The notes below the pieces were generated by a model. The model did no database searches. It was not told the DNA's origin and saw only the letters and a list, made by a program, of their open reading frames with translations. The position numbers and the translations under genes were made by a program. From Rhodovulum tesquicola (GTDB lineage Bacteria; Pseudomonadota; Alphaproteobacteria; Rhodobacterales; Rhodobacteraceae): a stretch of 64,000 nt of DNA. Location of the stretch: contig NZ_JAMYDV010000004.1 of assembly GCF_024128855.1 (NCBI RefSeq), positions 124,001-188,000 of the forward strand, in the 5' to 3' direction. This document shows, one piece after another, positions 1 to 64,000 of the stretch; the first letter of the stretch is position 1; each line of letters opens with the position of its first letter.

Positions 1-478
1 CCGCCCCCGCGGCCGAGCGGTTCCAGACGGTGAAGCGCGCCTGCGGAAAGGCGCTGGAATAGGCTTCGTACAGCGCATGCGCCACCGTGCCCGCGCCGAC
101 GATCAGGATCTCGCGGCTGTCGGGCCGGGCCAGCCGCGTGGCGGCCAGCAGACTGTCACCGGCGGTCTTCCATTTCGTGACAAGGTGGAAATCGACGATC
201 GCCTCAAGCGTGCCGTCGCGGTCGGAGTAAAGGCACACGCCGCCATTGACCGCCGGTTTGTCGCGGGCGGGATTGGCCGGAAAGATCGTCGCCGATTTCA
301 CCGCCAGCCCCAGCCCGTCGATCCAGGCCGCCCGGTTCAACAGCGTATCCGCCCCGCGATAAAGGAAACTGTCGGCAATCTCCGCACGCGGCAGGGCATG
401 CCCCGCCGCCAGCGCGGCGCACAGCCCGTCCCAGTTCAGGCAGGCCTGGCCTTCGGCAAAGCCGATGATCTCGGGCAT
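1..478 (-). CDS. Ornithine cyclodeaminase / mu-crystallin family protein (partial, 3' end outside window)
   Basis: The minus-strand frame opens with ATG at 478 and runs off the left edge with no stop, giving about 159 residues. The protein begins MPEIIGFAEGQA, contains the family segment KTAGDSLLAATRLA, and then a Rossmann-type dinucleotide loop ILIVGAGTVAHALYEAY. Members are NAD(P)-dependent and act as ornithine cyclodeaminases, ketimine reductases or alanine dehydrogenases. The substrate cannot be told from this fragment, so the annotation is to family only. The downstream YaiI-family gene starts separately at 988, so the two are probably not tightly coupled. Confidence 0.8.
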   Translation of the reverse strand, partial: MPEIIGFAEGQACLNWDGLCAALAAGHALPRAEIADSFLYRGADTLLNRAAWIDGLGLAVKSATIFPANPARDKPAVNGGVCLYSDRDGTLEAIVDFHLVTKWKTAGDSLLAATRLARPDSREILIVGAGTVAHALYEAYSSAFPQARFTVWNRSAAGA

Positions 479-499
479 CCTCCCTCCCCCCCCCTGCGC

Positions 500-988
500 T
501 CAGCCCGTCGGCCCAGCGCCACGCGGCGCCGCATCCGCGGACTGGCTGGCCGCACGCAAGGCCCGTTCCAGCGCGTCGAGAAAGCGCGAGCGGTCGGCCC
601 TGGAAAACCCGCGCCCGCCGCCCTGCCGGAACGGATCGGCGGCGCGCAGGTCGGCCATCAGGTCGCGGCTGGCCAGTTTCGGGCCGATATTGGCAAGGGT
701 GAACGCCTCGCCATTGTGGTTCAGCACCGCCGCCCCGGCCGCCACGCATTTCGCGGCCAGCGGCACATCGGCCGTCACCACCACGTCGCCGGGGCCGGCC
801 TGATCGGCGATCCACTTGTCGGCCTCGTCGGGGCCTTGCGCCACATAGACCATCCGCGCCAGCGGGTGATCCACGGGGCGCAGCCCGCCATTCGCGACAT
901 AATGGATCGGGGCGCCATGGCGTTCGGCGACGCGCAGCGCCTCGTCCTTGACCGGACAGGCATCGGCGTCGACGAACACCCGGCTCAC
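500..988 (-). CDS. YaiI/YqxD family protein (DUF188)
   Basis: A 162-residue soluble protein opening with VFVDADACPVKDEA, the Asp-rich signature of the YaiI/YqxD (DUF188) family. A second conserved block reads VVTADVPLAAKC. The family has a PIN-like fold with clustered acidic residues and is suspected to be a nuclease, but no reaction is established. The start is GTG at 988, overlapping the stop of the upstream fghA gene in a GTGA junction, so the two are translationally coupled. Length matches the family. Function remains unknown. Confidence 0.9.
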   Translation of the reverse strand: MSRVFVDADACPVKDEALRVAERHGAPIHYVANGGLRPVDHPLARMVYVAQGPDEADKWIADQAGPGDVVVTADVPLAAKCVAAGAAVLNHNGEAFTLANIGPKLASRDLMADLRAADPFRQGGGRGFSRADRSRFLDALERALRAASQSADAAPRGAGPTG

Positions 989-1815
989 CGGTACAGCGCC
1001 TCGGCGTGGAAGGCGACGTGATCCTCCATGAAGGTGGAGACGAAGAAATAGGAATGGTCATAGCCGCCCTGCATCCGGAAGATCGCGGGATGCCGGGTCT
1101 CGGTGATCGCCGCGGCCAGCGCCTCGGGCATCAGCGAGTCGATGAACTGGTCGCCCGTCCCCTGGTCGATCAGCATCGGCCCGTTGAACCCGTTCTCGCG
1201 CAGCGACAGGCAGGCATCGTGCCGCACCCAGTCCACATTGCCCTCGCCCAGATAGGCGTGGATCGGCTTCTTCGCCCAATCCGACCGGCTGGGATGGGTG
1301 ATCGGCGCAAAGGCCGACACGGACGCGAACCGCCCGGGATAGGCCATCGCGATGGTCAGCGCGCCATGCCCGCCCATGGAATGGCCGGTGATCGCCTGGC
1401 GTTCCTCGTCCAGCGCGAAGCCGTTGAACAGAACCCGCGGCAATTCCTCGGCGATATAGTCCCACATGCGGAAATTCGCGGCCCAGGGGGCTTCGGTGGC
1501 GTTGACATAGAATCCCGCGCCCTGGCCCAGATTGTACATCTCGTGATCGGCCACATCCGCGCCCCTCGGCGAGGTGTCGGGAAAGACCAGCGCGATGCCA
1601 TGCTCGGCCGCCCATTGCTGGGCGCCCGCCTTGACCATCGCGTTCTCATGCGTGCAGGTCAGGCCCGACAGATACCACAGCACCGGCACCGGCCCGTCCT
1701 CGGCCTCTTCGGGCAGGAACAGGCCAAAGGTCATGTCGCATCTGCAAACCTCGGAGGCGTGGCGATAGACGCCCTGCTTCCCGCCGAAGCATCTGTTCTC
1801 GGATAGGGTTTCCAT
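985..1815 (-). CDS. fghA: S-formylglutathione hydrolase
   Basis: A 276-residue alpha/beta hydrolase of the esterase D family. It hydrolyses S-formylglutathione to formate and glutathione, the second step of glutathione-dependent formaldehyde detoxification in the cytoplasm. Visible features are the oxyanion region YLSGLTCTHENAM, the nucleophile elbow GHSMGGHGAL (Ser146), and the remaining triad members Asp221 (GTGDQFI) and His253 (YDHSYFF). Length is normal for the family. A purine-rich ribosome site (GGGAGA) precedes the ATG. The gene overlaps the downstream YaiI-family start by four bases. The usual partner, glutathione-dependent formaldehyde dehydrogenase, is not in this window. Confidence 0.95.
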   Translation of the reverse strand: METLSENRCFGGKQGVYRHASEVCRCDMTFGLFLPEEAEDGPVPVLWYLSGLTCTHENAMVKAGAQQWAAEHGIALVFPDTSPRGADVADHEMYNLGQGAGFYVNATEAPWAANFRMWDYIAEELPRVLFNGFALDEERQAITGHSMGGHGALTIAMAYPGRFASVSAFAPITHPSRSDWAKKPIHAYLGEGNVDWVRHDACLSLRENGFNGPMLIDQGTGDQFIDSLMPEALAAAITETRHPAIFRMQGGYDHSYFFVSTFMEDHVAFHAEALYR

Positions 1816-1873
1816 GGCGCTCTCCCTCGCTGGCCCGGCTATGGGGTAGCGCGCCCGCGCCGCCCGGGCAAGC

Positions 1874-2803
1874 TCAGAGCGTGGCGATCAGCGCGATCAC
1901 CGCGGGAACCGTCAGGATCGAGGCCGCGGTCGAGATCAGGATCGAGGCCGACACCCGCTGCGGCGCGACGCCGTAATGCTGGGCCAGCATGTAGACATTG
2001 CCCGCCACCGGCAGCGCGGCCGCCGCGATCATCACCCCCGCGGCAAAGGGCCGGACATCGAACAGCACCAGCGCGCAAAAGGCCACCGCGGCCGGGTGCA
2101 GGACCAGCTTGGCGAGTGACAGCCAGCCCGCCACCGCCAGCCGCTCGGCCGACCGCGCGGCAAGCGAGGCGCCGATGGCAAACAGCGCGCCCGGCGTGGC
2201 CGCAGCACCCAGCAGCACCAGGAACATCGCCGCCGGTTCCGGCAGCGGCAGGCGAAAGGCCGACCAGCACAGCCCCAGCACGATCGACACGATCATCGGG
2301 TTCTTCACAAGCCCCAGCGCGACAGTGCCCAGGATCGCGGGCGACAGCCGCCCCTCGCGCGAGGCGGTGACAAGGATCACGATCAGGCTTGAGAACACGA
2401 TCAGATCGACCGCCAGCACCATCATCACCGGCCCCACCGCGGCCTCGCCCAGCAGGACCGCCAGCATCGGGATGCCCAGAAAACCCGTATTGCCGATGGC
2501 CGCGCATTGCGCCTCGACCGCCGCCTCGGCCACGCCCCGGCGGCGGATCAGCGCGACCGCGGTGGCCAGCAGGTAGACCGCCATCGTGCCGGTCAGATAG
2601 GCCGCGATGAAGGCCGGATCGAACAGCTCGGCCGCGGGCAGGTTGGCGGCAAAGCGGAAGATCATCGCCGACAGCGCGAAGTAGAAGACGAATTTCGTCA
2701 GCCAGGCGGTCGCCTCGGGCGTGAAGAACCCGGTCCGCCCGGCCCCGTAGCCAAGGCCGATCAGCGCGAAGAAGGGCAGGGTCTGAAGAAAGATCGCCAG
2801 CAT
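1874..2803 (-). CDS. AEC family transporter (auxin efflux carrier-like permease)
   Basis: A 309-residue integral membrane protein with about ten hydrophobic segments in two halves around a more polar centre, as in the AEC (auxin efflux carrier/malonate permease) family. It begins MLAIFLQTLPFFALIGLGYGAGR and ends in a hydrophobic helix. Conserved polar breaks such as GNTGFLGIPM and AGNVYMLAQHYG are typical of the family's unwound helices. Bacterial members export or import small carboxylates and related metabolites. The substrate cannot be deduced here. It stands alone, divergent from the gene at 3009. Confidence 0.85.
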   Translation of the reverse strand: MLAIFLQTLPFFALIGLGYGAGRTGFFTPEATAWLTKFVFYFALSAMIFRFAANLPAAELFDPAFIAAYLTGTMAVYLLATAVALIRRRGVAEAAVEAQCAAIGNTGFLGIPMLAVLLGEAAVGPVMMVLAVDLIVFSSLIVILVTASREGRLSPAILGTVALGLVKNPMIVSIVLGLCWSAFRLPLPEPAAMFLVLLGAAATPGALFAIGASLAARSAERLAVAGWLSLAKLVLHPAAVAFCALVLFDVRPFAAGVMIAAAALPVAGNVYMLAQHYGVAPQRVSASILISTAASILTVPAVIALIATL

Positions 2804-3008
2804 GTCCGGCGGTTAGCACGCGGCGGCGGACTTGGGAATGTCGCGCGCGCAGCGCACGCGCCAGGCCGACCGCACGAGTTCGATTATTGCGCAGAGGGGC
2901 CTTCCTTTGCAATCTTGTTGAAATTTTACCGATTTTCTGATCTTCTCGCCGGGTGGACGGTGCAGGTTTTCGAGTGCACCGCCCAGGGGTAAGAAGGGGA
3001 AACCAGAC

Positions 3009-3716
3009 ATGAAACACCATCTGATCGCGGCCGCGATCCTCGGCCTTTCGGCCGGTGCGGCCCATGCCGTCACCTTTTCCGGAACGGCGGAAGGAAGCTG
3101 GGTCGACCCGATCGGCAACGTCGGCTTCACGATCGCCAACAACGATGCGAGCGGGACGGCGGATGTCGACTGGGGCACGCCGGTCGACACCGATTTCAAC
3201 AATCTCTGGAGCTTCGACGGCGTCGGATCGGATGGCGGGCCGGGCTGGACGGCCGAGGCGGGCAACCTGTTCAAGGTGGGCGATTTCACCTATCGCAACG
3301 GATCGGTGACCAACCACGATTTCGACGGCGCAAGCCTTGCCGTGACACTGTTCATCGTCAGCCCGCTGAACGTGACCGAAGCCTTCAGCTTCGCCTTCGA
3401 CGTCATCAACACGCCCAACACCAGCGGTGACCCGGTCACGGACGGCGACATCGCGTCGATCGCGAACACCTTCACCAGCGCGACCTTCATGTATGACGGG
3501 CTTAACTACACACTTGAATTGCTGGGCTTCTCGCAGGATGGCGGCACCACCCTGACGACCGGCTTCAACAGCCCGGAAGGATCGACCTCGGTCGCGGCGC
3601 TCTATGGCCGGATCGTCGAGCCCAACGTGGTGCCGGTCCCCGCAAGCCTGCCGCTCCTGCTGGCCGCGCTGGGCGGTCTGGGCCTTGTCCGGCGGGCACG
3701 TCGCCGCGCGGCCTGA
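3009..3716 (+). CDS. VPLPA-CTERM sorting domain-containing exported protein
   Basis: A 235-residue secreted protein. Residues 1-20 form a Sec signal peptide (MKHHLIAAAILGLSAGAAHA). The body is rich in Asp, Gly, Thr and aromatic residues, as in beta-rich extracellular domains. The C-terminus carries the motif VPVPASLPLLL, a hydrophobic helix and an Arg cluster (RRARRRAA). This is the VPLPA-CTERM signal of Rhodobacterales, thought to be processed by an exosortase. The body resembles the THxN/choice-of-anchor group found in PEP-CTERM proteins, but that is tentative. AAGGGGA lies upstream of the ATG, and an intrinsic terminator follows at 3740. Probably a surface or matrix protein. Confidence 0.85.
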   Translation: MKHHLIAAAILGLSAGAAHAVTFSGTAEGSWVDPIGNVGFTIANNDASGTADVDWGTPVDTDFNNLWSFDGVGSDGGPGWTAEAGNLFKVGDFTYRNGSVTNHDFDGASLAVTLFIVSPLNVTEAFSFAFDVINTPNTSGDPVTDGDIASIANTFTSATFMYDGLNYTLELLGFSQDGGTTLTTGFNSPEGSTSVAALYGRIVEPNVVPVPASLPLLLAALGGLGLVRRARRRAA

Positions 3717-3739
3717 CCCGGCCCCTGCCCTGACAGCCC

Positions 3740-3764
3740 AAGGCGCCCCGACCGGGGGCGCCTT
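3740..3764 (+). terminator. Intrinsic terminator stem-loop
   Basis: A perfect 10-bp inverted repeat AAGGCGCCCC / GGGGCGCCTT with a 5-base loop, lying between the convergent ends of the VPLPA-CTERM gene (3716) and mbfA (3786). It can serve both strands. The T-tract is weak, as is common in high-GC genomes. Confidence 0.7.
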
Positions 3765-3785
3765 CCTCGCCCGGGCGCCGCCCCC

Positions 3786-4763
3786 CTATCCCGACCCGAT
3801 CAGGATGCCCGCCGCCAGCACCAGCCCGCCGCCCAGCACCACCTGGAAGGCCGCGCGCAGGAAGGGCGTTTCCATATAGCGTTTCTGGATCCAGGCGATG
3901 ACCCAGAGCTCGATGAAGACGACGATCATCGCGATGGTGGTGGCGGTCCAGAAATCCGGGATCAGATAGGGCAGCGCGTGGCCCAGCCCGCCGACCGCCG
4001 TCATCACCCCCGAGGCGATGCCCCGCTTGAGCGGCGAGCCGCGCCCCGAGATCACCCCGTCATCCGAGGCCGCCTCGGTGAACCCCATCGAGATCCCCGC
4101 GCCCACCGAGGCGGCGATGCCCACCAGCAGCGTGGTGCGCGGATCCTGCGTGGCAAAGGCGGTGGCAAAGATCGGCGCCAGCGTCGAGACCGAGCCATCC
4201 ATCAGCCCGGCCAGCCCCGGCTGCACCCAGGTCAGCACGAATTTCCGATGCGCGGTGCGCGCCTCCTGCGCCTCGGCATCCTCGCCGACATGCGCGTCCA
4301 CCAGCTTGTCGGCCCGCGCCTCATGCCCGGCCTCGGCGGCGGCAAGATCGCCCAGCAGCCTGCGGGTGCCCGCATCCGAGGTCCGCTGCGCCGCCTTCAG
4401 GTAGAAGGCATGCGCATCGCGCTCCATCATCTCGGCCTCGTCGCGGATCCGCTCGATCCCCAGATTCTCGATCAGCCAGACCGGGCGGCGCGCGTAATAG
4501 CCCGAGACATGCTCGCGCCGGATCAACGGGATCACCTCGCCGAACCGTTCGCGGTGCTTCTCGATCAGGCGCTGGCGGTGCAGGTCCTCTTCCCCCGCCA
4601 TGCTGTCGAAGACCTGCGCCGAATCGGGATAATCGGCACGCAGCCGTTCGGCATAGCTGCGATAGATGCGGGCATCGTCCTCCTCGGACGAGATCGCAAG
4701 CGCAAGGATCTCCTGCTCGCTGAGATCGGAGAACCGGCGCCGCTGGGTAAGTCCGGGAATCAT
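3786..4763 (-). CDS. mbfA: Membrane-bound ferritin MbfA (rubrerythrin-like domain fused to VIT1/CCC1 domain)
   Basis: A 325-residue two-domain protein. Residues 1 to about 150 are a ferritin-like diiron domain with Glu/His clusters (SSEEDDARIY, AGEEDLHRQRL, AEAGHEARA). The C-terminal half is a VIT1/CCC1-type membrane domain with several helices (GLMDGSVSTLAPIFATAFAT). MbfA exports iron and protects against iron and peroxide stress in Agrobacterium and Bradyrhizobium. The start was set at 4763 because GAGG lies six bases before that ATG, while an upstream in-frame ATG (4769) touches it. An Irr-type iron control element overlaps the upstream region, and a TetR gene diverges from it. Confidence 0.88.
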   Translation of the reverse strand: MIPGLTQRRRFSDLSEQEILALAISSEEDDARIYRSYAERLRADYPDSAQVFDSMAGEEDLHRQRLIEKHRERFGEVIPLIRREHVSGYYARRPVWLIENLGIERIRDEAEMMERDAHAFYLKAAQRTSDAGTRRLLGDLAAAEAGHEARADKLVDAHVGEDAEAQEARTAHRKFVLTWVQPGLAGLMDGSVSTLAPIFATAFATQDPRTTLLVGIAASVGAGISMGFTEAASDDGVISGRGSPLKRGIASGVMTAVGGLGHALPYLIPDFWTATTIAMIVVFIELWVIAWIQKRYMETPFLRAAFQVVLGGGLVLAAGILIGSG

Positions 4764-4777
4764 CGGCATCCTCACAG

Positions 4778-4794
4778 TCTGGAATTGTTCTAAA
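4778..4794 (-). promoter_or_regulatory. Candidate iron control element (Irr box) of mbfA
   Basis: Read on the minus strand the 17 bases are TTTAGAA-CAA-TTCCAGA, an inverted repeat close to the Irr-binding iron control element (TTTAGAA-N3-TTCTAAA). It sits 14 bases upstream of the mbfA start, a position suited to repression. Irr repression of mbfA under low iron is established in Agrobacterium. Its use here is inferred from the match. Confidence 0.7.
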
Positions 4795-4895
4795 CTATGC
4801 CGCGAAAGGCGGGTTTCAAGCGCAGGATTTCCGTTCGCCACGCAGCGCGACAGAGGGCCATTTGCCGCCCCGCCAAGGCTTGCCCGAAGTGAACC

Positions 4896-4922
4896 GTCTG
4901 GTTTAGACTACCCCCTCGGTAG
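4896..4922. promoter_or_regulatory. Possible TetR operator (two small inverted repeats)
   Basis: Directly upstream of the TetR-family start lie two short inverted repeats: GTCT-GGTTT-AGAC at 4896-4908 and CTACC-CCCTC-GGTAG at 4908-4922. TetR regulators usually bind palindromes next to their own gene. This is positional inference, and no consensus is known for this protein. Confidence 0.4.
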
Positions 4923-4935
4923 AACGGAAGGCCGG

Positions 4936-5559
4936 ATGAACACCAATCCCGCGACGATCCGCAAGGGGCGCAAGTTCGAGCAGGTGCTGGAAGGCGCCCG
5001 CGACATCTTCCTGCGCGACGGGTTCGAGGGGGCGAATGTGGACGACATCGCCCGCACGGCGGGCGTGTCCAAGGCCACGCTCTACAGCTATTTCCCCGAC
5101 AAGCGGCTCTTGTTCATCGAGGTGTTCCGACAGGAATGCGACCGCCAGACGCTGGCCGCGCTGGACCAGATCGACCTCGGCGCGCCGGTCGCCGAGGTGC
5201 TGCGCCAGGCCGCGGGGCATATGGTCGCCTCGTTCCTGTGCGAGTTCAACCAGGCGGTGTTCCGGATCTGCGTGGCCGAATCCGACCGCTTTCCGGAACT
5301 GGGCGCGGCCTTCTACCGCTCGGGTCCGCGGCGGCTGCATGACGAACTGGCCGGTTTTCTGGCGGGCGTCGACGGACAGGGCGAGGTGGCGATCCCCGAC
5401 GCCGCCCTTGCCGCCGACCAGTTCATCGAGCTGTGCAAGGCCGATCTCTACCTGCGCCACCTGCTGCGGATCGACGACCGCTTTTCCCCCGAGGAGATCG
5501 CCCGGGTGATCGACGGCGCGGTCGCGACCTTCATGGCCCGCTACGGGGTCCGGACCTAG
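4936..5559 (+). CDS. TetR/AcrR family transcriptional regulator
   Basis: A 207-residue regulator. The N-terminal helix-turn-helix spans roughly residues 12-58, with the family signature FEGANVDDIARTAGVSKATL followed by YSYFPDKRLLF. The rest is an all-helical ligand-binding and dimerisation domain of normal length, resembling the AefR-like C-terminal domain. The start is the ATG at 4936, since the helix-turn-helix follows at the usual distance. The gene diverges from mbfA with 172 bases between them, so it may control itself, mbfA or both. The ligand is unknown. Its stop overlaps the convergent NYN gene's stop by four bases. Confidence 0.88.
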   Translation: MNTNPATIRKGRKFEQVLEGARDIFLRDGFEGANVDDIARTAGVSKATLYSYFPDKRLLFIEVFRQECDRQTLAALDQIDLGAPVAEVLRQAAGHMVASFLCEFNQAVFRICVAESDRFPELGAAFYRSGPRRLHDELAGFLAGVDGQGEVAIPDAALAADQFIELCKADLYLRHLLRIDDRFSPEEIARVIDGAVATFMARYGVRT

Positions 5560-6275
5560 TCCACCCGGCGCACCTGCATCTGGTTGGCGATCTTGCGCGT
5601 CTCGAACCGCTTGAGTTCATGCACAAGGTCCGACAGCTTGCGCTTGCCATAGGTGCGGGTATCGAAATCGGGATTGTCGGCGGTGATGTACTGGCCAAGC
5701 TGGCCCAGCGTGTACCACTCGTCCTCCTGCTCGATCTTGTCCATCGCCCGGATGATCAGGTCGATCGCCTCCTTCGGCGGCCGCTTGCCCGACGGCGCCT
5801 CCGGCGCCTTGCCCTTCTGCACCGGCACCGTCTCCTCGACGATGTTCTCGATCAGCACGAAGCGGTTGCAGACATTGCGCAAGCTGACCGGCGCCTTGGC
5901 CTCGCCGATGCCGATCACGTCCAGCCCCTGTTCGCGGATGCGACTGGCCAACCGCGTGAAGTCGCTGTCCGACGAGACCAGCACGAACCCGTCGAACCGG
6001 CCCGAATGCAGGATGTCCATCGCGTCGATCACCAGCCCGATATCGCTGGCATTCTTGCCCTTGGTATTCGCGGTTTCCTGATGCGCCACCAGGCCCAGCC
6101 CCAGCACCTTCTCGGACCAGGGCTTCAGCCGGTCCGACGACCAGTCGCCATAGACCCGCCTCAGCGCGGGTTCCCCGAAGGACGTGATCTCCTTCAGGAT
6201 CGCCTCGGCATAGCGGGCGGGGATGTTGTCGGCGTCGATCAGAACGGCCAGAAGCGGGGGCTTGGGGTCGGGCAA
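5556..6275 (-). CDS. NYN domain protein with C-terminal LOTUS/OST-HTH domain
   Basis: A 239-residue protein. The N-terminal NYN/PIN-like nuclease domain begins LLAVLIDADNIPARYAEAIL and contains further acidic motifs (ASDIGLVIDAMDIL, LVSSDSDFTRLASRIRE) that would bind metal. The C-terminal 70 residues (WYTLGQLGQYITADNPDF onward) form an OST-HTH/LOTUS-type domain linked to RNA binding. The family is predicted to be an RNA endonuclease. The start is TTG at 6275, chosen because AGGAGAG lies seven bases upstream. An ATG at 6344 would add 23 unconserved residues and has no ribosome site. It is convergent with the TetR gene. Confidence 0.85.
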   Translation of the reverse strand: MPDPKPPLLAVLIDADNIPARYAEAILKEITSFGEPALRRVYGDWSSDRLKPWSEKVLGLGLVAHQETANTKGKNASDIGLVIDAMDILHSGRFDGFVLVSSDSDFTRLASRIREQGLDVIGIGEAKAPVSLRNVCNRFVLIENIVEETVPVQKGKAPEAPSGKRPPKEAIDLIIRAMDKIEQEDEWYTLGQLGQYITADNPDFDTRTYGKRKLSDLVHELKRFETRKIANQMQVRRVD

Positions 6276-6406
6276 GAAAGGTCTCTCCTGTCGGCGATGT
6301 CCGAGTCGCACCGGATCGGACGGGTTCGGGGCAAGCTGGGGCAAAGGGCGCGGGCTTGCAAGCGGGGCGGGTGGACTCGACTCCGGGCCGGGGGCGGTCT
6401 AATCTG

Positions 6407-6421
6407 GAACATATAGGGAAC
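6407..6421. promoter_or_regulatory. LexA (SOS) box upstream of imuB
   Basis: GAAC-ATATAGG-GAAC, an exact match to the alphaproteobacterial LexA direct repeat (GAAC/GTTC-N7-GAAC/GTTC). It lies 14 bases before the imuB start. DNA damage induction of imuB through LexA is established in Caulobacter and relatives. Confidence 0.85.
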
Positions 6422-6434
6422 ATTTGCTGCCGCC

Positions 6435-8078
6435 ATGCCCGCCCGCCGTATCCTGTCGCTCTGGTTTCCGCGGCTTGCCGCCGAACGCGCGCTGCGCCGC
6501 TGGCACGGGCTGCCGCCCGGGCCGCTGGCGGTGGTCGCCGAAACCGGGGGGGCACAGATCCTCGCCTCGCTGAATGCCGAGGCCGAAGCCGCGGGGCTGC
6601 GGCGCGGCCAGCCGCTGCGCGACGCGCTGGCGATCTGTTCGGGGCTGATCACCCGGCCCGCCGACCCGCCGGGCGAGGCGGCCTTTCTGGACGGGCTGGC
6701 GCGCTGGGCCGGGCGGTTCTCGCCCTGGGTCGCGGCCGAGCCGCCCGAGGGGCTGGTCCTCGACATCACCGGCTGCGCCCATCTGTTCGGCGGCGAGGAG
6801 GGGATGATCGACGCGCTGCGCACCGACTGCGGGGATCTGGGGCTGAGCCTGCGCGCCGGGCTGGCCGATACCCGCGGCGCGGCCTGGGCGCTCGCGCGCT
6901 TTGCCGGCGTGCAGGCCGCGCCGCACCGCTCGGGCGACGCCATCGCGCAGGAGGCCCGCGCCACCCGCGCGCGCGCCGCGAAACGCGCCGTCTGGCAGCG
7001 CCGCCCCGACCTGCCGCAAGGCGCCCCGCCGCCGCGAATCGCGCCGCCCGGCCAGACCCGCGCCGCGCTCGCGCCGCTCCCCCTGGCCGCGCTGCGCCTG
7101 CCCCCCGACATGGTCGAGGGACTGGCCCGGCTGGGGCTGCGCCAGGTCGGCGACGTGCTGGGCCTGCCGCGCGCGCCGCTGGTCCGCCGGTTCGGCCGCG
7201 ACCTGCCGCGCCGCATCGACCAGGCGCTGGGGATCGAGGCCGAACCCGTCTCGCCGCTGCGCCCCGCCCCCCGTTTCGCGGTGCGCCTGACCCTGCCCGA
7301 CCCGATCGGGCTGGAGGCCGACATCCTGGCCGGGATCGACCGGCTGCTGCCCGCGCTCTGCGCCCGGCTGGCCGAGGCAGGCCGCGGCGCGCGGCGGGTG
7401 CGGCTTCAGGCCTTGCGCTGCGATCACGGGGTCGAGACGGTGGAGCTGGGCCTTGCCCAGGCCGTTGCCCAGCCCGAGCGGATCCGGCCGCTGCTGGCGC
7501 TGAAACTGCGGGCGCTGGAGGCCGGGCCGGGCATCGACCGGCTGCGGCTCGAAGCGCCCGTGACCGAGCCCGTCCATGCCCGCCAGCATGCCGGCCATGC
7601 CGAGGCCGCCCGCGACGCGCTGGCCCGCGGCGGCGCCGGGACGGCGCTGGCGGACCTGATCGGGCGGATCGGGGCGCGGGTGGGGCTGGACGCGCTGACC
7701 CGGGTCGCCCCGGCCGAAAGCCATATCCCCGAAAAGGGCTGGCAGGTGCTGGCCGCCGCCTGGTCCGAACCGGCCGCCGACTGGCCCGCCCGCACCCGGC
7801 CCCGGCCGCTGCTGCTGTTCCCGCCCGAGCCGGTCACCGCCCCCGACCGGCCCGCGCCCCCGGACCGGTTCCGCTGGCGGCGGCGCGATTTCGCGAGTCT
7901 GGGCGCCACCGGCCCCGAGCGGATCGCGCCGGAATGGTGGCTGGACGATCCCGCCTGGCGGTCCGGGCCGCGGGATTACTGGCGGGTCGACACCGCCGAG
8001 GGGCTGCGGCTGTGGCTTTACTACGCCCATGGCGGCGAGATGTCGTCAGGCTGGTTCTGCCAGGGCCAGTTCGCCTGA
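6435..8078 (+). CDS. imuB: ImuB-type Y-family DNA polymerase-like protein
   Basis: A 547-residue Y-family polymerase relative (ImuB). It starts RRILSLWFPRLAAERALRR, where active DinB enzymes have the catalytic acidic residue, so the polymerase site looks degenerate as usual for ImuB. The palm-like segment LVLDITGCAHLFGGEE and the helix-hairpin region LARLGLRQVGDVLGLPR are present. In established systems ImuB bridges ImuA, the DnaE2 polymerase and the beta clamp during mutagenic lesion bypass. A LexA box immediately upstream supports SOS control. Neither imuA nor dnaE2 is adjacent, which departs from the common cassette. A Rhodobacterales intergenic repeat follows the stop. Confidence 0.85.
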   Translation: MPARRILSLWFPRLAAERALRRWHGLPPGPLAVVAETGGAQILASLNAEAEAAGLRRGQPLRDALAICSGLITRPADPPGEAAFLDGLARWAGRFSPWVAAEPPEGLVLDITGCAHLFGGEEGMIDALRTDCGDLGLSLRAGLADTRGAAWALARFAGVQAAPHRSGDAIAQEARATRARAAKRAVWQRRPDLPQGAPPPRIAPPGQTRAALAPLPLAALRLPPDMVEGLARLGLRQVGDVLGLPRAPLVRRFGRDLPRRIDQALGIEAEPVSPLRPAPRFAVRLTLPDPIGLEADILAGIDRLLPALCARLAEAGRGARRVRLQALRCDHGVETVELGLAQAVAQPERIRPLLALKLRALEAGPGIDRLRLEAPVTEPVHARQHAGHAEAARDALARGGAGTALADLIGRIGARVGLDALTRVAPAESHIPEKGWQVLAAAWSEPAADWPARTRPRPLLLFPPEPVTAPDRPAPPDRFRWRRRDFASLGATGPERIAPEWWLDDPAWRSGPRDYWRVDTAEGLRLWLYYAHGGEMSSGWFCQGQFA

Positions 8079-8463
8079 GCGCCCGGGGCAAGGGGGCGCT
8101 GCCCCCGCCGCCGCTGCCGCAAGCGGCACCGGCGACTCCCCCGGGATATTTCCGGCCAGAAGAAGCAGCGCGGCCGGGGGCGGGCCCTGCGCCGGTCGTG
8201 CCGCCGGTCGCACCATGGATCCCGCAGATGCGCGAACGCGCGCGCGGGGTCATTGCCGTCGAGGGGGAGAGCGAAAGTTCCCGGTGCCACAGGCTGGGTG
8301 GGGGCTGTTGAACCGCGGCACCGGGGTAGCGTCTTCGCTATGAAGGCAATATTCCCGCGAATCCGGGCGGCATCGCGGACCGCGCGCGACCATCGCAAGG
8401 TAATTTCGGGGCGCGATCCGGGCAGAACTTGATTTGACGACGCGGCGGCGGCACGCTGGGCGG
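8079..8463. other. 385-base intergenic region between imuB and the DUF2794 gene
   Basis: No convincing open frame is seen. The first 90 bases hold a hairpin-rich repeat (listed separately). The rest should contain the promoter of the gene at 8464. A purine-poor stretch, GAACTTGATTTGAC near 8423, is the least GC-rich part, but no clear -35/-10 pair could be assigned. Confidence 0.6.
8092..8166. repeat. Rhodobacterales-type intergenic hairpin repeat
   Basis: Two consecutive hairpins, GGGGGC-GCT-GCCCCC (8092-8106) and TGCCGC-AA-GCGGCA (8115-8128), are followed by CTCCCCCGGGATATTT and CCAGAAGAAGCA. Blocks of this composition recur between genes in many Rhodobacterales genomes. It may act as the imuB terminator. 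Only one copy is in this window, so its repetitive nature rests on recognition rather than on comparison here. Confidence 0.5.
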
Positions 8464-8808
8464 ATGAACGTCGTGACACCGCCCCCGTTCGTCCATGCCG
8501 GCCCGCCCGAGCAGATCAGCTTCGACCGGGCCGAGCTGGGGGCGATCCTTGCGCTTTACGGCCGGATGGTCGCCGCGGGGGAGTGGCGCGACTATGCCAT
8601 CTCGTCGCTGCGCGAGGCGGCGGTCTTTTCCGTCTTTCGCCGCACCGCCGAGCACCCGCTTTACCGCATCGAGAAGCGCCCGCGCCTGCGCGCCCGCCAG
8701 GGGATCTATGCGGTGATCGGGATGGACGGCCGCATCCTGAAGCGCGGCCATGACCTGAAACAGGTGCTGCGCGTGCTGGACAAGGCGCTGATCCGCCCGG
8801 TCGGATAG
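8464..8808 (+). CDS. DUF2794 domain-containing protein
   Basis: A 114-residue basic protein with the DUF2794 pattern. It includes ISFDRAELGAILALYGRMVAAG near the N-terminus, then EWRDYAISSLREAAVFSVFRR and a C-terminal GRILKRGHDLKQVLRVLDKAL. The family is widespread in alphaproteobacteria and has no known function. The ATG at 8464 was chosen over an in-frame ATG at 8434 because homologous sequence begins at the later one. It stands between imuB and a convergent NlpC/P60 gene whose stop is only 11 bases away. Confidence 0.88.
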   Translation: MNVVTPPPFVHAGPPEQISFDRAELGAILALYGRMVAAGEWRDYAISSLREAAVFSVFRRTAEHPLYRIEKRPRLRARQGIYAVIGMDGRILKRGHDLKQVLRVLDKALIRPVG

Positions 8809-8818
8809 GGGCGGTCGG

Positions 8819-9649
8819 CTAGGCGCGGCGATGCGCGGTGGGCGCGCCGCCGCCCGTGGCCGCGATCCGGGCAAGCGCCTCGTCGATGGGCTCGCGGGCC
8901 ACGGCCATCGCATGGGCATTGGCATGGATCAGCGTCTGCGGATCGGCGACCAGCGCGACATGGCCCCTCCAGAAGATCAGATCGCCGCGCCGGGGCAGGC
9001 TGTCCGGCGGCAGCAGCCTGCCCAACACGCGGGCCTGCTGGTCGCTGTCGCCGGGACAGGCCCGGCCGCAGGCCAGAAAGGCCGCCTGGACCAGCCCCGA
9101 ACAGTCGATCCCCCGGATCGAATTGCCGCCCCACAGATAGGGCACCCCGAGGAACAGCTCTGCCACCGCGACCGGATCGGCAAAGGGCGCATCCAGCGGG
9201 CGCAGATGCGGCCTGGGCAGGAACCAGCCTTCGGCACTCTGGCAGAAATCGCCGCTCTCGGCGGTGACGCGGATCTGCGTGCCGAAGGACAGGGCGCAGA
9301 TCTCGGGGCATTTCAGGTCGGGCGCTGGATAGGCATGGGTGGCAGGCGCGGCGACGGCATGGCTGGGCTCGGGCAGGTCGGCCGACAGCGCCGTGGCGGC
9401 CATATAGCCCACATAGCCGTCGCGCGCGGCCCAGCCGAAGGCATGGCCCTCATGCGTGTCCAGCACCTCGAACGCCTCGCCATGGACAAGCTGGCGCTCG
9501 CGCGGGCCGCCGGGGGCGCGCAGCAGATCCGTCAGCGGCGGGATGACCCGGTGGCGGGTGGGCGCGGTGAAGCGGTCGGCCGTGACCCGGCCGTGCAGAT
9601 GCAGCGCCGCGACGCGGGCATTCGCCGGTGTCTCGCGCCGGTCGCTCAC
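8819..9649 (-). CDS. NlpC/P60 family cysteine peptidase (C40)
   Basis: A 276-residue cell-wall hydrolase-like protein. The first half carries SH3-like segments (RQLVHGEAFEVLDTHEGHAF and FGTQIRVTAESGDF). The C-terminal NlpC/P60 domain has the catalytic Cys in GIDCSGLVQAAFLA, the His in RGHVALVADPQ and a third polar residue near LIHANAHAM. Such enzymes cleave peptidoglycan stem peptides, often gamma-D-glutamyl-diamino acid bonds. No signal peptide is visible. The GTG start overlaps the stop of the upstream aminopeptidase (GTGA), which suggests joint use in peptide recycling. Confidence 0.9.
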   Translation of the reverse strand: MSDRRETPANARVAALHLHGRVTADRFTAPTRHRVIPPLTDLLRAPGGPRERQLVHGEAFEVLDTHEGHAFGWAARDGYVGYMAATALSADLPEPSHAVAAPATHAYPAPDLKCPEICALSFGTQIRVTAESGDFCQSAEGWFLPRPHLRPLDAPFADPVAVAELFLGVPYLWGGNSIRGIDCSGLVQAAFLACGRACPGDSDQQARVLGRLLPPDSLPRRGDLIFWRGHVALVADPQTLIHANAHAMAVAREPIDEALARIAATGGGAPTAHRRA

Positions 9650-11028
9650 AGCCCCAGCACCTGCGGCAGCGCGCCCAGGATCGCGCGCGCGCCCTGTCCC
9701 AGCCCGCCCTTGGGCCGGGCGGGCGCATCGGCGGGTTGCCAGCCATAGATGTCGAAATGGGCATAGCGCGCGTCCCCGGCAAAGCGGCGCAGGAACAGCG
9801 CGGCGGTGATCGACCCGGCAAAACCGCCCCGGGGCGCATTGTCGAGATCGGCGATGCCGGGCTCGATCATCGCCTCGTAGGGGGCGTGGAAGGGCATGCG
9901 CCAGACCGGATCGGCGGCTTCCGCCCCGGCGGCGGCCAGCGCGGCGGCCAGCACCTCGTCCCCGGTATAGAAGGGCGCGATATCGGGGCCGACGGCAACG
10001 CGCGCCGCCCCGGTCAGCGTGGCCATCGAGATCAGCAGGTCGGTCTCTTCCTCGCAGGCCAGCGCCAGCGCGTCGGCCAGCACCAGCCGCCCCTCGGCAT
10101 CGGTATTGTTGATCTCGACGCTCAACCCGTTGCGTGCGGTCAGGATGTCCTGCGGGCGAAAGGCGTTGGCGGAGACCGAGTTCTCCACCGCCGGGACCAG
10201 CAGCCGCAGCCGCACGGGCAGGCCCAGCGCCATGATCGCCTGCGCCAGCCCCATCGCGGTCGCGGCCCCGCCCATGTCCTTCTTCATCAGGCCCATCGAC
10301 TCGCCCGGTTTCAGGTTCAGCCCGCCGGTGTCGAAACAGACCCCCTTGCCGACCAGCGTCAGACGCGGCCCCGCATCGCCCCAGCGCAGGTCCAGCAGCC
10401 GCGGCGCCTGCGGCCCGGCGCGGCCGACGGCATGGATCAGCGGGAAGTTCTGCGCGACCAGGCCGTCGCCCCGGATCGCGGTGACGCTTGCGCCCTGCCG
10501 GGCGGCCAGCGCGACCAGCGCCTCCTCCAGCGCCTCGGGGCCCATGTCGCAGGCGGGCGTGTTGATCAGATCCCGGGTCAGCCATTCGGCCGCGGCCAGC
10601 GCCTCGATCCGGGGCGCGTCGATGCCGGGCGGCGCCTTGACCTGCGCCTTCAGCGGCGGCTGCGCGCGGTAGCGGTCAAAGCGGTAGGCGGCCAGCAGCA
10701 GGCCCAGCGCCTCGGCGGCCAGCTCGGCGCCCGAAAGCGCGGTCTCCAGATGCCACACCCCTTCGGGCAGGCGCGCCGCCGCGCCCGCAAGGTGGAACCG
10801 CCCGCGCGCGCGTTTGCCCGCCGTTCCGTAGCCCGCAACCGCCCCCGCGACCCGGCCATCGGGCCCGGGCAACAGCGCGACCTCGCCCAGACCCGCGGCA
10901 AAGCCCGTGGCATTCAGCCATTCGGCCTCGGCCGGGGGACGGGCGGCGCGCCATTCGGCAAGGGTTGCCTCCTCGACGACATGCAGCGGCAGCGAGGGCG
11001 CGTCGGGCGCGGCGAAACGGGGCGGCAT
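9646..11028 (-). CDS. Leucyl aminopeptidase family protein (M17)
   Basis: A 460-residue M17 metallopeptidase. The catalytic domain shows the metal-binding blocks LVGKGVCFDTGGLNLKPG, MKKDMGGAA and NTDAEGRLVLADAL, which contain the Lys, Asp and Glu ligands for two metal ions. The N-terminal 150 residues are the variable macro-like domain. The enzyme removes N-terminal residues from peptides in the cytoplasm. The start at 11028 (MPPRFAAPDAPS) is used because the frame further upstream is unconserved and reads through the neighbouring small gene region. It is coupled by overlap to the NlpC/P60 gene. Confidence 0.9.
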   Translation of the reverse strand: MPPRFAAPDAPSLPLHVVEEATLAEWRAARPPAEAEWLNATGFAAGLGEVALLPGPDGRVAGAVAGYGTAGKRARGRFHLAGAAARLPEGVWHLETALSGAELAAEALGLLLAAYRFDRYRAQPPLKAQVKAPPGIDAPRIEALAAAEWLTRDLINTPACDMGPEALEEALVALAARQGASVTAIRGDGLVAQNFPLIHAVGRAGPQAPRLLDLRWGDAGPRLTLVGKGVCFDTGGLNLKPGESMGLMKKDMGGAATAMGLAQAIMALGLPVRLRLLVPAVENSVSANAFRPQDILTARNGLSVEINNTDAEGRLVLADALALACEEETDLLISMATLTGAARVAVGPDIAPFYTGDEVLAAALAAAGAEAADPVWRMPFHAPYEAMIEPGIADLDNAPRGGFAGSITAALFLRRFAGDARYAHFDIYGWQPADAPARPKGGLGQGARAILGALPQVLGL

Positions 11029-11102
11029 GGGCGGGGCGTCCTTCGGTCGGGGATCGGGATGGACCCCGAGCCTAGCCGTTACGCCCGCGCCCGCAAGCGG
11101 GT

Positions 11103-11483
11103 TCAGCCCGAGCGGTGCTGCAACTCCGCCGCGATCCGGAAAGACCGCTGCGCGATCCGCCGCAGCCGCTCCATGGTGGCGGCCACCGCCACCGGGTCGC
11201 CGGTCTGCACCGCACGCGACACGCCCCGCGCGGCGATCGACAGGCCGATCAGCCCCAGCGAATCGCCCAACGCGCGGATCTGCCCTACCAGATCGACGCA
11301 ATCGCCCGGACGCACCTGCGACACCGCCAGATCGAGGCTGGCCATCAGATCCTCCAGCCGCTCGACCGACACCGAGACCAGATGCGCGGCCCTCGCCTCG
11401 CCCAGATCGACGAACATGTCCGCCAGCCGATCCGAATCCACACTCAACGGTTCGTCCTGACGCAAGACCACAACTCGGGACAC
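11103..11483 (-). CDS. Conserved hypothetical protein (126 aa)
   Basis: A 126-residue predominantly helical protein with no signal peptide or membrane segment. It begins MSRVVVLRQDEPLSVDSDR from a GTG start at 11483, preceded by a good GGAGGGG ribosome site. It has heptad-like stretches (DRLADMFVDLGEARAAHLV, RLEDLMASLDLAVSQV) consistent with a small four-helix or coiled fold. It looks like a conserved Rhodobacterales protein, but I do not recognise a named family. It lies divergent from the carbonic anhydrase gene with 140 bases between. Confidence 0.7.
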   Translation of the reverse strand: MSRVVVLRQDEPLSVDSDRLADMFVDLGEARAAHLVSVSVERLEDLMASLDLAVSQVRPGDCVDLVGQIRALGDSLGLIGLSIAARGVSRAVQTGDPVAVAATMERLRRIAQRSFRIAAELQHRSG

Positions 11484-11623
11484 GGAACCCCTCCGATTTA
11501 TCGCACCACACCTGCGGGGAAACTGCCCCCTCAGCGTCAAGAAAGCGTTGCACCGCGGCACCGAAATCACTCGAATTACCGGCAAATGCGCTTTAAGCAG
11601 CCGCAGAGAAAACGGAGAACGTG

Positions 11624-12274
11624 ATGAAAGACGCCCGCCCTCTGCCGCAATACCTCGTCCAGCGTTACCAGGGCTGGAAGGCCACCGCCCATGCCGAGAA
11701 CAAGGCCTGGTTTCGCCGCCTCGCCGAGGAAGGACAGCGCCCGCGCACGATGGTCATCTCCTGCTGCGACTCGCGCGTGCATGTCAGCGCGATGTTCCGC
11801 GCGGACGGGGGCGAGTTCTTCATCCATCGCAACATCGCGGCGCTGGTGCCGCCCTACGCGCCCGATGGCGGCAATCACGGCACCTCGGCGGCGGTGGAAT
11901 ATGCGGTCACCGTGCTCAAGGTGGCGAACCTGCTGGTGGTGGGCCATTCCCGCTGCGGCGGCATCAAGGGCTGCCATGACATGTGCGCGGGCCTCGCGCC
12001 CGAGCTTGAGGAAAAGACCAGCTTCATCGGCCGCTGGATGGACATCCTGCGCCCCAGCTACGACCGGACCGAAGGGGCCGCGACCGAGGCCGACCGGCTG
12101 GAAGCGATGGAAAAGGACGCGGTGCTGGTCTCGCTCGAGAACCTGATGACCTTTCCCTATGTGCGCGCCGCGGTCGAGGCCGAGGAACTGGCCCTGCACG
12201 GGCTTTGGAAGGATATCGCCGAGGGCGTGGTGGAATGCTACGATCCCGAAACCGGGCGGTTCGTGGCGATCTGA
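11624..12274 (+). CDS. Beta-class carbonic anhydrase
   Basis: A 216-residue beta-carbonic anhydrase that interconverts CO2 and bicarbonate. The zinc ligands are Cys48 in CCDSR, His108 and Cys111 in GHSRCGG, with the Asp49-Arg51 dyad of the family. Length is normal and no export signal is present. ATG 11624 was chosen (GGAG six bases upstream) although a GTG lies directly before it. The next two plus-strand genes encode an SbtA-like bicarbonate permease and an SbtB-like PII protein, so the enzyme probably equilibrates imported bicarbonate with CO2 for fixation or carboxylation. Confidence 0.95.
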   Translation: MKDARPLPQYLVQRYQGWKATAHAENKAWFRRLAEEGQRPRTMVISCCDSRVHVSAMFRADGGEFFIHRNIAALVPPYAPDGGNHGTSAAVEYAVTVLKVANLLVVGHSRCGGIKGCHDMCAGLAPELEEKTSFIGRWMDILRPSYDRTEGAATEADRLEAMEKDAVLVSLENLMTFPYVRAAVEAEELALHGLWKDIAEGVVECYDPETGRFVAI

Positions 12275-12329
12275 TCCGGTCCTTGGCGCATGATCCATCG
12301 GGGTCCAACAGAATGAACGGGGGCCGCAC

Positions 12330-13307
12330 CTGACCGGCATCGTCGAACTCGCGGCGGGCAACCTGCTGTCGCCGATCATCCTCAGCTTCGCGCTCGGGCT
12401 CGCCGCGGCGCTGGCGCGCTCCGATCTCTCCGTGCCCGAGGCCGCGGCCAAGGCGCTGTCGATCTACCTGCTCTTCGCCATCGGCTTCAAGGGCGGCGCG
12501 GGCGTCGCGGCGCACGGGCTGGACGGCACGCTGGTTCTGGCGCTGCTGGCGGGGCTGGTTCTGTCGGCGGGCATCCCCTTCGTGGCCTTTGCCCTGCTGC
12601 GGACGATGACCCGGCTGGGCACGGTGGATGCGGGCGCGGTCGCGGCGCATTACGGCTCGATCTCGATCGTGACCTTCGTGGCCGCGACATCGGTGCTGAC
12701 CGGCCAGGGCATCGCGTCCGAGGGCTTCATGGTCGCCGTCGCCGCGATCATGGAGGCGCCCGCGATCCTCGCCGCGCTGTGGCTGGTGATGCGCAAGGGC
12801 GGCCAGACCGACGTGGAATCCGGCCTCTGGCGCGAGATCCTGCTCAACGGCTCGATCGTGTTGCTGATCGGCGCCTTCGCCATCGGCTGGATCACCGGCC
12901 CCCAGGGGCTGGCCGAGATCGAAAGCTTCATCGTCGCGCCCTTCAAGGGCGTGCTCTGCCTGTTCCTGCTGGACATGGGGCTGGTCGCGGGCCGCAACCT
13001 GCGCAACAGCCGGGGCGTGATCACGCCGGGGCTGCTGGCCTTCGGGGTGGTCATGCCGCCCATCGGCGCCGCCTTCGGGCTGGCGGCGGGGCTGGCGCTG
13101 GGTCTCAGCCTGGGCGGCGTGGTGCTGATGATGACGCTGGCGGCCTCGGCCTCCTATATCGCGGTCCCGGCCGCGATGCGGGTGGCGCTGCCCGACGCGA
13201 ACCCGTCGATCTACCTGACGCTGTCGCTCGGGATCACCTTCCCCTTCAACCTGACGCTGGGCATCCCGCTCTACCTTGCCGCGGCCCGGCTTGCGACCGG
13301 AGGATAG
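12330..13307 (+). CDS. SbtA-type sodium-dependent bicarbonate permease (start codon uncertain)
   Basis: About 325 residues with some ten membrane segments in two repeats. The conserved N-terminal block is TGIVELAAGNLLSPIILSFA, followed by LSIYLLFAIGFKGG and the late SLGITFPFNLTLGIPLY, all typical of the SbtA family of Na+/bicarbonate symporters. In-frame ATG or GTG codons occur only downstream (GTG 12432), which would delete the first helix. The frame reaches back to CTG at 12330. An ATG at 12313 is one base out of frame across a run of five G. Either CTG initiation or a one-base indel is likely. An SbtB gene follows directly. Confidence 0.8.
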   Translation: MTGIVELAAGNLLSPIILSFALGLAAALARSDLSVPEAAAKALSIYLLFAIGFKGGAGVAAHGLDGTLVLALLAGLVLSAGIPFVAFALLRTMTRLGTVDAGAVAAHYGSISIVTFVAATSVLTGQGIASEGFMVAVAAIMEAPAILAALWLVMRKGGQTDVESGLWREILLNGSIVLLIGAFAIGWITGPQGLAEIESFIVAPFKGVLCLFLLDMGLVAGRNLRNSRGVITPGLLAFGVVMPPIGAAFGLAAGLALGLSLGGVVLMMTLAASASYIAVPAAMRVALPDANPSIYLTLSLGITFPFNLTLGIPLYLAAARLATGG

Positions 13308-13311
13308 GCCC

Positions 13312-13623
13312 ATGCAGACCCATGCCGCGAAACGGGTAGAGATCATCATCGAGGCGCCGATGGAACGCCGCCTGACCGCCGCGCTGCGCGAGGCGGGCGT
13401 CACCGGCTATACCGTGCTGCCGGTCCTGGGCGGCACCGGCCGCTCCGGCCCCTGGAGCCGCGAGGGACAGGTGGGGCGCGCGGGCGGCATGGTCGCCGTC
13501 GTCTGCCTGATCCGGCCCGAACGGCTGGACGCGCTGCTCGACGCCGCCTTCGCCGTGGTCGAGCGCCATATCGGCGTCGTCTCGGTCACCGATTGCCAGG
13601 TGCTGCGCGCCGAACGGTTCTGA
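13312..13623 (+). CDS. SbtB-like PII family regulatory protein
   Basis: A 103-residue PII-superfamily protein with the ferredoxin-like core (RVEIIIEAPMERRLTAALRE, VAVVCLIRPERLDALLDAAF). Its T-loop region has GGTGRSGPWSREGQ. SbtB proteins bind adenine nucleotides and regulate the SbtA bicarbonate permease by trimer-trimer contact. The gene follows the sbtA-like gene by four bases with GGAGGA as ribosome site, the order known from cyanobacteria. The canonical GlnB uridylylation Tyr motif was not seen, so it is unlikely to be an ordinary nitrogen PII protein. Confidence 0.85.
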   Translation: MQTHAAKRVEIIIEAPMERRLTAALREAGVTGYTVLPVLGGTGRSGPWSREGQVGRAGGMVAVVCLIRPERLDALLDAAFAVVERHIGVVSVTDCQVLRAERF

Positions 13624-13688
13624 CCCGCGCGCGGCGCGGGTCCGACAAAAGTCCGATGAAAGTCCGATGGAATTCCGATACGGGATTC

Positions 13689-15311
13689 CTATTGCAGAAC
13701 CTTGCCCTCGGGCCAGGTCATCCGCTGGGTCACCCCGACCTCCCGCACCGCGCCGGGGGCCAGATCGAAGCGCCATTCCAGCACGCCGCGCCGGTCGTCC
13801 AGATCGGTCCCGGCGGGCGGCGGATCAGCGGTCCAGGTGATCTTCAGATCCTCCTGTTCGGAATAGGGCACCCGGTCCGTCAGCCGCACGGACCACGGTT
13901 CGGCGGTCAGGTTCTCGGCCCTGATCCGCACGGTCTCGGCCCATTCGTTCGCCTTGCGGATCACGCCCCGATCGCCCTCGCTGCGCGCCACGACACGGCT
14001 CAGGCGCAGCCCCTCGACAGGACCGAAGGCCAGTTCCGCCTCGCCCCCCGCCGGGATCAGCGCCAGGTCCTGCCGACCCACGAAACGCCCGTCCAGATGG
14101 AACATCGCCTCGCCCGTCGGCAGGATCACCTCGCCGCTTTCATTGGTAAAGCTGGCAGCCACGAAGCCATTGGAATCCCACAAGGGAACCGCCCGGACAA
14201 AGACCTCGGCCGGGGCCGTCAGCGCGCCCAGCGCCAGCCGCACCCGGTCCGCGCCCGCGGCGATATCGACCGGGTCCGGATAGGCATGGGTGACCGCCAG
14301 CGCATCGGCCTGCGCCACCGCCTCGACCTTCGGCGCGGGCGCCGCGGCCAGTTCGAATCCCCCCCGCGCCATGTCGGCCTCGGCCATCGGCGCGGCGCCG
14401 AGCCTCGGGCCGATCTGGCCCGGATCGACGATCCTGCGCAGGTCCGGCCAGACCTCGCCCGGCGCGGTCCGCTCCGAGGGGCGCACGGTCGAAAGAGTCA
14501 GCGCCACACCGGCCCAGTTCTCGCCCGTGTCCTGCGTCACGAAGGCACCGCGCTCGATCTCCAGCCGCCCGGCGGCACGGTCCAGCCGCAGGTCATAGAC
14601 CGGCATCCAGCCCGCCTCGGCGATGGTATAGCTGACGCTCAGATCGCCGCTGGCCGGCACATCGGACCACAAGTCCACCGCCAGAAACGCCCGAACCTCA
14701 TCCTCTGGAACAAGCGCCGCCAACGCCTGCCGCGCCCGGGTCAGCGCCTCGCGCAGGTCCTTCAACCCCCGGTCGGCCGTATCGGCGCGTTGCTCGGCCG
14801 CATGGGCCGCGCGCAGCGCCTCCAGCGTCCCCGCGCCGATGGTGGCAGCAAGGGCGGCGATGTCAGTGCCGGGGGGCAATTCGGTGGCCCCCAGCCGGTC
14901 GAAAAAGGCGATGCGGGCGCGCGCCGCCTGCGCGTCCAGCCGGATCGCGGCAATGTCGGCCTCGGCGCTGCGCAGCGCATCCTCCAGCCGCGCGACCTCG
15001 GCCTCGGCGGCGGCAAGGGCGGCGCCCTTCTCGGCGCTGCGGGGCGGCACGAAATCGGCGCGCGTGGTGACGCCGCCCAGCGTGGCGCCGGTCACGCCCA
15101 CGCGCACCGCATGCAGCGGCGTCGAAGCGGGCAGATCGGTCAGGATCAACCGGTGACGCCCGGCGGGGATGTCATAGGGAACCGCGCGGGTGACGCTCGC
15201 ACCCTGCGGGTAGAGCGTGACGGCGCTGACCGCGCTGGTCAGGGGAAAATCCTCGGCCACAAGCGGGGCGGGGATCAGGGCGAAGGGCAAGGCAAGGGCA
15301 AGGCGGCGCAT
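13689..15311 (-). CDS. DUF4139 domain-containing exported protein (mucoidy inhibitor A-like)
   Basis: A 540-residue protein with a probable signal peptide (MRRLALALPFALIPAPLVAE). The N-terminal domain (TLYPQGASVTRAVPYDIPAG) is DUF4140. A long helical coiled region rich in Ala, Glu and Arg follows at about residues 95-190. The C-terminal half is the DUF4139 beta domain (SYTIAEAGWMPVYDLRLDRA to FDLAPGAVREVGVTQRMTWP). This architecture defines the mucoidy inhibitor A family, whose function is unknown. The start at 15311 was chosen because it gives the signal peptide. It is monocistronic, downstream of asd on the same strand. Confidence 0.85.
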   Translation of the reverse strand: MRRLALALPFALIPAPLVAEDFPLTSAVSAVTLYPQGASVTRAVPYDIPAGRHRLILTDLPASTPLHAVRVGVTGATLGGVTTRADFVPPRSAEKGAALAAAEAEVARLEDALRSAEADIAAIRLDAQAARARIAFFDRLGATELPPGTDIAALAATIGAGTLEALRAAHAAEQRADTADRGLKDLREALTRARQALAALVPEDEVRAFLAVDLWSDVPASGDLSVSYTIAEAGWMPVYDLRLDRAAGRLEIERGAFVTQDTGENWAGVALTLSTVRPSERTAPGEVWPDLRRIVDPGQIGPRLGAAPMAEADMARGGFELAAAPAPKVEAVAQADALAVTHAYPDPVDIAAGADRVRLALGALTAPAEVFVRAVPLWDSNGFVAASFTNESGEVILPTGEAMFHLDGRFVGRQDLALIPAGGEAELAFGPVEGLRLSRVVARSEGDRGVIRKANEWAETVRIRAENLTAEPWSVRLTDRVPYSEQEDLKITWTADPPPAGTDLDDRRGVLEWRFDLAPGAVREVGVTQRMTWPEGKVLQ

Positions 15312-15494
15312 GGGGATCGCTCCGGCGGCGGGCTGCGGCGTGCAGGTTGCGGCAGGGGGCCGGGGCTTGGCAAGGGCAAAGCCGCCGGAACGAAGAACGG
15401 CGCGGGGCCGGGCCGCCGCGCCGTGCTCTGCCGTCAAGGGCCGGCCATTCGGCCCGGACCGGACCCTTCCCGGGGCTCCGCCGGTTCGAGGCTC

Positions 15495-15534
15495 AAACTC
15501 TCCACCGGAGAGTTTGCCGGGGCTTGCGCCCCGG
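15495..15534. terminator. Tandem stem-loops downstream of asd
   Basis: AAACTCTCC-ACC-GGAGAGTTT (15495-15515) is a perfect 9-bp hairpin. It is followed at once by CCGGGGCTTGCGCCCCGG (15517-15534). They lie just after the asd stop (15543, minus strand) and should end its transcript. The first hairpin is also a motif that recurs between Rhodobacterales genes. Confidence 0.65.
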
Positions 15535-15542
15535 ACCGGGCC

Positions 15543-16565
15543 TCACCCCTTCTTCAGCGCCCGCTGGCCGAGAACCTCGGCGATCTGCACCGCGTTCAGC
15601 GCCGCGCCCTTGCGCAGGTTGTCGGAAACCACCCACAGGTTCAGGCCGTTCTCGATGGTCGAATCCTGCCGGATGCGGCTGACGAAGGTTGCGTAATCGC
15701 CCACGCATTCGACCGGCGTGATGTAGCCGCCGGGCTCGCGCTTGTCGATCACCATGACCCCGGGCGCCTCGCGCAGGATGTCGCGCGCCTCGTCCTCGTC
15801 GAGGAAATCCTCGAACTCGATATTGATCGCCTCGGAATGGCCGACAAAGACCGGCACGCGCACGCAGGTCGCCGTGACCTTGATCGCGGAATCCATGATC
15901 TTCTTGGTCTCGGCGACCATCTTCCATTCTTCCTTGGTCTCGCCGGAATCGAGGAAGACGTCGATCTGCGGGATCACGTTGAAGGCGATCTGCTTGGGAT
16001 AGACGCTGGGCGCGACCTCCTGACCCGGGACATACATGCCCTTGGTCTGGTTCCACAGCTCGTCCATCGCCTCCTTGCCCGAACCGGAGACGGATTGATA
16101 GGTCGAGACCACCACCCGCTTGATCCGCGCACGGTCATGCAGGGGCTTGAGCGCCACCACCATCTGCGCGGTGGAACAGTTGGGATTGGCGATGATGTTC
16201 TTCTTCGCATAGCCCATGACCGCGTCGGCATTCACCTCCGGCACGATCAGCGGCACGTCGGGGTCGTAGCGGTAGAGCGACGAGTTGTCGATCACCACGC
16301 AGCCCGCGCGGGCGGCCCTGGGGGCGTATTCCCTGGTCGCATCCGAGCCGATGGCGAACAGCGCGATATCCCAGCCGGTGAAGTCGAACTGTTCCAGGTC
16401 CTGGGTCTTGAGGGTCCGGTCGCCAAAGCTGCATTCGGTGCCGAGCGAGCGGCGCGAGGCAAGCGCGGCGATCTCGTCCACCGGAAACTCGCGCTCGGCG
16501 AGGATGTTCAGCATTTCGCGGCCCACGTTGCCCGTGGCGCCGACGACGGCGACCTTGTAGCCCAT
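15543..16565 (-). CDS. asd: Aspartate-semialdehyde dehydrogenase
   Basis: A 340-residue NADP-dependent enzyme that reduces aspartyl phosphate to aspartate semialdehyde in lysine, threonine, methionine and diaminopimelate synthesis. The N-terminal Rossmann motif is VAVVGATGNVGREML. The catalytic Cys130 lies in ANPNCSTAQMV. Other conserved blocks are VIDNSSLYRYDPDVPLIVPE and VSTYQSVSGSGKEAMDEL. Length is normal. It is monocistronic, with paired hairpins after the stop. Confidence 0.96.
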   Translation of the reverse strand: MGYKVAVVGATGNVGREMLNILAEREFPVDEIAALASRRSLGTECSFGDRTLKTQDLEQFDFTGWDIALFAIGSDATREYAPRAARAGCVVIDNSSLYRYDPDVPLIVPEVNADAVMGYAKKNIIANPNCSTAQMVVALKPLHDRARIKRVVVSTYQSVSGSGKEAMDELWNQTKGMYVPGQEVAPSVYPKQIAFNVIPQIDVFLDSGETKEEWKMVAETKKIMDSAIKVTATCVRVPVFVGHSEAINIEFEDFLDEDEARDILREAPGVMVIDKREPGGYITPVECVGDYATFVSRIRQDSTIENGLNLWVVSDNLRKGAALNAVQIAEVLGQRALKKG

Positions 16566-16608
16566 CGGGTTCTTCCTTCAGCGTCGGGTGGATTCCCGGG
16601 GCGGAGCC

Positions 16609-17811
16609 TTACAGGAAAGCGCCGCCGGGCGAAAGGGCCGTTCCGGACCGCGCGGCGTCCAGCATCCGGGCCAGCGCGTCGGGGTCGATGGTGATGCTGC
16701 CATCGGGGGCTTCGGTCACGCGCGGGTAATAGACAAGGTCGAGACAGGACATGAAGGCCGCGCGCAGCGCGGGATCGAAGCTCAGCGCCTGCGGATGGGC
16801 CAGCGTCTCGGCCAGGGCGGCCTCGGAATGGACCGGGGTCACAAGGCCGGGGATGGCGAAGAAGGCCTGGCCCAGCACGATCACCGGCTTGTCGTGAAAG
16901 AACGCCTGCAACCCCATCGAGGAGTTGATGGTCAGAACGCCCCGCGAGGCGGCAAGCTGGGCAAAGCTGTCGGTGGCGTTGTCGATCACCAGCCGCCCGC
17001 CCGCCTCGGCCACGGCACGGGCCAGCGGATCGGCCAGCGAACTGCGCGCCGAGGGGTGTTCCTTGAGCCGGACATGCCAGCCTTCCGGCAGGGCGCGGGC
17101 GGTGCGGGCAAGGGCCGCGATCATGCCCTCGACGCTGCCGACCCAGCCCGCGAACAGGGTGATCTGGCTGTCATTCGGTACCTGGAGCGGGCAGAACAGG
17201 AACGGCCCCGCCCCCGCCAGCGCATCCCCATCCCCCTGCCCCACATCGGCCCGGCGCGAGGCGCGCGCGGTGAGGTTCGCGCCCAGCGCGCGCCAGCCCT
17301 CGCCCTGCCGGGCCGGGTCGGCGGCGGCCCAGTCGCGGTAGAAACCGGGGTCGCGCGGCAGGGCGTTCTGCGCGTTCACGCCCAGGGGGTCGAGGGTGAT
17401 CCGCCCCGGAAAGGGGGCGAGTTCCGCATATAGCCGCCCAGCACCCGCATCCCGCGCCCCTTCCATGAAGGCGCGGCGCGAGCCGGTCAGCCCGTTCCAG
17501 CAGACGGCAACCGCGCCGGGCTGGCGGGTGAAGAAGCGGCGCGACCAATTGTATTGCGCCGCGATCAGCGCGCGTTTCAGCCCCCGGCCAAGCCGCCCCC
17601 TGGGCTGGCGCTTGGCCACGGCCAGCGCGGCGGCGGCGCGTTCTTGCGTTTCGGGAAAGTTGCGGAACGACAGCCCGATCAGCGGAAGGCGCCGTCCGCC
17701 GCCCGATTGGCTGGCAATCGCGGCGAAGATCGCGTCCTTGCGGCGGGTCCATTCGGCCAGCCAGAAGATCACCGGTGGCGCGCTGGTGTCTCGGGGGTCT
17801 GGGGGTCTCAT
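16609..17811 (-). CDS. Capsule polysaccharide synthesis/export family protein (KpsC/KpsS-like)
   Basis: A 400-residue cytoplasmic protein that fits the capsule polysaccharide biosynthesis family (Capsule_synth). Late motifs are VRLKEHPSARSSLADPL, TINSSMGLQAFFHDKPVIVLG and a C-terminal PRVTEAPDG. The KEHP and NSSMG-type motifs resemble Kdo-transferases KpsC and KpsS, which build the lipid linker of capsules. The start at 17811 (MRPPDPRDTSAPP) was chosen over frames extending to 17985 that are low-complexity. No other capsule export gene is adjacent, so the role is inferred. It lies near, but not in, the polysaccharide operon at 18.5-23.2 kb. Confidence 0.7.
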   Translation of the reverse strand: MRPPDPRDTSAPPVIFWLAEWTRRKDAIFAAIASQSGGGRRLPLIGLSFRNFPETQERAAAALAVAKRQPRGRLGRGLKRALIAAQYNWSRRFFTRQPGAVAVCWNGLTGSRRAFMEGARDAGAGRLYAELAPFPGRITLDPLGVNAQNALPRDPGFYRDWAAADPARQGEGWRALGANLTARASRRADVGQGDGDALAGAGPFLFCPLQVPNDSQITLFAGWVGSVEGMIAALARTARALPEGWHVRLKEHPSARSSLADPLARAVAEAGGRLVIDNATDSFAQLAASRGVLTINSSMGLQAFFHDKPVIVLGQAFFAIPGLVTPVHSEAALAETLAHPQALSFDPALRAAFMSCLDLVYYPRVTEAPDGSITIDPDALARMLDAARSGTALSPGGAFL

Positions 17812-17917
17812 GCCTCTGGTCCCTGCCGCTGCCGCAGGCCCGACCGGAACCCGGACACGGCCGCCTGCATGCCGGGCATAGCCCGGAACGGGGGCGTGGG
17901 GAAAGGGGCGTGGGGCC

Positions 17918-18214
17918 TTAGCGGGTGAAGCAGCTGGGCCGCTTGCCGAAGCCCGAGGCGGTGCAGATATAAGTGCCGCTGCCATGCCGGGAATCGAACC
18001 GGCTGGCCATGGCCTTGCGTTCGCGCATGGACAGCGACCTGTCCGCCCGGGGCGCGGGGTTCAGCCAGCGCATGACCGAGGCGCCGACGATGGCCGGGCG
18101 CTGGACGGTCTTTCCCTCGGCCGCGGCCGGGGCAGCCGTGGCCATCGTTCCGGCCGTCGCCAGCGCGGCGATCAGCGGAAATGCGGCGCGGAATGGGCGT
18201 CTTTTCAGTCGCAT
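17918..18214 (-). CDS. Small exported protein of unknown function
   Basis: A 98-residue protein with a signal peptide (MRLKRRPFRAAFPLIAALAT to APAAAEG). The mature part is basic, contains RADRSLSMRERKAMASRFDS and ends YICTASGFGKRPSCFTR with two Cys that could pair. I do not recognise a family. The ATG at 18214 gives the signal peptide. It may be periplasmic. Its own promoter must lie in the 264-base stretch up to the GH26-like gene. Confidence 0.65.
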   Translation of the reverse strand: MRLKRRPFRAAFPLIAALATAGTMATAAPAAAEGKTVQRPAIVGASVMRWLNPAPRADRSLSMRERKAMASRFDSRHGSGTYICTASGFGKRPSCFTR

Positions 18215-18412
18215 GACGAATGGTTCCTGCGTTGCCTGTCCACGGTTGCCCGACACGAGACCCGACCGCCCGGCGTGCGCATGGCTTTGCCGAAACAGGC
18301 CCAAGGCCCCCGGAGCATAGGTAGCGTGGTCAAGTGGTGACGCTTTTTTGTGGCATTGCGATGGCAATGGCGAGACATCACGTGGCATGCCCATCTTAAC
18401 AGGCAAGAAACT

Positions 18413-18447
18413 GCCGAGGGCCGCCCGATTTCCGGGCGGCCCTCGGC
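18413..18447 (-). terminator. Terminator of the polysaccharide operon
   Basis: A perfect 15-bp stem (GCCGAGGGCCGCCCG and its complement) with a 5-base loop, 31 bases past the stop of the GH26-like gene. This is one of the strongest hairpins in the window and marks the 3' end of the four-gene operon. Confidence 0.8.
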
Positions 18448-18478
18448 CGATCTTCGCGTCAGGGATGTAATACTGCGC

Positions 18479-19372
18479 CTATTCGTCGATCACGCGCGAG
18501 TCGAAACGCCAGTTCGGGAGGCCATAGCCGTCGGGCCAAGGATAGACCTCTTTCTGGTTGAAATAGACCACGGCGACCAGGCTGGGGAACTCGGGATAGA
18601 TCAGCCGGATCTCGCTGTCCCATTTCGCGACATAGTCCTCGCTGCCGGAATAGCCCAGTTCGGCCACCACCACGGGCTTGCCGAATGCCTCGGCGCGGGC
18701 GTAGCGGGGCCCGAGGATCGACTCGAAGGACTGCTCCGCGCCGAGAATCTCGCGCTCCCATGGCTGAAGGCCGAAGACCGACAGACCGACGATGTCGACA
18801 TGGTCATCGCCGGGATAGTATTCGGCGAGATCCTCGAAGCCGAGCGGCGACCACATGTAGTTCACCCCGGGCGCCTGGGCGCGGCAGACATCGACCATGC
18901 GGCGATAGGCGGCGATATAGGTCTCCGGCTCCCAGTCGGCCCAGATGAACTGGCCGCTTTCGTCCTCCATCTCCTGCGCCCAGCGCACGGTGACGGGGCT
19001 GTCGAACAGGTTCAGCACCGCGCAGATCGAGGCCATGTAGCGGTCATACTCGCCAGAGGCGATGCCCTGTTGCAGGATCTCGGGGGTATTGCGCTCGCTG
19101 CGGTTCCAGGTCCAGGGCTCGATCGTGGCCAGGATCGACCGGCCGCGCGCCAGCGCGTAGGCATCCGCCTCGATCAGGCTGGGCAGGAACACGTCTTCCC
19201 AGGGCAGGAAAAGGTGTTCGATGGTGACCCCGGGATCGTCCGCGAACAGCCCGTCGGGATCGTAGACGCCGAAGGGCAACTCGCCCGGGGGCGCGGATTC
19301 CGCAAGCGCGGCGCCGGACAGCGCCAGGCTTGCGGCCAATGCGGTCATCGCGGGTTTCAGAGCGTAGACCAT
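18479..19372 (-). CDS. GH26-like glycoside hydrolase, exported
   Basis: A 297-residue exported protein with a signal peptide (LKPAMTALAASLALSGAALA). The fold fits the beta-mannanase-like glycosyl hydrolase 26 family. A candidate acid/base Glu lies in TVRWAQEMEDESGQF and a nucleophile Glu in PVVVAELGYSG, at the expected spacing. Length is short for a full mannanase. The start at 19372 has GAGGAACGC upstream. It follows the GT2 gene by 10 bases and ends the operon, a position typical of hydrolases that trim or release a polysaccharide made by the adjacent synthase. Confidence 0.75.
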   Translation of the reverse strand: MVYALKPAMTALAASLALSGAALAESAPPGELPFGVYDPDGLFADDPGVTIEHLFLPWEDVFLPSLIEADAYALARGRSILATIEPWTWNRSERNTPEILQQGIASGEYDRYMASICAVLNLFDSPVTVRWAQEMEDESGQFIWADWEPETYIAAYRRMVDVCRAQAPGVNYMWSPLGFEDLAEYYPGDDHVDIVGLSVFGLQPWEREILGAEQSFESILGPRYARAEAFGKPVVVAELGYSGSEDYVAKWDSEIRLIYPEFPSLVAVVYFNQKEVYPWPDGYGLPNWRFDSRVIDE

Positions 19373-19382
19373 GATGCGTTCC

Positions 19383-21227
19383 TCACTCGATGAACGGTCT
19401 GCGGTCCTGCCGCGCAAAGGGAAGGTCGAAAGAATAGCGCATCGACCTCTTGCCCCCTTGCCCGGCCCCGGAGACCAGGAATTCCACCTTGGTGAACTGG
19501 TAGGGTCCCAGTCCGGTGGACAGATAATGCAGGCTTTGCATGCCCCTTAGCCAGCCCGAAAACACCAACGCGACCGCCAGCGCCAGGGTGATCGCCACCT
19601 GCGGACCCAGCCGCAGCGCATTGCCCATCCAACCGAGGCCAGTCTGGCGGATATGATGCGTGAGCGCCACGCCGAGAACGGCGAGATAGAGGGCTGCGTT
19701 CAAAAGACACAGCAGGTAGAAGCCGGCCGAATTCTCGAGGTGATCGACGGCCAGAACCGGCAGGATCGCCGCCGCCGCGATCACCATGTAGGGCAACAGC
19801 ACCCGGAACGGCATCCGCGTGGCCGCCGACGTGCCCTTGGGCGTGATCCGGAAATCGACGAAACGGCCCGTGAGACCGTCGCGCACCGCCATCAGGCAGC
19901 CCCACAGCACCCAGGGCCATTGCGCGCATTGGAACAGCCCCTTTTCCCAGCTGATGACCTTGGCATCGGTCGGGCGGAACAGCCCGTCTGCCTTGAGCTG
20001 ATAGGCGATCAGGATGAAGGCCAGCACCACCGGCGCGCTATGGCCGACAAAGGCCGGGTAGGTGACATTGGCGAAGCGCATGTCGAACAGGACGGCCGTG
20101 ATCGGCACAAGCAGCGTGGCCGCCATGAAGAAGGCAAAGCCCGGATACCAGAGCTGCGAGAACAGGAACTGGAACTTGAGGATCGGCCGGAGCCCCGAGA
20201 AATAGCCCGGCGTATAGCGCAGGAACAGCGTCACCAGGCTGCGCGACCACTGGAATTCCTGCGTCAGCATGTCGGCGAAGGTCACCGGCCCGTCGCCCAC
20301 CGCAATGGCGTCGAAGGCATGCACCCCGCGCCAGCCGAAGGCATTCATCATCATCGAGGTCGAATGATCCTCGGCCAGTTCCGGCCCCAGCCCGCCGATC
20401 TCGCGCAGCGCCACCGTGCGCACCGCGTAATGCGAGCCGATGCACATCGGCGCCCAGCCGTTGGAATAGCCCGCCTGGAGGATGCCGTGGAACATCCCCT
20501 CGTGATCCAGCCGCATCCGCGCCGCCCAGCTTTCGCGCGCATTGCTGGCGCAGATCGACGGCGCGCTGACATAGCCGACCTCCGGATCGACGAAACCGCG
20601 CAATACCTCGCGCAGATAGCCGGGCTGGGGGACGTGATCGGCGTCAAGCTGCGAGACGAAGTCGTAATTCTCGTAGCCGTAGCTGTCATAGAAGAAGGCA
20701 AGGTTGCCTTCCTTGCAGCGGGTCCGGCGCGGCCATTCGGCGCGGTGATAGTCGGGCCGGTCCTTGCGGGTTGAGACCTTCACGCCATGGGCGGCGCACC
20801 AGGCCAGCGTCTCTGGCGCGGGGTCCTCGTCGGCCAGCCAGGTGTCATGCGGCCAGTCCTGCGCCAGCATGCCCTCCAGCGTGCGGCGCACCACCTCGAA
20901 GGGTTCGGACGGGCTTTTCGTCACGACCATGGCGACCCGCGCGCCGTTCAACGCCGCCAGATCGCCCGAGGGGCGCACCGCGCGCAGCATCACGGTCAGG
21001 AAATAGACCTGCAGGAACATCACCCAGGCCACGGCCAGCGTGATGACCACATAGCGGAAGGTGCCGATATTGTGGTGCGGCTGGAACCACCAGGCCCAGA
21101 ACCACAGGGCCGTTGCAGCCCATAGCAGGACCGACAGCCAGTAGCGCAGCTTCATGCGTTGCGTGTAGATCGGGACAAGGTGGCGCGGCCGGGGGCGCGG
21201 CGGGTGTCGGTCAGGGCGTGGGGTCAT
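19383..21227 (-). CDS. Cellulose synthase-like family 2 glycosyltransferase
   Basis: A 614-residue membrane glycosyltransferase. Two N-terminal helices (residues 28-50 and 60-83) precede a GT2 domain with the DxD-type motif SQLDADHVPQPGYL and the acceptor-side motif LAEDHSTSMMMNAF. Several C-terminal helices follow. The processive-synthase QxxRW signature appears as QEFQWSRS, with Gln in place of Arg. No PilZ domain is visible, so direct cyclic-di-GMP control is not evident. The ATG at 21227 (a GTG lies just before) overlaps the end of galE by 17 bases. It probably polymerises a sugar supplied by galE or the decarboxylase. Confidence 0.85.
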   Translation of the reverse strand: MTPRPDRHPPRPRPRHLVPIYTQRMKLRYWLSVLLWAATALWFWAWWFQPHHNIGTFRYVVITLAVAWVMFLQVYFLTVMLRAVRPSGDLAALNGARVAMVVTKSPSEPFEVVRRTLEGMLAQDWPHDTWLADEDPAPETLAWCAAHGVKVSTRKDRPDYHRAEWPRRTRCKEGNLAFFYDSYGYENYDFVSQLDADHVPQPGYLREVLRGFVDPEVGYVSAPSICASNARESWAARMRLDHEGMFHGILQAGYSNGWAPMCIGSHYAVRTVALREIGGLGPELAEDHSTSMMMNAFGWRGVHAFDAIAVGDGPVTFADMLTQEFQWSRSLVTLFLRYTPGYFSGLRPILKFQFLFSQLWYPGFAFFMAATLLVPITAVLFDMRFANVTYPAFVGHSAPVVLAFILIAYQLKADGLFRPTDAKVISWEKGLFQCAQWPWVLWGCLMAVRDGLTGRFVDFRITPKGTSAATRMPFRVLLPYMVIAAAAILPVLAVDHLENSAGFYLLCLLNAALYLAVLGVALTHHIRQTGLGWMGNALRLGPQVAITLALAVALVFSGWLRGMQSLHYLSTGLGPYQFTKVEFLVSGAGQGGKRSMRYSFDLPFARQDRRPFIE

Positions 21228-22212
21228 CACCGAACTTCATGCCGAAGGCCCGCGCAGCATGGGCGACGGTCGCGTCGAGATCGCGAAAGCGGGCCGTGAA
21301 CCCAAGCGCCTCGCGGGCGTGGGTCGGGTCGGCGACCAGCGCGGGCGGATCGCCCTCGCGGCGCGCGACCTCGTTCACGGGCACCGGGCGGCCGAGCACG
21401 CGACCGACGGCGGCCAGCACCTCGCGGTTGGAATGGCCGGTGCCGGTGCCAAGGTTCACCGCGAGGCTCTCGCCCCCCGCTTCCAGATGGCGCAGCGCGG
21501 CCAGATGCCCCTCGGCCAGGTCGCAGACATGGATATAGTCGCGGATGCAGGTGCCGTCGGGCGTGGGGTAATCGGTGCCGTAAAGATCGAGTGCAGCACG
21601 CCGCCCGGCTGCCGCGAACAGCGCCAGCGGCAGCAGATGCGTCTCGGGGTCGTGGCGTTCGCAAAGCGTGCCGTCCGGATCCGCCCCGCAGGCGTTGAAA
21701 TAACGCAGCGCGGCGTAGCGGATGCCATGGGCGCGGGCGAAATCGGCCAGCATCCATTCCCCGATCAGCTTGGTCCGGCCATAGGGGTTGATCGGGTTCT
21801 GCGGCGTATCCTCGGTGATCGGCAGCCGCTCGGGCACGCCATAGGTGGCGCAGGAGGAACTGAAGATCACCCGCGAAAGCCCGGTCTCGCGGCACGCGGT
21901 CAGCAGACCCAGCATGCCGTTCACGTTGTTGTCGTAGTAGAAGGCCGGATCGCGCACCGAGTCCCCGACATAGGCCGCGGCGGCGAAATGGATCACGGCC
22001 AGCGGCGCATGGGCGCGGATCGCATCCGCAATGGCCGCAGCGTCGCGGGTATCACCCCGCACCAGCGGCCCCCAGCGCACCGCATCGGCATGGCCGGTCG
22101 ACAGGTTATCATAGGTCACCGGCAGATAGCCCGCCTCGGCCAGCCGCTTGCAGGTATGAGAGCCAATGTAACCGGCGCCGCCGGTGACCAGAACTGCATT
22201 CGACTGGGTCAA
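21211..22212 (-). CDS. galE: UDP-glucose 4-epimerase
   Basis: A 333-residue short-chain dehydrogenase/reductase with the NAD-binding motif [20 protein letters not shown]. It has the conserved FSSSCATYG (catalytic Ser region), a YGRTKLIGE (YxxxK) motif and TPDGTCIRDYIHVCDLAEGH. It interconverts UDP-glucose and UDP-galactose. The start is TTG at 22212, supported by AGGAGCGG upstream and the usual GalE N-terminus. It is the second gene of the polysaccharide operon, nine bases after the decarboxylase gene. Confidence 0.95.
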   Translation of the reverse strand: MTQSNAVLVTGGAGYIGSHTCKRLAEAGYLPVTYDNLSTGHADAVRWGPLVRGDTRDAAAIADAIRAHAPLAVIHFAAAAYVGDSVRDPAFYYDNNVNGMLGLLTACRETGLSRVIFSSSCATYGVPERLPITEDTPQNPINPYGRTKLIGEWMLADFARAHGIRYAALRYFNACGADPDGTLCERHDPETHLLPLALFAAAGRRAALDLYGTDYPTPDGTCIRDYIHVCDLAEGHLAALRHLEAGGESLAVNLGTGTGHSNREVLAAVGRVLGRPVPVNEVARREGDPPALVADPTHAREALGFTARFRDLDATVAHAARAFGMKFGDDPTP

Positions 22213-22221
22213 GGTCCGCTC

Positions 22222-23187
22222 CTATTCCCCGGTCTTGCCCTGATGGATGCTTTCCGCGAAATACGCGATGGTGCGATCCAGCCCCTCGGCAAGCGGCACG
22301 CCGGGCGCCCAGCCCAGCAGCCGGTCGGCCAATGCGATATCGGGGCGGCGCTGGCGCGGATCGTCCTGGGGCAGCGGCGCAAAGGTCAGGGGCGAATCCG
22401 AGCCCGTCTTGGCAAGCACCATTTCGGCCAGTTCCAGCATCGTGAACTCGCCCGGATTGCCCAGGTTGACGGGACCCAGCCCATGCCCCGGCGCGGCCAT
22501 GAGCCGCATCAGCCCTTCGACCATATCGTCGACATAGCAGAAGGACCGCGTCTGCCGGCCGGAGCCATAGACGGTCAGCGGCGCGCCGGTCAGCGCCTGG
22601 ACGATGAAGTTCGACACCACGCGGCCGTCATCGGGGCTCATCCTCGGGCCGTAGGTGTTGAAGATCCGCGCGATCCGCGCATCCAGCGCGTGGCTTTCGC
22701 GGTAATGGTAGAACAGCGTCTCGGCGCCGCGCTTGCCCTCGTCATAGCAAGCGCGCGGCCCCACGGGGTTGACGCTGCCGCGATAGGTTTCGGGCTGCGG
22801 GCTCACGGAGGGATCGCCATAGACCTCGGAGGTCGAGGCCTGGACGATCCTCGCGCCGTTTGCGCGCGCCAGTTCCAGCATGTTCATCGCCCCCAGAACG
22901 CATGTCTGGAAGGTGTGGATGGGGTCGCGCGCATATTGCGGCGGCGAGGCCGGGCAGGCGAGGTTGAAGATCTCGTCCACCGCCTCGTTCGGATCGAAGG
23001 GGGCGATCACGTCATGCTGCACGAAGCGAAAGCCGGGCCTGCCGATCAGGTGCGAGATGTTCGCGATCGAGCCCGTCATCAGGTTGTCGAGACAAATCAC
23101 GCGGGCGCCTTCGCCCATCAAGCGATCGCACAGATGAGATCCAAGGAAGCCCGCGCCCCCTGTAACCAAGACCACTCGTTCAGCCAT
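22222..23187 (-). CDS. UDP-glucuronate decarboxylase-like NAD-dependent epimerase/dehydratase
   Basis: A 321-residue extended SDR enzyme. The NAD motif is [18 protein letters not shown]. Further motifs are [28 protein letters not shown] and [16 protein letters not shown] (YxxxK), followed by [11 protein letters not shown]. The set matches UDP-xylose synthase, which converts UDP-glucuronate to UDP-xylose. ATG 23187 is preferred to an upstream GTG (23196), since GAGGAG lies eight bases before it. It is the first gene of the operon with galE, GT2 and the GH26-like gene. Confidence 0.88.
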
Positions 23188-23435
23188 CCAATGCACTCCT
23201 CGCTATCTGGCGGGAATATGGCACCGGAAAATCGCCCTGCCCAGAAAAACACGCACTAAAACCATGATTAAGGCCAAGACTTCGGTATTTCCGCACCAAT
23301 TGTCGCAGGCGCCCGGAATTGTCCCGCGATCCTGCCGGGTCGCACCGGGCCAGGACGGGCCTGAGGCTTCAATCATGGCGAGTAGGGGGCGGCCGCCTTA
23401 CCCGTCCATCGGCCGGGAGGCGCCGATCAGGGCGT

Positions 23436-23454
23436 GGCGGCCGAAACGGCCGCC
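23436..23454 (-). terminator. Terminator hairpin after bacterioferritin gene
   Basis: GGCGGCCG-AAA-CGGCCGCC, a perfect 8-bp stem 17 bases past the bfr stop (minus strand). There is no clear T-tract. Confidence 0.55.
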
Positions 23455-23471
23455 GACGCCGCGCGGAGGGC

Positions 23472-23957
23472 CTATTCGGCCTCGTCCATCCTGCTTGCGT
23501 TCAGATGTGCATAGTTCTCGGGACCGATCCGCGCGAGCAGGTCAAGCTGGGTTTCGAGGAAGTCGATATGCCCCTCCTCGTCGGCCAGAAGCTCGTCGAA
23601 CAGCTCCTTGCTGACATGGTCGCCAACGCTGGCGCAGTATTCGCGCGCCTCCTTGTAGAGCGCATGCGCCTCATGCTCGGCCGCAAGGTCGCATTCCAGC
23701 GTTTCCTTCGGGGTCTGCCCGATCCGCAGAGCATCGAGCTTTTGCAGGTTGGGATGGCCTTCGAGGAACAGGATGCGCGCCACCAGCTTGTCGGCGTGGT
23801 TCATCTCCTCGATACTTTCCTCGCGGCTCTTCTTGGCCATATGCCCAAGGCCCCAATCCTCCTGCAGGCGGAAATGAAGCCAGTACTGGTTGATCGCCGT
23901 CAGTTCGCTGCGCAGCGCACGATTGAGGTAGTCAATGACCTTGGGGTCACCCTTCAT
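23472..23957 (-). CDS. bfr: Bacterioferritin
   Basis: A 161-residue haem-containing ferritin that stores iron as a ferric core in a 24-subunit shell. All ferroxidase ligands are in place: Glu18, Glu51, His54, Glu94, Glu127 and His130. The haem axial Met52 is also present (EEMNHADKL). Length is standard. The start codon overlaps the end of the upstream bacterioferritin-associated ferredoxin gene by 11 bases, so expression of store and release factor is coupled. Confidence 0.97.
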
Positions 23958-24207
23958 GTCGATCTCTCCTTTGCGAGTCCGTGATCTTACTGCGAAGCCC
24001 TTGAAGTTCCCTGGGAACTTCGAGGTTCGGATTCGCCCGCATCGTATCAAGGAAGACAGACAGACAGCACCCGCAATCGGAGGAAGTGCCCAGCGCGTGA
24101 AAGATCCTGCCCGGCGTGATGATCGTTTGCCTGTCTGATGAGCGCATCCAGTCTATGGCGGCGTGTATGTCGCGGTCAGAGATGTTTCGGCAATGGCAGA
24201 CGATCAT
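23947..24207 (-). CDS. bfd: Bacterioferritin-associated ferredoxin
   Basis: An 86-residue protein starting [14 protein letters not shown]. The four [2Fe-2S] ligands are Cys4, Cys6, Cys45 and Cys48 (CxC then CGCC). Bfd docks on bacterioferritin and passes electrons that reduce and mobilise stored iron. The C-terminal 25 residues extend past the family core. The ATG at 24207 gives the canonical N-terminus. The 91 bases to the ABC gene upstream contain no clear Fur or Irr box. Confidence 0.93.
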
Positions 24208-24298
24208 GGCGCAGGATCCCGGCGACGAGCTGGCGACCCCTAATTCCTGAGTGATTTTATCGAAAAAGTCAATCCGGGTCGTCCCGCCGGGCTTTCGC

Positions 24299-25411
24299 TC
24301 AGAGGCTCCGGCCCGTATCGGCGTCGAACAGCTTGGCCTTGCCCATGTCCACCTCGAAGCGGAAGGCCGCGCCGGGCGTGGCGGCATCCTCGGGGCGGAC
24401 GCGGGCGACCAGGTCCTGCCCGCCGATCTGGAAGACCAGCATCGTGTCGGGGCCGGTGGGTTCCACCACCTCGACCGGCGCCTCGAACAGGTAGCGGTTC
24501 GGCCCCGGCAGCTTGGCCCCGGCCGCAAAGATCGTTTCCGGGCGCAGGCCCAGCACCACCTCGCGGCCATCGGTCAGCCCCTCGCCCTGCCCGGCCGGCC
24601 CGTCCAGCGGAAAGCGGATGCGTTCACGCGCGCCGCGGGGCAGGACAAAGACCTGCCCGTTCTCGTGGAACAGCCGCCCGGGGATCATGTTCATCGGCGG
24701 CGAGCCCATGAAGCCCGCGACGAACAGGTCGACGGGGTTTTCATAGATCGTGGCCGGATCGGCGAATTGCCGGATATGGCCGTTATCCATCACCGCGATG
24801 CGGGTGGCCAGCGTCATCGCCTCGATCTGGTCATGGGTGACATAGACCACGGTCTTGCCCAGCCGCTGGTGCAGCTTCTTGATCTCGGTGCGCATCTCGA
24901 TCCGAAGCTTGGCGTCGAGATTGGAAAGCGGTTCGTCGAACAGGAACACCGCCGGTTGCCGGACCAGCGCGCGCCCCATCGCGACGCGCTGGCGCTGACC
25001 GCCCGAGAGCTGGCCGGGCTTGCGGTCCAGCAGGTGGTCGATCTGAAGAAGCTTCGCGAAGTCCGCCAGCGCGGCCTCTTGCGCGTCCTTGGGCACGCGG
25101 CGGGTTTCCATGCCGAAGGTGATGTTCGCCCGCACCGTCCTTGTGGGGTAAAGCGCGTAGGACTGGAACACCATGGCGATGTCGCGGTCGCGTGGCGGCA
25201 CGCGGTTGACGTTCTGCCCGCCGATCAGGACATTGCCCGAGGTGACGGTTTCAAGCCCCGCGATCAGGTTCAGCAGCGTGGATTTCCCGCACCCCGAGGG
25301 GCCGACGAGAACCACGAACTCGCCCGGCTCGATCTCCAGGTCGACGCCCTTGATGACCTCTGTTCCGCCGAAACTCTTGCGGACCTTGTCCAGCCGGATG
25401 CCCGATGCCAT
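24299..25411 (-). CDS. Sugar ABC transporter ATP-binding protein (MalK/UgpC type)
   Basis: A 370-residue ATPase. The nucleotide-binding domain has Walker A GPSGCGKST, Q-loop VFQSYALYP, signature LSGGQRQRVAMGRALVR, Walker B VFLFDEPLSNLD and the H-loop THDQIEAM. The C-terminal third is the OB-like regulatory domain (TOBE) of the MalK/UgpC group. It energises carbohydrate import with the two permeases and binding protein encoded upstream. It is the last gene of the transporter operon, four bases after the permease stop. Confidence 0.93.
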   Translation of the reverse strand: MASGIRLDKVRKSFGGTEVIKGVDLEIEPGEFVVLVGPSGCGKSTLLNLIAGLETVTSGNVLIGGQNVNRVPPRDRDIAMVFQSYALYPTRTVRANITFGMETRRVPKDAQEAALADFAKLLQIDHLLDRKPGQLSGGQRQRVAMGRALVRQPAVFLFDEPLSNLDAKLRIEMRTEIKKLHQRLGKTVVYVTHDQIEAMTLATRIAVMDNGHIRQFADPATIYENPVDLFVAGFMGSPPMNMIPGRLFHENGQVFVLPRGARERIRFPLDGPAGQGEGLTDGREVVLGLRPETIFAAGAKLPGPNRYLFEAPVEVVEPTGPDTMLVFQIGGQDLVARVRPEDAATPGAAFRFEVDMGKAKLFDADTGRSL

Positions 25412-25414
25412 GCC

Positions 25415-26308
25415 CTACCCCTTGACCGCACCGGCCGACAGCCCGCGCACGAAATACGCCCCCGCCACGACATAGACCAACAGCGTCGGCAGCCCCGCGA
25501 TGATCGCCGCGGCCATGTCCACGTTGTATTCCTTGACCCCTGTCGAGGTGTTCACGACATTGTTCAAGGCCACCGTCACCGGGTTTGAATCGCCCACCGT
25601 GAAGGACACGCCGAACAGGAAGTCGTTCCAGATCTGGGTGAACTGCCAGATCACGGTCACCACGATGGCGGGCAGCGACATCGGCAGCACGATCCGGAAG
25701 AAGATGCCAAAGAAACCCGCCCCGTCCACCTTGGCCGCATTCACGATGCCATCGGACACGCCGATGAAGAAATTGCGGAAGAACAGCGTGGTAAAGGCCA
25801 GCCCGTAGACCGTATGCACAAGGATCAGCCCCGGCACAGTGCCGGCCAGCCCCAATTGCCCCAGCGTGCGCGCCATCGGCAGCAGCACCACCTGGAACGG
25901 GATGAAGGCGCCGAACAGCATCAGCGCAAAGACGATGTCGGCGCCGGGAAACCGCCACTTGGTCAGCGCATAGCCGTTCAGCGCGCCCAGCAGGGTCGAC
26001 AGCAGCACCGCGGGCACCGCCATCATCACCGAGTTCATGAAATAGGGCTGCAACCCGTCGCAGCGCACGCCCACGCAGGCCGACCCCCAGGCCTTGGCCC
26101 ATGCCTCGAAGCTGATCGCCCGGGGCAAGGCCAGAAAGCTGCCCTCGCGGATCTCGGCCAGCGACTTGACCGAGGTCGAGACCATCACGAAAAGAGGGAA
26201 AAGGTAGTAAAGGCAGAACAGCCCCAGCACGACGAACAGCAACACGCGCAAGAGCCTGGCCCCCGGCCCCGAGGCGCGCACGATGCCGTCGGTCCTGCGC
26301 GCCCTCAT
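25415..26308 (-). CDS. Carbohydrate ABC transporter permease (MalG type)
   Basis: A 297-residue inner-membrane permease with six helices. The EAA loop that contacts the ATPase reads AAKVDGAGFFGIFFRIVLPM. The N-terminus carries RLLRVLLFVVLGLFCLYYLF. It belongs to the MalG half of the CUT1 sugar transporters. A Cys-containing periplasmic insertion (SACVGVRCDG) is unusual. The ATG overlaps the stop of the other permease (ATGA). Confidence 0.92.
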   Translation of the reverse strand: MRARRTDGIVRASGPGARLLRVLLFVVLGLFCLYYLFPLFVMVSTSVKSLAEIREGSFLALPRAISFEAWAKAWGSACVGVRCDGLQPYFMNSVMMAVPAVLLSTLLGALNGYALTKWRFPGADIVFALMLFGAFIPFQVVLLPMARTLGQLGLAGTVPGLILVHTVYGLAFTTLFFRNFFIGVSDGIVNAAKVDGAGFFGIFFRIVLPMSLPAIVVTVIWQFTQIWNDFLFGVSFTVGDSNPVTVALNNVVNTSTGVKEYNVDMAAAIIAGLPTLLVYVVAGAYFVRGLSAGAVKG

Positions 26309-27189
26309 CGCCGCGCCCCCCGAAGCTCGGAATAAAGATAGGGCACGATGATCGCGCAGACGGTCGCCAGCATCATCACCGCGCTGGCCGCGGCCACCCC
26401 CAGTTCGGACCGCTGGAAGGCAAAGGCATACATGAAGGTCGCGGGCATGTCGGTGGCAAAGCCGGGACCTCCGCCGGTCAGCGCCACGACCAGGTCGAAG
26501 CTCTTGATCGCCAGATGCGCCAGGATGATGACCACCGACAGGAAGACCGGGCGCAGCGACGGCAGCACGATCCCGGTATAGACCCGCCACGGCCCCGCGC
26601 CGTCGATCGCGGCGGCCTTGAGAACCTCGTCATCGACGGATCTCAGCCCGGCCAGGAACAGTGCCATGGCGTAGCCCGAGCTTTGCCAGACGCCCGCGAT
26701 GACAATCGTGTAGATCGCGAAATCGGGATTCACCAGCCAGTCGAAGGTGAAGCCCTCGAACCCCCAGTCGCGCATCACCTTCTCGATGCCCAGTCCGGGG
26801 TTCAGGATCCATTTCCAGACGGTGCCGGTAACGATGAAGGACAGCGCCATGGGGTAAAGGTAGATCGTGCGGATCGCCCCCTCGATCCGGATGCGCTGAT
26901 CCAGCAGGATCGCCAGAAGGATGCCGAGGCCCATGCTGATCGCGATGAACAGGCCCGAGAAGACGAACAGGTTCTTCAGCGCCACATACCAGCGCGGCGT
27001 GGCCCAGAGCCGTTCATACTGGGCCAGACCGTGAAAGTCGTAGACCGGCATCACGCCGGACTTGGTGAAGGAAATCCAGATCGTCCAGGCGATGAAGCCA
27101 TAGACGAAAAACAGGCTGACCGCGAAAAGCGGCGAGACCACGATGAGCGGCAGGCGCCGCTCGATCGTCCGTGACATGGCCCTCAGCAT
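26305..27189 (-). CDS. Carbohydrate ABC transporter permease (MalF/UgpA type)
   Basis: A 294-residue permease with six predicted helices and the EAA loop AAAIDGAGPWRVYTGIVLPS. It pairs with the MalG-type protein to form the sugar channel. ATG 27189 was chosen because AGGGGGC lies just upstream. A GTG at 27213 would add eight unconserved residues, and ATG 27177 is a weaker alternative. It is 57 bases downstream of the binding-protein gene. Confidence 0.9.
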   Translation of the reverse strand: MLRAMSRTIERRLPLIVVSPLFAVSLFFVYGFIAWTIWISFTKSGVMPVYDFHGLAQYERLWATPRWYVALKNLFVFSGLFIAISMGLGILLAILLDQRIRIEGAIRTIYLYPMALSFIVTGTVWKWILNPGLGIEKVMRDWGFEGFTFDWLVNPDFAIYTIVIAGVWQSSGYAMALFLAGLRSVDDEVLKAAAIDGAGPWRVYTGIVLPSLRPVFLSVVIILAHLAIKSFDLVVALTGGGPGFATDMPATFMYAFAFQRSELGVAAASAVMMLATVCAIIVPYLYSELRGARR

Positions 27190-27246
27190 GTCAGCCCCCT
27201 GCCCCCCCGGCACCGGCCGGGGATTGCCCCCGGCCGGGATTGTCCC

Positions 27247-28500
27247 CTACATCGCGCGCTTGACGGCGGCGGCCAGCCGCCCTGCGGCGTCCTCGGAACT
27301 CATGTTCGAGTTGAAGAACTCGGTCACCAGATCGAGGAACTCGCCCCGGACCGAGCGCGAGATCGCCATCTCATGCGCCATCGAAGGCACCAGCGCGTTC
27401 GCCTCGGTCGCCTTGAGCAGATCGTCATGCGAGCGTTGCGCACAGGCGTCGAAGGCCTCCAGCGGCACATCGGTCCGCGCCGGGATGGACCCCTTGGCCA
27501 GGTTGAAGGTCGCCTGGAACCCGGGCGACATGATCAGGCTCGCCAGCAGTTTCTGCCCGGCGATGTTGTCCTCGCCCGACACCTTGAAGAAGGTGAAGCT
27601 GTCCGAGTTCAGCACAAAACCGTTGCCCGGCGTCGGCGCACACAGGAAATCCTCGCCCGGCACCTTGCCCGCGGCAAGAAACTCGCCCTTGGCCCAGTCG
27701 CCCATGATCTGGAACGCAGCCTCGCCATTCATCACCATGGCGGTGGCAAGGTTCCAGTCCCGGCCAGAGAAGTTCGGATCGACATAGCCGCGCATCCTGC
27801 GCAACTGGTCGAAGGCCGCGACCATGGTGGGCGAGTTCAGCGCGTCCTGGTCAAGATCGACCAGGGCTGCGCGGAAAAAATCGGCCCCGCCCACACCCAG
27901 AACCACGTTCTCGAAGATCGTGGCGTCCTGCCAGGGCTGCCCGCCATGGGCCAAGGGCGTAATGCCCGCGGCCAGCAAGGCGTCGGCCGCGGCGTTGAAC
28001 TCGTCCCAGGTGGTGGGCATCGCCTCGATCCCGGCGCGGGCCAGAACCTCGGGATTGGCCCAGATCCAGTCGACGCGGTGGATATTGACCGGCGCGGCGA
28101 CATATTTGCCGTCATGTTTCATGATCGCGGCCAGAACGGGCGGCAGAACGGCATCCCAGCCCTCGGCCCCGGCGACATCCTCGACATCGGCCAGCGCGCC
28201 CTGCTCGGCCCATTCCTGGATGCCGGGTCCTTTCAGTTGCACCGCGGCGGGCGGGTTTCCGGCCACCACGCGGGCGCGCAGCGCGGTCATCGCTGCATCG
28301 CCGCCCCCGCCCGCGATGGGCGAGTCGATCCAGGTGCCGCCCTCGGCCTCGAAGCTGTTCTTGAGCTCGCCCACCGCGCGGGCCTCGCCGCCCGAGGTCC
28401 ACCAGTGCAACACCTCGACCGTGCCCCCGGCCTGGGCGGCGCCGGAAAACGCCAGACCCGCCGCTGCAACGAGCGGGGTAACCGTCCTGTAACGGAACAT
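27247..28500 (-). CDS. Extracellular sugar-binding protein of ABC transporter
   Basis: A 417-residue family-1 solute-binding protein with a signal peptide (MFRYRTVTPLVAAAGLAFSG, cut near AAQA-GG). The mature N-terminus TVEVLHWWTSGGEARAVGEL is typical of glucose/mannose-type binding proteins in alphaproteobacteria. It delivers sugar to the two permeases. GGAGGAAT precedes the ATG. As the first gene of a four-gene operon its promoter must lie in the 310-base region up to 28810. The sugar is not identifiable from sequence. Confidence 0.9.
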   Translation of the reverse strand: MFRYRTVTPLVAAAGLAFSGAAQAGGTVEVLHWWTSGGEARAVGELKNSFEAEGGTWIDSPIAGGGGDAAMTALRARVVAGNPPAAVQLKGPGIQEWAEQGALADVEDVAGAEGWDAVLPPVLAAIMKHDGKYVAAPVNIHRVDWIWANPEVLARAGIEAMPTTWDEFNAAADALLAAGITPLAHGGQPWQDATIFENVVLGVGGADFFRAALVDLDQDALNSPTMVAAFDQLRRMRGYVDPNFSGRDWNLATAMVMNGEAAFQIMGDWAKGEFLAAGKVPGEDFLCAPTPGNGFVLNSDSFTFFKVSGEDNIAGQKLLASLIMSPGFQATFNLAKGSIPARTDVPLEAFDACAQRSHDDLLKATEANALVPSMAHEMAISRSVRGEFLDLVTEFFNSNMSSEDAAGRLAAAVKRAM

Positions 28501-28810
28501 GGGTATTCCTCCTCTGCTAGACGCGGCCACGCGGGCCGCATGCGGCGCATGGCCCGTCCTCCTCCTGCGGGAAAGTGTCAGGCCGTTCCTGCGCCCGGTC
28601 AAGCTAGCATGCGTGCGGGAGAACGATCTTGACGGCCGTCAATGCGCGGACAGGGCAGCAAGGCGGCGGCAGGGCGCCGGGATGGTGCGAGTCGACTCGG
28701 GGGCCGGGCAGGGCCGAAGCTGCGGATGCGACAGACCGTCGCTCGTGCATCGGCCGCAGCGGTGACCCATATGCGGCGGGCATCAAAACAACCAGAGAGG
28801 CGCGGGCAGG
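28501..28810. other. Divergent promoter region (310 bases) with a perfect palindrome
   Basis: Between the divergent sugar-binding-protein gene and the membrane-protein gene. There are no credible open frames. It holds the palindrome TTGACGGCCGTCAA at 28629-28642, described separately. No confident -35/-10 pair was assigned for either side. Confidence 0.6.
28629..28642. promoter_or_regulatory. 14-bp perfect palindrome, candidate operator
   Basis: TTGACGG-CCGTCAA is fully self-complementary and lies 129 bases upstream of the sugar-binding-protein start. LacI- or ROK-type regulators of sugar transporters bind palindromes of this size. The regulator is not encoded in the window. Confidence 0.4.
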
Positions 28811-29386
28811 ATGACTTCGGGACGGGATTTCTTCGGACGAGGGGGGCTGGCCGCGCTTGTGGTGCTGGTGGTCTATCTGCTGGTGCTGTCGGGCGTGCTG
28901 CTTGGCACGGCGGTGCCGCTTCTGGTCCTGCTGGCGGCGGCGGCGGTCGTGCTGATCCTTGCCTATCTGAAAAACCCCGACCGTTTCCACCGGCTGCTGG
29001 CCCGCCTTCGGGCCGCCTGGCAGGCGCGCCCCCGGCGCCGGCCCGCCCCGCCCCGCCCGGCGCCTGCCCCCCGCGCCGCACCGCTGCGCCAGGGGCTGGT
29101 CGCGACGGCGCCCGCGCGCAGCCCGGACATGGCCGACCGGCGCGGGCTGGCCTCGGGGTCGCCCCTGCTGCGGGCGCTTCTAGGCCGCGGCTGGCGCAGC
29201 CCGGCCGCCATGGCGCGGGATTTCCTGCTGATCGGCCTTGCGGGCGCGGCGCTGCTGCTGACCGGCCTCGCCCTGCCGGACTGGCCTTTGCTGTCCTGGC
29301 TGGGCAAGGTCTTCAGCATGCTGGGCGTCCTCGTCATGCTGATTTCATCGGGCGTGGTCTACTCCTACTGGCGCGGCCGCAGCTAG
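28811..29386 (+). CDS. Hypothetical membrane protein
   Basis: A 191-residue protein with a hydrophobic N-terminal region of two helices (residues 12-52). A basic, Pro/Arg-rich cytoplasmic linker follows (about 68-95), then two more helices near the C-terminus (about 139-158 and 165-185). I do not recognise a family. The Pro/Arg-rich linker suggests low constraint or nucleic-acid or lipid contact. Its stop overlaps the stop of the convergent P-type ATPase gene by four bases. Confidence 0.6.
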   Translation: MTSGRDFFGRGGLAALVVLVVYLLVLSGVLLGTAVPLLVLLAAAAVVLILAYLKNPDRFHRLLARLRAAWQARPRRRPAPPRPAPAPRAAPLRQGLVATAPARSPDMADRRGLASGSPLLRALLGRGWRSPAAMARDFLLIGLAGAALLLTGLALPDWPLLSWLGKVFSMLGVLVMLISSGVVYSYWRGRS

Positions 29387-32103
29387 TCGCGCGACGGCGG
29401 GGCCGCCTGCGCCGGGCGCCGGAAGGCCAGCCGCATCTGTTTCTCGGTCTCGATCAGCGCAAAGAACAGCACCCCCACCGCGACGATCAGCACGCCGTCC
29501 CAGAACGGGATCGCCGCGGTGCCGAACAGCATCTGCAAGGGCGGCAGATAGGTGATCGCGAATTGCGCCGCCGTCACGGTGAGGACGCAGATCCACACCA
29601 CCCGCGTACCCCTGGCCGCAGCCCAGGTCAGCGAGGTGCCGTGGATGTTGCGGATGAAGAACAGGTGGAAGATCTTCAGCACGACCAGCGTGTTCAGCGC
29701 CATGCTGCGGGCCACGTCCTGATCGTAGCCGCGGTCCAGCGCATAGGCATAGACGCCGTAGATCCCCGCCAGGAACAGCAGCGAGACCAGCACGATATGC
29801 CAGACCAGTTCGCCGGTCAGCAGCGGTTCGTCGCGCGGGCGGGGCGGGCGGCGCATGGTATTCGCCTCGGTCGGCTCGAAGGCCAGCGCGATGCCCAGCG
29901 TGACGGCCGTGATCATGTTGGTCCACAGGATCTGGACCGGGGTGATCGGCAGCGCCATGCCCAGCGCCAGCGCCAGAACGATGGTCATCGACTCGCCGCC
30001 ATTGGTGGGCAGCGTCCAGCTTATGACCTTCTTGATGTTGTCATAGACGGTGCGCCCCTCGCGCACGGCAGCGGCGATCGAGGCGAAATTGTCATCGGCC
30101 AGCACCAGTTCCGAGGCTTCCTTGGCCGCCTCGCTGCCCTTCTGGCCCATCGCGATCCCGGCATCCGCACGCTTCAGCGCGGGCGCGTCGTTCACCCCGT
30201 CGCCGGTCATCGCCACGGTCAGCCCGCGCGATTGCAGCGCCGTCACCAGCCGCAGCTTGTGGGCGGGCGAGGTGCGGGCGAAGATGTCGGTCCCGACCGC
30301 GATCTCGGCCAGTTCAGCATCGTTCATCGCCTCTATATCGGCGCCGGTCAGAACGGTCTTGGTGTTCTTCAGCCCGATCTGCGCGGCGATGGCCTGCGCG
30401 GTGGCGGCATGGTCGCCGGTGATCATCTTGACCCTTATCCCGGCCTCGTGACACTCGGCCACCGCGGCAATCGCCTCGGGCCGGGGCGGGTCGATCAGCC
30501 CGATCAACCCGATCAGCGTCAGATGCCCATCCAGATCGGCGGTGTTCAGGATCGTGTGCTCCTGCGGCACGCTGCGCGCGGCAATGGCGATCACGCGCTG
30601 ACCCTGCGCGGCCAGTTGCTCGACCATGTGATGCCAGTGCCCGGGGGCCAGCGGCTCGGTGCCGCCGCCCTCGGCCCGCTGGTCGGCGCACATGGCCAAC
30701 ACCGCCTCGGGGGCGCCCTTGACATGGATCGCGGCGTGGCCCTCGTGGTCGTGATGCAGCGTGGCCATGTAGCGATGCGCCGCATCGAAGGGGATCGCGT
30801 CGGTACGGGTCCAGGTGCGGAAGGGGTCGGGACCATCGCCCGTGATCTTGCCGGCCAGCGCCATCAGCGCCCCTTCCATCGGATCGCCCTCGACCCGCCA
30901 GCCCGCCTCGGCGCCATGCAGCACCGCATCGTTGCACAGCCCCGCGACATGCGCGAATTCCGTCAGAACCGCCTGCGCTCCGGCATCGGGATCATCGCCG
31001 TCAAGACGCACCCGCCCCTCGGGGGCATAGCCCTCGCCTTCGACCGCGTAGACCCGGGCGGCGGCGACAAGGCTTGCGGCCATCATCTCGTTGCGGGTCA
31101 GCGTGCCGGTCTTGTCCGAGCAGATCACCGAAACCGAGCCCAGCGTCTCGATCGCCGGAAGCCGACGGACGATGGCGTTGCGCCGCGCCATGGCCTGCAC
31201 GCCCACCGCCAGCGTGATCGTCAGCACCGCGGGCAGCCCCTCGGGGATTGCCGCGACGGACAGGCCGACAACCGCCATGAACAGTTCGGAAAACTCCATG
31301 TGGCTGACGAAATAGCCATAGCCCAGCAGGCTCGCCGCCACGAGCAGGATGAACACCGTCAGCCATTTCGCGAAGATGTCCATCTGGTGCACCAACGGGG
31401 TGGTCAGCGTCTGGACCTCGGCCAGCATGCCGCTGATCTGGCCGATCTCGGTGCGCGCGCCGGTTTCGACGACGACCCCGCGGCCCGTGCCGGTAGCGAT
31501 CAGCGTGCCCGAGAAAAGCATCGGCGTGCGGTCGCCCAGCGCGGCCCCGGCGGCTACGGGCTCGGTGCCCTTGTCGACCGGCACGGATTCGCCGGTCAGG
31601 ATCGCCTCTTCGGCCTTCAGCCCGCGTGCCTCGATCAGCCGGATATCCGCGGGCACCCGGTCGCCCGCCTCGATCAGCACGATGTCACCGGGGACCAGTT
31701 CCGCGGCATCGACGCCGATCCGCCGTCCGTCGCGCAGCACCGCCGAGCGCGGCGCGAGCATGCCGCGGATCGCCTCCATCGCCTGTTCGGCGCGGCCCTC
31801 CTGGATGAAGCCGATGATCGCGTTGACGACGACGACCGCGATGATGACGCCGGTGTCGATCCAATGGTTCAAGGCGGCCGTAACCACCGCCGCGACCAGC
31901 AGGACGTAGATCAGCACGTTGTTGAACTGCAACAGGAAACGCTTGATCGCGCTGCGCCGGGGCGGCTCGGGCAGACGGTTCTCGCCATGGGAGTCAAGGC
32001 GGCGGCGGGCCTCGGCGGAACTCAGCCCGTCGGGGCTGGACTCGACCGCCGACAGCGCCTGCCGGGCGGACAGCGCGTGGAGGGATTGCGACATTTCGGG
32101 CAT
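29383..32103 (-). CDS. P2-type cation-transporting ATPase
   Basis: A 906-residue P-type ATPase. Motifs are the N-terminal cation-ATPase domain, actuator TGES (ILTGESVPVD), helix-4 PEGLP (AAIPEGLPAVLTITLAVGVQ), phosphorylation site CSDKTGTLTRNE, nucleotide-domain KGAPE, and hinge TGDGVNDAPALKRADAGIAM. Helix 6 reads WTNMITAVTLGIALAFEP. The Asp that binds Ca2+ in SERCA-type pumps is Ala here, so monovalent or other cation export is more likely than Ca2+. ATG 32103 is preferred because AAGGAG precedes it. It is downstream of the antiporter gene by 40 bases, probably in one operon. Confidence 0.9.
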   Translation of the reverse strand: MPEMSQSLHALSARQALSAVESSPDGLSSAEARRRLDSHGENRLPEPPRRSAIKRFLLQFNNVLIYVLLVAAVVTAALNHWIDTGVIIAVVVVNAIIGFIQEGRAEQAMEAIRGMLAPRSAVLRDGRRIGVDAAELVPGDIVLIEAGDRVPADIRLIEARGLKAEEAILTGESVPVDKGTEPVAAGAALGDRTPMLFSGTLIATGTGRGVVVETGARTEIGQISGMLAEVQTLTTPLVHQMDIFAKWLTVFILLVAASLLGYGYFVSHMEFSELFMAVVGLSVAAIPEGLPAVLTITLAVGVQAMARRNAIVRRLPAIETLGSVSVICSDKTGTLTRNEMMAASLVAAARVYAVEGEGYAPEGRVRLDGDDPDAGAQAVLTEFAHVAGLCNDAVLHGAEAGWRVEGDPMEGALMALAGKITGDGPDPFRTWTRTDAIPFDAAHRYMATLHHDHEGHAAIHVKGAPEAVLAMCADQRAEGGGTEPLAPGHWHHMVEQLAAQGQRVIAIAARSVPQEHTILNTADLDGHLTLIGLIGLIDPPRPEAIAAVAECHEAGIRVKMITGDHAATAQAIAAQIGLKNTKTVLTGADIEAMNDAELAEIAVGTDIFARTSPAHKLRLVTALQSRGLTVAMTGDGVNDAPALKRADAGIAMGQKGSEAAKEASELVLADDNFASIAAAVREGRTVYDNIKKVISWTLPTNGGESMTIVLALALGMALPITPVQILWTNMITAVTLGIALAFEPTEANTMRRPPRPRDEPLLTGELVWHIVLVSLLFLAGIYGVYAYALDRGYDQDVARSMALNTLVVLKIFHLFFIRNIHGTSLTWAAARGTRVVWICVLTVTAAQFAITYLPPLQMLFGTAAIPFWDGVLIVAVGVLFFALIETEKQMRLAFRRPAQAAPPSRD

Positions 32104-32143
32104 CCTGTCTCCTTTGGCGCGGACATGGTGAATGCGTGTCGGA

Positions 32144-33865
32144 TCAGGCGGTCCGCAATTCCTCGCCGTCGATCTCGGGGATTTCGGTGCGCTCCGTTTC
32201 GGGAGCACCCGTCAGCAGTTCCACGGCCCGGTCGGCGGCGTCCTGAAACGGTTCCAGCACGATATCGGCGCCCGCGACGGTCAGCTCTTCGGTGTCCCTG
32301 GCCGTGTGCGAGGTGACCGCGATGCGCCCGCGAAAGCCCGCGGTCCGCGCAAGCTGGATCAGGGTCCGGCGGGTGTCCTCATGGCTGAGGCCGCCAACAT
32401 GGATCGGTACGGTCGAAACGATCCAGTCGGCCCGCGCCAGCGGCAGTTCGCTCACGAATTCCGGGTCCGAGGCATCACCGTATTTCGCCCGGATCCCCAG
32501 CGCGCGGGCGCGGCGCACCGCCTGCGGGTTGAAATCGACCCCCAGCACCCTGACGCCGCGTTTCTGCAGCCGCACCGCGATGGCCGCGCCGAACCGGCCC
32601 AGCCCGAACACCAGCACCGGACAGCCGTCCTGGCCGACGACGCTGCCCCCATTCGGCTCGCGCGGGGTCCCGCGGCGCTCGAAGATACCCAGCACCGGCT
32701 CGAACAGCCGGTAAAGCTGATGCGAATAGGTGATCATGTAGGTCGAGGCCGCGATGGTCACCAGCCCGACCATGGTCACAAGGCCCAGCGCATCCTGCTG
32801 GACATGCCCCAGCCCCACGCCCATCGCGATGAAGATCAGCGAGAACTCGCTGATCTGCGCAACGGTCAGCCCGGCCAAGAAGCCGGTGCGCTTGCGGTAG
32901 CCCATGGCCCCCATGATGGCGAGCACGATCAGCGGGTTGCCGATCAGCACGAACAGCGAGAACACGATGGCGCCCGTCACATGCGCGCCCAGCAGCGACA
33001 GGTCGAGAGACGAGCCCAGCGCGATGAAGAAGAACAACAGCAGGAAATCCCGCAGCGGCGACAGCCGGGCCGCGATGGTCTCGCGATAGGGGGTCGAGGC
33101 CAGCGACACGCCCGCCAGCAGCCCGCCCACCTCCTTGCCCAAGCCGACGAAATCGCCGATCGCGGCGAAGATCGCGGCCTGCGCGATGGCGAAGATCACC
33201 AGCAATTCGGGCGCCCGCGCCAGCCGCTCGGTCAACGGGTTGGCGACATAGCGCACGAACAGGATCACCAGCGCCACCATCGCCACGCCCGAGGACAGCA
33301 CCACCACGACCGACCCGCCGCCATGGCCGTCGGCCGCCGCGCCGATGCCGATGGCCGACAACACGATCATCGCCAGCACCACGACCAGGTCCTGCACGAT
33401 CAGGAAGCCCAGCGCGATCTGGCCATGCAGGCTGTCGATCTCGCGCTTGTCCGACAACAGCTTGACGATGATGATGGTCGAGGAAAAGGTCAGAGCGACG
33501 GCGACGTAAAGGCTGGTGATATGGCCCAGCCCCAGCGCCAGCCCGATCAGGTAGCCGAAGATCGAGGTGAAGGCGACCTGTCCCAGCCCGGTCAGCACCG
33601 CCACCCCCCCGAGCGAGCGGATCAGCTTGACGTCGAGCTTGATGCCGACCAGGAACAGCAGCAGCGCGATCCCGAGCTGCGACAACAGGTTGATCTGTTC
33701 GTCGGAACGCACGAGGTCCAGCGCCGAAGGCCCGGCGATCAACCCTACCGCGATGAAGCTGACGATCAGCGGCTGACGCAGGATGATCCCCACAAAGCCG
33801 ATCACCGCCGCCATGACCAGAAGCGAGGCGACTTCTCCGAAGGCCGAGTTGAGGATGATTTCCAT
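32144..33865 (-). CDS. CPA2-family cation:proton antiporter with TrkA-N domain
   Basis: A 573-residue protein. Residues 1 to about 390 form the Na+/H+ exchanger-type membrane domain with some 12 helices. The C-terminal part is a TrkA-N (RCK) nucleotide-binding domain starting CPVLVFGLGRFGAAIAVRLQ. The arrangement matches the Kef/YbaL-type K+/H+ antiporters gated by NAD(H) or glutathione adducts. It lies 40 bases upstream of the P-type ATPase gene, suggesting joint control of monovalent cation and pH balance. The ion is inferred. Confidence 0.88.
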   Translation of the reverse strand: MEIILNSAFGEVASLLVMAAVIGFVGIILRQPLIVSFIAVGLIAGPSALDLVRSDEQINLLSQLGIALLLFLVGIKLDVKLIRSLGGVAVLTGLGQVAFTSIFGYLIGLALGLGHITSLYVAVALTFSSTIIIVKLLSDKREIDSLHGQIALGFLIVQDLVVVLAMIVLSAIGIGAAADGHGGGSVVVVLSSGVAMVALVILFVRYVANPLTERLARAPELLVIFAIAQAAIFAAIGDFVGLGKEVGGLLAGVSLASTPYRETIAARLSPLRDFLLLFFFIALGSSLDLSLLGAHVTGAIVFSLFVLIGNPLIVLAIMGAMGYRKRTGFLAGLTVAQISEFSLIFIAMGVGLGHVQQDALGLVTMVGLVTIAASTYMITYSHQLYRLFEPVLGIFERRGTPREPNGGSVVGQDGCPVLVFGLGRFGAAIAVRLQKRGVRVLGVDFNPQAVRRARALGIRAKYGDASDPEFVSELPLARADWIVSTVPIHVGGLSHEDTRRTLIQLARTAGFRGRIAVTSHTARDTEELTVAGADIVLEPFQDAADRAVELLTGAPETERTEIPEIDGEELRTA

Positions 33866-34050
33866 CAGCTCACATGCCCCTTGCTTCGGTTTTCCCCGGA
33901 CCGGAGTCGCGGCGCGTCGGGAGATGGCGCACGGACCGCCGGCCTAGTGTGAGATACCGTTGCAGGGCATTTTTGAAAACCTCTTGACGCGATTTCCGTG
34001 CAAACCGGACGCGAAAAAGGCGATCTCGCCCGGTGGGGACGGGGCGGCGG

Positions 34051-35343
34051 TCAGACCACGACGTCGAGCGGGCGCTGCGCTCCCACATCGAAGACACGCT
34101 TGTAACGCGCGACCTCGTCCGCTGGCCCCATCGCCTTGTTGGGGTTGTCCGACAGCTTGACCGTCGGCCGACCATTCGCGCTGACGGCCTTGCAGACCAG
34201 CGAGAAGGGCGCCAGCGTGTCACCCGGCACCAGCCCGCGGAAATCATTGGTCAGCAACGTGCCCCAGCCAAAGCTGATCCTGGCGCGCCCCGCGAACCGG
34301 GCGTGCAGGTCGGTGATGACGTCCACATCCAGCCCGTCCGAGAAGATGATCAGCTTCTTGCGCGGATCCTCGCCGCGTTCGGTCCACCAGGCGATCGCGG
34401 TCTCGGCGCCTTCGACGGGATCGCCGGAATCCACCCGGATCCCGGTCCAGCCCGCCAGCCAGTCGGGCGCGTGCTGCAGAAAGCCCCTGGTGCCGAACGT
34501 GTCGGGCAGGATGATGCGCAGGTTGCCGTCATGCTCCTCGTGCCAGTCGGCCAGCACCCTGTAGGGCGCCTGGCGCAGATCATCGTCGGTCTCGGCCAGC
34601 GCGGCATAGACCATGGGCAGTTCGTGGGCATTGGTGCCGATCGCCTCGATATCGCGGCGCATCGCGATCAGGCAGTTCGAGGTGCCGACGAATTTCGGCC
34701 CCAGCCCCTCGATCATCGCCTGAACGCACCAGTCCTGCCACAGGAAGGAATGCCGCCGCCGCGTGCCGAAATCGGCCAGTTTCAGCCCCTCGACGGGGCG
34801 TAGCCGCTCGATCTTTTCCCAAAGCTTGGTCATCGCCCGGGCATAGAGCACCTGAAGCTCGAACTTGCCCATCGCCTGCAACACCGCGCGCGAGCGCAGT
34901 TCCATCAGCACGGCGAGTGCGGGGATTTCCCACATCATCACCTCGGGCCAGCGCCCTTCGAAGGTCAGTTCATACTGGCCGTCGCGCTTTTCCAGGTGAT
35001 AGGGTGGCAGTTGCAGCCCCTCGTACCATTCCATGAAATCGGGGCGGAACATCTGCCGCTTGCCGTAAAAGGTATTGCCGCGCAGCCAGGTGCTTTCGCC
35101 GCGGGCCAGCCGCAGGGTGCGGATATGGTCAAGCTGCTCGCGCAACTCGCCCTCGTCGATCAACTCGGCCAGCCGGATATCGGTGGTGCGGTTGATCAGG
35201 CTAAAGGTCACCTGCGTGTCGGGCCGGTTCCGAAAGACCGACTGACACATCAGCAGCTTGTAGAAATCCGTATCGAGCAGCGAGCGGACAATCGGGTCGA
35301 TCTTCCAGTGGTGGTTGTAGACCCGCTTGGCGATGTCCAGCAT
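34051..35343 (-). CDS. pncB: Nicotinate phosphoribosyltransferase
   Basis: A 430-residue enzyme that joins nicotinate with PRPP to give nicotinate mononucleotide in NAD salvage. Typical segments are the N-terminal [16 protein letters not shown], the central [26 protein letters not shown], and the phosphate-binding [13 protein letters not shown]. Length is normal. It starts two bases after the nicotinamidase gene, so PncA product flows directly to PncB. Confidence 0.95.
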
Positions 35344-35345
35344 TC

Positions 35346-35954
35346 TCAGGGCTCCAGCACGATATGCGCATCCAGCATCGCCTGGCGCGCATCTTCCAGC
35401 GAGCCGTTCAGGTCGATGCCGCGGCACGCCCCCTCGATCACCGTCACGCGATAGCCCAGACGCGCGGCATCGAGCGCCGAGTAGAGCACACAAAAATCCG
35501 TGGCAAGTCCCACCAGCGTCAACTGGTCGATCCCGCGCGCCGTCAGAAAATCGTCAAGCCCGGTGGGCGTCTCGTGATCGTTCTCGAAGAAGGCCGAATA
35601 GCTGTCGATCCCGGGGCGAAAGCCCTTGCGCACGACATGGTCGGCCAGCGTGAGGTCGAGATCGGCATGGAAGGCCGCGCCCGGCGTGTCCTGCACGCAA
35701 TGGACAGGCCACAGGATCTGCGGACCATAGGGCATCTCGACCACCTCGTAGGGCTGCTTGCCCGGGTGGCTGGCCGCAAAGGACGCGTGGTCGGCCGGGT
35801 GCCAGTCCTGGGTCAGCACGCGGGTCTGGAACTCGTCCATCAGCGTGTTGATCCGCGGCACCACGTCTTCGCCACCGGGAACGGCAAGCGCGCCCCCGGT
35901 GCAGAAATCGTTCTGCACGTCGATCACGATCAGGGCTTCGTTGGCGGGTCGCAT
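35346..35954 (-). CDS. pncA: Nicotinamidase
   Basis: A 202-residue isochorismatase-fold hydrolase that deamidates nicotinamide to nicotinate. The catalytic Asp lies in [15 protein letters not shown], the metal-binding region in [12 protein letters not shown], and the nucleophilic Cys in [14 protein letters not shown]. It is the first gene of a tight pncA-pncB pair. Confidence 0.95.
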
Positions 35955-36177
35955 GGGCCGTCCTCCGGTCGCTGTCGGTCTTCGGGGTTAAGGGGGCGCC
36001 CCCCTTTGGTCAATGCCCCGCTCTTGCCGCACCCGGCGGGGCGGGCCGCCGGGCCCGGACTCGACCGTCAGGTTAGCAGGGGCCGGGCGGCGCGTCGAAT
36101 CCCTGCCGGGCACCGGGCTGGACGGCGGGCCGGGCGGGGCTAGAGTTATTCGTCTCCGACATAGCAGAGGCTGCGCC

Positions 36178-36864
36178 ATGCTTCACGTCATCACGCCTTC
36201 GACCGTGTCCAGCCCCTCGACCATGAAGATCCGCAAGGTGCCGCGGGGGCTTTTCGCGCATGGATTCTCGGTCCTGCCGCGGGGCTCGTTCGGCAGTCCG
36301 CTTTACCGAAGGATGGTGGTCGAGGTCTCGTTCCTGCGCTATCTCCTGGCGCTCAGTCCGTTCCCGGTCCTGATCCTGATGCTGCCCGAACATGCGCTGG
36401 CGATCGGTCAGGCGCCCGCGCTGATGTTCCTGGTGGTCTATCTGGTCGAATCCCGCGTGCTTTCGGTCGACAACCCCGAACGCCGCCGCCGCCTGATGCC
36501 CGAGGAAGAGGCCGAGCGCGGCGCCGACATTGCCCGCGCGCGGGGCCGCGAGATCCTGACCCGGATCGCCGCGAAACGGGGGCTGAAGGCGGGCGAACTG
36601 CATCTGGTGATCGAACAATCCGCACTGGCCCGGATTTCGCCGCTGACCTTCGTTTCGGTGCAGTCCGACGTGCCCGAGCCGCATGTTCTGGATCTGGACG
36701 ACGAGGAACGCGGGCTGATCGAGACAACGCTGTTCGATGCCGAGTTCACCGAGCAGCGCATGCACATCACCAGCCTCGCGCTGGGCCGGTTCCTGCATGA
36801 CGTCACGCTGGAGACGAAGGGCGTGTCGGCCCATGCGCGGCTGGAGGCGCTGGCGACCGCCTGA
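36178..36864 (+). CDS. Conserved hypothetical membrane-associated protein
   Basis: A 228-residue protein. Two hydrophobic segments lie around residues 52-66 and 76-91 (FLRYLLALSPFPVLILML, PALMFLVVYLVESRVLS). A hydrophilic charged C-terminal domain follows (PEEEAERGADIARARGREIL). No named family is recognised. The short insert between helices and the long cytoplasmic tail suggest a membrane-anchored sensor or scaffold. The ATG at 36178 is the only sensible start. It is convergent with the VWA gene, 9 bases apart. Confidence 0.65.
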   Translation: MLHVITPSTVSSPSTMKIRKVPRGLFAHGFSVLPRGSFGSPLYRRMVVEVSFLRYLLALSPFPVLILMLPEHALAIGQAPALMFLVVYLVESRVLSVDNPERRRRLMPEEEAERGADIARARGREILTRIAAKRGLKAGELHLVIEQSALARISPLTFVSVQSDVPEPHVLDLDDEERGLIETTLFDAEFTEQRMHITSLALGRFLHDVTLETKGVSAHARLEALATA

Positions 36865-36873
36865 GCGGCCACA

Positions 36874-38232
36874 TCAGCGCGCAAGGCTCAGGACGCGACC
36901 GAAAGGCGCACCCGAGGGCGGCGGATCGCCCGGCACGGCCCAGATGATCGGCAGCCGCCGTCGGGGGACAGGGCCAAAAGGCCCCTCAAGGTCGGTCAGG
37001 ATCACCACCGCCGAAGGGTCAAGCGCCAGCGCCTCGTCCATCACCTGGATGAAGGAGGTGCCGCCGTCGCGGGTGAACAGGATGTCGGTGATCCGCTTTT
37101 CCCAGGCCGCCCCCCCCATCACCACGCGGCTGCGCACCTCGGTATCGAAGACCAGCACATGGGTTTCGGCCCCCGTGCGCTTGGCGATGGCGCCCAGCTC
37201 GGCCGCGAATTTTGCCAGAAGCGTGCCATCGACCGAGCCCGAACTGTCGATGCCGACCACGATCCGGGGAATGTCGCGGTCGCGCAGGATGCCCGGCTCG
37301 AAGGCCGGATCGGGACCACCATGGGCGCGGGCATCGGCATCGCGGGCCAGCCAGCGCCGCGCGGGCCGTGTGGCCAGCGGCCGGGGGCTGGACAGGACCG
37401 CGCGGCTGACCAGCCCGCGCAGCAGCACCTCCCATGGGGTGTGGACCTCGGGCAGATCGGCCAGCCGGTGACCCAGCGCGCCGATGCCATGCCCGGCCAG
37501 CCGGCCCGCCTCCATCGCGCGGGCGACACGCTGGCGCCACTCGGCATCCTCCTCGCGGCCCGCGCCGTCGTCACGATCGTCCCGCGCGCTGTCCAGATCG
37601 GGGGCAAAGGCCATCTGGTCGGCATAGGCTCGCGCCGCATCCGCCAGCGCACCGCCGGGGCGCGGCTTCTCGCCGCCGGTGCCGCCCTGCCCGCCCGTCC
37701 GCCCGCCGCCGCTGGCCACGCCCTTGTCGCCGGGCCTTGTGGTCCGGGTCGCCGCATTGTCCTGCATCAGCGCGATGTAGAGCCGTTCGGCATCGTATTT
37801 CGTGACAGCATCCTGGCCGGAAATCTTCTCGCGCGTGGTGGCCAGCAACAGCCCCGTCAGCCGCACCGCGGGCCGCGGCAGGATGAAACCGGTCAGCATC
37901 AGCGTCTCGTTCACGATGGCATCGGTGGCGAGGTTGAACAGATCCTCGTCGAACCGGTCGCCGAAGCGCAGATACATCGCGTGCGACCGCGGCGAGTGGC
38001 GAAAGGCGATGTGCAGGATGTGGTGGGCGGCAAGGCCGATCTGCTCGGGCAGGCTCAGCGCCTCGAAATCGGCGCCGTAATGGATCGCGCGGCCATCGGT
38101 CCAGGCCGCCCCCTCGCGCCGGTCGCTGTCAAGATGGGTGCACCACAGCGCCAGCGCGGCAAAGGCCGGGTCCTGTACGGCAAGCTTGGTCAGCGCCCGC
38201 CGCGCCCGGGTGGAATGACGCAGCGGCGTCAC
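36874..38232 (-). CDS. VWA-like domain protein (DUF2201 putative metallopeptidase)
   Basis: A 452-residue protein. The N-terminal DUF2201 region has a metallopeptidase-like HHILH motif (GLAAHHILHIAFRH), a Gly/Pro-rich linker (about residues 183-215) and a C-terminal VWA-like domain. That domain carries the metal-ion-dependent adhesion site GIDSSGSVDG (DxSxS) and VILTDLEG. Such proteins partner MoxR ATPases. Here the MoxR gene is directly upstream with a GTGA overlap, so the pair likely forms a chaperone or remodelling unit. The substrate is unknown. Confidence 0.87.
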   Translation of the reverse strand: MTPLRHSTRARRALTKLAVQDPAFAALALWCTHLDSDRREGAAWTDGRAIHYGADFEALSLPEQIGLAAHHILHIAFRHSPRSHAMYLRFGDRFDEDLFNLATDAIVNETLMLTGFILPRPAVRLTGLLLATTREKISGQDAVTKYDAERLYIALMQDNAATRTTRPGDKGVASGGGRTGGQGGTGGEKPRPGGALADAARAYADQMAFAPDLDSARDDRDDGAGREEDAEWRQRVARAMEAGRLAGHGIGALGHRLADLPEVHTPWEVLLRGLVSRAVLSSPRPLATRPARRWLARDADARAHGGPDPAFEPGILRDRDIPRIVVGIDSSGSVDGTLLAKFAAELGAIAKRTGAETHVLVFDTEVRSRVVMGGAAWEKRITDILFTRDGGTSFIQVMDEALALDPSAVVILTDLEGPFGPVPRRRLPIIWAVPGDPPPSGAPFGRVLSLAR

Positions 38233-39347
38233 GCGAGCCCGGCCTCCTTGCGCTCGGCCGCGTAGGAGCGATAGGCGTCATGGCCAAGGAAGCGTTCGCC
38301 CAGTCCCAGATCCAGCCCCTTGCGGATCAGCCCCTCGAACCCGTAGGTGCACAGCTCGGACAGCGGCATGCGCTTGAACTCCTCCTCCTCGCGAAGCCGG
38401 GCAAGCTGGCGGATATCGGCCATGATGTCGATCACTCCATTGACGTTGCGCCCGTCCAGAATCCCGATCAGCCCATAGATCAGCGCGTTCAGCCCGTGCA
38501 TCGAGACGGGATAAAGCCTGATCCGCTCCTTGCGGTCGGCCTCCAGCATGTCCTGCACCTGCACGGTGGCGGAAATGTCGTCGGCGATCATCGCGAACTC
38601 GGCGGCGACGGCCTCGCCCACCGTGCCCGCGACCAGCACGTTGCGCATCCGCCGGTCGGGCACGGCGCGCAGGATCTGGCCGACGCGTTCCCAACTGCGC
38701 GGCGTCGTGGCGATCAACTGGCCCTCGGCAACCGTGCGTTCCGTCGTGTCCAGCAGGTCGGGCCGGGTCTTGATGAAGGCGACGACCGTGGGGTGCAGCC
38801 CGCGCGGCACCGCGTAATTGTCCAGCCAGTCGGCGGCGGCGGCCTGAACATGCAGGTGGATCAGCCGGTCCGACAGCGCGGTGTTCATCTGGTAGGCAAT
38901 CGCGCCATCCTCGACCGTGTTGCCCGCCGCAACGATGAAGACATTGCCCGGCAGCTTGTGGCGCCCCACCCGGCGTTCCTGCAACAGCCCGTAGACCGTG
39001 GGTTGCAGCATGGGCGAGGCGGCGGTCAACTCGTCCAGAAACAGGATCGAGGGATGCTCGGGATCGTCGGGCAGATCCTCGGGGCGGTACCACTTGGTCT
39101 TTTGCGCCTCGTGATCGTAATAGGGCAACCCGCGCAGGTCCTGCGGCTCGATCGTGGTCAGGCGAAGATCGAACAGCCGCGCGCCGATCTCGTCCGCCAG
39201 TTGCTCGACCACCTGCGTCTTTCCGACCCCCGGCCGGCCGTGCATCATGTAGGAGGCCAGCATGTGCCCCCCCGCCTGTGCCTGCCAGCCCGCGCGCAGC
39301 ACATCAAGCGCCTCGCCGGCCGAAACGATCATCGCATTCACACTCAT
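38229..39347 (-). CDS. MoxR-family AAA ATPase
   Basis: A 372-residue AAA+ ATPase. Walker A is GRPGVGKTQVVEQL, Walker B is ILFLDELTAASPMLQ, and sensor-1 lies near VFIVAAGNTVEDG. MoxR proteins act with VWA-domain partners as chaperones that activate or assemble other proteins. The stop overlaps the GTG start of the VWA gene. It is divergent from the ABC1 kinase gene with 156 bases between. Confidence 0.9.
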   Translation of the reverse strand: MSVNAMIVSAGEALDVLRAGWQAQAGGHMLASYMMHGRPGVGKTQVVEQLADEIGARLFDLRLTTIEPQDLRGLPYYDHEAQKTKWYRPEDLPDDPEHPSILFLDELTAASPMLQPTVYGLLQERRVGRHKLPGNVFIVAAGNTVEDGAIAYQMNTALSDRLIHLHVQAAAADWLDNYAVPRGLHPTVVAFIKTRPDLLDTTERTVAEGQLIATTPRSWERVGQILRAVPDRRMRNVLVAGTVGEAVAAEFAMIADDISATVQVQDMLEADRKERIRLYPVSMHGLNALIYGLIGILDGRNVNGVIDIMADIRQLARLREEEEFKRMPLSELCTYGFEGLIRKGLDLGLGERFLGHDAYRSYAAERKEAGLA

Positions 39348-39503
39348 GGCCTGACCCGTCCTGCCTGTCTGTTCCCGTCAACCTAGGGCGGTCGGCGCCG
39401 GGATCACGCCCGCCGCGTTGCGGGCGCGGGTTTTGTGCCTATGTCACTGCGGGCGCCAGCCCGTCGCCCTATGCTCGCCCCTCACCCCCCGAAGGAACGC
39501 ACC

Positions 39504-40826
39504 ATGACCCAGCCGAAACCCGACGCCCGCGCCCTTGCCGTTCCCTCCGGGCGGCTGACCCGGCTTGCCCGGTTCGGCGCGCTGACCTCTTCCGTCGCGG
39601 GCAACATGGCGCTGGCGGGCGCACGGCAGGTGGCGCAGGGCAAGCGGCCGCGCGCGGCCGATCTGCTGATGACGCCCGCCAATGCGCGGCGCGTGGCCGA
39701 CCAGCTTGCGCAGATGCGCGGCGCGGCGATGAAGGTGGGGCAACTGATCTCGATGGATGCGGGCGACATGCTGCCCCCCGAACTCGCCGAGATCATGGCC
39801 CGGCTCAGGGCGGATGCGCATCACATGCCGGGCGGACAGCTGAAGAAGGTGCTGACCGACGCCTGGGGCGCGGACTGGCTGAAGCGGTTCGACAGGTTCC
39901 AGGTCCGGCCCATCGCCGCGGCCTCGATCGGGCAGGTCCATCGGGCCCACACGAAGGACGGGCGCGATCTGGCGATCAAGGTGCAATATCCCGGCGTGCG
40001 CCGGTCGATCGATAGCGACGTGAACAACGTGGCCGCGCTGATGCGGCTGTCCGGCGTGATGCCCCGGGAACTCGACATCGCGCCGATGCTGGACGAGGCC
40101 AAGCGCCAGCTTCACGAAGAAGCCGATTACGAGCGCGAAGGCCGCTACATGCGCCGGTTCGGCGACTTGCTGGCGGATGCAGCCGATTTCGTGGTGCCGG
40201 GGCTTCAGCCGGACCTGACCACGCCCGACATCCTGGCGATGGATTTCGTCGAGGGCATGCCGATCGAGACGCTGGCCGAGGCCCCGCAGGCGGAACGCGA
40301 CCGGGTGATGGGCCTGCTGATCGGGCTGTTGTTCCGCGAACTGTTCGAGTTCCGGCTGATGCAGACCGACCCGAATTTCGCCAATTACCGCTATCAGCCT
40401 GACACGGGGCGGATCGTGCTTCTGGATTTCGGCGCCTCACGCGACTTTGGCCCCGAAATGGCCGAACAATTCCGCGCGCTGATGGCGGCGGGGCTGGCGG
40501 GCGAGCGGGCGGCGATGCGGCACGCGATTCTCGATATCGGCTTCTTCGCCGAAGATACGGCGGCGCATCACCAGGAGACGATGCTGGCCATGTTCGAGAT
40601 GTCGATGGAACCCCTGCGCCGTCCCGGCGCGTTCGACTTCGCCAGTACCGATCTGGCGCTGCGGATGCGGGATGCGGGGATGGAACTGGGGGCCGACCGC
40701 GACTTCTGGCACATCCCGCCGATGGACACGCTGTTCATCCAGCGAAAGTTCGGCGGCATCTACCTGCTGGCCAGCCGCCTGAAGGCCCGCGTCGACCTGC
40801 GCGCGATCATCGAGCGGCATGTCTGA
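39504..40826 (+). CDS. ABC1/UbiB-family atypical kinase
   Basis: A 440-residue protein of the ABC1/AarF/UbiB family. It carries the family's KxGQ helix (MKVGQLISMDAGDML), the Ala-rich nucleotide loop AAASIGQVHRAH, AIKVQYPGV, DPNFANYRY (a variant of the usual DPHPGN catalytic block) and LDFGASRDF. These proteins support ubiquinone synthesis and lipid handling through ATPase activity. It is not flanked by ubi genes. AAGGAACGC precedes the ATG. A shared terminator separates it from dxs. Confidence 0.88.
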   Translation: MTQPKPDARALAVPSGRLTRLARFGALTSSVAGNMALAGARQVAQGKRPRAADLLMTPANARRVADQLAQMRGAAMKVGQLISMDAGDMLPPELAEIMARLRADAHHMPGGQLKKVLTDAWGADWLKRFDRFQVRPIAAASIGQVHRAHTKDGRDLAIKVQYPGVRRSIDSDVNNVAALMRLSGVMPRELDIAPMLDEAKRQLHEEADYEREGRYMRRFGDLLADAADFVVPGLQPDLTTPDILAMDFVEGMPIETLAEAPQAERDRVMGLLIGLLFRELFEFRLMQTDPNFANYRYQPDTGRIVLLDFGASRDFGPEMAEQFRALMAAGLAGERAAMRHAILDIGFFAEDTAAHHQETMLAMFEMSMEPLRRPGAFDFASTDLALRMRDAGMELGADRDFWHIPPMDTLFIQRKFGGIYLLASRLKARVDLRAIIERHV

Positions 40827-40834
40827 AACGCAGA

Positions 40835-40859
40835 ACGGCCCCGCCTGGGACGGGGCCGT
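40835..40859. terminator. Bidirectional terminator between ABC1 kinase gene and dxs
   Basis: ACGGCCCCG-CCTGGGA-CGGGGCCGT, a perfect 9-bp stem between two convergent stops (40826 and 40881). TTTTCC follows on the plus side after 10 bases. Confidence 0.75.
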
Positions 40860-40880
40860 CCGCTGTCGTTTTCCTCGACC

Positions 40881-42800
40881 TCAGCCTGCCGCGCTGCCGA
40901 ACCGCGCCGCCGCGATGCCCAGAACCTCGAGCCCGGTATTGGCGATGTCCTGCGCGGTCAGCCCGGCCTCGGCATACATCCGCGCGGGGCTGTCCTGTTC
41001 GATGAAGGCGTCGGGCAGGGTCATGGTCCGCACCGGCAGACCGCGGTCCAGCCGCCCGGTCCGCGCCAGCCAGTGCAGCACCATCGCGCCGAAACCGCCC
41101 TCGGCGCCGTGCTCGACAGTCACTAGCGCCTCGTGCTCCCTGACCAGACGCGCCACCAGGTCGGTGTCGAAGGGCTTGGCAAAGCGGGCATCGGCCACGG
41201 TGACCGAGATACCGCGCGCCTCCAGCTCTTCGGCGGCCTTCAGGCAGTCGATCAGCGGCGCGCCCAGCGACAGCAGCGCGAGTTTCGTGCCTTCCCTGAC
41301 GATCCGGCCCTTGCCGATTTCCAAGATCCGGCCGCGTTCCGGCATCTCGACGCCGATCCCCTCGCCCCGCGGATAGCGGAAGGCGATGGGGCCCTCGTCA
41401 TAGGCCGCGGCGGTCGCGACCATATGGACCAGTTCCGCCTCGTCACCCGCGGCCATCACGGTCATGCCGGGCAGGTTCGACAGGAACGCCACGTCGAACG
41501 CCCCCGCATGGGTCGAGCCGTCCGCGCCGACAAGCCCGGCCCGGTCGATGCAGAACCGCACGGGCAGCTTTTGCAGCACCACGTCATGCACGATCTGGTC
41601 GTAGCCGCGTTGCAGGAAGGTCGAGTAGATCGCGCAGAAGGGTTTCAGACCCGACGCCGCCATCCCGCCCGCGAAGGTCACCGCATGCTGTTCGGCGATG
41701 CCCACGTCAAAGACCCGCTGCGGAAACCGGCCCTGCATGATGTCGAGCCCGGTGCCCGAGGGCATCGCCGCGGTGATCGCCACCACCTTGGGATCGCGCG
41801 CGGCCTCGTCGGTCAGGGTCTTGCCGAAGACCGCCGTATAGCTGGGCGCGTTCGGCTGGCTTTTCGCCTGCGCGCCCGAGGCCACGTCGAATTTCGACAC
41901 GCCATGGCCGCGGTCGGCCGAGGTTTCGGCCGGATGATAGCCCTTGCCCTTGACGGTGCATACATGGATCAGCGTCGGCCCCGAGGCCCGCGCCCGTGCG
42001 GCGCGCAGGACGGTCAGCAACTGGCCCATGTCATGCCCGTCGATCGGGCCGATATAGTCGAAGCCCAGTTCCTCGAACAGCGTGCCGCCACCGGGAAAGC
42101 CGGTGACCAGTTGCCGGGCGCGGCGCGCACCTTCGCGGATAGGCCCCGGAAGAACGGCCTCGAAATCCTCGGCCATGTCCTTGAGCTTGCCCAGCGGCGT
42201 GTCCGTGTAGAGGCCCGAAAGATATCTCGACATCGCGCCGACCGGGGGTGCGATGGACATCTCGTTGTCGTTCAGGATCACGAAAAGCCGCGATTTCAGG
42301 TGGCCCGAATGGTTCAGCGCCTCATAGGCCATCCCCGCCGAGATCGAGCCATCGCCGATGACCGCGATGGCGTCGCCCGTCGGCTGGCCCATCTCGCGGC
42401 CCATGGCAAAGCCCAGCGCCGCCGAGATCGAAGTCGAACTGTGCCCCGCGCCGAAGGCGTCATATTCGCTTTCCGACCGCTTGCAGAACCCGGCCAGCCC
42501 GCCGCCCTGGCGCAGCGTGTGCATACGGTCGCGGCGGCCGGTGAGAATCTTGTGGGGATAGCATTGGTGGCTGACATCCCAGACCAGCTTGTCAAAGGGG
42601 GTGTTGAAGACCGCATGCAGCGCCACGGTCAGTTCCACGACGCCCAGCGACGAGCCCAGATGGCCGCCGGTCTGCGCGACCACGGAAATCACCTCTTGCC
42701 GGACGTCCCGCGCCAATTGGGTCAGGTCGGCCTGGCTCATGCCCTTCAGGTCGGCCGGACCGGCAACGCGGTCCAGCATCGGGGTCGGGGGCTTGGTCAT
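40881..42800 (-). CDS. dxs: 1-deoxy-D-xylulose-5-phosphate synthase
   Basis: A 639-residue thiamine-diphosphate enzyme that condenses pyruvate and glyceraldehyde 3-phosphate, the first step of the MEP isoprenoid pathway. It feeds carotenoids, the phytyl tail and quinones. Seen are [18 protein letters not shown] (ThDP/Mg2+), the histidine region [12 protein letters not shown], and the pyrimidine-domain block [22 protein letters not shown] precedes the ATG. It follows pufC in the Rhodobacter-type order, but a strong terminator lies 28 bases before it, so its expression depends on read-through or a promoter further upstream. Confidence 0.97.
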
Positions 42801-42828
42801 TGGTCTTCTCCCGCGCGTTTCTCTTCAT

Positions 42829-42864
42829 AAAAAAGCGCCGTGTGGACACGTCTCCACACGGCGC
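42829..42864 (-). terminator. Intrinsic terminator after pufC
   Basis: On the minus strand a 12-bp perfect stem GCGCCGTGTGGA / TCCACACGGCGC with a 6-base loop is followed by six T. It lies between pufC and dxs and should end most of the bchC-puf transcript. Confidence 0.9.
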
Positions 42865-42988
42865 CAGTGTCCTGTGTCTGACAGGAAGGGAACCGGGGTG
42901 TGGAGGCCCCGAATACCGGGCCCCGCAAGGGACCCGATCGCGTTCGGCCGGGCGGCTTGCGATGCGCGCCGCCCGGCCGGAATTCACG

Positions 42989-44083
42989 TCACTGCACCGG
43001 GCTGGCCAGTTCCGGCCACTCGGCAACCATGTCGCGGCCGTTCAGCGGGCTGATCACCTCCATATGGCAGGTCATGCAGTTCACCTTGGCGGACTCGCGA
43101 CCCAGAATCTCCGAGCGGGGCTCGTAGATGTTCTGGTTAATGTCGATCGTCATCTGCTGCGCCAGCGTCGTGATCGACCAGGCCGGGGTGACCTGGGTCG
43201 CGTCGTAGAAGGCGCGCGTGTTGTGGCAGAAGACGCAGCCGACATCGAGCGCGTTCGACTGATGGTTCATCAGCGAGAAGGTGCGCTCGGCATCCTGCCA
43301 GGTCGGATCGCCCGGCTGCTGGGCGACGCGGCTTTCAAGGTCGTGGACCTTGATGTTCTCGCCGTCCAGCAGGAACTTCTCGACCGCATCCACCGGAAGC
43401 GAGGTGAACTCGCTCTGGGTGTATTTGTGGACGAAGGCGGTCGTCCCGGCACGCTCATAGGTCAGCAGCCGGTTCTGGATCCCCGCCCAGCCCGACGCGG
43501 CCGAGTTGACCACGCCGGCCTTGAGCCACGATCCCGGAGGCGTCGGCTGTCCACGGTGGCAGGTGTAGCAGTTCACCCCCTTGCCGTCGGACGCCAGGTT
43601 GTGGGTATCCCAGTCGGTGTTGAGATACTGGGTGGCCTCGACGCAGCTTTGCGTGATCGCCAGCGTGGTCTCGTCGACCTCGCCATTGTCATACAGAACC
43701 ACGGGCGCGCCAACCCAGGCGCTCATCGCCTCCTGCAGCCGGTCAAAGCTGCTTTGCGGCAGGTCGCCGAAGGCGATGACGGTTTCGCCATACGCCTCGG
43801 CCGCCGTCGGCTCGCCTTCCTGAGCCTCGGGCCGTGCGAACGCCTCATACGTTTCCTCGTAGGGATCGTATTGCGGGTTGTCCTTCACGAACTTGGACAC
43901 GTCCATGCCGATACCGCGCGGGCCGGTCTGGTAGTCGACTGTCTTGTAGGGGTTGTCGAAGGCCACGATGATCGCGGTGATCGCCGCCGCCCCGCCCACG
44001 ACCCCTGCAAGGATACCGGGCCCGATCAGATCGGTGGGGTTGTCTTCACTCCACTTGAAGAACCATTTCGGGAGTTTCAACAT
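42989..44083 (-). CDS. pufC: Photosynthetic reaction centre triheme cytochrome c subunit
   Basis: A 364-residue cytochrome that re-reduces the photo-oxidised special pair from the periplasmic side. One N-terminal helix (LIGPGILAGVVGGAAAITAI) anchors it. Three CxxCH haem sites are seen (Cys172/Cys175/His176, Cys283/Cys286/His287, Cys336/Cys339/His340). The first of the usual four is missing: the stretch SAWVGAPVVLYDNG stands where tetraheme forms have CTYCH. Cys147 (ITQSCVEATQ) lies where a Met ligand is usual. This matches the triheme subunit known from Rhodovulum sulfidophilum. It starts one base after the pufM stop. Confidence 0.95.
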   Translation of the reverse strand: MLKLPKWFFKWSEDNPTDLIGPGILAGVVGGAAAITAIIVAFDNPYKTVDYQTGPRGIGMDVSKFVKDNPQYDPYEETYEAFARPEAQEGEPTAAEAYGETVIAFGDLPQSSFDRLQEAMSAWVGAPVVLYDNGEVDETTLAITQSCVEATQYLNTDWDTHNLASDGKGVNCYTCHRGQPTPPGSWLKAGVVNSAASGWAGIQNRLLTYERAGTTAFVHKYTQSEFTSLPVDAVEKFLLDGENIKVHDLESRVAQQPGDPTWQDAERTFSLMNHQSNALDVGCVFCHNTRAFYDATQVTPAWSITTLAQQMTIDINQNIYEPRSEILGRESAKVNCMTCHMEVISPLNGRDMVAEWPELASPVQ

Positions 44084-44084
44084 G

Positions 44085-45056
44085 TCAGCCTCCTGTCCGC
44101 CCGGTATAGGCTTCGTAGCCATAGGGCTCCATGTATTCCGGAGCGAAGTTGTGCTCCTGAGCCCAGATGAACCAGTTGTCGACAACCGTGCCGGTCAGCA
44201 GGATGCCGATCCCGCCCGTGATCGGGGTGAGAACCGCAAACCACCAGGCCCAGCGGTGGATACCTTCCATCGTGGCGTTGAAGCCCATGGTCCAGCGCCA
44301 GAACAGCGCCGCGCGTTCGGCCGCGGTGCCGCGGTCGTAGATCTGCTCCAGTTCGCGGTCGCCGCCGAAGCGGGTCACGGCGAGAATGGTGCCGCCATGC
44401 ATCGCGAAGAGCAGGGCAGAGCCATAGAGGAACGCGATCGAAAGCGCGTGGAAGGGGTTGTAGTAAAGGTTGCCGTAGCGGATCGAGAAGGCCGTGGTCC
44501 AGTCGAGGTGCGGGAAGATGCCATAGGGCACCATCTCCGACCAGCTGCCCATCAGGATCGGGCGGAAGAAGCCCAGCACCATGAACAGCCAGATCGCGGC
44601 CAGGAACGCCCAGGCAATATGCTTGCCCATCTTGTGCTCGGCAGCCAGCGCATAGGTGCGCCACCACCAGGCCCAGACCGAGATCAGCAGGAAGAAGCTG
44701 GCGATCATGTACCAGCCGCCATCGCTGAGCGGCGGAATGCGCAGGCCGTATTCCGGGCTGGGCGGTTCCAGCGCCAGCCAGAAGCCCTGACGCAGGAACT
44801 GGACGATCGAGTAATCGACCTGCGCCAGCATGTTGAACCCGATGATGAAGAAGGCGGTGAAGCCGGCGAAGATCGAGATCACACCTGCATAACCCAGATA
44901 GATCGGGCCGAGCTGTGCGTTGCCGAACCAGCCGAGGATCGGGAAGTTGCCGACGCCGCCGACCCGCTCCTCCATCATGTTGTTCTCGTTGTCCATGCCC
45001 CAGTCACCGGAGCCGGCAACCTGGACCTGGGTGAAGATGTTCTGATACTCAGCCAT
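44085..45056 (-). CDS. pufM: Photosynthetic reaction centre subunit M
   Basis: A 323-residue membrane protein with five helices. With PufL it binds the bacteriochlorophyll special pair, bacteriopheophytins, quinones and non-haem iron. Recognisable stretches are [10 protein letters not shown]-type ([20 protein letters not shown]), [20 protein letters not shown] and [20 protein letters not shown] with His ligands. The C-terminus is extended ([20 protein letters not shown]). It begins two bases after the pufL stop. Confidence 0.98.
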
Positions 45057-45058
45057 GG

Positions 45059-45919
45059 TTACATAACTCCTTGGCCTGCGCCGGCGGCCTCGATATCGGG
45101 CCAGATCGGCATGTTGCTCCACCAGGTCCACCACTCGGGCCAGCCTTCGGTCCAGAGCGGACCGGAGATGATGATGCAGACGGCCGAGAAGAAGACCGCG
45201 TTGATCGCCAGCAGCCAGCCAAGCCGGTGAATCCCGAGCGTCCCGACCGAGTAACCGATGAGGTCACGGAAGAACGTGTCTTCGTGGTCGGGGGTCTTGG
45301 CTTCTTCGCCCTTTTCCGGGTTGCAGGCCGACAGGATCAGACCGCCATGCAGAGCCAGCGCCAGACAGGTGGCGAAGAACAGCGACACGCCGAGCATGTG
45401 GAACGGGTTGTAGTGGAAGTGCAGGTAGGCGTAGCCGGTATTCGACACCCAGTCGAGGTGGCTGAAGATACCGTAGGGGAAGCCATGACCCCAGGCGCCC
45501 AGAAGCAACGGGCGGAACACAACGAGGGTAACATAGGCCAGGATCGCAACGCTGAACGCGATCGGAACGTGGTAGCCCATTCCGAGTTTGCGGCAGATTT
45601 CGACTTCCCTGAGCGCCCAGCTGACGAACGCGCCGATGGCGCATACGGTGATGAATTGCCAAAGCCCGCCCTCGGCCAGCGGCGCGATGCCCAGACCATG
45701 CGAAAGGTCAGGCGGCGCAACGTGGATCGTGAACGGGTTGAAGGTTCCTTGCAGGGACGCGCTGTAGAAGATCAGCGCGGTCCCAAGGGTGGCGAAAAAG
45801 GCGGTCGTCACTCCGAAGAAGCCTACGTAGAAAGGCCCCACCCAAAAGTCGAACAGATCGCCACCGATGAGCGTCCCTCCACGGACGCGATACTTTCTCT
45901 CAAAACTGAGCAGTGCCAT
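45059..45919 (-). CDS. pufL: Photosynthetic reaction centre subunit L
   Basis: A 286-residue five-helix membrane protein, the L half of the reaction centre core. It begins [20 protein letters not shown]. Conserved His ligands lie in [40 protein letters not shown] and [16 protein letters not shown]. The cistron is separated from pufA by 143 bases with a strong stem-loop, unlike the tight junctions elsewhere in the operon. Confidence 0.98.
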
Positions 45920-45984
45920 CGTCTGTCTCCGCAAATGGCGGCCGTGTCCGTGAGGGGCCTCAGCCGTCCTTGTTCTTCGAGGTC

Positions 45985-46051
45985 GCCGCGGGCGGGAGAT
46001 CGGGGCTCCCGCCCGCGGCGCTGATGTCACTTCCAGTGCTGTCCACCGGAA
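45985..46051 (-). promoter_or_regulatory. pufA-pufL intercistronic stem-loops
   Basis: The main hairpin (45985-46019) has a perfect 14-bp stem, GCCGCGGGCGGGAG with complement and a 7-base loop. A second weaker one (46031-46051) has the 8-bp stem TTCCAGTG / CACCGGAA with one G-U pair in RNA. In Rhodobacter, hairpins here stabilise the upstream pufBA mRNA and so set the LH1-to-reaction-centre ratio. That role is inferred here from position. Confidence 0.8.
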
Positions 46052-46062
46052 GGCCGGGCGGC

Positions 46063-46227
46063 TTACGCGCCAGCGGCCTTCTCGGCGGCGACGTTCAGCC
46101 AGTTGAAGTAGGGGTTGCTGAGAACGAAGAGGTGAATCATCACCGCAACCAGGAAGAGGAAGACGCCCTGCGCGACAAGCACGCGACGGGGGTCGAAAAT
46201 CATCCAGACTTTATAGAACTTGGCCAT
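46063..46227 (-). CDS. pufA: Light-harvesting 1 alpha subunit
   Basis: A 54-residue single-helix antenna peptide starting [20 protein letters not shown]. The bacteriochlorophyll-binding His is in [11 protein letters not shown], followed by the conserved Trp region YFNWLNV. Alpha and beta pairs form the LH1 ring around the reaction centre. It lies 16 bases after pufB with GAGAGGGA upstream. Confidence 0.97.
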
Positions 46228-46243
46228 TTTTCAGGTCCCTCTC

Positions 46244-46390
46244 TCAGAGCCACGGACGCCAGATGTACACTGCCAGGTGAGCGAAAACGGCAACAGCCGA
46301 GAACAGCCAAAGCCCGCTCATGTAGACAGCATGCACTTCCTGCGCCTGCTCATCGGTCAGACCCGAGAACGACAGGTCAGATTCAGCCAT
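46244..46390 (-). CDS. pufB: Light-harvesting 1 beta subunit
   Basis: A 48-residue antenna peptide, [20 protein letters not shown] then one helix. The pigment-binding His is in [13 protein letters not shown], and the N-terminal part has the [11 protein letters not shown] signature. It pairs with PufA in LH1. It is separated from pufQ by 128 bases containing a small hairpin. Confidence 0.97.
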
Positions 46391-46507
46391 AAACTTTCCT
46401 CCGGATCGTCAGACTGATGCCGCGCGTCCCGGCGGCCGGGTTCCAGCAGAGCGTCATGCCCTGCCAGCTACTCGCCCACCCGGGGGGGATGGACGAATTC
46501 GGGTTTG

Positions 46508-46525
46508 CGCCTGATCGCTCAGGCG
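46508..46525 (-). other. Small stem-loop at the end of pufQ
   Basis: CGCCTGA-TCGC-TCAGGCG, a perfect 7-bp hairpin overlapping the pufQ stop (46519). It could act in processing between pufQ and pufB mRNA. Function is not shown. Confidence 0.45.
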
Positions 46526-46740
46526 GAAAAGATCATGGGCGTGATGATCCGCGCCTGGCTCCAGGCGCGGGCGATCGGGCCCTTTGTGTTCAGATCACCG
46601 TTGCGCAGCACCGACAGCAGCGTGGCAATGAAGGCCAGCGGCAGCGCTGCGAGGAAGATGATCGTGAAGTAGACGGCGAATTCCGCTTTCGGCGGCCGGT
46701 GCGCGCGTGCGACATGGACGTCGGAAGTCTGGTCGGTCAT
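46519..46740 (-). CDS. pufQ: PufQ protein
   Basis: A 73-residue membrane protein with one central helix ([20 protein letters not shown]). A preceding block [12 protein letters not shown] and C-terminal [20 protein letters not shown] match PufQ. PufQ is needed for normal bacteriochlorophyll formation in Rhodobacter capsulatus and is proposed to carry pigment intermediates. Its start overlaps the bchZ stop by four bases, which physically links pigment synthesis to the puf genes. Confidence 0.9.
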
Positions 46741-48218
46741 CTGCTGTCTCCCTTTTCAAGTCGTTCGAAACCGGCAGGCGCAAGCGCCTCGACCGTTTCC
46801 CGCACCACCCGCTCGGCACCCTGTTCGAGCGCAGCCTTCTCGGCCGCGTCGCGCAGGGATTTCGCTGCGGAGATGCGAGTGAGAACCGGGTGTTCCGCCA
46901 CGATCCTGTCGAGAAGCGCCTGAGCGTCCTCGTCCCAGGGAAAGTCGCGGCGAAGCCGGGTAGGCGTCGCTGCGGCCGAGTCCATCTCGGCGCCCAGCGG
47001 CAGAATGTGGAAGAGTGCGTCGAACAGAGCGTTGCACACTTCCTGAAGCAGATAGGTCGCACCGGCATAACCCATGAAGGGCGTCCCCGTCGCGCGCCGG
47101 ATCGCCGCACCCGGGAAGCCCGCCGGGATGAAGGCCGGCTTCGGCCCATGCCCGGCCGACAGCTCGGCCAGATAGATCTTCTCGTTGATCGAGCCCATCA
47201 CGACCAGCGGCCGCTTCTGCGCCATCAGCGCACGGACCTGTTCGTTGTCGGTCTTGGCGCCGCGCTGGCGGGCCACCGCAAAGGCGCAGGGAAAACCCAG
47301 ATCGCTTTCCATGAAGTGGCGCACGCCGCGGGCATAGGTCTCGTTCGCGACGATGGCAAAGCTGGCCGTGGCAAAGAAATCCTGCGTCACCGACCGCCAA
47401 AGATCCCAGACCGGCTTGATCGTCGAATGCTTCTCGCGCGCGATGAAGGGCTCGGGGTCAAGGCCCAGCATCTCGCCCAGCTTGCGCAGGAATTTCGTCG
47501 TCGAGTCGACGCCGATGGGCGCCTGAAGGTAAGGCTTGCCCAGAACCTCGGCCAGGCCGCGCCCGAACTCGCGATACATCACGATGTTGACGTCGGCATT
47601 CACCAGGTTGCGCATCTCGGCCAGATGGGCACCCAGCGGCATCACCATGTTGACCTCGGCGCCAATGCCTTCGACCAGGCGCCGGATCTCGGCCAGGTCG
47701 GAGGGCATGTTGAACACGCCATACATCGGCCCAAGGATGTTGACCCGCGGCTTCGCGCCTTCTTCGCGCTTCTTCTCGGGGGGCATCCGACCCTTGGTCA
47801 TACCGAACTCGGTGAAGATCCAGGTCATCGCCCGGTCGGCGGCTTCCCATTGATCCTCGTCGATGGTGCGCGGCAGGAAGCGCTGGATGTTGGTGCCCAT
47901 GGGCGTCACGCCGCCGCCGATCATCTCGGCGATCGAACCGGTGACGACGACCGCGGGCAGCGCCGGGTCCAGCGTCTTCCAGGCGCGCTTCATCGCGCCC
48001 TCCGTGCCATCGCGGCCCAGTTCTTCCTCGCCCAGGCCGGTGACGACGATGGGCAACTCGTGCGGGGGCAGCGCGTCGGTGTAGTGCAGCACAGAGGTGA
48101 CCGGCAGGTTCTCGCAGCCCACAGGGCCGTCGATGACCACCTGCAGGCCCTTGACGGCACAGAAGGCGTAAACGGCCCCCCAGTACCCTCCGGCTCTGTC
48201 GTGATCCTGAACCAGCAT
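46737..48218 (-). CDS. bchZ: Chlorophyllide a reductase subunit Z
   Basis: A 493-residue NifK-like subunit. With BchY it forms the catalytic component that reduces ring B of chlorophyllide a, using electrons from BchX. Conserved stretches include [40 protein letters not shown] and [20 protein letters not shown]. Its ATG overlaps the bchY stop by one base (TGATG). Confidence 0.97.
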
Positions 48219-49798
48219 CAGATCATTTCCTCCGCCTTCTCGGCGCGACGCTTCTTGTCGAGTTTCTTCTGGTGGGCTTCCCGGAACTCGGGGTGGAGAT
48301 TCGGATTCCCCTCCCACACGCCCGCGGTATCGCCCTCTCCGACACCTTCGAAGAATTCGCGCATCGACGCCATGCGGCCCTTGTTCGCAATCGCCGAGTT
48401 CACCACCTGCGCGAGCGACCCCGCCCCGGCCGGTCCCATCAGCGGACGAGCCGAAATCAGGTTGGTGAAGTAGAGGCCCGGGATCGCCAGTTCCTTGGCC
48501 TTCTGCACGACCGGCGTGGTGCCGATGGCAAGATCGGGCCGGATCGCCTCCATCGCGGCGCAATCATCCTCGAGCGAGGCGCGGAACTTGACCTTGACGC
48601 CCTTGGATTCCAGCCAGTCGCGATCGGCTTCGGATTGCTTCGTCTTCGCACAAGCCGTTCCGACATAAGGAATATTTGCACCGGACTCGATCAGCAGACG
48701 GGCCACCAGCAGTTCCGATCCCTCATAGCCCGACAGCGTGATCGTGCCGTTGATCGGCGCCCCGGCCAGCGCGCCCTTGATGGCGGGCAGGAACATGTTC
48801 TGCGCCGCCGCGACCTTGTCGGCAGGCAGGCCGAAGGCATCGCCGATATTGGCAAGCCAAGCGGCTGTGCCATCATGTCCCACCGGGGCCGAGCCGACGA
48901 TGGGCCGGCCGGCCGCGTCGAATTCACGCATGGCCGCGGTGTAGAACGGATGGATCGCCGCCACGGCGCCGCAATCCAGCGCTGCGTAAAGCTCGCGCCA
49001 TTCGCGGCAGGGCACGACGGGGCCGCAGGCCAGCCCCAGCGGGTCGAGCAGCTTGCCGATCACGATGGGATCGGCCGGGAACATCTCGCCCAGAAGCGTC
49101 ACGGTCGGCCGGTCGGACAGCCCGCCCTCGGGCGCGGCGACGGGGCCTGCCATGATCTCCTTGCGGGCATAGTTCAGCATCGCGCCCGCCAGCACGTCCT
49201 TGGCCTCGGCATGGGTCGGCACGCCGAAACCCGGCACGTCGATGCCCACGATCCGCACGCCGTTGATCTCGTCCGGCAGCAGCCGCAGCGGCACGCCCGA
49301 GGCGGTGGGAACGCACAGGTTCGTAACCACGATGGCGTCATAGCGGTCGGGATCGGCCAGTTCGTGCACCGCCTCGCGGATATCCTCGAACAGCTTGCCG
49401 GTGACCAGCGTTTCGGAACTGAACGGGACGTAGCCCACCGACCGCCGCGCGCCGTAGAAATGGCTGACGAAGGTCAGGCCATAGACGCAGCAGGCCGACC
49501 CCGACAGCACCGTCGCCACGCGCCGCATCCGGAGGCCCACGCGGAGCGAGCCGAAGGCCGGGCACATGCTTTGCGGCTTGTCATGCGGGCCTTGCGGATA
49601 ATCCTTGGCATACTGGTCGAGAATCTCGGACTTGCCCGCGCTGCGGGCTGCCGTTTCCATCTCGCCCGCTCCGGCATGGCAGCCCATGCCGTCGCCCAGC
49701 GCCGGATCGACCGCCTGGGGGGCGTTTCCCTGCCCCCTTGGCGTGCCTTCGATCACCTGCGCCCTGTGGGCGGTGTCATATGTGACCTCTTCGGTCAT
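48218..49798 (-). CDS. bchY: Chlorophyllide a reductase subunit Y
   Basis: A 526-residue NifD-like subunit of chlorophyllide a oxidoreductase. Cys residues that hold the shared iron-sulfur cluster lie in [14 protein letters not shown] and [14 protein letters not shown]. The first 60 residues are polar and variable. GGAGG lies six bases before the ATG, inside the small upstream frame that overlaps this start (ATGA). Confidence 0.97.
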
Positions 49799-49932
49799 GC
49801 GTCCTCCATCTCGCGCATGGGGGCCGGTTCGCGGTCGGCCGCCTTGCGATGCGCGTCAGGTTCCGGTTTCTCGTGATGGGAGAGCGCCTTCAGCGCCGCG
49901 TCCCAGCGGGAGAGTTCGTCGAGGTCAAACAT
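49795..49932 (-). CDS. Small uncharacterised ORF bridging bchX and bchY (45 aa)
   Basis: A 45-codon frame, [20 protein letters not shown] onward, rich in charged residues and without membrane segments. Its ATG overlaps the end of bchX by eight bases (ATGTTTGA), and its stop overlaps the bchY start (ATGA). GAGGTGG lies nine bases before the ATG. About 80% of third codon positions are G or C, in line with coding genes here. The tail is Pro/Glu/Arg-rich (EKPEPDAHRKAADREPAPMR). No family is recognised. It may encode a small protein or serve only to couple translation of bchX to bchY. Confidence 0.65.
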   Translation of the reverse strand: MFDLDELSRWDAALKALSHHEKPEPDAHRKAADREPAPMREMEDA

Positions 49933-50926
49933 CGTCGTAGACCACCTCGAGGGATTTCTTGGGCTTGGCGTTCTTGCCGCGCATGTCCGCGTCGGTCGCG
50001 GGCATCAGTTCGAACCCGGCGCCGGTTTCCTCGGGGCTGAACAGGCCCAGCAGGCCGTCCTGGTCCAGCGGCGCGGGCCGGATCGGCGGGGCCTCTGCCA
50101 CGGCTTCGGCCAGCGCGCCGAACAGCTCGCCCCAGGGCCCGGCATTGGTGCCGACGATCTGGTAATTGGCCGATTTCCGGCGTAGCTCCTCGTCCTGCGG
50201 GATCGCGGCCAGCACGGGGATGTTCACCGCCTTGGCGAAAGCCTGCGCCTCGCCGGTGCCATCATCCTTGTTGATGACCAGCCCCGCGACGCCGACATTG
50301 CCGCCGAGCTTGCGGAAATATTCCACCGCCGAGCAGACATTGTTGGCCACATAGAGCGATTGCAGGTCGTTGCTGCCCACCAGGATCACCTTCTGCGCCA
50401 TGTCGCGGGCGATGGGCAGGCCGAAGCCGCCGCAGACCACGTCGCCCAGGAAGTCGAGCAGGACATAGTCGAAATCCCAGTCGTGGAAGCCCAGCTTTTC
50501 CAGCAGTTCGAAGCCGTGGATGATGCCGCGCCCGCCGCAGCCGCGGCCGACCTCGGGGCCGCCGAGTTCCATCGCGAAGACGCCGTTCCGCTTGAAGCAG
50601 ACATCGCCGATCTGCACCTCTTCGCCAGCGAGCTTCTTCCTGGTCGAGGTCTCGATGATCGTCGGGCAGGCCTTGCCGCCGAACAGCAGGCTGGTCGTGT
50701 CCGATTTCGGGTCGCAGCCGATCAGGAGCACGCGCTTGCCCTGTTCGGCCATCATGTTGGACAGGTTGGCCAGCGTGAACGACTTGCCGATGCCGCCCTT
50801 GCCGTAGATCGCGATGATCTGGGTCTTCTTGGTCGGCTCGGTCAGGGGGATGTCATCCAGAGGCTCGTTCGCCTCGTCCCTCAACCGCTGGTCGATGTCT
50901 TTGATATTCGGGACATCAAGCGTCAT
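49925..50926 (-). CDS. bchX: Chlorophyllide a reductase iron protein subunit X
   Basis: A 333-residue NifH-like ATPase that reduces BchYZ. The P-loop is [20 protein letters not shown]. The 4Fe-4S ligand regions are [20 protein letters not shown] and [20 protein letters not shown]. The switch region holds [10 protein letters not shown]. The N-terminal 35 residues are longer than in NifH, as normal for BchX. It starts 11 bases before the bchC stop. Confidence 0.98.
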
Positions 50927-51863
50927 GTTCGGCTCCCCAGTTCAGGATCATTTTCAGACAGGCAGGATCGTTGAATGCGGTTTCATAGGCTTCTGCGGCC
51001 TTTTCCGCGGGAACGCTGTGGGTAATCAGACCCCCCAGCGACAACGCCCCGGCTTCCACAAGCTGGCGCGTTGCAATCAGGTCGTCGCGCTCCCACTCGG
51101 CGGCGATGCGCAGCCGGGCCTCCTTCATGAAGGCGGGCGGGAAGGCGAAGGACAGAGGTTGGGTATAGAACCCGGCCAGCACCACCTCGCCGCCCTTGGC
51201 GATGCGGGTGATGAGGCTGTCAAGCAGGCTGCCGACGCCCGAGGCGTCGTAGATCGTGCGGTAGTCGCGGCGCGGGTCCTCGTCGGGGTGCAGCACTTCG
51301 TAGCCTTCGGCGCCACCGGCCCGGGCGGGGTTGATCTCCCACACGGTCGGGGCGGGGGCACCGGCGGCGATGGTCAGCCGCGCCAGAAGGCGGCCCAGAA
51401 CGCCGTGGCCCACGATGAGTTCCGGCATCTTCTTGTCGACGCCCGCCAGCGCGTGCCGCGCCGTCGCGGCCAGCGCCAGCAACGCCCCCTCGGCACCAAG
51501 GCCAGGGTCGATGCGGGTCACGCGGCTGGCATCGGTCACCAGCCGCCGGGCGGAGCCGCCGAACAGGCCGAACGCCCCGTCATAGCAGTTGGCACCGGGC
51601 ACGAAGACGCGCTCGCCCACCTTGAAATTCGTGTCGGACCCGGCCTCGACCACCTCGCCCGCGGCCTCGTAGCCGGGCACCAGCGGATAGCCCATGCCGG
51701 GGAAGGGCGGCATCTCGCCGGTATAGAACAACTTTTCGGTGCCGGTGGAGATGCCGGAATGCGAGATCTGCACGACCAGATCGCGCGGCCCCGGCTCCGT
51801 CAGCGCCAGCCTGCCGAGCCCAAGCTCCTTGGGGCCCCGAAGGATGACGGCTGTGGTTTCCAT
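50916..51863 (-). CDS. bchC: 3-hydroxyethyl bacteriochlorophyllide a dehydrogenase
   Basis: A 315-residue zinc-free medium-chain dehydrogenase-like enzyme. It oxidises the 3-hydroxyethyl group to 3-acetyl late in bacteriochlorophyll a synthesis. Typical segments are [40 protein letters not shown] and [19 protein letters not shown] (nucleotide site). It is the first gene of the bchCXYZ-puf superoperon, with two PpsR boxes and a sigma-70 promoter upstream. Confidence 0.97.
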
Positions 51864-51926
51864 GGGCAACTCCCTTCCCGCTTCTCCCCCGAGTGACTCG
51901 GGACTCACACATCGGTGATCGGTTTT

Positions 51927-51944
51927 TGTCAGTTTACTTGGACA
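51927..51944. promoter_or_regulatory. PpsR/CrtJ box 1 (bchC promoter)
   Basis: TGT-N12-ACA exact match. It overlaps the -10 region of the bchC promoter. PpsR represses photosynthesis genes under oxygen or strong light. Confidence 0.85.
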
Positions 51945-51958
51945 GCCCCAAGTGTCAA
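51931..51958 (-). promoter_or_regulatory. bchC sigma-70 promoter
   Basis: On the minus strand -35 TTGACA (51958-51953) and -10 TAAACT (51936-51931) are spaced by 16 bases. Both hexamers lie inside or beside PpsR boxes, so repressor and polymerase compete. This closely resembles the bchC promoter described in Rhodobacter capsulatus. Confidence 0.75.
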
Positions 51959-51970
51959 CTTTATTAGACA
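51953..51970. promoter_or_regulatory. PpsR/CrtJ box 2 (bchC promoter)
   Basis: A second exact TGT-N12-ACA, eight bases from box 1, covering the -35 hexamer. Two boxes at this spacing are known to bind PpsR/CrtJ cooperatively. Confidence 0.85.
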
Positions 51971-51984
51971 GGTCGGCGCGACCA

Positions 51985-53106
51985 TTATGTCGCCCCAGGC
52001 TTACACCCGGTCACGACCGACGTGACAAAGGCGCGCCGGGGGCGGGGGGTTTCGATCCGCTCGAATCCGGCCTCGCGCATCAGCTCCGCGATCCGCGCCT
52101 GCGACCGCGCCTTTCCGGTCTGCATCGCCATGCAGTAAAAGGCGAAATAGGCATCCCCCGCCCGGTCCGGGCGCGCGCCGCCCGCCATCGGCTCGGACAC
52201 GATGAACCGTCCGCCGGGCGGCAGCGCCGCAAAGATTTTCGCCATCAATGCGCGCACCGTTTCGTCCGCATGGTCATAACAGACCCGGATCAGCGAGATC
52301 GCATCCGCCCCCGCGGGCAGCGGATCGTCGCGGAAGCTGCCCCCAGTGACGGTGACGCGATCCGCCATGCCCGCCGCGCGAAACCGCGCCTCGGCGGCGG
52401 GCACCACGGCGGGCAGGTCGAACAGCGTCATCTTCAGGCCCGGATTGGCCGCACCGATGGCCGCCAGAAACGCGCCGGTGCCGCCGCCCACGTCCAGAAG
52501 ATGCGTGATGCCCTCAAACGGGATCGTGCGCAGCGTTTCCTCGGCCACCAGCGCCTGGCTGTCGGCCATCAGTTGCGAGTAGCGTTGCGCCACCTCCGGG
52601 TTTTCGGCCGCGCCCGCGCCGAAGACATAGGGCCAGAAGCGGGCAAGCTCGGTCTCGCGCGCACCACGCAGCAGCGCGACCGGATCCTCGAGGTCACGAT
52701 AGAAGACATCATGGTGGCGGATCATGCCGATCACGCCGGGCGCCCCGACCAGCGCCGCGCCCAGCGCGGAAAGCTGATAGCCGCCCTCCACCCTGTCGAA
52801 CAGGCCCAGCGCGGTTGCGGCCTGGCACAGCGCCTCCATCCGGTCCTCGGGGATGCGGCTGCGGTCGGCCAGCGCGGCAACGGTTTGCGGCGCGTCGAAC
52901 GTGGCCTCCAGCAGGTCCAGTTCGACCACAGCATAAAGCACCTGGCTGTAGACGAAGCCCGAAACCAGGTCGAACAGCCGCTCGCCCTCGCGCCGCGCAT
53001 GCCCGCGGGTCAGGGGAAAGCGGCTGGCCCAGGACTGGAACCCGCGCGAGGCGATCTTGCGGTTGCGCCAGCGGCGCCAGCCGAACCCGCGAGAGGCGTC
53101 AGTCAT
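51985..53106 (-). CDS. crtF: Hydroxyneurosporene O-methyltransferase
   Basis: A 373-residue SAM-dependent O-methyltransferase that makes methoxy groups in spheroidene-series carotenoids. The SAM loop is [16 protein letters not shown]. The N-terminal dimerisation part has [20 protein letters not shown], followed by [20 protein letters not shown] and [20 protein letters not shown]. The start overlaps the crtE stop by four bases. Its end is 15 bases from a bchC PpsR box, so crtEF reads into the bchC promoter as in other Rhodobacter clusters. Confidence 0.95.
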
Positions 53107-53972
53107 TCGGCGGCCTGGCGCGAGGGCTCGGGGATCAGCCGTTCGGCCATGACGCGGACCATCTGGGCCAGCTGCGCCTCGCCCGGGCAGGACGGGATCG
53201 AGGCGATGGCGCCCGACAGGATGTCCTTGAACCGCTGCACGGCGCCATCGACGCCCAGTTCGGCCACGGCGCTCGGCCGACCATTGGCGGCGTCCTGACC
53301 AGCGGGCTTGCCCATCGTCTCGGCGTCAAGCAGCGCGTCCTTCAGGTCATCGGCGACCTGGAACGCCTCGCCGATGCGGTCGCCCAGTTCCTCCCACGGC
53401 TCGGCCTCATGGCCGGCCGCAACGGCGCCCATCGAGGTCGCCGCGATGAACAACGCGCCGGTCTTGGCGCGGTGATAGGCGGACAGGTCGATCTTGTCCT
53501 CGCTCTCCCAGCCCTGCCCCGCGCAGATGCCATAGGGCATGCCGGTGCGCACGCCGAGGATGCGGATCAGTTCCACTGCGCGCTGGCAGTCGTGATGCGC
53601 CGCACGCGCCAGCACCTCGAACCCCGCGACGATCAGGCTGTCGCCGGTCAACAGCGCCAGCGGCTCGCCATAGGCCTTGTGCAAAGCGGGCTTGCCGCGG
53701 CGGATATCGGCATTGTCGAAACAGGGCATGTCGTCATGCACAAGGCTGGCGGAATGGATCAGCTCGATCGCCACCGCGGCGGCATCGGCCAGTTCCGGCT
53801 TGCCGTCGCCGCAGGCCAGCGCGACATTCAGGCAGATCCTGGGACGGATGCGCGCACCGCCCGGAGACATCGCGTATTCCAGCGCCGAGGCGAGTTTCGG
53901 CGGGGCGGCCCCGGCCTGTCCCTCTGCGATCGCACGGCTGATGGCGGATTCGATGCGGCCCGAAAGGTCCAT
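53103..53972 (-). CDS. crtE: Geranylgeranyl diphosphate synthase
   Basis: A 289-residue polyprenyl synthase. The first Asp-rich motif is DDMPCFDNADIRRGKP and the second is VADDLKDALLD. It also has the N-terminal GGARIRPRI block. It condenses IPP with FPP to GGPP for carotenoids and the bacteriochlorophyll tail. Two PpsR boxes lie between it and the divergent crtD. Confidence 0.96.
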   Translation of the reverse strand: MDLSGRIESAISRAIAEGQAGAAPPKLASALEYAMSPGGARIRPRICLNVALACGDGKPELADAAAVAIELIHSASLVHDDMPCFDNADIRRGKPALHKAYGEPLALLTGDSLIVAGFEVLARAAHHDCQRAVELIRILGVRTGMPYGICAGQGWESEDKIDLSAYHRAKTGALFIAATSMGAVAAGHEAEPWEELGDRIGEAFQVADDLKDALLDAETMGKPAGQDAANGRPSAVAELGVDGAVQRFKDILSGAIASIPSCPGEAQLAQMVRVMAERLIPEPSRQAAE

Positions 53973-54015
53973 GTTGGCTCCCCGTTCTGGTCCGGCCCGC
54001 CGCACATTCCCGATG

Positions 54016-54033
54016 TGTCAGGCCAGCGAGACA
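54016..54033. promoter_or_regulatory. PpsR/CrtJ box (crtE-crtD intergenic, distal)
   Basis: TGT-N12-ACA exact match in the 127-base divergent region. It is paired with a second box eight bases away. Confidence 0.8.
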
Positions 54034-54041
54034 TTCACGAT

Positions 54042-54059
54042 TGTAAATCAGGATGGACA
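54042..54059. promoter_or_regulatory. PpsR/CrtJ box (crtE-crtD intergenic, proximal to crtD)
   Basis: TGT-N12-ACA exact match, 40 bases before the crtD ATG. The pair can repress both crtEF and crtDC. Confidence 0.8.
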
Positions 54060-54099
54060 GTCTAAGGTTTCGAGTCAACATTCCTTGAGGTGGATCAAG

Positions 54100-55590
54100 A
54101 TGGCCGCAAGGGCTGAGGAAATCGTCGTCATCGGCGCCGGGATGGGGGGGCTTTCGGCGGCGATCCGGCTGGCCCATGCGGGGCTGAAGGTGCATGTCGT
54201 GGACCGCGCGCCCGGGCCGGGCGGCAAGATGCGCACGATGGCGACCGAGGCCGGGCCGGTCGATGCGGGGCCCACGGTGATGACCCTGCGCCCCGTCTTC
54301 GAAGAGCTTTTCGACAGTACCGGCGCGCGGCTGTCCGACTATGTGACGCTGCACCGCGAAGAGGTTCTGGCGCGGCACTGGTGGCCCGATGGCGGAACGC
54401 TGGACCTCTTCGCCGACGAAGCGGCCAGCGCGGACGCCGTGGGCGCCTTTGCCGGGGCGCAGGCGGAACGCGAGTTCCGCGCCTTCTGCGCCCGGGCAAA
54501 GCGGCTCTATCAGGCGTTCGAGGGGCCGATGATGCTGGCGGGCACGCCCTCGCAGGGCGCTCTGACGCGGCATGTGCTGATCCATCCCAGGCTGATCCTC
54601 GACATGGCGCCGCACAGGACGCTGGCGAAAACGCTGGGCGCGCGGTTCACCGATCCCCGGCTCGCGCAGCTCTTCGGGCGCTATGCCACCTATGTCGGCG
54701 GCTCGCCCTTCCGTTCGCCCGCGATCCTGGGGCTGATCTGGCATGCCGAGGCGCAGGGCGTCTGGCGGGTCGAGGGCGGCATGAAACGGCTGGCCCACGG
54801 GCTGGAACGGCTGGCCCGCACGCAGGGCGCCGCCTTCACCTTCGGCACCGGGGCCGCACAGATCGAGACGCGCGCGGGCCGCGTCGCGGCCGTGCACCTG
54901 GAGGATGGCACCCGCCTGCCCGCCGATATCGTCGTCTTCAACGGCGATCCGGCCGCGCTGGGGGCGGGGCTGCTGGGCGAGGGCCTGCGCGACACCCTGC
55001 CGCGCGCGGCCACCCATCCGCGCAGCCTGTCGGCCTATGTCTGGTCCTATGCCGCCATCCCGAAAGGGCCGGAGCTTGTCCACCACAACGTCTTTTTCTG
55101 CACCGATCCGCATACCGAATTCGATCCGATCGCAAAGGGCCATATGCCCGAGGACGGCACGCTCTATATCTGCGCGCAGGACCGGGGCACCGGCGCCTCT
55201 CCGCAGGGGCTGGAACGGTTCGAGATCATCATGAACGGCCCGCCCCAGGCGGACGGGGCCGATCCGACAGACGAGGAGAAAGAGACGTGCCGGACACGCA
55301 CCTTCGAGACGCTGGCCCGGTTCGGGCTGGCCTTCGATCCGACGCCGGGGACGGACTGGCTGACGACGCCCAGGCAGTTCGCGAAGCTGTTCCCCGCCTC
55401 GGAAGGTTCCCTATACGGGCGGAGCCCGCACGGCCTGACAGCCTCGTTGAAGAAGCCCACGGCCCGGACGAAGGTGGCGGGGCTTTATCTGGCGGGGGGG
55501 GGCGCGCATCCGGGGGCGGGCATCCCCATGGCAACCCTCTCCGGCCGGCACGCGGCCGCGGCGATCTTGACGGACCTTGCTTCGACCTAG
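54100..55590 (+). CDS. crtD: Methoxyneurosporene dehydrogenase (C-3,4 desaturase)
   Basis: A 496-residue FAD-dependent CrtI-family enzyme that introduces the C-3,4 double bond into methoxyneurosporene. The dinucleotide motif is VVIGAGMGGLSAAIRLAHAG with GPGGKMRT following. The C-terminal CrtI signature is GLYLAGGGAHPGAGIPMATL. GAGGTGG precedes the ATG at 54100. A run of nine G (55494-55502) lies inside that signature, but the frame stays intact. crtC follows without a visible start codon. Confidence 0.95.
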   Translation: MAARAEEIVVIGAGMGGLSAAIRLAHAGLKVHVVDRAPGPGGKMRTMATEAGPVDAGPTVMTLRPVFEELFDSTGARLSDYVTLHREEVLARHWWPDGGTLDLFADEAASADAVGAFAGAQAEREFRAFCARAKRLYQAFEGPMMLAGTPSQGALTRHVLIHPRLILDMAPHRTLAKTLGARFTDPRLAQLFGRYATYVGGSPFRSPAILGLIWHAEAQGVWRVEGGMKRLAHGLERLARTQGAAFTFGTGAAQIETRAGRVAAVHLEDGTRLPADIVVFNGDPAALGAGLLGEGLRDTLPRAATHPRSLSAYVWSYAAIPKGPELVHHNVFFCTDPHTEFDPIAKGHMPEDGTLYICAQDRGTGASPQGLERFEIIMNGPPQADGADPTDEEKETCRTRTFETLARFGLAFDPTPGTDWLTTPRQFAKLFPASEGSLYGRSPHGLTASLKKPTARTKVAGLYLAGGGAHPGAGIPMATLSGRHAAAAILTDLAST

Positions 55591-56507
55591 AGGTACCGCC
55601 CGACGGCTATGCCTGGTGGTATGTCGACGGCATCAGCCATGACGGCGAACAGCAGATTTCCATCATCTCGTTCATCGGCTCGGTGTTCTCGCCCTGGTAT
55701 CGCTGGTCGGGCCGGAAGAACCCTGAAAACCATTGCTGCATCAACGTCGCCACCTATGGCCGCGGCGGGCGCTGGACGATGACCGACCGCGGACAGGCCG
55801 CCCTGCGCCAGTCGCGCAACAGGTTCGAGGTGGGACCGTCGAAACTGACCTGGACCGGCAGCCAGTTGCTGATCGACATCGACGAGGTTGCCTGGCCAAG
55901 GATGCAGCGGCTGAAGGGGCGGGTCAGGGTGACGCCGTCCGCGATCACCTCGGTCGAGTTGCCGCTGAAGCAGGACGGAAGCCATGTCTGGCGGCCCTTC
56001 GCGCCCTCGTCCGAGATCGAGGTGGACCTGAACCAGCCCGGCTGGCAATGGACGGGGCATGGCTATTTCGATGCGAATTTCGGCATCCACGCGCTGGAGG
56101 ACGATTTCAGCTACTGGACCTGGGGCCGGTTCCCGACGCGCGACAACGGCGCCTACTGCTTCTACGATGCCAGCGTGCGGGACGGGTCCGAACTGGCGGT
56201 GGGGCTGCATTTCGGCGCGGATGGCTCGGCCGAGGTGATCGACGCGCCGCCGCGCACGCGGTTCGCCCGGTCGAAATGGCTGGTCCGGCGCGAGACGCGC
56301 GCCGACCCGGGCTATGTGCCGCAACAGGTCCACGACATGCTGGACGCACCGTTCTATTGCCGCTCGGCGGTGCGCACCCGGGTCTTCGGCGAGGAAATGG
56401 TGGGCGTGCACGAGGCGCTGGATCTGGACCGCTTCGCCAGCCCGCTTCTGAAGCCGATGCTGGCCGTCCGGGTGCCGCGCCGGTCGGGCTGGCGTTTTCA
56501 GGACTAG
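55581..56507 (+). CDS. crtC: Hydroxyneurosporene synthase (carotenoid 1,2-hydratase), start codon not found
   Basis: A conserved CrtC frame that adds water across the C-1,2 double bond of acyclic carotenoids. Recognisable sequence begins FDLEVPPDGYAWWYVDGISH and continues FIGSVFSPWYRWSGRKNP, CCINVATYGRGGRWTMTDRG and GYFDANFGIHALEDDFSYWT. The left boundary given is where similarity begins. No ATG, GTG or TTG occurs in frame between the crtD end and GTG 55683, which would remove the conserved start. ATC or ATT near 55656-55664 is possible. The stop is TAG at 56507. Confidence 0.85.
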   Translation, partial: FDLEVPPDGYAWWYVDGISHDGEQQISIISFIGSVFSPWYRWSGRKNPENHCCINVATYGRGGRWTMTDRGQAALRQSRNRFEVGPSKLTWTGSQLLIDIDEVAWPRMQRLKGRVRVTPSAITSVELPLKQDGSHVWRPFAPSSEIEVDLNQPGWQWTGHGYFDANFGIHALEDDFSYWTWGRFPTRDNGAYCFYDASVRDGSELAVGLHFGADGSAEVIDAPPRTRFARSKWLVRRETRADPGYVPQQVHDMLDAPFYCRSAVRTRVFGEEMVGVHEALDLDRFASPLLKPMLAVRVPRRSGWRFQD

Positions 56508-56510
56508 GAC

Positions 56511-56540
56511 CGGGCCGCCTTGCCGGTGCAGGGCGGCCCG
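56511..56540. terminator. Terminator between crtC and thiolase gene
   Basis: A 9-bp perfect stem CGGGCCGCC / GGCGGCCCG with a 12-base loop, between the convergent stops at 56507 and 56547. Confidence 0.7.
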
Positions 56541-56546
56541 CTTGGC

Positions 56547-57719
56547 TCAGGGCCGCTCGATGGCGATGGCGGTGCCCTCGCCGCCGCCGATGCAGATCGC
56601 CGCGACGCCGCGTTTCAACCCGCGCTTTTCCAGCGCGTTCAGCAGCGTGACGATGATCCGCGTGCCAGAGGCACCGATCGGGTGGCCCAGCGCACAGGCG
56701 CCGCCATTCACGTTCACCCGCTCGCGCGGCAGCCCCATCTCGTGCATGAAGGCCATGGGCACCACGGCGAAAGCCTCGTTCACCTCCCACAGATCGACAT
56801 CGTCCCTGGTCCAGCCGATCCGCGCCAGCAGCTTCTGCGCGGCCGGAACCGGCGCGGTCGTGAACCAGCCCGGGGCCTGCGCGTGGCTTGCATGGCCCAG
56901 GATGCGGGCGCGGATCGGCAGGCCGCGCGCCTCGGCCTCGGCGCGGGTCGCCAGGATCAGCGCCGCCGCCCCGTCCGAGATCGACGAGGAATTGGCCGCC
57001 GTCACCGTGCCGTCCTTGCGGAAGGCGGGTTTCAACTGCGGGATCTTCTCGGGCCGTGCATTGGCGGGCTGTTCGTCCTCGGCCACCACCGTCTCGCCCC
57101 TGCGCGAGGCCACGGTAACGGGCACGATCTCGCCCTCGAAGGCCCCGGATTTCTGCGCCGCCAGCGCATTGGACAGCGAGCCCAGCGCATATTCGTCCTG
57201 CGCCTCGCGCGTGAACTGGAAATGCCCGGCGCAATCCTCGGCAAAGGTGCCCATCAGGCGACCCTTGTCATAGGCGTCTTCCAGCCCGTCGAGGAACATG
57301 TGGTCGATCACCTGACCATGGCCGATCCGCGCGCCGCCGCGCATCGCGGGCAACAGGTAGGGGGCGTTGGTCATGCTTTCCATGCCACCGGCGCAGATCA
57401 CCGCGGCGGCGCCCAGCGCCAGCTGGTCATGCGCGATCATCGCGGCCTTCATCCCCGAGCCGCACATCTTGTTCAGCGTGGTCGCGGGCACATCCTCGCC
57501 CAGCCCCGCCTTGAACCCCGCCTGCCGCGCGGGGGCCTGCCCCTGGCCCGCAGGCAACACGCAGCCCATCAGCAATTCATCGACCGTCCCGACGCCTGCG
57601 CCCGCCATCGCCGCACGAATCGCGGCACCGCCCAGCGTGGGCGCATCGACGTCGGCGAACACGCCCTGAAAGCCGCCCATGGGCGTGCGCGCCGCTCCGC
57701 AGATCACAACCTCGTTCAT
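56547..57719 (-). CDS. Acetyl-CoA acetyltransferase/thiolase family protein
   Basis: A 390-residue thiolase. The acyl-Cys lies in NKMCGSGMKAAM. The C-terminal catalytic pair is His in NGGACALGHPIGASG and Cys in AICIGGGEG. NEAFAVVPMAFM completes the core set. It could act as biosynthetic acetoacetyl-CoA thiolase or in beta-oxidation. No phb or fad genes are adjacent, so the pathway is undecided. It is convergent with crtC. Confidence 0.92.
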   Translation of the reverse strand: MNEVVICGAARTPMGGFQGVFADVDAPTLGGAAIRAAMAGAGVGTVDELLMGCVLPAGQGQAPARQAGFKAGLGEDVPATTLNKMCGSGMKAAMIAHDQLALGAAAVICAGGMESMTNAPYLLPAMRGGARIGHGQVIDHMFLDGLEDAYDKGRLMGTFAEDCAGHFQFTREAQDEYALGSLSNALAAQKSGAFEGEIVPVTVASRRGETVVAEDEQPANARPEKIPQLKPAFRKDGTVTAANSSSISDGAAALILATRAEAEARGLPIRARILGHASHAQAPGWFTTAPVPAAQKLLARIGWTRDDVDLWEVNEAFAVVPMAFMHEMGLPRERVNVNGGACALGHPIGASGTRIIVTLLNALEKRGLKRGVAAICIGGGEGTAIAIERP

Positions 57720-57805
57720 GCCGTCCTCCCGCATTTGACGACCATCACTTACAGAATGGTAACGATTGGCGTCTAGCCTCAACACCGGATCACAGGAGAG
57801 TCCGC

Positions 57806-58150
57806 ATGGAACTGCACACCGAAACCCGTGACGACGCGCTGCATGTGACCGTCGCTGAACCGCGCATCGACTCGGCGGTGGCGATCCGGTTCAAGGACCG
57901 CATGCGCGAAGTGGCGGCAGACGGCCCGGCGCGCGTCGTGCTGGATCTGGGCGCGGTCGATTTCCTCGACAGCAGCGGCCTTGGCGCGGTCGTGGCCGTG
58001 ATGAAACTGCTCGGGCCGGGCCGCACGCTGGAACTTTGCAACCTGACCCCCAATGTCGAAAAGGTGTTCCGCCTGACGCGGATGGACCGGGTCTTCACCA
58101 TCCATCCCGACACCGAGGCGGCCTTTGCGGACAAGCGGTCGATCGCATGA
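57806..58150 (+). CDS. STAS-domain anti-anti-sigma factor (RsbV/SpoIIAA-like)
   Basis: A 114-residue STAS protein. The phosphorylation loop is VDFLDSSGLGAVVAVMKLLG with the conserved Ser-Gly. In partner switching the unphosphorylated form captures the anti-sigma kinase. It overlaps the downstream kinase-like gene (ATGA), so the two are made together. AGGAGAG precedes the ATG. No sigma factor gene is next to it. Confidence 0.9.
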   Translation: MELHTETRDDALHVTVAEPRIDSAVAIRFKDRMREVAADGPARVVLDLGAVDFLDSSGLGAVVAVMKLLGPGRTLELCNLTPNVEKVFRLTRMDRVFTIHPDTEAAFADKRSIA

Positions 58151-58647
58151 CCCTGCCGGACGGGATGCGGGGTGGGATCGCCCCATCCGACGACGCCCGG
58201 GACGCCAGTTGTTGCGAGGCGGAGGCCGCGTTGATCGTGGTGGAGGCCACGCCCATGGGAGTTCGCTGCGCCCTGGCCGAGATGCGGACACGCTTCGCCC
58301 CGGCAGGCCCTGGTCCCGACCTGCTCGGCATGGCCGAGACGGTCCTGGCGGAAGCGCTGAACAACGTGGTCGAACATGCCTACCGTCACGGCGGCAACGG
58401 CCCGATCGAACTGCGCCTTGTGCATTGCGGCACGCGGCTGAAGGTCGACCTGCGCGACTATGGTGACCCGATGCCCGCCGGCGTTCTGCCCGGCGGCGCG
58501 CTGCCTGCCTATGAGGGCTCCGGGGACGGCCCGCCCGAGGGCGGGTTCGGCTGGTTCCTGATCCGTGCGCTGGCCCGGGACCTGTCCTATATCCGCGAGA
58601 ACGGACAGAACCGCCTGCGCTTCTTCGTGCCGCTGGCCGAGGCGTGA
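58147..58647 (+). CDS. Anti-sigma factor-type ATP-binding protein (RsbW-like)
   Basis: A 166-residue GHKL ATPase/kinase of the RsbW/SpoIIAB type. The N-box is LAEALNNVVEHAYRH, the G1 motif VDLRDYGDPMP, and the G2 region GGFGWFLIRALARDL. It would phosphorylate the STAS partner and hold a sigma factor or other target. The first 28 residues are a polar extension. A target cannot be identified here. Confidence 0.88.
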   Translation: MTLPDGMRGGIAPSDDARDASCCEAEAALIVVEATPMGVRCALAEMRTRFAPAGPGPDLLGMAETVLAEALNNVVEHAYRHGGNGPIELRLVHCGTRLKVDLRDYGDPMPAGVLPGGALPAYEGSGDGPPEGGFGWFLIRALARDLSYIRENGQNRLRFFVPLAEA

Positions 58648-58946
58648 ACGCGGGGCCGCACTGGCACCCCGGCCGCGAGGCTCCCTCCGCCCCTCCGGGA
58701 TCGGCCCGCAAGGTCAGGGCGACCCGATCACGCCTCTGCCCGACGCCTGTCCGGGCGTCGCATCCTCTGCCCACCCCCGAACCGCCGCGCGACTGCCTGC
58801 CATGGGTTCCCGCCGAACCGTTCGATGCGGATCGCAATCCGCATCGGCTGCGCATGGCGATGGACGCCCCTTCTCGCCCTTGAAAAACGCATTGGCTTCC
58901 CCCCCCTGCCCGTCCTAACGTCCCGGCAAAGGCGAGGGAGGAGAGC

Positions 58947-60527
58947 ATGCGCGATTACCAGCTTCCAGGCCGGTCGGCCGTTTTCGCAACGAACGGACTC
59001 TGCGCCACATCGCACCCGCTGGCGGCGCGGGTGGCGGTGCAGATGCTGGAATCGGGTGGCAATGCGGTGGATGCCGCCATCGCGGGGGCCGTGCTGCTGG
59101 GCATCTGCGAACCGCACATGACCGGGATCGGCGGCGACTGTTTCGTGCTGCTGAAACCGGCGGGCGAGGACCGCATCCTTGCGCTGAACGGCTCGGGCCG
59201 GGCGCCCGCGGGGCTGGACGCCGCGGCGTTGCGCGGCCGCGGGCTGGCCGCCATGCCGACCCACACCGCCGACGCGGTCACCGTGCCGGGCGCCATCGAC
59301 GCCTTCTGCCGCCTGTCCGCGGACTGGGGCCGCGCCGGGATGGCCGCCAGCCTCGCCCCCGCGATCCACTATGCAGAGGCGGGCGTGCCCGTCGCCCCCC
59401 GCACCGCCTGGGACTGGGGCTGCACCCAAGGAAACCTGCAGGGCGACGCCCGCCGGTTCTACCTGATCGACGGCGCAGCGCCGCGCCCCGGCCAGGTCTT
59501 TCGCGCGCCGATGCAGGCCCAGGTGCTGCGCCGTGTCGCCACCGAGGGCCGCGCGGGCTATTACGAGGGCGAGGTGGCCGAGGACATGGTGGCCTCGCTC
59601 CGCGCGCTGGGCGGCACGCATACGCTGGAGGATTTCGCCGCCACCGCCTGCGACTGGACAGATCCGGTCAGCGGCACCTACAAGGGCATCGAACTGGTCG
59701 AGCATCCGCCGAACGGGCAGGGCGCAACCGCGATCCTGATGGCGAACATCCTGTCGCATTTCGACCTGGCCGCGATGGACCCGCTGGGCGCCCAACGCGC
59801 CCATATCGAGGCCGAGGCGGCAAAACTGGCCTATGACGCGCGCAACCGCTTCATCGCCGACCCCGCGCACATGACCCGTCTCGATCACATGCTGGCGCCG
59901 GACACGGCCGCAGGTCTGGCCGCGCTGATCGACCCCGGCCGGGCGATGGAAAGCCCCGCGGCACTGGCGGAATCGGTGCACAAGGACACGATCTACCTGA
60001 CCGTGGTCGACCGCGACCGGATGGCGGTCTCACTGATCTATTCGGTGTTCCACGCCTTCGGCTCGGGGCTGGCGTCAGCCAAGTTCGGCATCAATTTCCA
60101 GAACCGCGGCGCGGGCTTCACGCTGGCCGAGGGCCACCCGAACGAGGCCGCGGGCGGCAAGCGGCCGATGCACACGATCATCCCCGCGATGCTGAAAAGG
60201 AACGGCCGCGTGCTGATGCCCTTCGGCGTGATGGGCGGGGCCTATCAGGCAAACGGGCATGCGCGATTCCTGACCAATGTGGTCGATTTCGGCATGCACC
60301 CACAGCAGGCCATCGACGCGCCGCGCAGTTTCACCGATGCAGGCCAGATGCAGGTCGAGCGGGGGTATCCGGACGCGGTGCGGGCGGAACTGGCCGCGCT
60401 GGGCCACGAGGTCGCGATCCCCGATGTCCCGATCGGCGGCGCCCAGGCGATCCTGATCGACGAGGCGGCGGGCGTGCTGCAAGGCGCGTCCGACCCGCGC
60501 AAGGATGGCTGCGCGCTGGGCTACTAG
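58947..60527 (+). CDS. Gamma-glutamyltransferase family protein
   Basis: A 526-residue Ntn-hydrolase precursor. Its catalytic Thr, the first residue of the small subunit after self-cleavage, lies in SVHKDTIYLTVVDRD. This is a variant of the usual TTHLSVVD, with Ile and Tyr in place of Thr and His. The large subunit has GGNAVDAAIAGAVLLGICEP and MTGIGGD. C-terminal GPRSFTD-type sequence is AIDAPRSFTDAGQ. No signal peptide is visible, so it may be a cytosolic amidohydrolase rather than classical glutathione-degrading GGT. GGAGGAG precedes the ATG. Confidence 0.88.
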   Translation: MRDYQLPGRSAVFATNGLCATSHPLAARVAVQMLESGGNAVDAAIAGAVLLGICEPHMTGIGGDCFVLLKPAGEDRILALNGSGRAPAGLDAAALRGRGLAAMPTHTADAVTVPGAIDAFCRLSADWGRAGMAASLAPAIHYAEAGVPVAPRTAWDWGCTQGNLQGDARRFYLIDGAAPRPGQVFRAPMQAQVLRRVATEGRAGYYEGEVAEDMVASLRALGGTHTLEDFAATACDWTDPVSGTYKGIELVEHPPNGQGATAILMANILSHFDLAAMDPLGAQRAHIEAEAAKLAYDARNRFIADPAHMTRLDHMLAPDTAAGLAALIDPGRAMESPAALAESVHKDTIYLTVVDRDRMAVSLIYSVFHAFGSGLASAKFGINFQNRGAGFTLAEGHPNEAAGGKRPMHTIIPAMLKRNGRVLMPFGVMGGAYQANGHARFLTNVVDFGMHPQQAIDAPRSFTDAGQMQVERGYPDAVRAELAALGHEVAIPDVPIGGAQAILIDEAAGVLQGASDPRKDGCALGY

Positions 60528-60540
60528 GCCCGGCGCATCC

Positions 60541-60873
60541 TCAGTTCAGCTGGAATTGCAGCGGGTAATGCCCATCCTCGAACTCGCCGAACAGATCGGC
60601 AAGGTCGGGATGGTCAATCGGCTCGCCGGTGTCGTCGGGCACCAGATTTTGCTCCGACACATAGGCGACGTAATAGCTGTGGTCGTTCTCGGCCAGCAGG
60701 TGGTAGAAGGGCTGGTCCTTCGCGGGCCGGCTTTCCTCGGGGATGGCGTCATACCATTCCTCGGTGTTCGAGAACATCGCATCGACATCGAACACGACTC
60801 CGCGGAAGGGGTGCTTGCGATGCCGCACCACCTGACCAAGACCGTATTTCGCGCGTGTCGTTCGCATCGTCAT
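60541..60873 (-). CDS. hspQ: Heat shock protein HspQ
   Basis: A 110-residue protein with the HspQ/YccV fold. Segments are KYGLGQVVRHRKHPFRGVVF, FDVDAMFSNTEEWYDAIPEE, QPFYHLLAENDHSYYVAYVS and EQNLVPDDTGEPIDHPDL. In Escherichia coli HspQ binds hemimethylated DNA and acts as a specificity enhancer of the Lon protease. ATG 60873 has GGGGG upstream; a second ATG two codons later is possible. Confidence 0.92.
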   Translation of the reverse strand: MTMRTTRAKYGLGQVVRHRKHPFRGVVFDVDAMFSNTEEWYDAIPEESRPAKDQPFYHLLAENDHSYYVAYVSEQNLVPDDTGEPIDHPDLADLFGEFEDGHYPLQFQLN

Positions 60874-61099
60874 CCAACCCCCATGAGGCCACAATACTGC
60901 CGCAACGCGGACAGAGTCCATGCGACAGCACGCGGCGCATGGAAACAGATTGTGATGCCCGGCCCCACAGTGCCCCCTGCACCGCGCGAACCGATGCCAC
61001 CTCGCGCTTTTCTGATCCGGACCTGCCGGATGGGCGTTTTCCCGCCGCGCGATTTCGCCTATGGTGGCGGCAACAATAAAGATAACGAGGCCGGGGCAG

Positions 61100-61675
61100 A
61101 TGAGCAGAGTCCTTCTCGTGGTGGTCATTCTTGCGCTTGCAGGCTGCGGCGGTGGGTATTCGCCCCCGCGCGAGCTGGACAATGCGTGCGGAATCGCCCG
61201 CGAGCGTCCGAACTATGTCCGCGCGATGGAGCGCGCCGAACGGCGCTGGGGCGTTCCCGTCCATGTGCAGATGGCGGTGATGCACCAGGAAAGCAAGTTC
61301 GTGGGCGATGCCCGCACGCCGCACCAATACGTCCTGGGCATCATCCCGATGGGCCGACAAAGTTCGGCCTATGGCTATGCCCAGGCCATCGACGGAACCT
61401 GGGACGACTATGTCCGCGCCACCGGAAAGCGCGGGGCCAGGCGCGACAGGATCAATGACGCGACCGATTTCATGGGCTGGTACATGAACCGGAGCCGCGA
61501 CATGCTGGGTATTCCGCTGCATGACGCGCGCAACCAGTACCTAGCCTATCACGAGGGACAGGCGGGGTTTGCAAGGCAGAGCTACATGGCCAAGCCTTGG
61601 CTTATCAAGGTCGCCGACCGGGTGTCGAACCGCGCCGATCTCTATCGCGGGCAACTGGCGCGCTGTCGACGCTGA
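61100..61675 (+). CDS. Transglycosylase SLT domain lipoprotein
   Basis: A 191-residue lipoprotein. The signal ends in lipobox LALAGC, so Cys16 should be lipid-modified. The body has a lysozyme-like SLT domain with the catalytic Glu in VMHQESKFVGDAR and the later AYGYAQAIDGTWDDY and YLAYHEGQAGF. It cuts peptidoglycan glycan strands at the membrane. GAGGCCGGGG lies upstream of the ATG. It has the short length typical of this subgroup. Confidence 0.9.
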   Translation: MSRVLLVVVILALAGCGGGYSPPRELDNACGIARERPNYVRAMERAERRWGVPVHVQMAVMHQESKFVGDARTPHQYVLGIIPMGRQSSAYGYAQAIDGTWDDYVRATGKRGARRDRINDATDFMGWYMNRSRDMLGIPLHDARNQYLAYHEGQAGFARQSYMAKPWLIKVADRVSNRADLYRGQLARCRR

Positions 61676-61684
61676 CAGGCGCGC

Positions 61685-61867
61685 TCAATCCAGGCGGCGC
61701 GCCTCGTCCACCAGCATGATCGGGATGCCGCCCCGGATCGGAAAGGCCAGCCCCGCGGCCCGCGACACCAGTTCCCGCCGCTCGGCATCATAGGCCAGCG
61801 GCGCATGCGTCACCGGACAGACCAGCGACTCGAGCATCCTTCGGTCGGCATGGAACGTCTCTGTCAT
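61685..61867 (-). CDS. Trm112 family protein
   Basis: A 60-residue protein of the Trm112/YcaR type. The core reads [20 protein letters not shown] and [20 protein letters not shown]. The family usually binds zinc with two CPxC pairs and activates methyltransferases. Here only Cys17 remains, so zinc binding is doubtful. It overlaps the upstream LON-domain gene by ATGA. Confidence 0.88.
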
Positions 61868-62508
61868 TGCATCGTCTCCTCGTCCGTGCCGCTGCGCAGC
61901 GCGAATTCGATCAGGGTGACCAGCGTCTCGCGCCGGGTCGTCAGCGAGGGCGCCTCGAGCAGGGCCTGCCTGTCCTCGGGCGCAAAGGGACAGAGCATCG
62001 ACAGCGAGTTGATCAACAGTTCGTCCTCGGCCTCCTTCAGACTGTCCCAGTCGGTGGCAAGGCCCCGGCTGGAGAAGAAACGCTTCAGGAGATCCATGAA
62101 CTTCGCCCGGTCGAACCGGGTATCGTCCTCGCCCGGGCCAAGATCGCGCGCGAACCCGTCCCAGGACACATCCGCCCGCAGATAGGGGGTAAAACCCGGC
62201 TGCTCGCGCGTGATCCGGTAGCGCGAGATGCCCGACAGCGTGATCATGTAGCGCCCGTCCTCGGTTTCCGAGAACGCGGTGACACGGCCCGCACAGCCGA
62301 TGGCATGCAGCCTGCGCTCGCCCCCGCCGGGCACCTCGCGCGGCTGGATCATGCCGATCAGCCGGTGTGGCGTCTTCAGCGTGTCGTCCAGCATCGCCAG
62401 ATAGCGCGGCTCGAAGATGTGCAGGGGAAGCCGTGCCCGGGGCAGCAGAAGCGCCCCGGGAAGCGGGAAGACGGGGATCGTTTCGGGTAGATCGGCGGCG
62501 GAGAACAT
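61864..62508 (-). CDS. LON peptidase substrate-binding domain protein
   Basis: A 214-residue protein made almost only of the Lon N-terminal (substrate-binding) domain. The opening is [20 protein letters not shown], followed by [15 protein letters not shown], and a helical C-terminus. It has no AAA or protease part. Such stand-alone domains are conserved in Rhodobacterales with no known function. ATG 62508 was chosen with AGGG upstream; an upstream GTG at 62532 has no ribosome site. Confidence 0.9.
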
Positions 62509-62535
62509 ACCCTGCAAGCTAGGCCGCGACACCGG

Positions 62536-63447
62536 TCAGGCAAATATCATCGAGGACAGTTTCCGCCGTCCCCTGAGGACAATCGGATCCTGCGGCTTCA
62601 GCGCGTCGAAGATGATGAAAAGCTGGGTCTTGGCCGCCCCCTCGTTCCACTCGCGGTCACGGCGGAACAGTTCCAGCAATTCGTCGACCGCTTCCTCGAT
62701 CTCGCCCGCGGCATGCAGCGCCTTGGCCAGATCGAACCGCGCCTGGTGATCGTCCGGGTCATGCTCGACCGCGGCGCGCAGATCGGCCACCGGCCCTGCC
62801 TCGGCCGCCTGCCGGGCCAGCGCCAGCTGCGCGCGCGCCGCCTCGATCTCGGGGCTGCCGGCGATCTCGGGGGGAACCGCGGCCAGCAGGGCTTCGGCCT
62901 GCTCTGTCTCCTTCAGCGCCAGATGCGCCCGGACCAGCCCGCCATAGGCCGCCGCGTGCCCGGGATCCTCGCCGAGAACGGCGGCAAAGGTCTGCGCGGC
63001 ATCCACCACCGCCCCCTCCGCCAGCATCAGCTCGGCCGCCTCCACCGCCTCGGACAGCCCCCCATCCCCCGCCACCGCGGCGACCCGCTGCACGAAGGCC
63101 CGGATCTCGGACTGCGGCAACGCGCCCTGGAACCCGTCCAGCGGCTGACCCTGAAAGAAGGCATAGACCGTCGGGATCGACTGGATGCGCAGCTGGGCGG
63201 CGATCTGCTGGTTCTCGTCGACATTCATCTTGACCATGCGCACCTTGCCGCCCGCCTCGGTCACCGCCGCTTCCAGCATGGGACCCAGCGTCTTGCACGG
63301 ACCGCACCAGGGCGCCCAGAAATCGACGATGACGGGCACCTCGCGCGACACCTCGATGACATCCTGCAGGAAGGTCATTTCCGAGATGTCCTTGATCAGG
63401 TCGTCCTGCGGCCCGGCACCGCGCGCATTGCCGCCAAGTTCAAGCAT
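62536..63447 (-). CDS. Thioredoxin-fold co-chaperone (CnoX/YbbN-like)
   Basis: A 303-residue protein. The N-terminal thioredoxin domain carries VIVDFWAPWCGPCKTLGPML with an intact CGPC site, then VRMVKMNVDENQQIAAQLRI and SIPTVYAFFQGQP. Tetratricopeptide-like helices follow (about residues 130-303). CnoX/YbbN proteins protect partly unfolded substrates under oxidative stress and pass them to GroEL or DnaK. The CGPC site suggests the redox-active form found in alphaproteobacteria. The ATG at 63447 has GGAG eight bases upstream; the ATG at 63468 is less likely. Confidence 0.92.
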   Translation of the reverse strand: MLELGGNARGAGPQDDLIKDISEMTFLQDVIEVSREVPVIVDFWAPWCGPCKTLGPMLEAAVTEAGGKVRMVKMNVDENQQIAAQLRIQSIPTVYAFFQGQPLDGFQGALPQSEIRAFVQRVAAVAGDGGLSEAVEAAELMLAEGAVVDAAQTFAAVLGEDPGHAAAYGGLVRAHLALKETEQAEALLAAVPPEIAGSPEIEAARAQLALARQAAEAGPVADLRAAVEHDPDDHQARFDLAKALHAAGEIEEAVDELLELFRRDREWNEGAAKTQLFIIFDALKPQDPIVLRGRRKLSSMIFA

Positions 63448-63519
63448 GTCGTCATCTCCGCGTTTCATCGGTTTCGCGCCTTATATGAGCGTCTAGGGGA
63501 AAAACCCAAGGGCGAACTC

Positions 63520-64000
63520 CTACAGATCGAAGCTGGCCAGCACCGGCGCGTGGTCCGACGGCTGCTCCCAGCCGCGCACCGCGCGCAGGATGCGGCTGGA
63601 ATGGGCCGCCCCGGCGATATCGGACGAGGCCCAGATGTGATCGAGTCGGCGCCCCTTGTCCGCGGCGTCCCAGTCGCGCGCGCGGTAGGACCACCAGGAG
63701 TACAGCTTGCCCTCGGGAATATCGGCCCGGGTGACATCGACCCAGCCGCCCGCCTCCTGCGCCTGGCCCAGATGGTCGACCTCGACCGGCGTGTGGCTGA
63801 CCACCTTCAGAAGCTGCCTGTGCGACCAGACGTCATCCTCGCGCGGCGCGATGTTCAGGTCGCCCACCAGGATCGCACGATCCGGCCGATTGTCGCGGAA
63901 CCAGTCGCGCATCTCCGCGACATAGTCGAGCTTCTGGCCGAACTTCTCGTTCACCGCGCGGTCCGGCACATCGCCACCCGCCGGCACATAGACATTGTGG
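63520..64000 (-). CDS. Exodeoxyribonuclease III-type AP endonuclease (partial, 5' end outside window)
   Basis: The C-terminal 159 residues of an exonuclease III family enzyme. The metal- and base-handling motifs are VGDLNIAPREDDVWSH, LYSWWSYRARDWDAADKGRR, and DHIWASSDIA, ending in the catalytic SDHAPVLASFDL. These enzymes cut at abasic sites and trim 3' ends in base excision repair. The frame continues past 64000, so the start is not visible. Confidence 0.92.
   Translation of the reverse strand, partial: HNVYVPAGGDVPDRAVNEKFGQKLDYVAEMRDWFRDNRPDRAILVGDLNIAPREDDVWSHRQLLKVVSHTPVEVDHLGQAQEAGGWVDVTRADIPEGKLYSWWSYRARDWDAADKGRRLDHIWASSDIAGAAHSSRILRAVRGWEQPSDHAPVLASFDL

Follow-up and report, generated by a model that had tools for sequence, protein, structure and literature searches.

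What would a phototroph without carboxysomes do with a set of genes that resembles a bicarbonate uptake system of cyanobacteria? The question is raised by a 64,000-nucleotide stretch of the Rhodovulum tesquicola genome (hereafter the window; contig NZ_JAMYDV010000004.1, positions 124,001 to 188,000), in which an original prediction, made from the letters alone, placed a beta-carbonic anhydrase (CA), a bicarbonate symporter and an SbtB-like PII protein side by side. It likened this arrangement to the core of cyanobacterial bicarbonate uptake and suggested a bicarbonate-concentrating module.

A likely operon in a phototroph

The three adjacent plus-strand genes have the predicted coordinates and strand, and Pfam matched each product to a family. 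The first gene (11624..12274) encodes a 216 amino acid beta-carbonic anhydrase (Pro_CA, 3.2e-41, residues 42-203), the second (12330..13307) a 325 amino acid SbtA-like permease with an apparent CTG start (Sbt_1, 1.8e-113, residues 15-319), and the third (13312..13623) a 103 amino acid PII-like protein of the CPII type (P-II, 2.6e-15, residues 7-101). The Pfam families and the conserved adjacency described below bear out the predicted trio, which is likely transcribed as one operon. An NCBIfam search returned no family for the permease and, for the PII-like protein, only a match below the cut-off, with none at 1e-5. A literature search covering Sbt, CPII and proteobacterial PII-like proteins, from which subscription papers were mostly missing, listed no account of the operon, a result that leaves its absence unproven.

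CCDSR begins at residue 47 of the carbonic anhydrase and HSRCGG at residue 108, so that the protein has both CxDSR and HxxC, which we take to be the active-site motifs of beta-carbonic anhydrases. Its best PDB match was the beta-CA 1ekj (5.1e-32), and we read its N-terminus as that of a cytosolic enzyme.

The window is part of contig 4 of a 3.5 Mb genome that is 99.92% complete, and Rhodovulum species were the nearest named relatives by permease protein among the matches listed. The host was rightly described as a phototroph, given two Photo_RC reaction-centre genes (window 44145-45832, minus strand). Its genome holds one Sbt_1 gene and two Pro_CA genes, the operon's own and a weaker match elsewhere. 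Two RuBisCO large-subunit genes are present, both on contigs other than the operon's; we read the first, which also matches the NCBIfam large-subunit model and is followed by a cbbQ-like gene, as form I, and the second, beside aldolase- and epimerase-like genes, as form II. A search of the host genome for BMC shell proteins (PF00936, which matched 2/14 control genomes) gave 0 matches, and searches for CsoS2 and DabA gave none, so that the statement that no carboxysomes were in view, originally made for the window, extends to BMC and CsoS2 matches anywhere in the genome.

The permease has an SbtA fold and an apparent CTG start

In the permease frame upstream of 12432 there is no ATG, GTG or TTG, and 12432 already lies inside the conserved region. 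The start codons of related permeases align with the CTG at 12330: ATG, GTG or TTG stands at exactly this codon in 88/109 loci (7 duplicates included), and the remaining 21 start within three codons of the equivalent position. The permeases of Rhodovulum marinum, euryhalinum and bhavnagarense (best-segment identity 90%, 92% and 86%) start at the equivalent codon with ATG, TTG and TTG, respectively. The CTG appears to be either a start codon of a rarely used kind or the result of an error in the assembly; shortly upstream, at 12313, an ATG in another frame directly precedes a run of five G (window 12310-12335).

An AlphaFold model of the permease (pLDDT 86.5) aligned 321 residues with SbtA 8zor_A (Z 44.0, rmsd 2.0) and 315 with SbtA 7cye_A (Z 39.8, rmsd 2.1); the best non-Sbt structure reached Z 23.1. 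By Pfam model and SbtA fold, the permease belongs to the Sbt_1 superfamily (PF05982).

The permease lies in an SbtA-like branch separate from canonical SbtA

The putative bicarbonate contacts of Slr1512, Ser114, Tyr140, Ser324 and Ser327, correspond to Ser, Ala, Ser and Ala in the window permease. The Slr1512 site comes from docking, and replacing any one of these contacts by alanine leaves about 10–40% of the activity (PMC8352866). Among 91 Sbt proteins that we compared, all 15 canonical proteins keep Ser114, Tyr140, Ser324, Asp325 and Ser327, and the 76 SbtA-like proteins (window included) have Ser114 in 75, Ser324 and a Tyr at 325 in 76/76, and Ala (71), Asp (3) or Val (2) at 327 with Ser in none, tallies that are partly built in at 324-327 because the grouping itself used the motif around 322-328. 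Position 140, which like the tree is independent of this sorting, is Ala, Leu, Met or Val in the 76 SbtA-like proteins and Tyr in none of them.

A FastTree phylogeny, from which L116 and L120 had been excluded beforehand, split the 15 canonical proteins from the 76 SbtA-like ones, including the window's, with a support of 0.925, and placed the window permease in a clade of 28 members, all PII-linked (support 0.939). Identity of the window permease to the canonical group is 27-32%. The residues at Tyr140 and Ser327 and the tree led us to reject a plain, cyanobacterial-type SbtA: the permease belongs to an SbtA-like branch of its own, where Tyr140 and Ser327, half of the putative bicarbonate contacts, are replaced. 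Judged from its residues, the Sbt_1 superfamily holds at least two clades with different predicted substrate pockets.

A second, longer Sbt type with cyanobacterial motifs is also present in Rhodobacteraceae genomes, and one such protein matched Slr1512 at 8.1e-107, versus 2e-21 for the window permease. Nine of the 15 genomes fetched with a canonical gene also hold an SbtA-like permease (for example G081, G116, G145, G186 and G266). At 10/15 of the canonical loci of Rhodobacteraceae (L121-L135), the opposite strand carries a LysR-type gene, and 4/15 have a PII match.

The PII-like protein groups with CPII

With the PII-like protein alone as a phmmer query, the best PDB match was Thiomonas CPII 5d4n (6.4e-9), and SbtB 6mm2 (SbtB7001) scored 0.0035. 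A profile, which included one SbtB-like row from Arthrobacter, matched CPII 5d4n at 1.9e-15, the Thermus PII-like 2cz4 at 1.9e-10, SbtB7001 at 6.4e-10 and Slr1513 at about 1e-7. A model of the protein (pLDDT 87.1) aligned 102 residues with CPII 5d4n/5d4o (Z 14.0, rmsd 2.1) and reached Z 11.9 against SbtB, but the fold alone fails to separate the types because a classical PII (1hwu) reaches Z 13.2, within 1 of CPII. In a tree of PII proteins, the window protein and its relatives grouped with Thiomonas CPII (support 0.913), and SbtB7001 grouped with four PIIs encoded beside canonical SbtA (support 0.942). By profile ranking and tree we rejected an SbtB; the partner predicted to be SbtB-like sits with CPII and not in the SbtB clade. 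It ends in RAERF and is without the C-terminal CGPxGC redox loop, a motif conserved in some SbtB homologs only, the absence of which is not decisive (PMC8352866).

CPII is carboxysome-associated and bicarbonate-regulated according to the title of its paper, and the titles of CPII structures in the PDB name ADP, AMP and bicarbonate, one of them also acetate. By analogy, the window PII may bind adenylates and bicarbonate. Its gene is not in a carboxysome locus, the genome having no BMC or CsoS2 match. In another genome, in which no permease was detected, a PII-profile match (G177:C3:127270-127566; 6.1e-15) and a RuBisCO large-subunit gene lie about 12 kb apart.

The permease-PII pair is conserved among close relatives

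As relatives we took the best permease matches listed, comprising 29 loci of the family besides the window and 80 named ones, or 102 distinct loci after 7 duplicates were dropped. The PII gene follows the permease in all 102 of these best-matching loci, -4 to 17 nt downstream of its end (median 3), an adjacency that exceeds chance. In a hand-chosen survey of 80 family genomes, the PII profile matched 30/30 genomes with a close permease, 1/10 with a more distant permease and 1/40 without the permease. Among 40 permease loci sampled at phylum level, 16 had a PII match within about 4 kb, 6 a CA match and 25 a LysR-type gene; five had neither PII nor LysR within that distance. The generality of the pairing is weakened by these counts: outside the close clade, a PII partner of the permease is not general.

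Other neighbors were seen around individual permeases. On plasmid p.A of Cereibacter sphaeroides (L136), an SbtA-like permease close to cbbL, cbbS and a CbbQ-family gene is flanked by LysR genes on both sides, with no listed PII, and LysR-type neighbors of SbtA-like permeases also occur on Tritonibacter and Maritalea plasmids. Around the SbtA-like permeases of three 1.2-1.4 Mb genomes (L149, L150, L182), no PII, CA or LysR was detected in the fetched stretch. A methylmalonyl-CoA-mutase-family gene lies upstream in five loci, mostly of Roseibium/Labrenzia (L039, L040, L041, L046, L050), and would be compatible with CO2-fixing acetate metabolism.

Using the window's own CA protein as sole query, we found a CA at most 0.8 kb from the permease in 62 of the 102 distinct best-matching loci, with 51 of these CAs upstream in the same orientation, 9 downstream and 2 divergent. 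One further CA lay at 3.8 kb, and none was found near the permease in 39/102 loci, some of which have short flanks (for example L011, L021, L030 and L058). The CAs found downstream or in divergent orientation share only 26-44% identity with the window CA, so the link between CA and permease probably arose more than once.

SbtA-like permeases occur in carboxysome loci

Since CsoS2 was found in only 1/398 genomes of a phylum-wide sample, we used a class-level sample (the class of G506, probably Gammaproteobacteria), in which 72/369 genomes were positive. One CsoS2 gene per genome was taken with up to 20 kb around it, less at contig ends. An Sbt is encoded in 22 of these 72 loci, and 19 of the 22 have a PII beside it; no Sbt was found in the fetched stretch of the other 50. 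The SbtA-like motif is present in 20 of the 22 and the canonical one in 0, and the remaining 2 score as SbtA-like although their motif could not be read. Ser324, Tyr325 and Ala327 occur in 21/22 of the carboxysome-locus permeases, with a gap in the remaining one. Position 140 is mostly Leu, versus Ala in the window permease, which is only 41-47% identical to them. The transporter's carboxysome link is firmer than that of the PII because the PIIs of the sampled carboxysome loci fall outside the window PII clade in the tree; one of them, searched alone, best matched a Thermus protein (1.2e-10), with CPII second (2.3e-7). In one Rhodobacteraceae genome (G181, L119), genes for phosphoribulokinase, PII, an SbtA-like permease and CsoS2 lie within 17 kb, in what appears to be an alpha-carboxysome locus.

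Two published experiments bear on the substrate. The Sbt-CS of Thiomicrospira pelophila, encoded near a carboxysome locus, is described in the accessible part of its paper as rescuing CA-less E. coli and raising internal DIC (PMC12628692); Sbt-CS presumably belongs to the SbtA-like branch. According to the accessible part of a second paper, E. coli with the Labrenzia alexandrii SbtA-like protein took up no H14CO3-, a CA mutant was complemented by cyanobacterial SbtAs only, and no expression check for the Labrenzia protein is given there (Du 2014, PMC4275256). This protein is probably in the same group as the window permease, to which the permease of Labrenzia sp. OB1 is 74% identical. The Labrenzia result had suggested to us that the branch does not carry bicarbonate, a reading that we withdrew because the branch fills carboxysome loci. 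Given those loci and the Sbt-CS result, an altered pocket alone does not exclude bicarbonate, which we regard as the likely, though unproven, substrate. The predicted bicarbonate symporter thus stands as to family (Sbt_1) and likely substrate, but the one published alphaproteobacterial SbtA-like test, as far as the accessible text goes, was negative (PMC4275256).

Permease carriers show no positive association with RuBisCO

We surveyed 295 genomes of the family, scoring as carriers those with an SbtA-like match below 1e-90 and as RuBisCO a form I/II-like match of at least 387 bits, which leaves out lower-scoring RuBisCO-like proteins. The permease is present in 81/295 genomes, form I/II RuBisCO in 50/295 and both in 8; 73/81 carriers have no full-length form I/II RuBisCO match. 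RuBisCO occurs in 8/81 carriers versus 42/214 non-carriers (odds ratio 0.45, Fisher p 0.055), in 9/81 versus 43/214 when two split or partial matches are added (p 0.087), and in 6/62 versus 44/233 for the close permease group only (p 0.090), p-values that are only indicative because the genomes are related and some are incomplete. A positive permease-RuBisCO association was looked for across the 295 family genomes and none was found. In one locus (L120; G252:C9:8000-20000), a broken SbtA-like permease with pieces in different frames is followed after about 1.5 kb by a RuBisCO large-subunit gene.

These counts speak against a carboxysome-free bicarbonate-concentrating module, in which the CA would dehydrate imported bicarbonate in the cytosol and thereby raise CO2 around RuBisCO in the phototroph. 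Such a module would suit a host with two RuBisCO large-subunit genes and reaction-centre genes, and permeases of the branch lie in or beside RuBisCO clusters in Cereibacter, in G181 and, as the broken copy, in G252. Nevertheless, the host's RuBisCO genes are on other contigs, and with no BMC or CsoS2 match in its genome CO2 would leak; we consider this reading unlikely. What survives of the predicted concentrating module is a likely carbon transport operon; the concentrating part is opposed by the absence of shell-protein matches, by a cytosolic CA that would equilibrate bicarbonate and by the missing RuBisCO association. With a CA encoded beside the permease and no match to shell proteins, the unit is better described as supplying carbon than as concentrating it. 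The accessible text of one paper proposes anaplerotic use of Sbt in Candidatus Phycosocius (PMC10008586), and that of another mentions Sbt in an anaplerotic setting in SAR11 IIIa (PMC10030771).

Discussion

We propose that the operon is a regulated supply of inorganic carbon, in which CPII-gated bicarbonate is provided to carboxylases, and not a CO2-concentrating mechanism; on balance we think this the probable reading. It builds on computed families, folds, conserved adjacency and clade membership and on the absence of a match to the carboxysome genes searched. The SbtA-like permease, as an elevator-type anion carrier, would import bicarbonate into the cytoplasm, probably coupled to Na+. A trimer of the CPII-type PII may bind its cytoplasmic face and gate it in response to adenylates and bicarbonate, and the beta-CA would interconvert bicarbonate and CO2 so that carboxylases have access to both. 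The consumers in most relatives may be bicarbonate- or CO2-requiring enzymes of heterotrophic metabolism, for which PEP, acetyl-CoA and propionyl-CoA carboxylases and the ethylmalonyl-CoA pathway are candidates; in the Rhodovulum host, free RuBisCOs could be fed as well.

In favor of such a supply are the 102/102 pairing, the repeated CA adjacency, the presence of the branch in carboxysome loci, Sbt-CS, the grouping with CPII, the G181 permease and PII with CsoS2 and phosphoribulokinase, and the Cereibacter permease near cbbL and cbbS. Counting against it are the risk of a futile leak from a cytosolic CA beside an importer, the Labrenzia result, the alanines at two of the four contacts, the permeases without a CA, the lack of a general PII partner outside the clade and the position of the carboxysome-locus PIIs outside that of the window PII.

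A wider conjecture, which we hold to be improbable, is that the SbtA-like/CPII pair with its co-operonic CA is a general two-way valve for bicarbonate in bacteria that have neither carboxysomes nor RuBisCO, controlled by a bicarbonate-sensing PII and serving CO2/pH homeostasis, not carbon fixation, with the carboxysome version as a recruited offshoot. Another alternative is outward flow: the CA would hydrate respiratory CO2, the permease would release bicarbonate, and a bicarbonate-sensing PII would gate this export or pH-balance valve. Most carriers are without RuBisCO, a CA in the same operon fits hydration, and the uptake result for Labrenzia was negative in the accessible text (PMC4275256). 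For SO_3758 of Shewanella, whose described residues A269, S270, Y271, I272 and A273 match the SbtA-like branch, the authors judge efflux more consistent with their modeling, again in the accessible part of the paper (PMC12093963). We nonetheless find export quite unlikely, as the same branch occupies alpha-carboxysome loci, where import is needed, and the accessible account of T. pelophila Sbt-CS has it raising internal DIC (PMC12628692). Least likely of all is carriage of a different small anion (formate or acetate, for example), with the CA link reflecting shared regulation only: pocket changes across the whole SbtA-like branch, an effect of SO_3758 on formate tolerance (PMC12093963, accessible part) and the acetate in one CPII structure title would fit it, but the recurrent CA adjacency and carboxysome-locus membership point to inorganic carbon.

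With inorganic-carbon supply as the preferred reading, the operon can be set beside known systems. With cyanobacterial SbtA-SbtB (Slr1512-Slr1513) it shares the superfamily, the 10-TM fold (Z 44.0) and the order of permease then PII-like protein; it differs in that the permease is in a separate clade with Tyr140, Asp325 and Ser327 replaced and the PII lies outside the SbtB clade. The likeness to the cyanobacterial bicarbonate-uptake core extends to superfamily, fold and the order of permease and PII, but not to the clades or to the CA, which is not mentioned in the sbtA-sbtB operon (PMC8352866). Thiomonas CPII is the best sequence match of the window PII and gives the top fold Z, with classical PII within 1. 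Carboxysome-locus Sbt proteins are of the same branch by motif in 20/22 Sbt-bearing loci, with a PII beside them in 19/22; unlike these systems, Thiomicrospira Sbt-CS among them, the window pair is preceded by a beta-CA, and no carboxysome genes were found in its host genome. Labrenzia/Roseibium loci combine permease, PII and a downstream CA, with permeases 73-75% identical to the window's. In the accessible texts on Sbt of heterotrophic alphaproteobacteria (Candidatus Phycosocius, PMC10008586; SAR11 IIIa, PMC10030771), there is no mention of a CPII partner or of an operon with a CA.

The operon is thus a carboxysome-free version of a known kind of transporter-regulator system, conserved among close relatives. 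Sbt_1 proteins, which are annotated as Na+-dependent bicarbonate transporters, fall into at least two clades that differ in their predicted substrate pockets, and the function of cyanobacterial SbtA cannot safely be assigned to all of them. In Rhodobacteraceae that are mostly RuBisCO-less, the constant pairing of a CPII-type PII with an SbtA-like permease, often joined by a CA, makes the function of CPII testable without confounding by carboxysomes.
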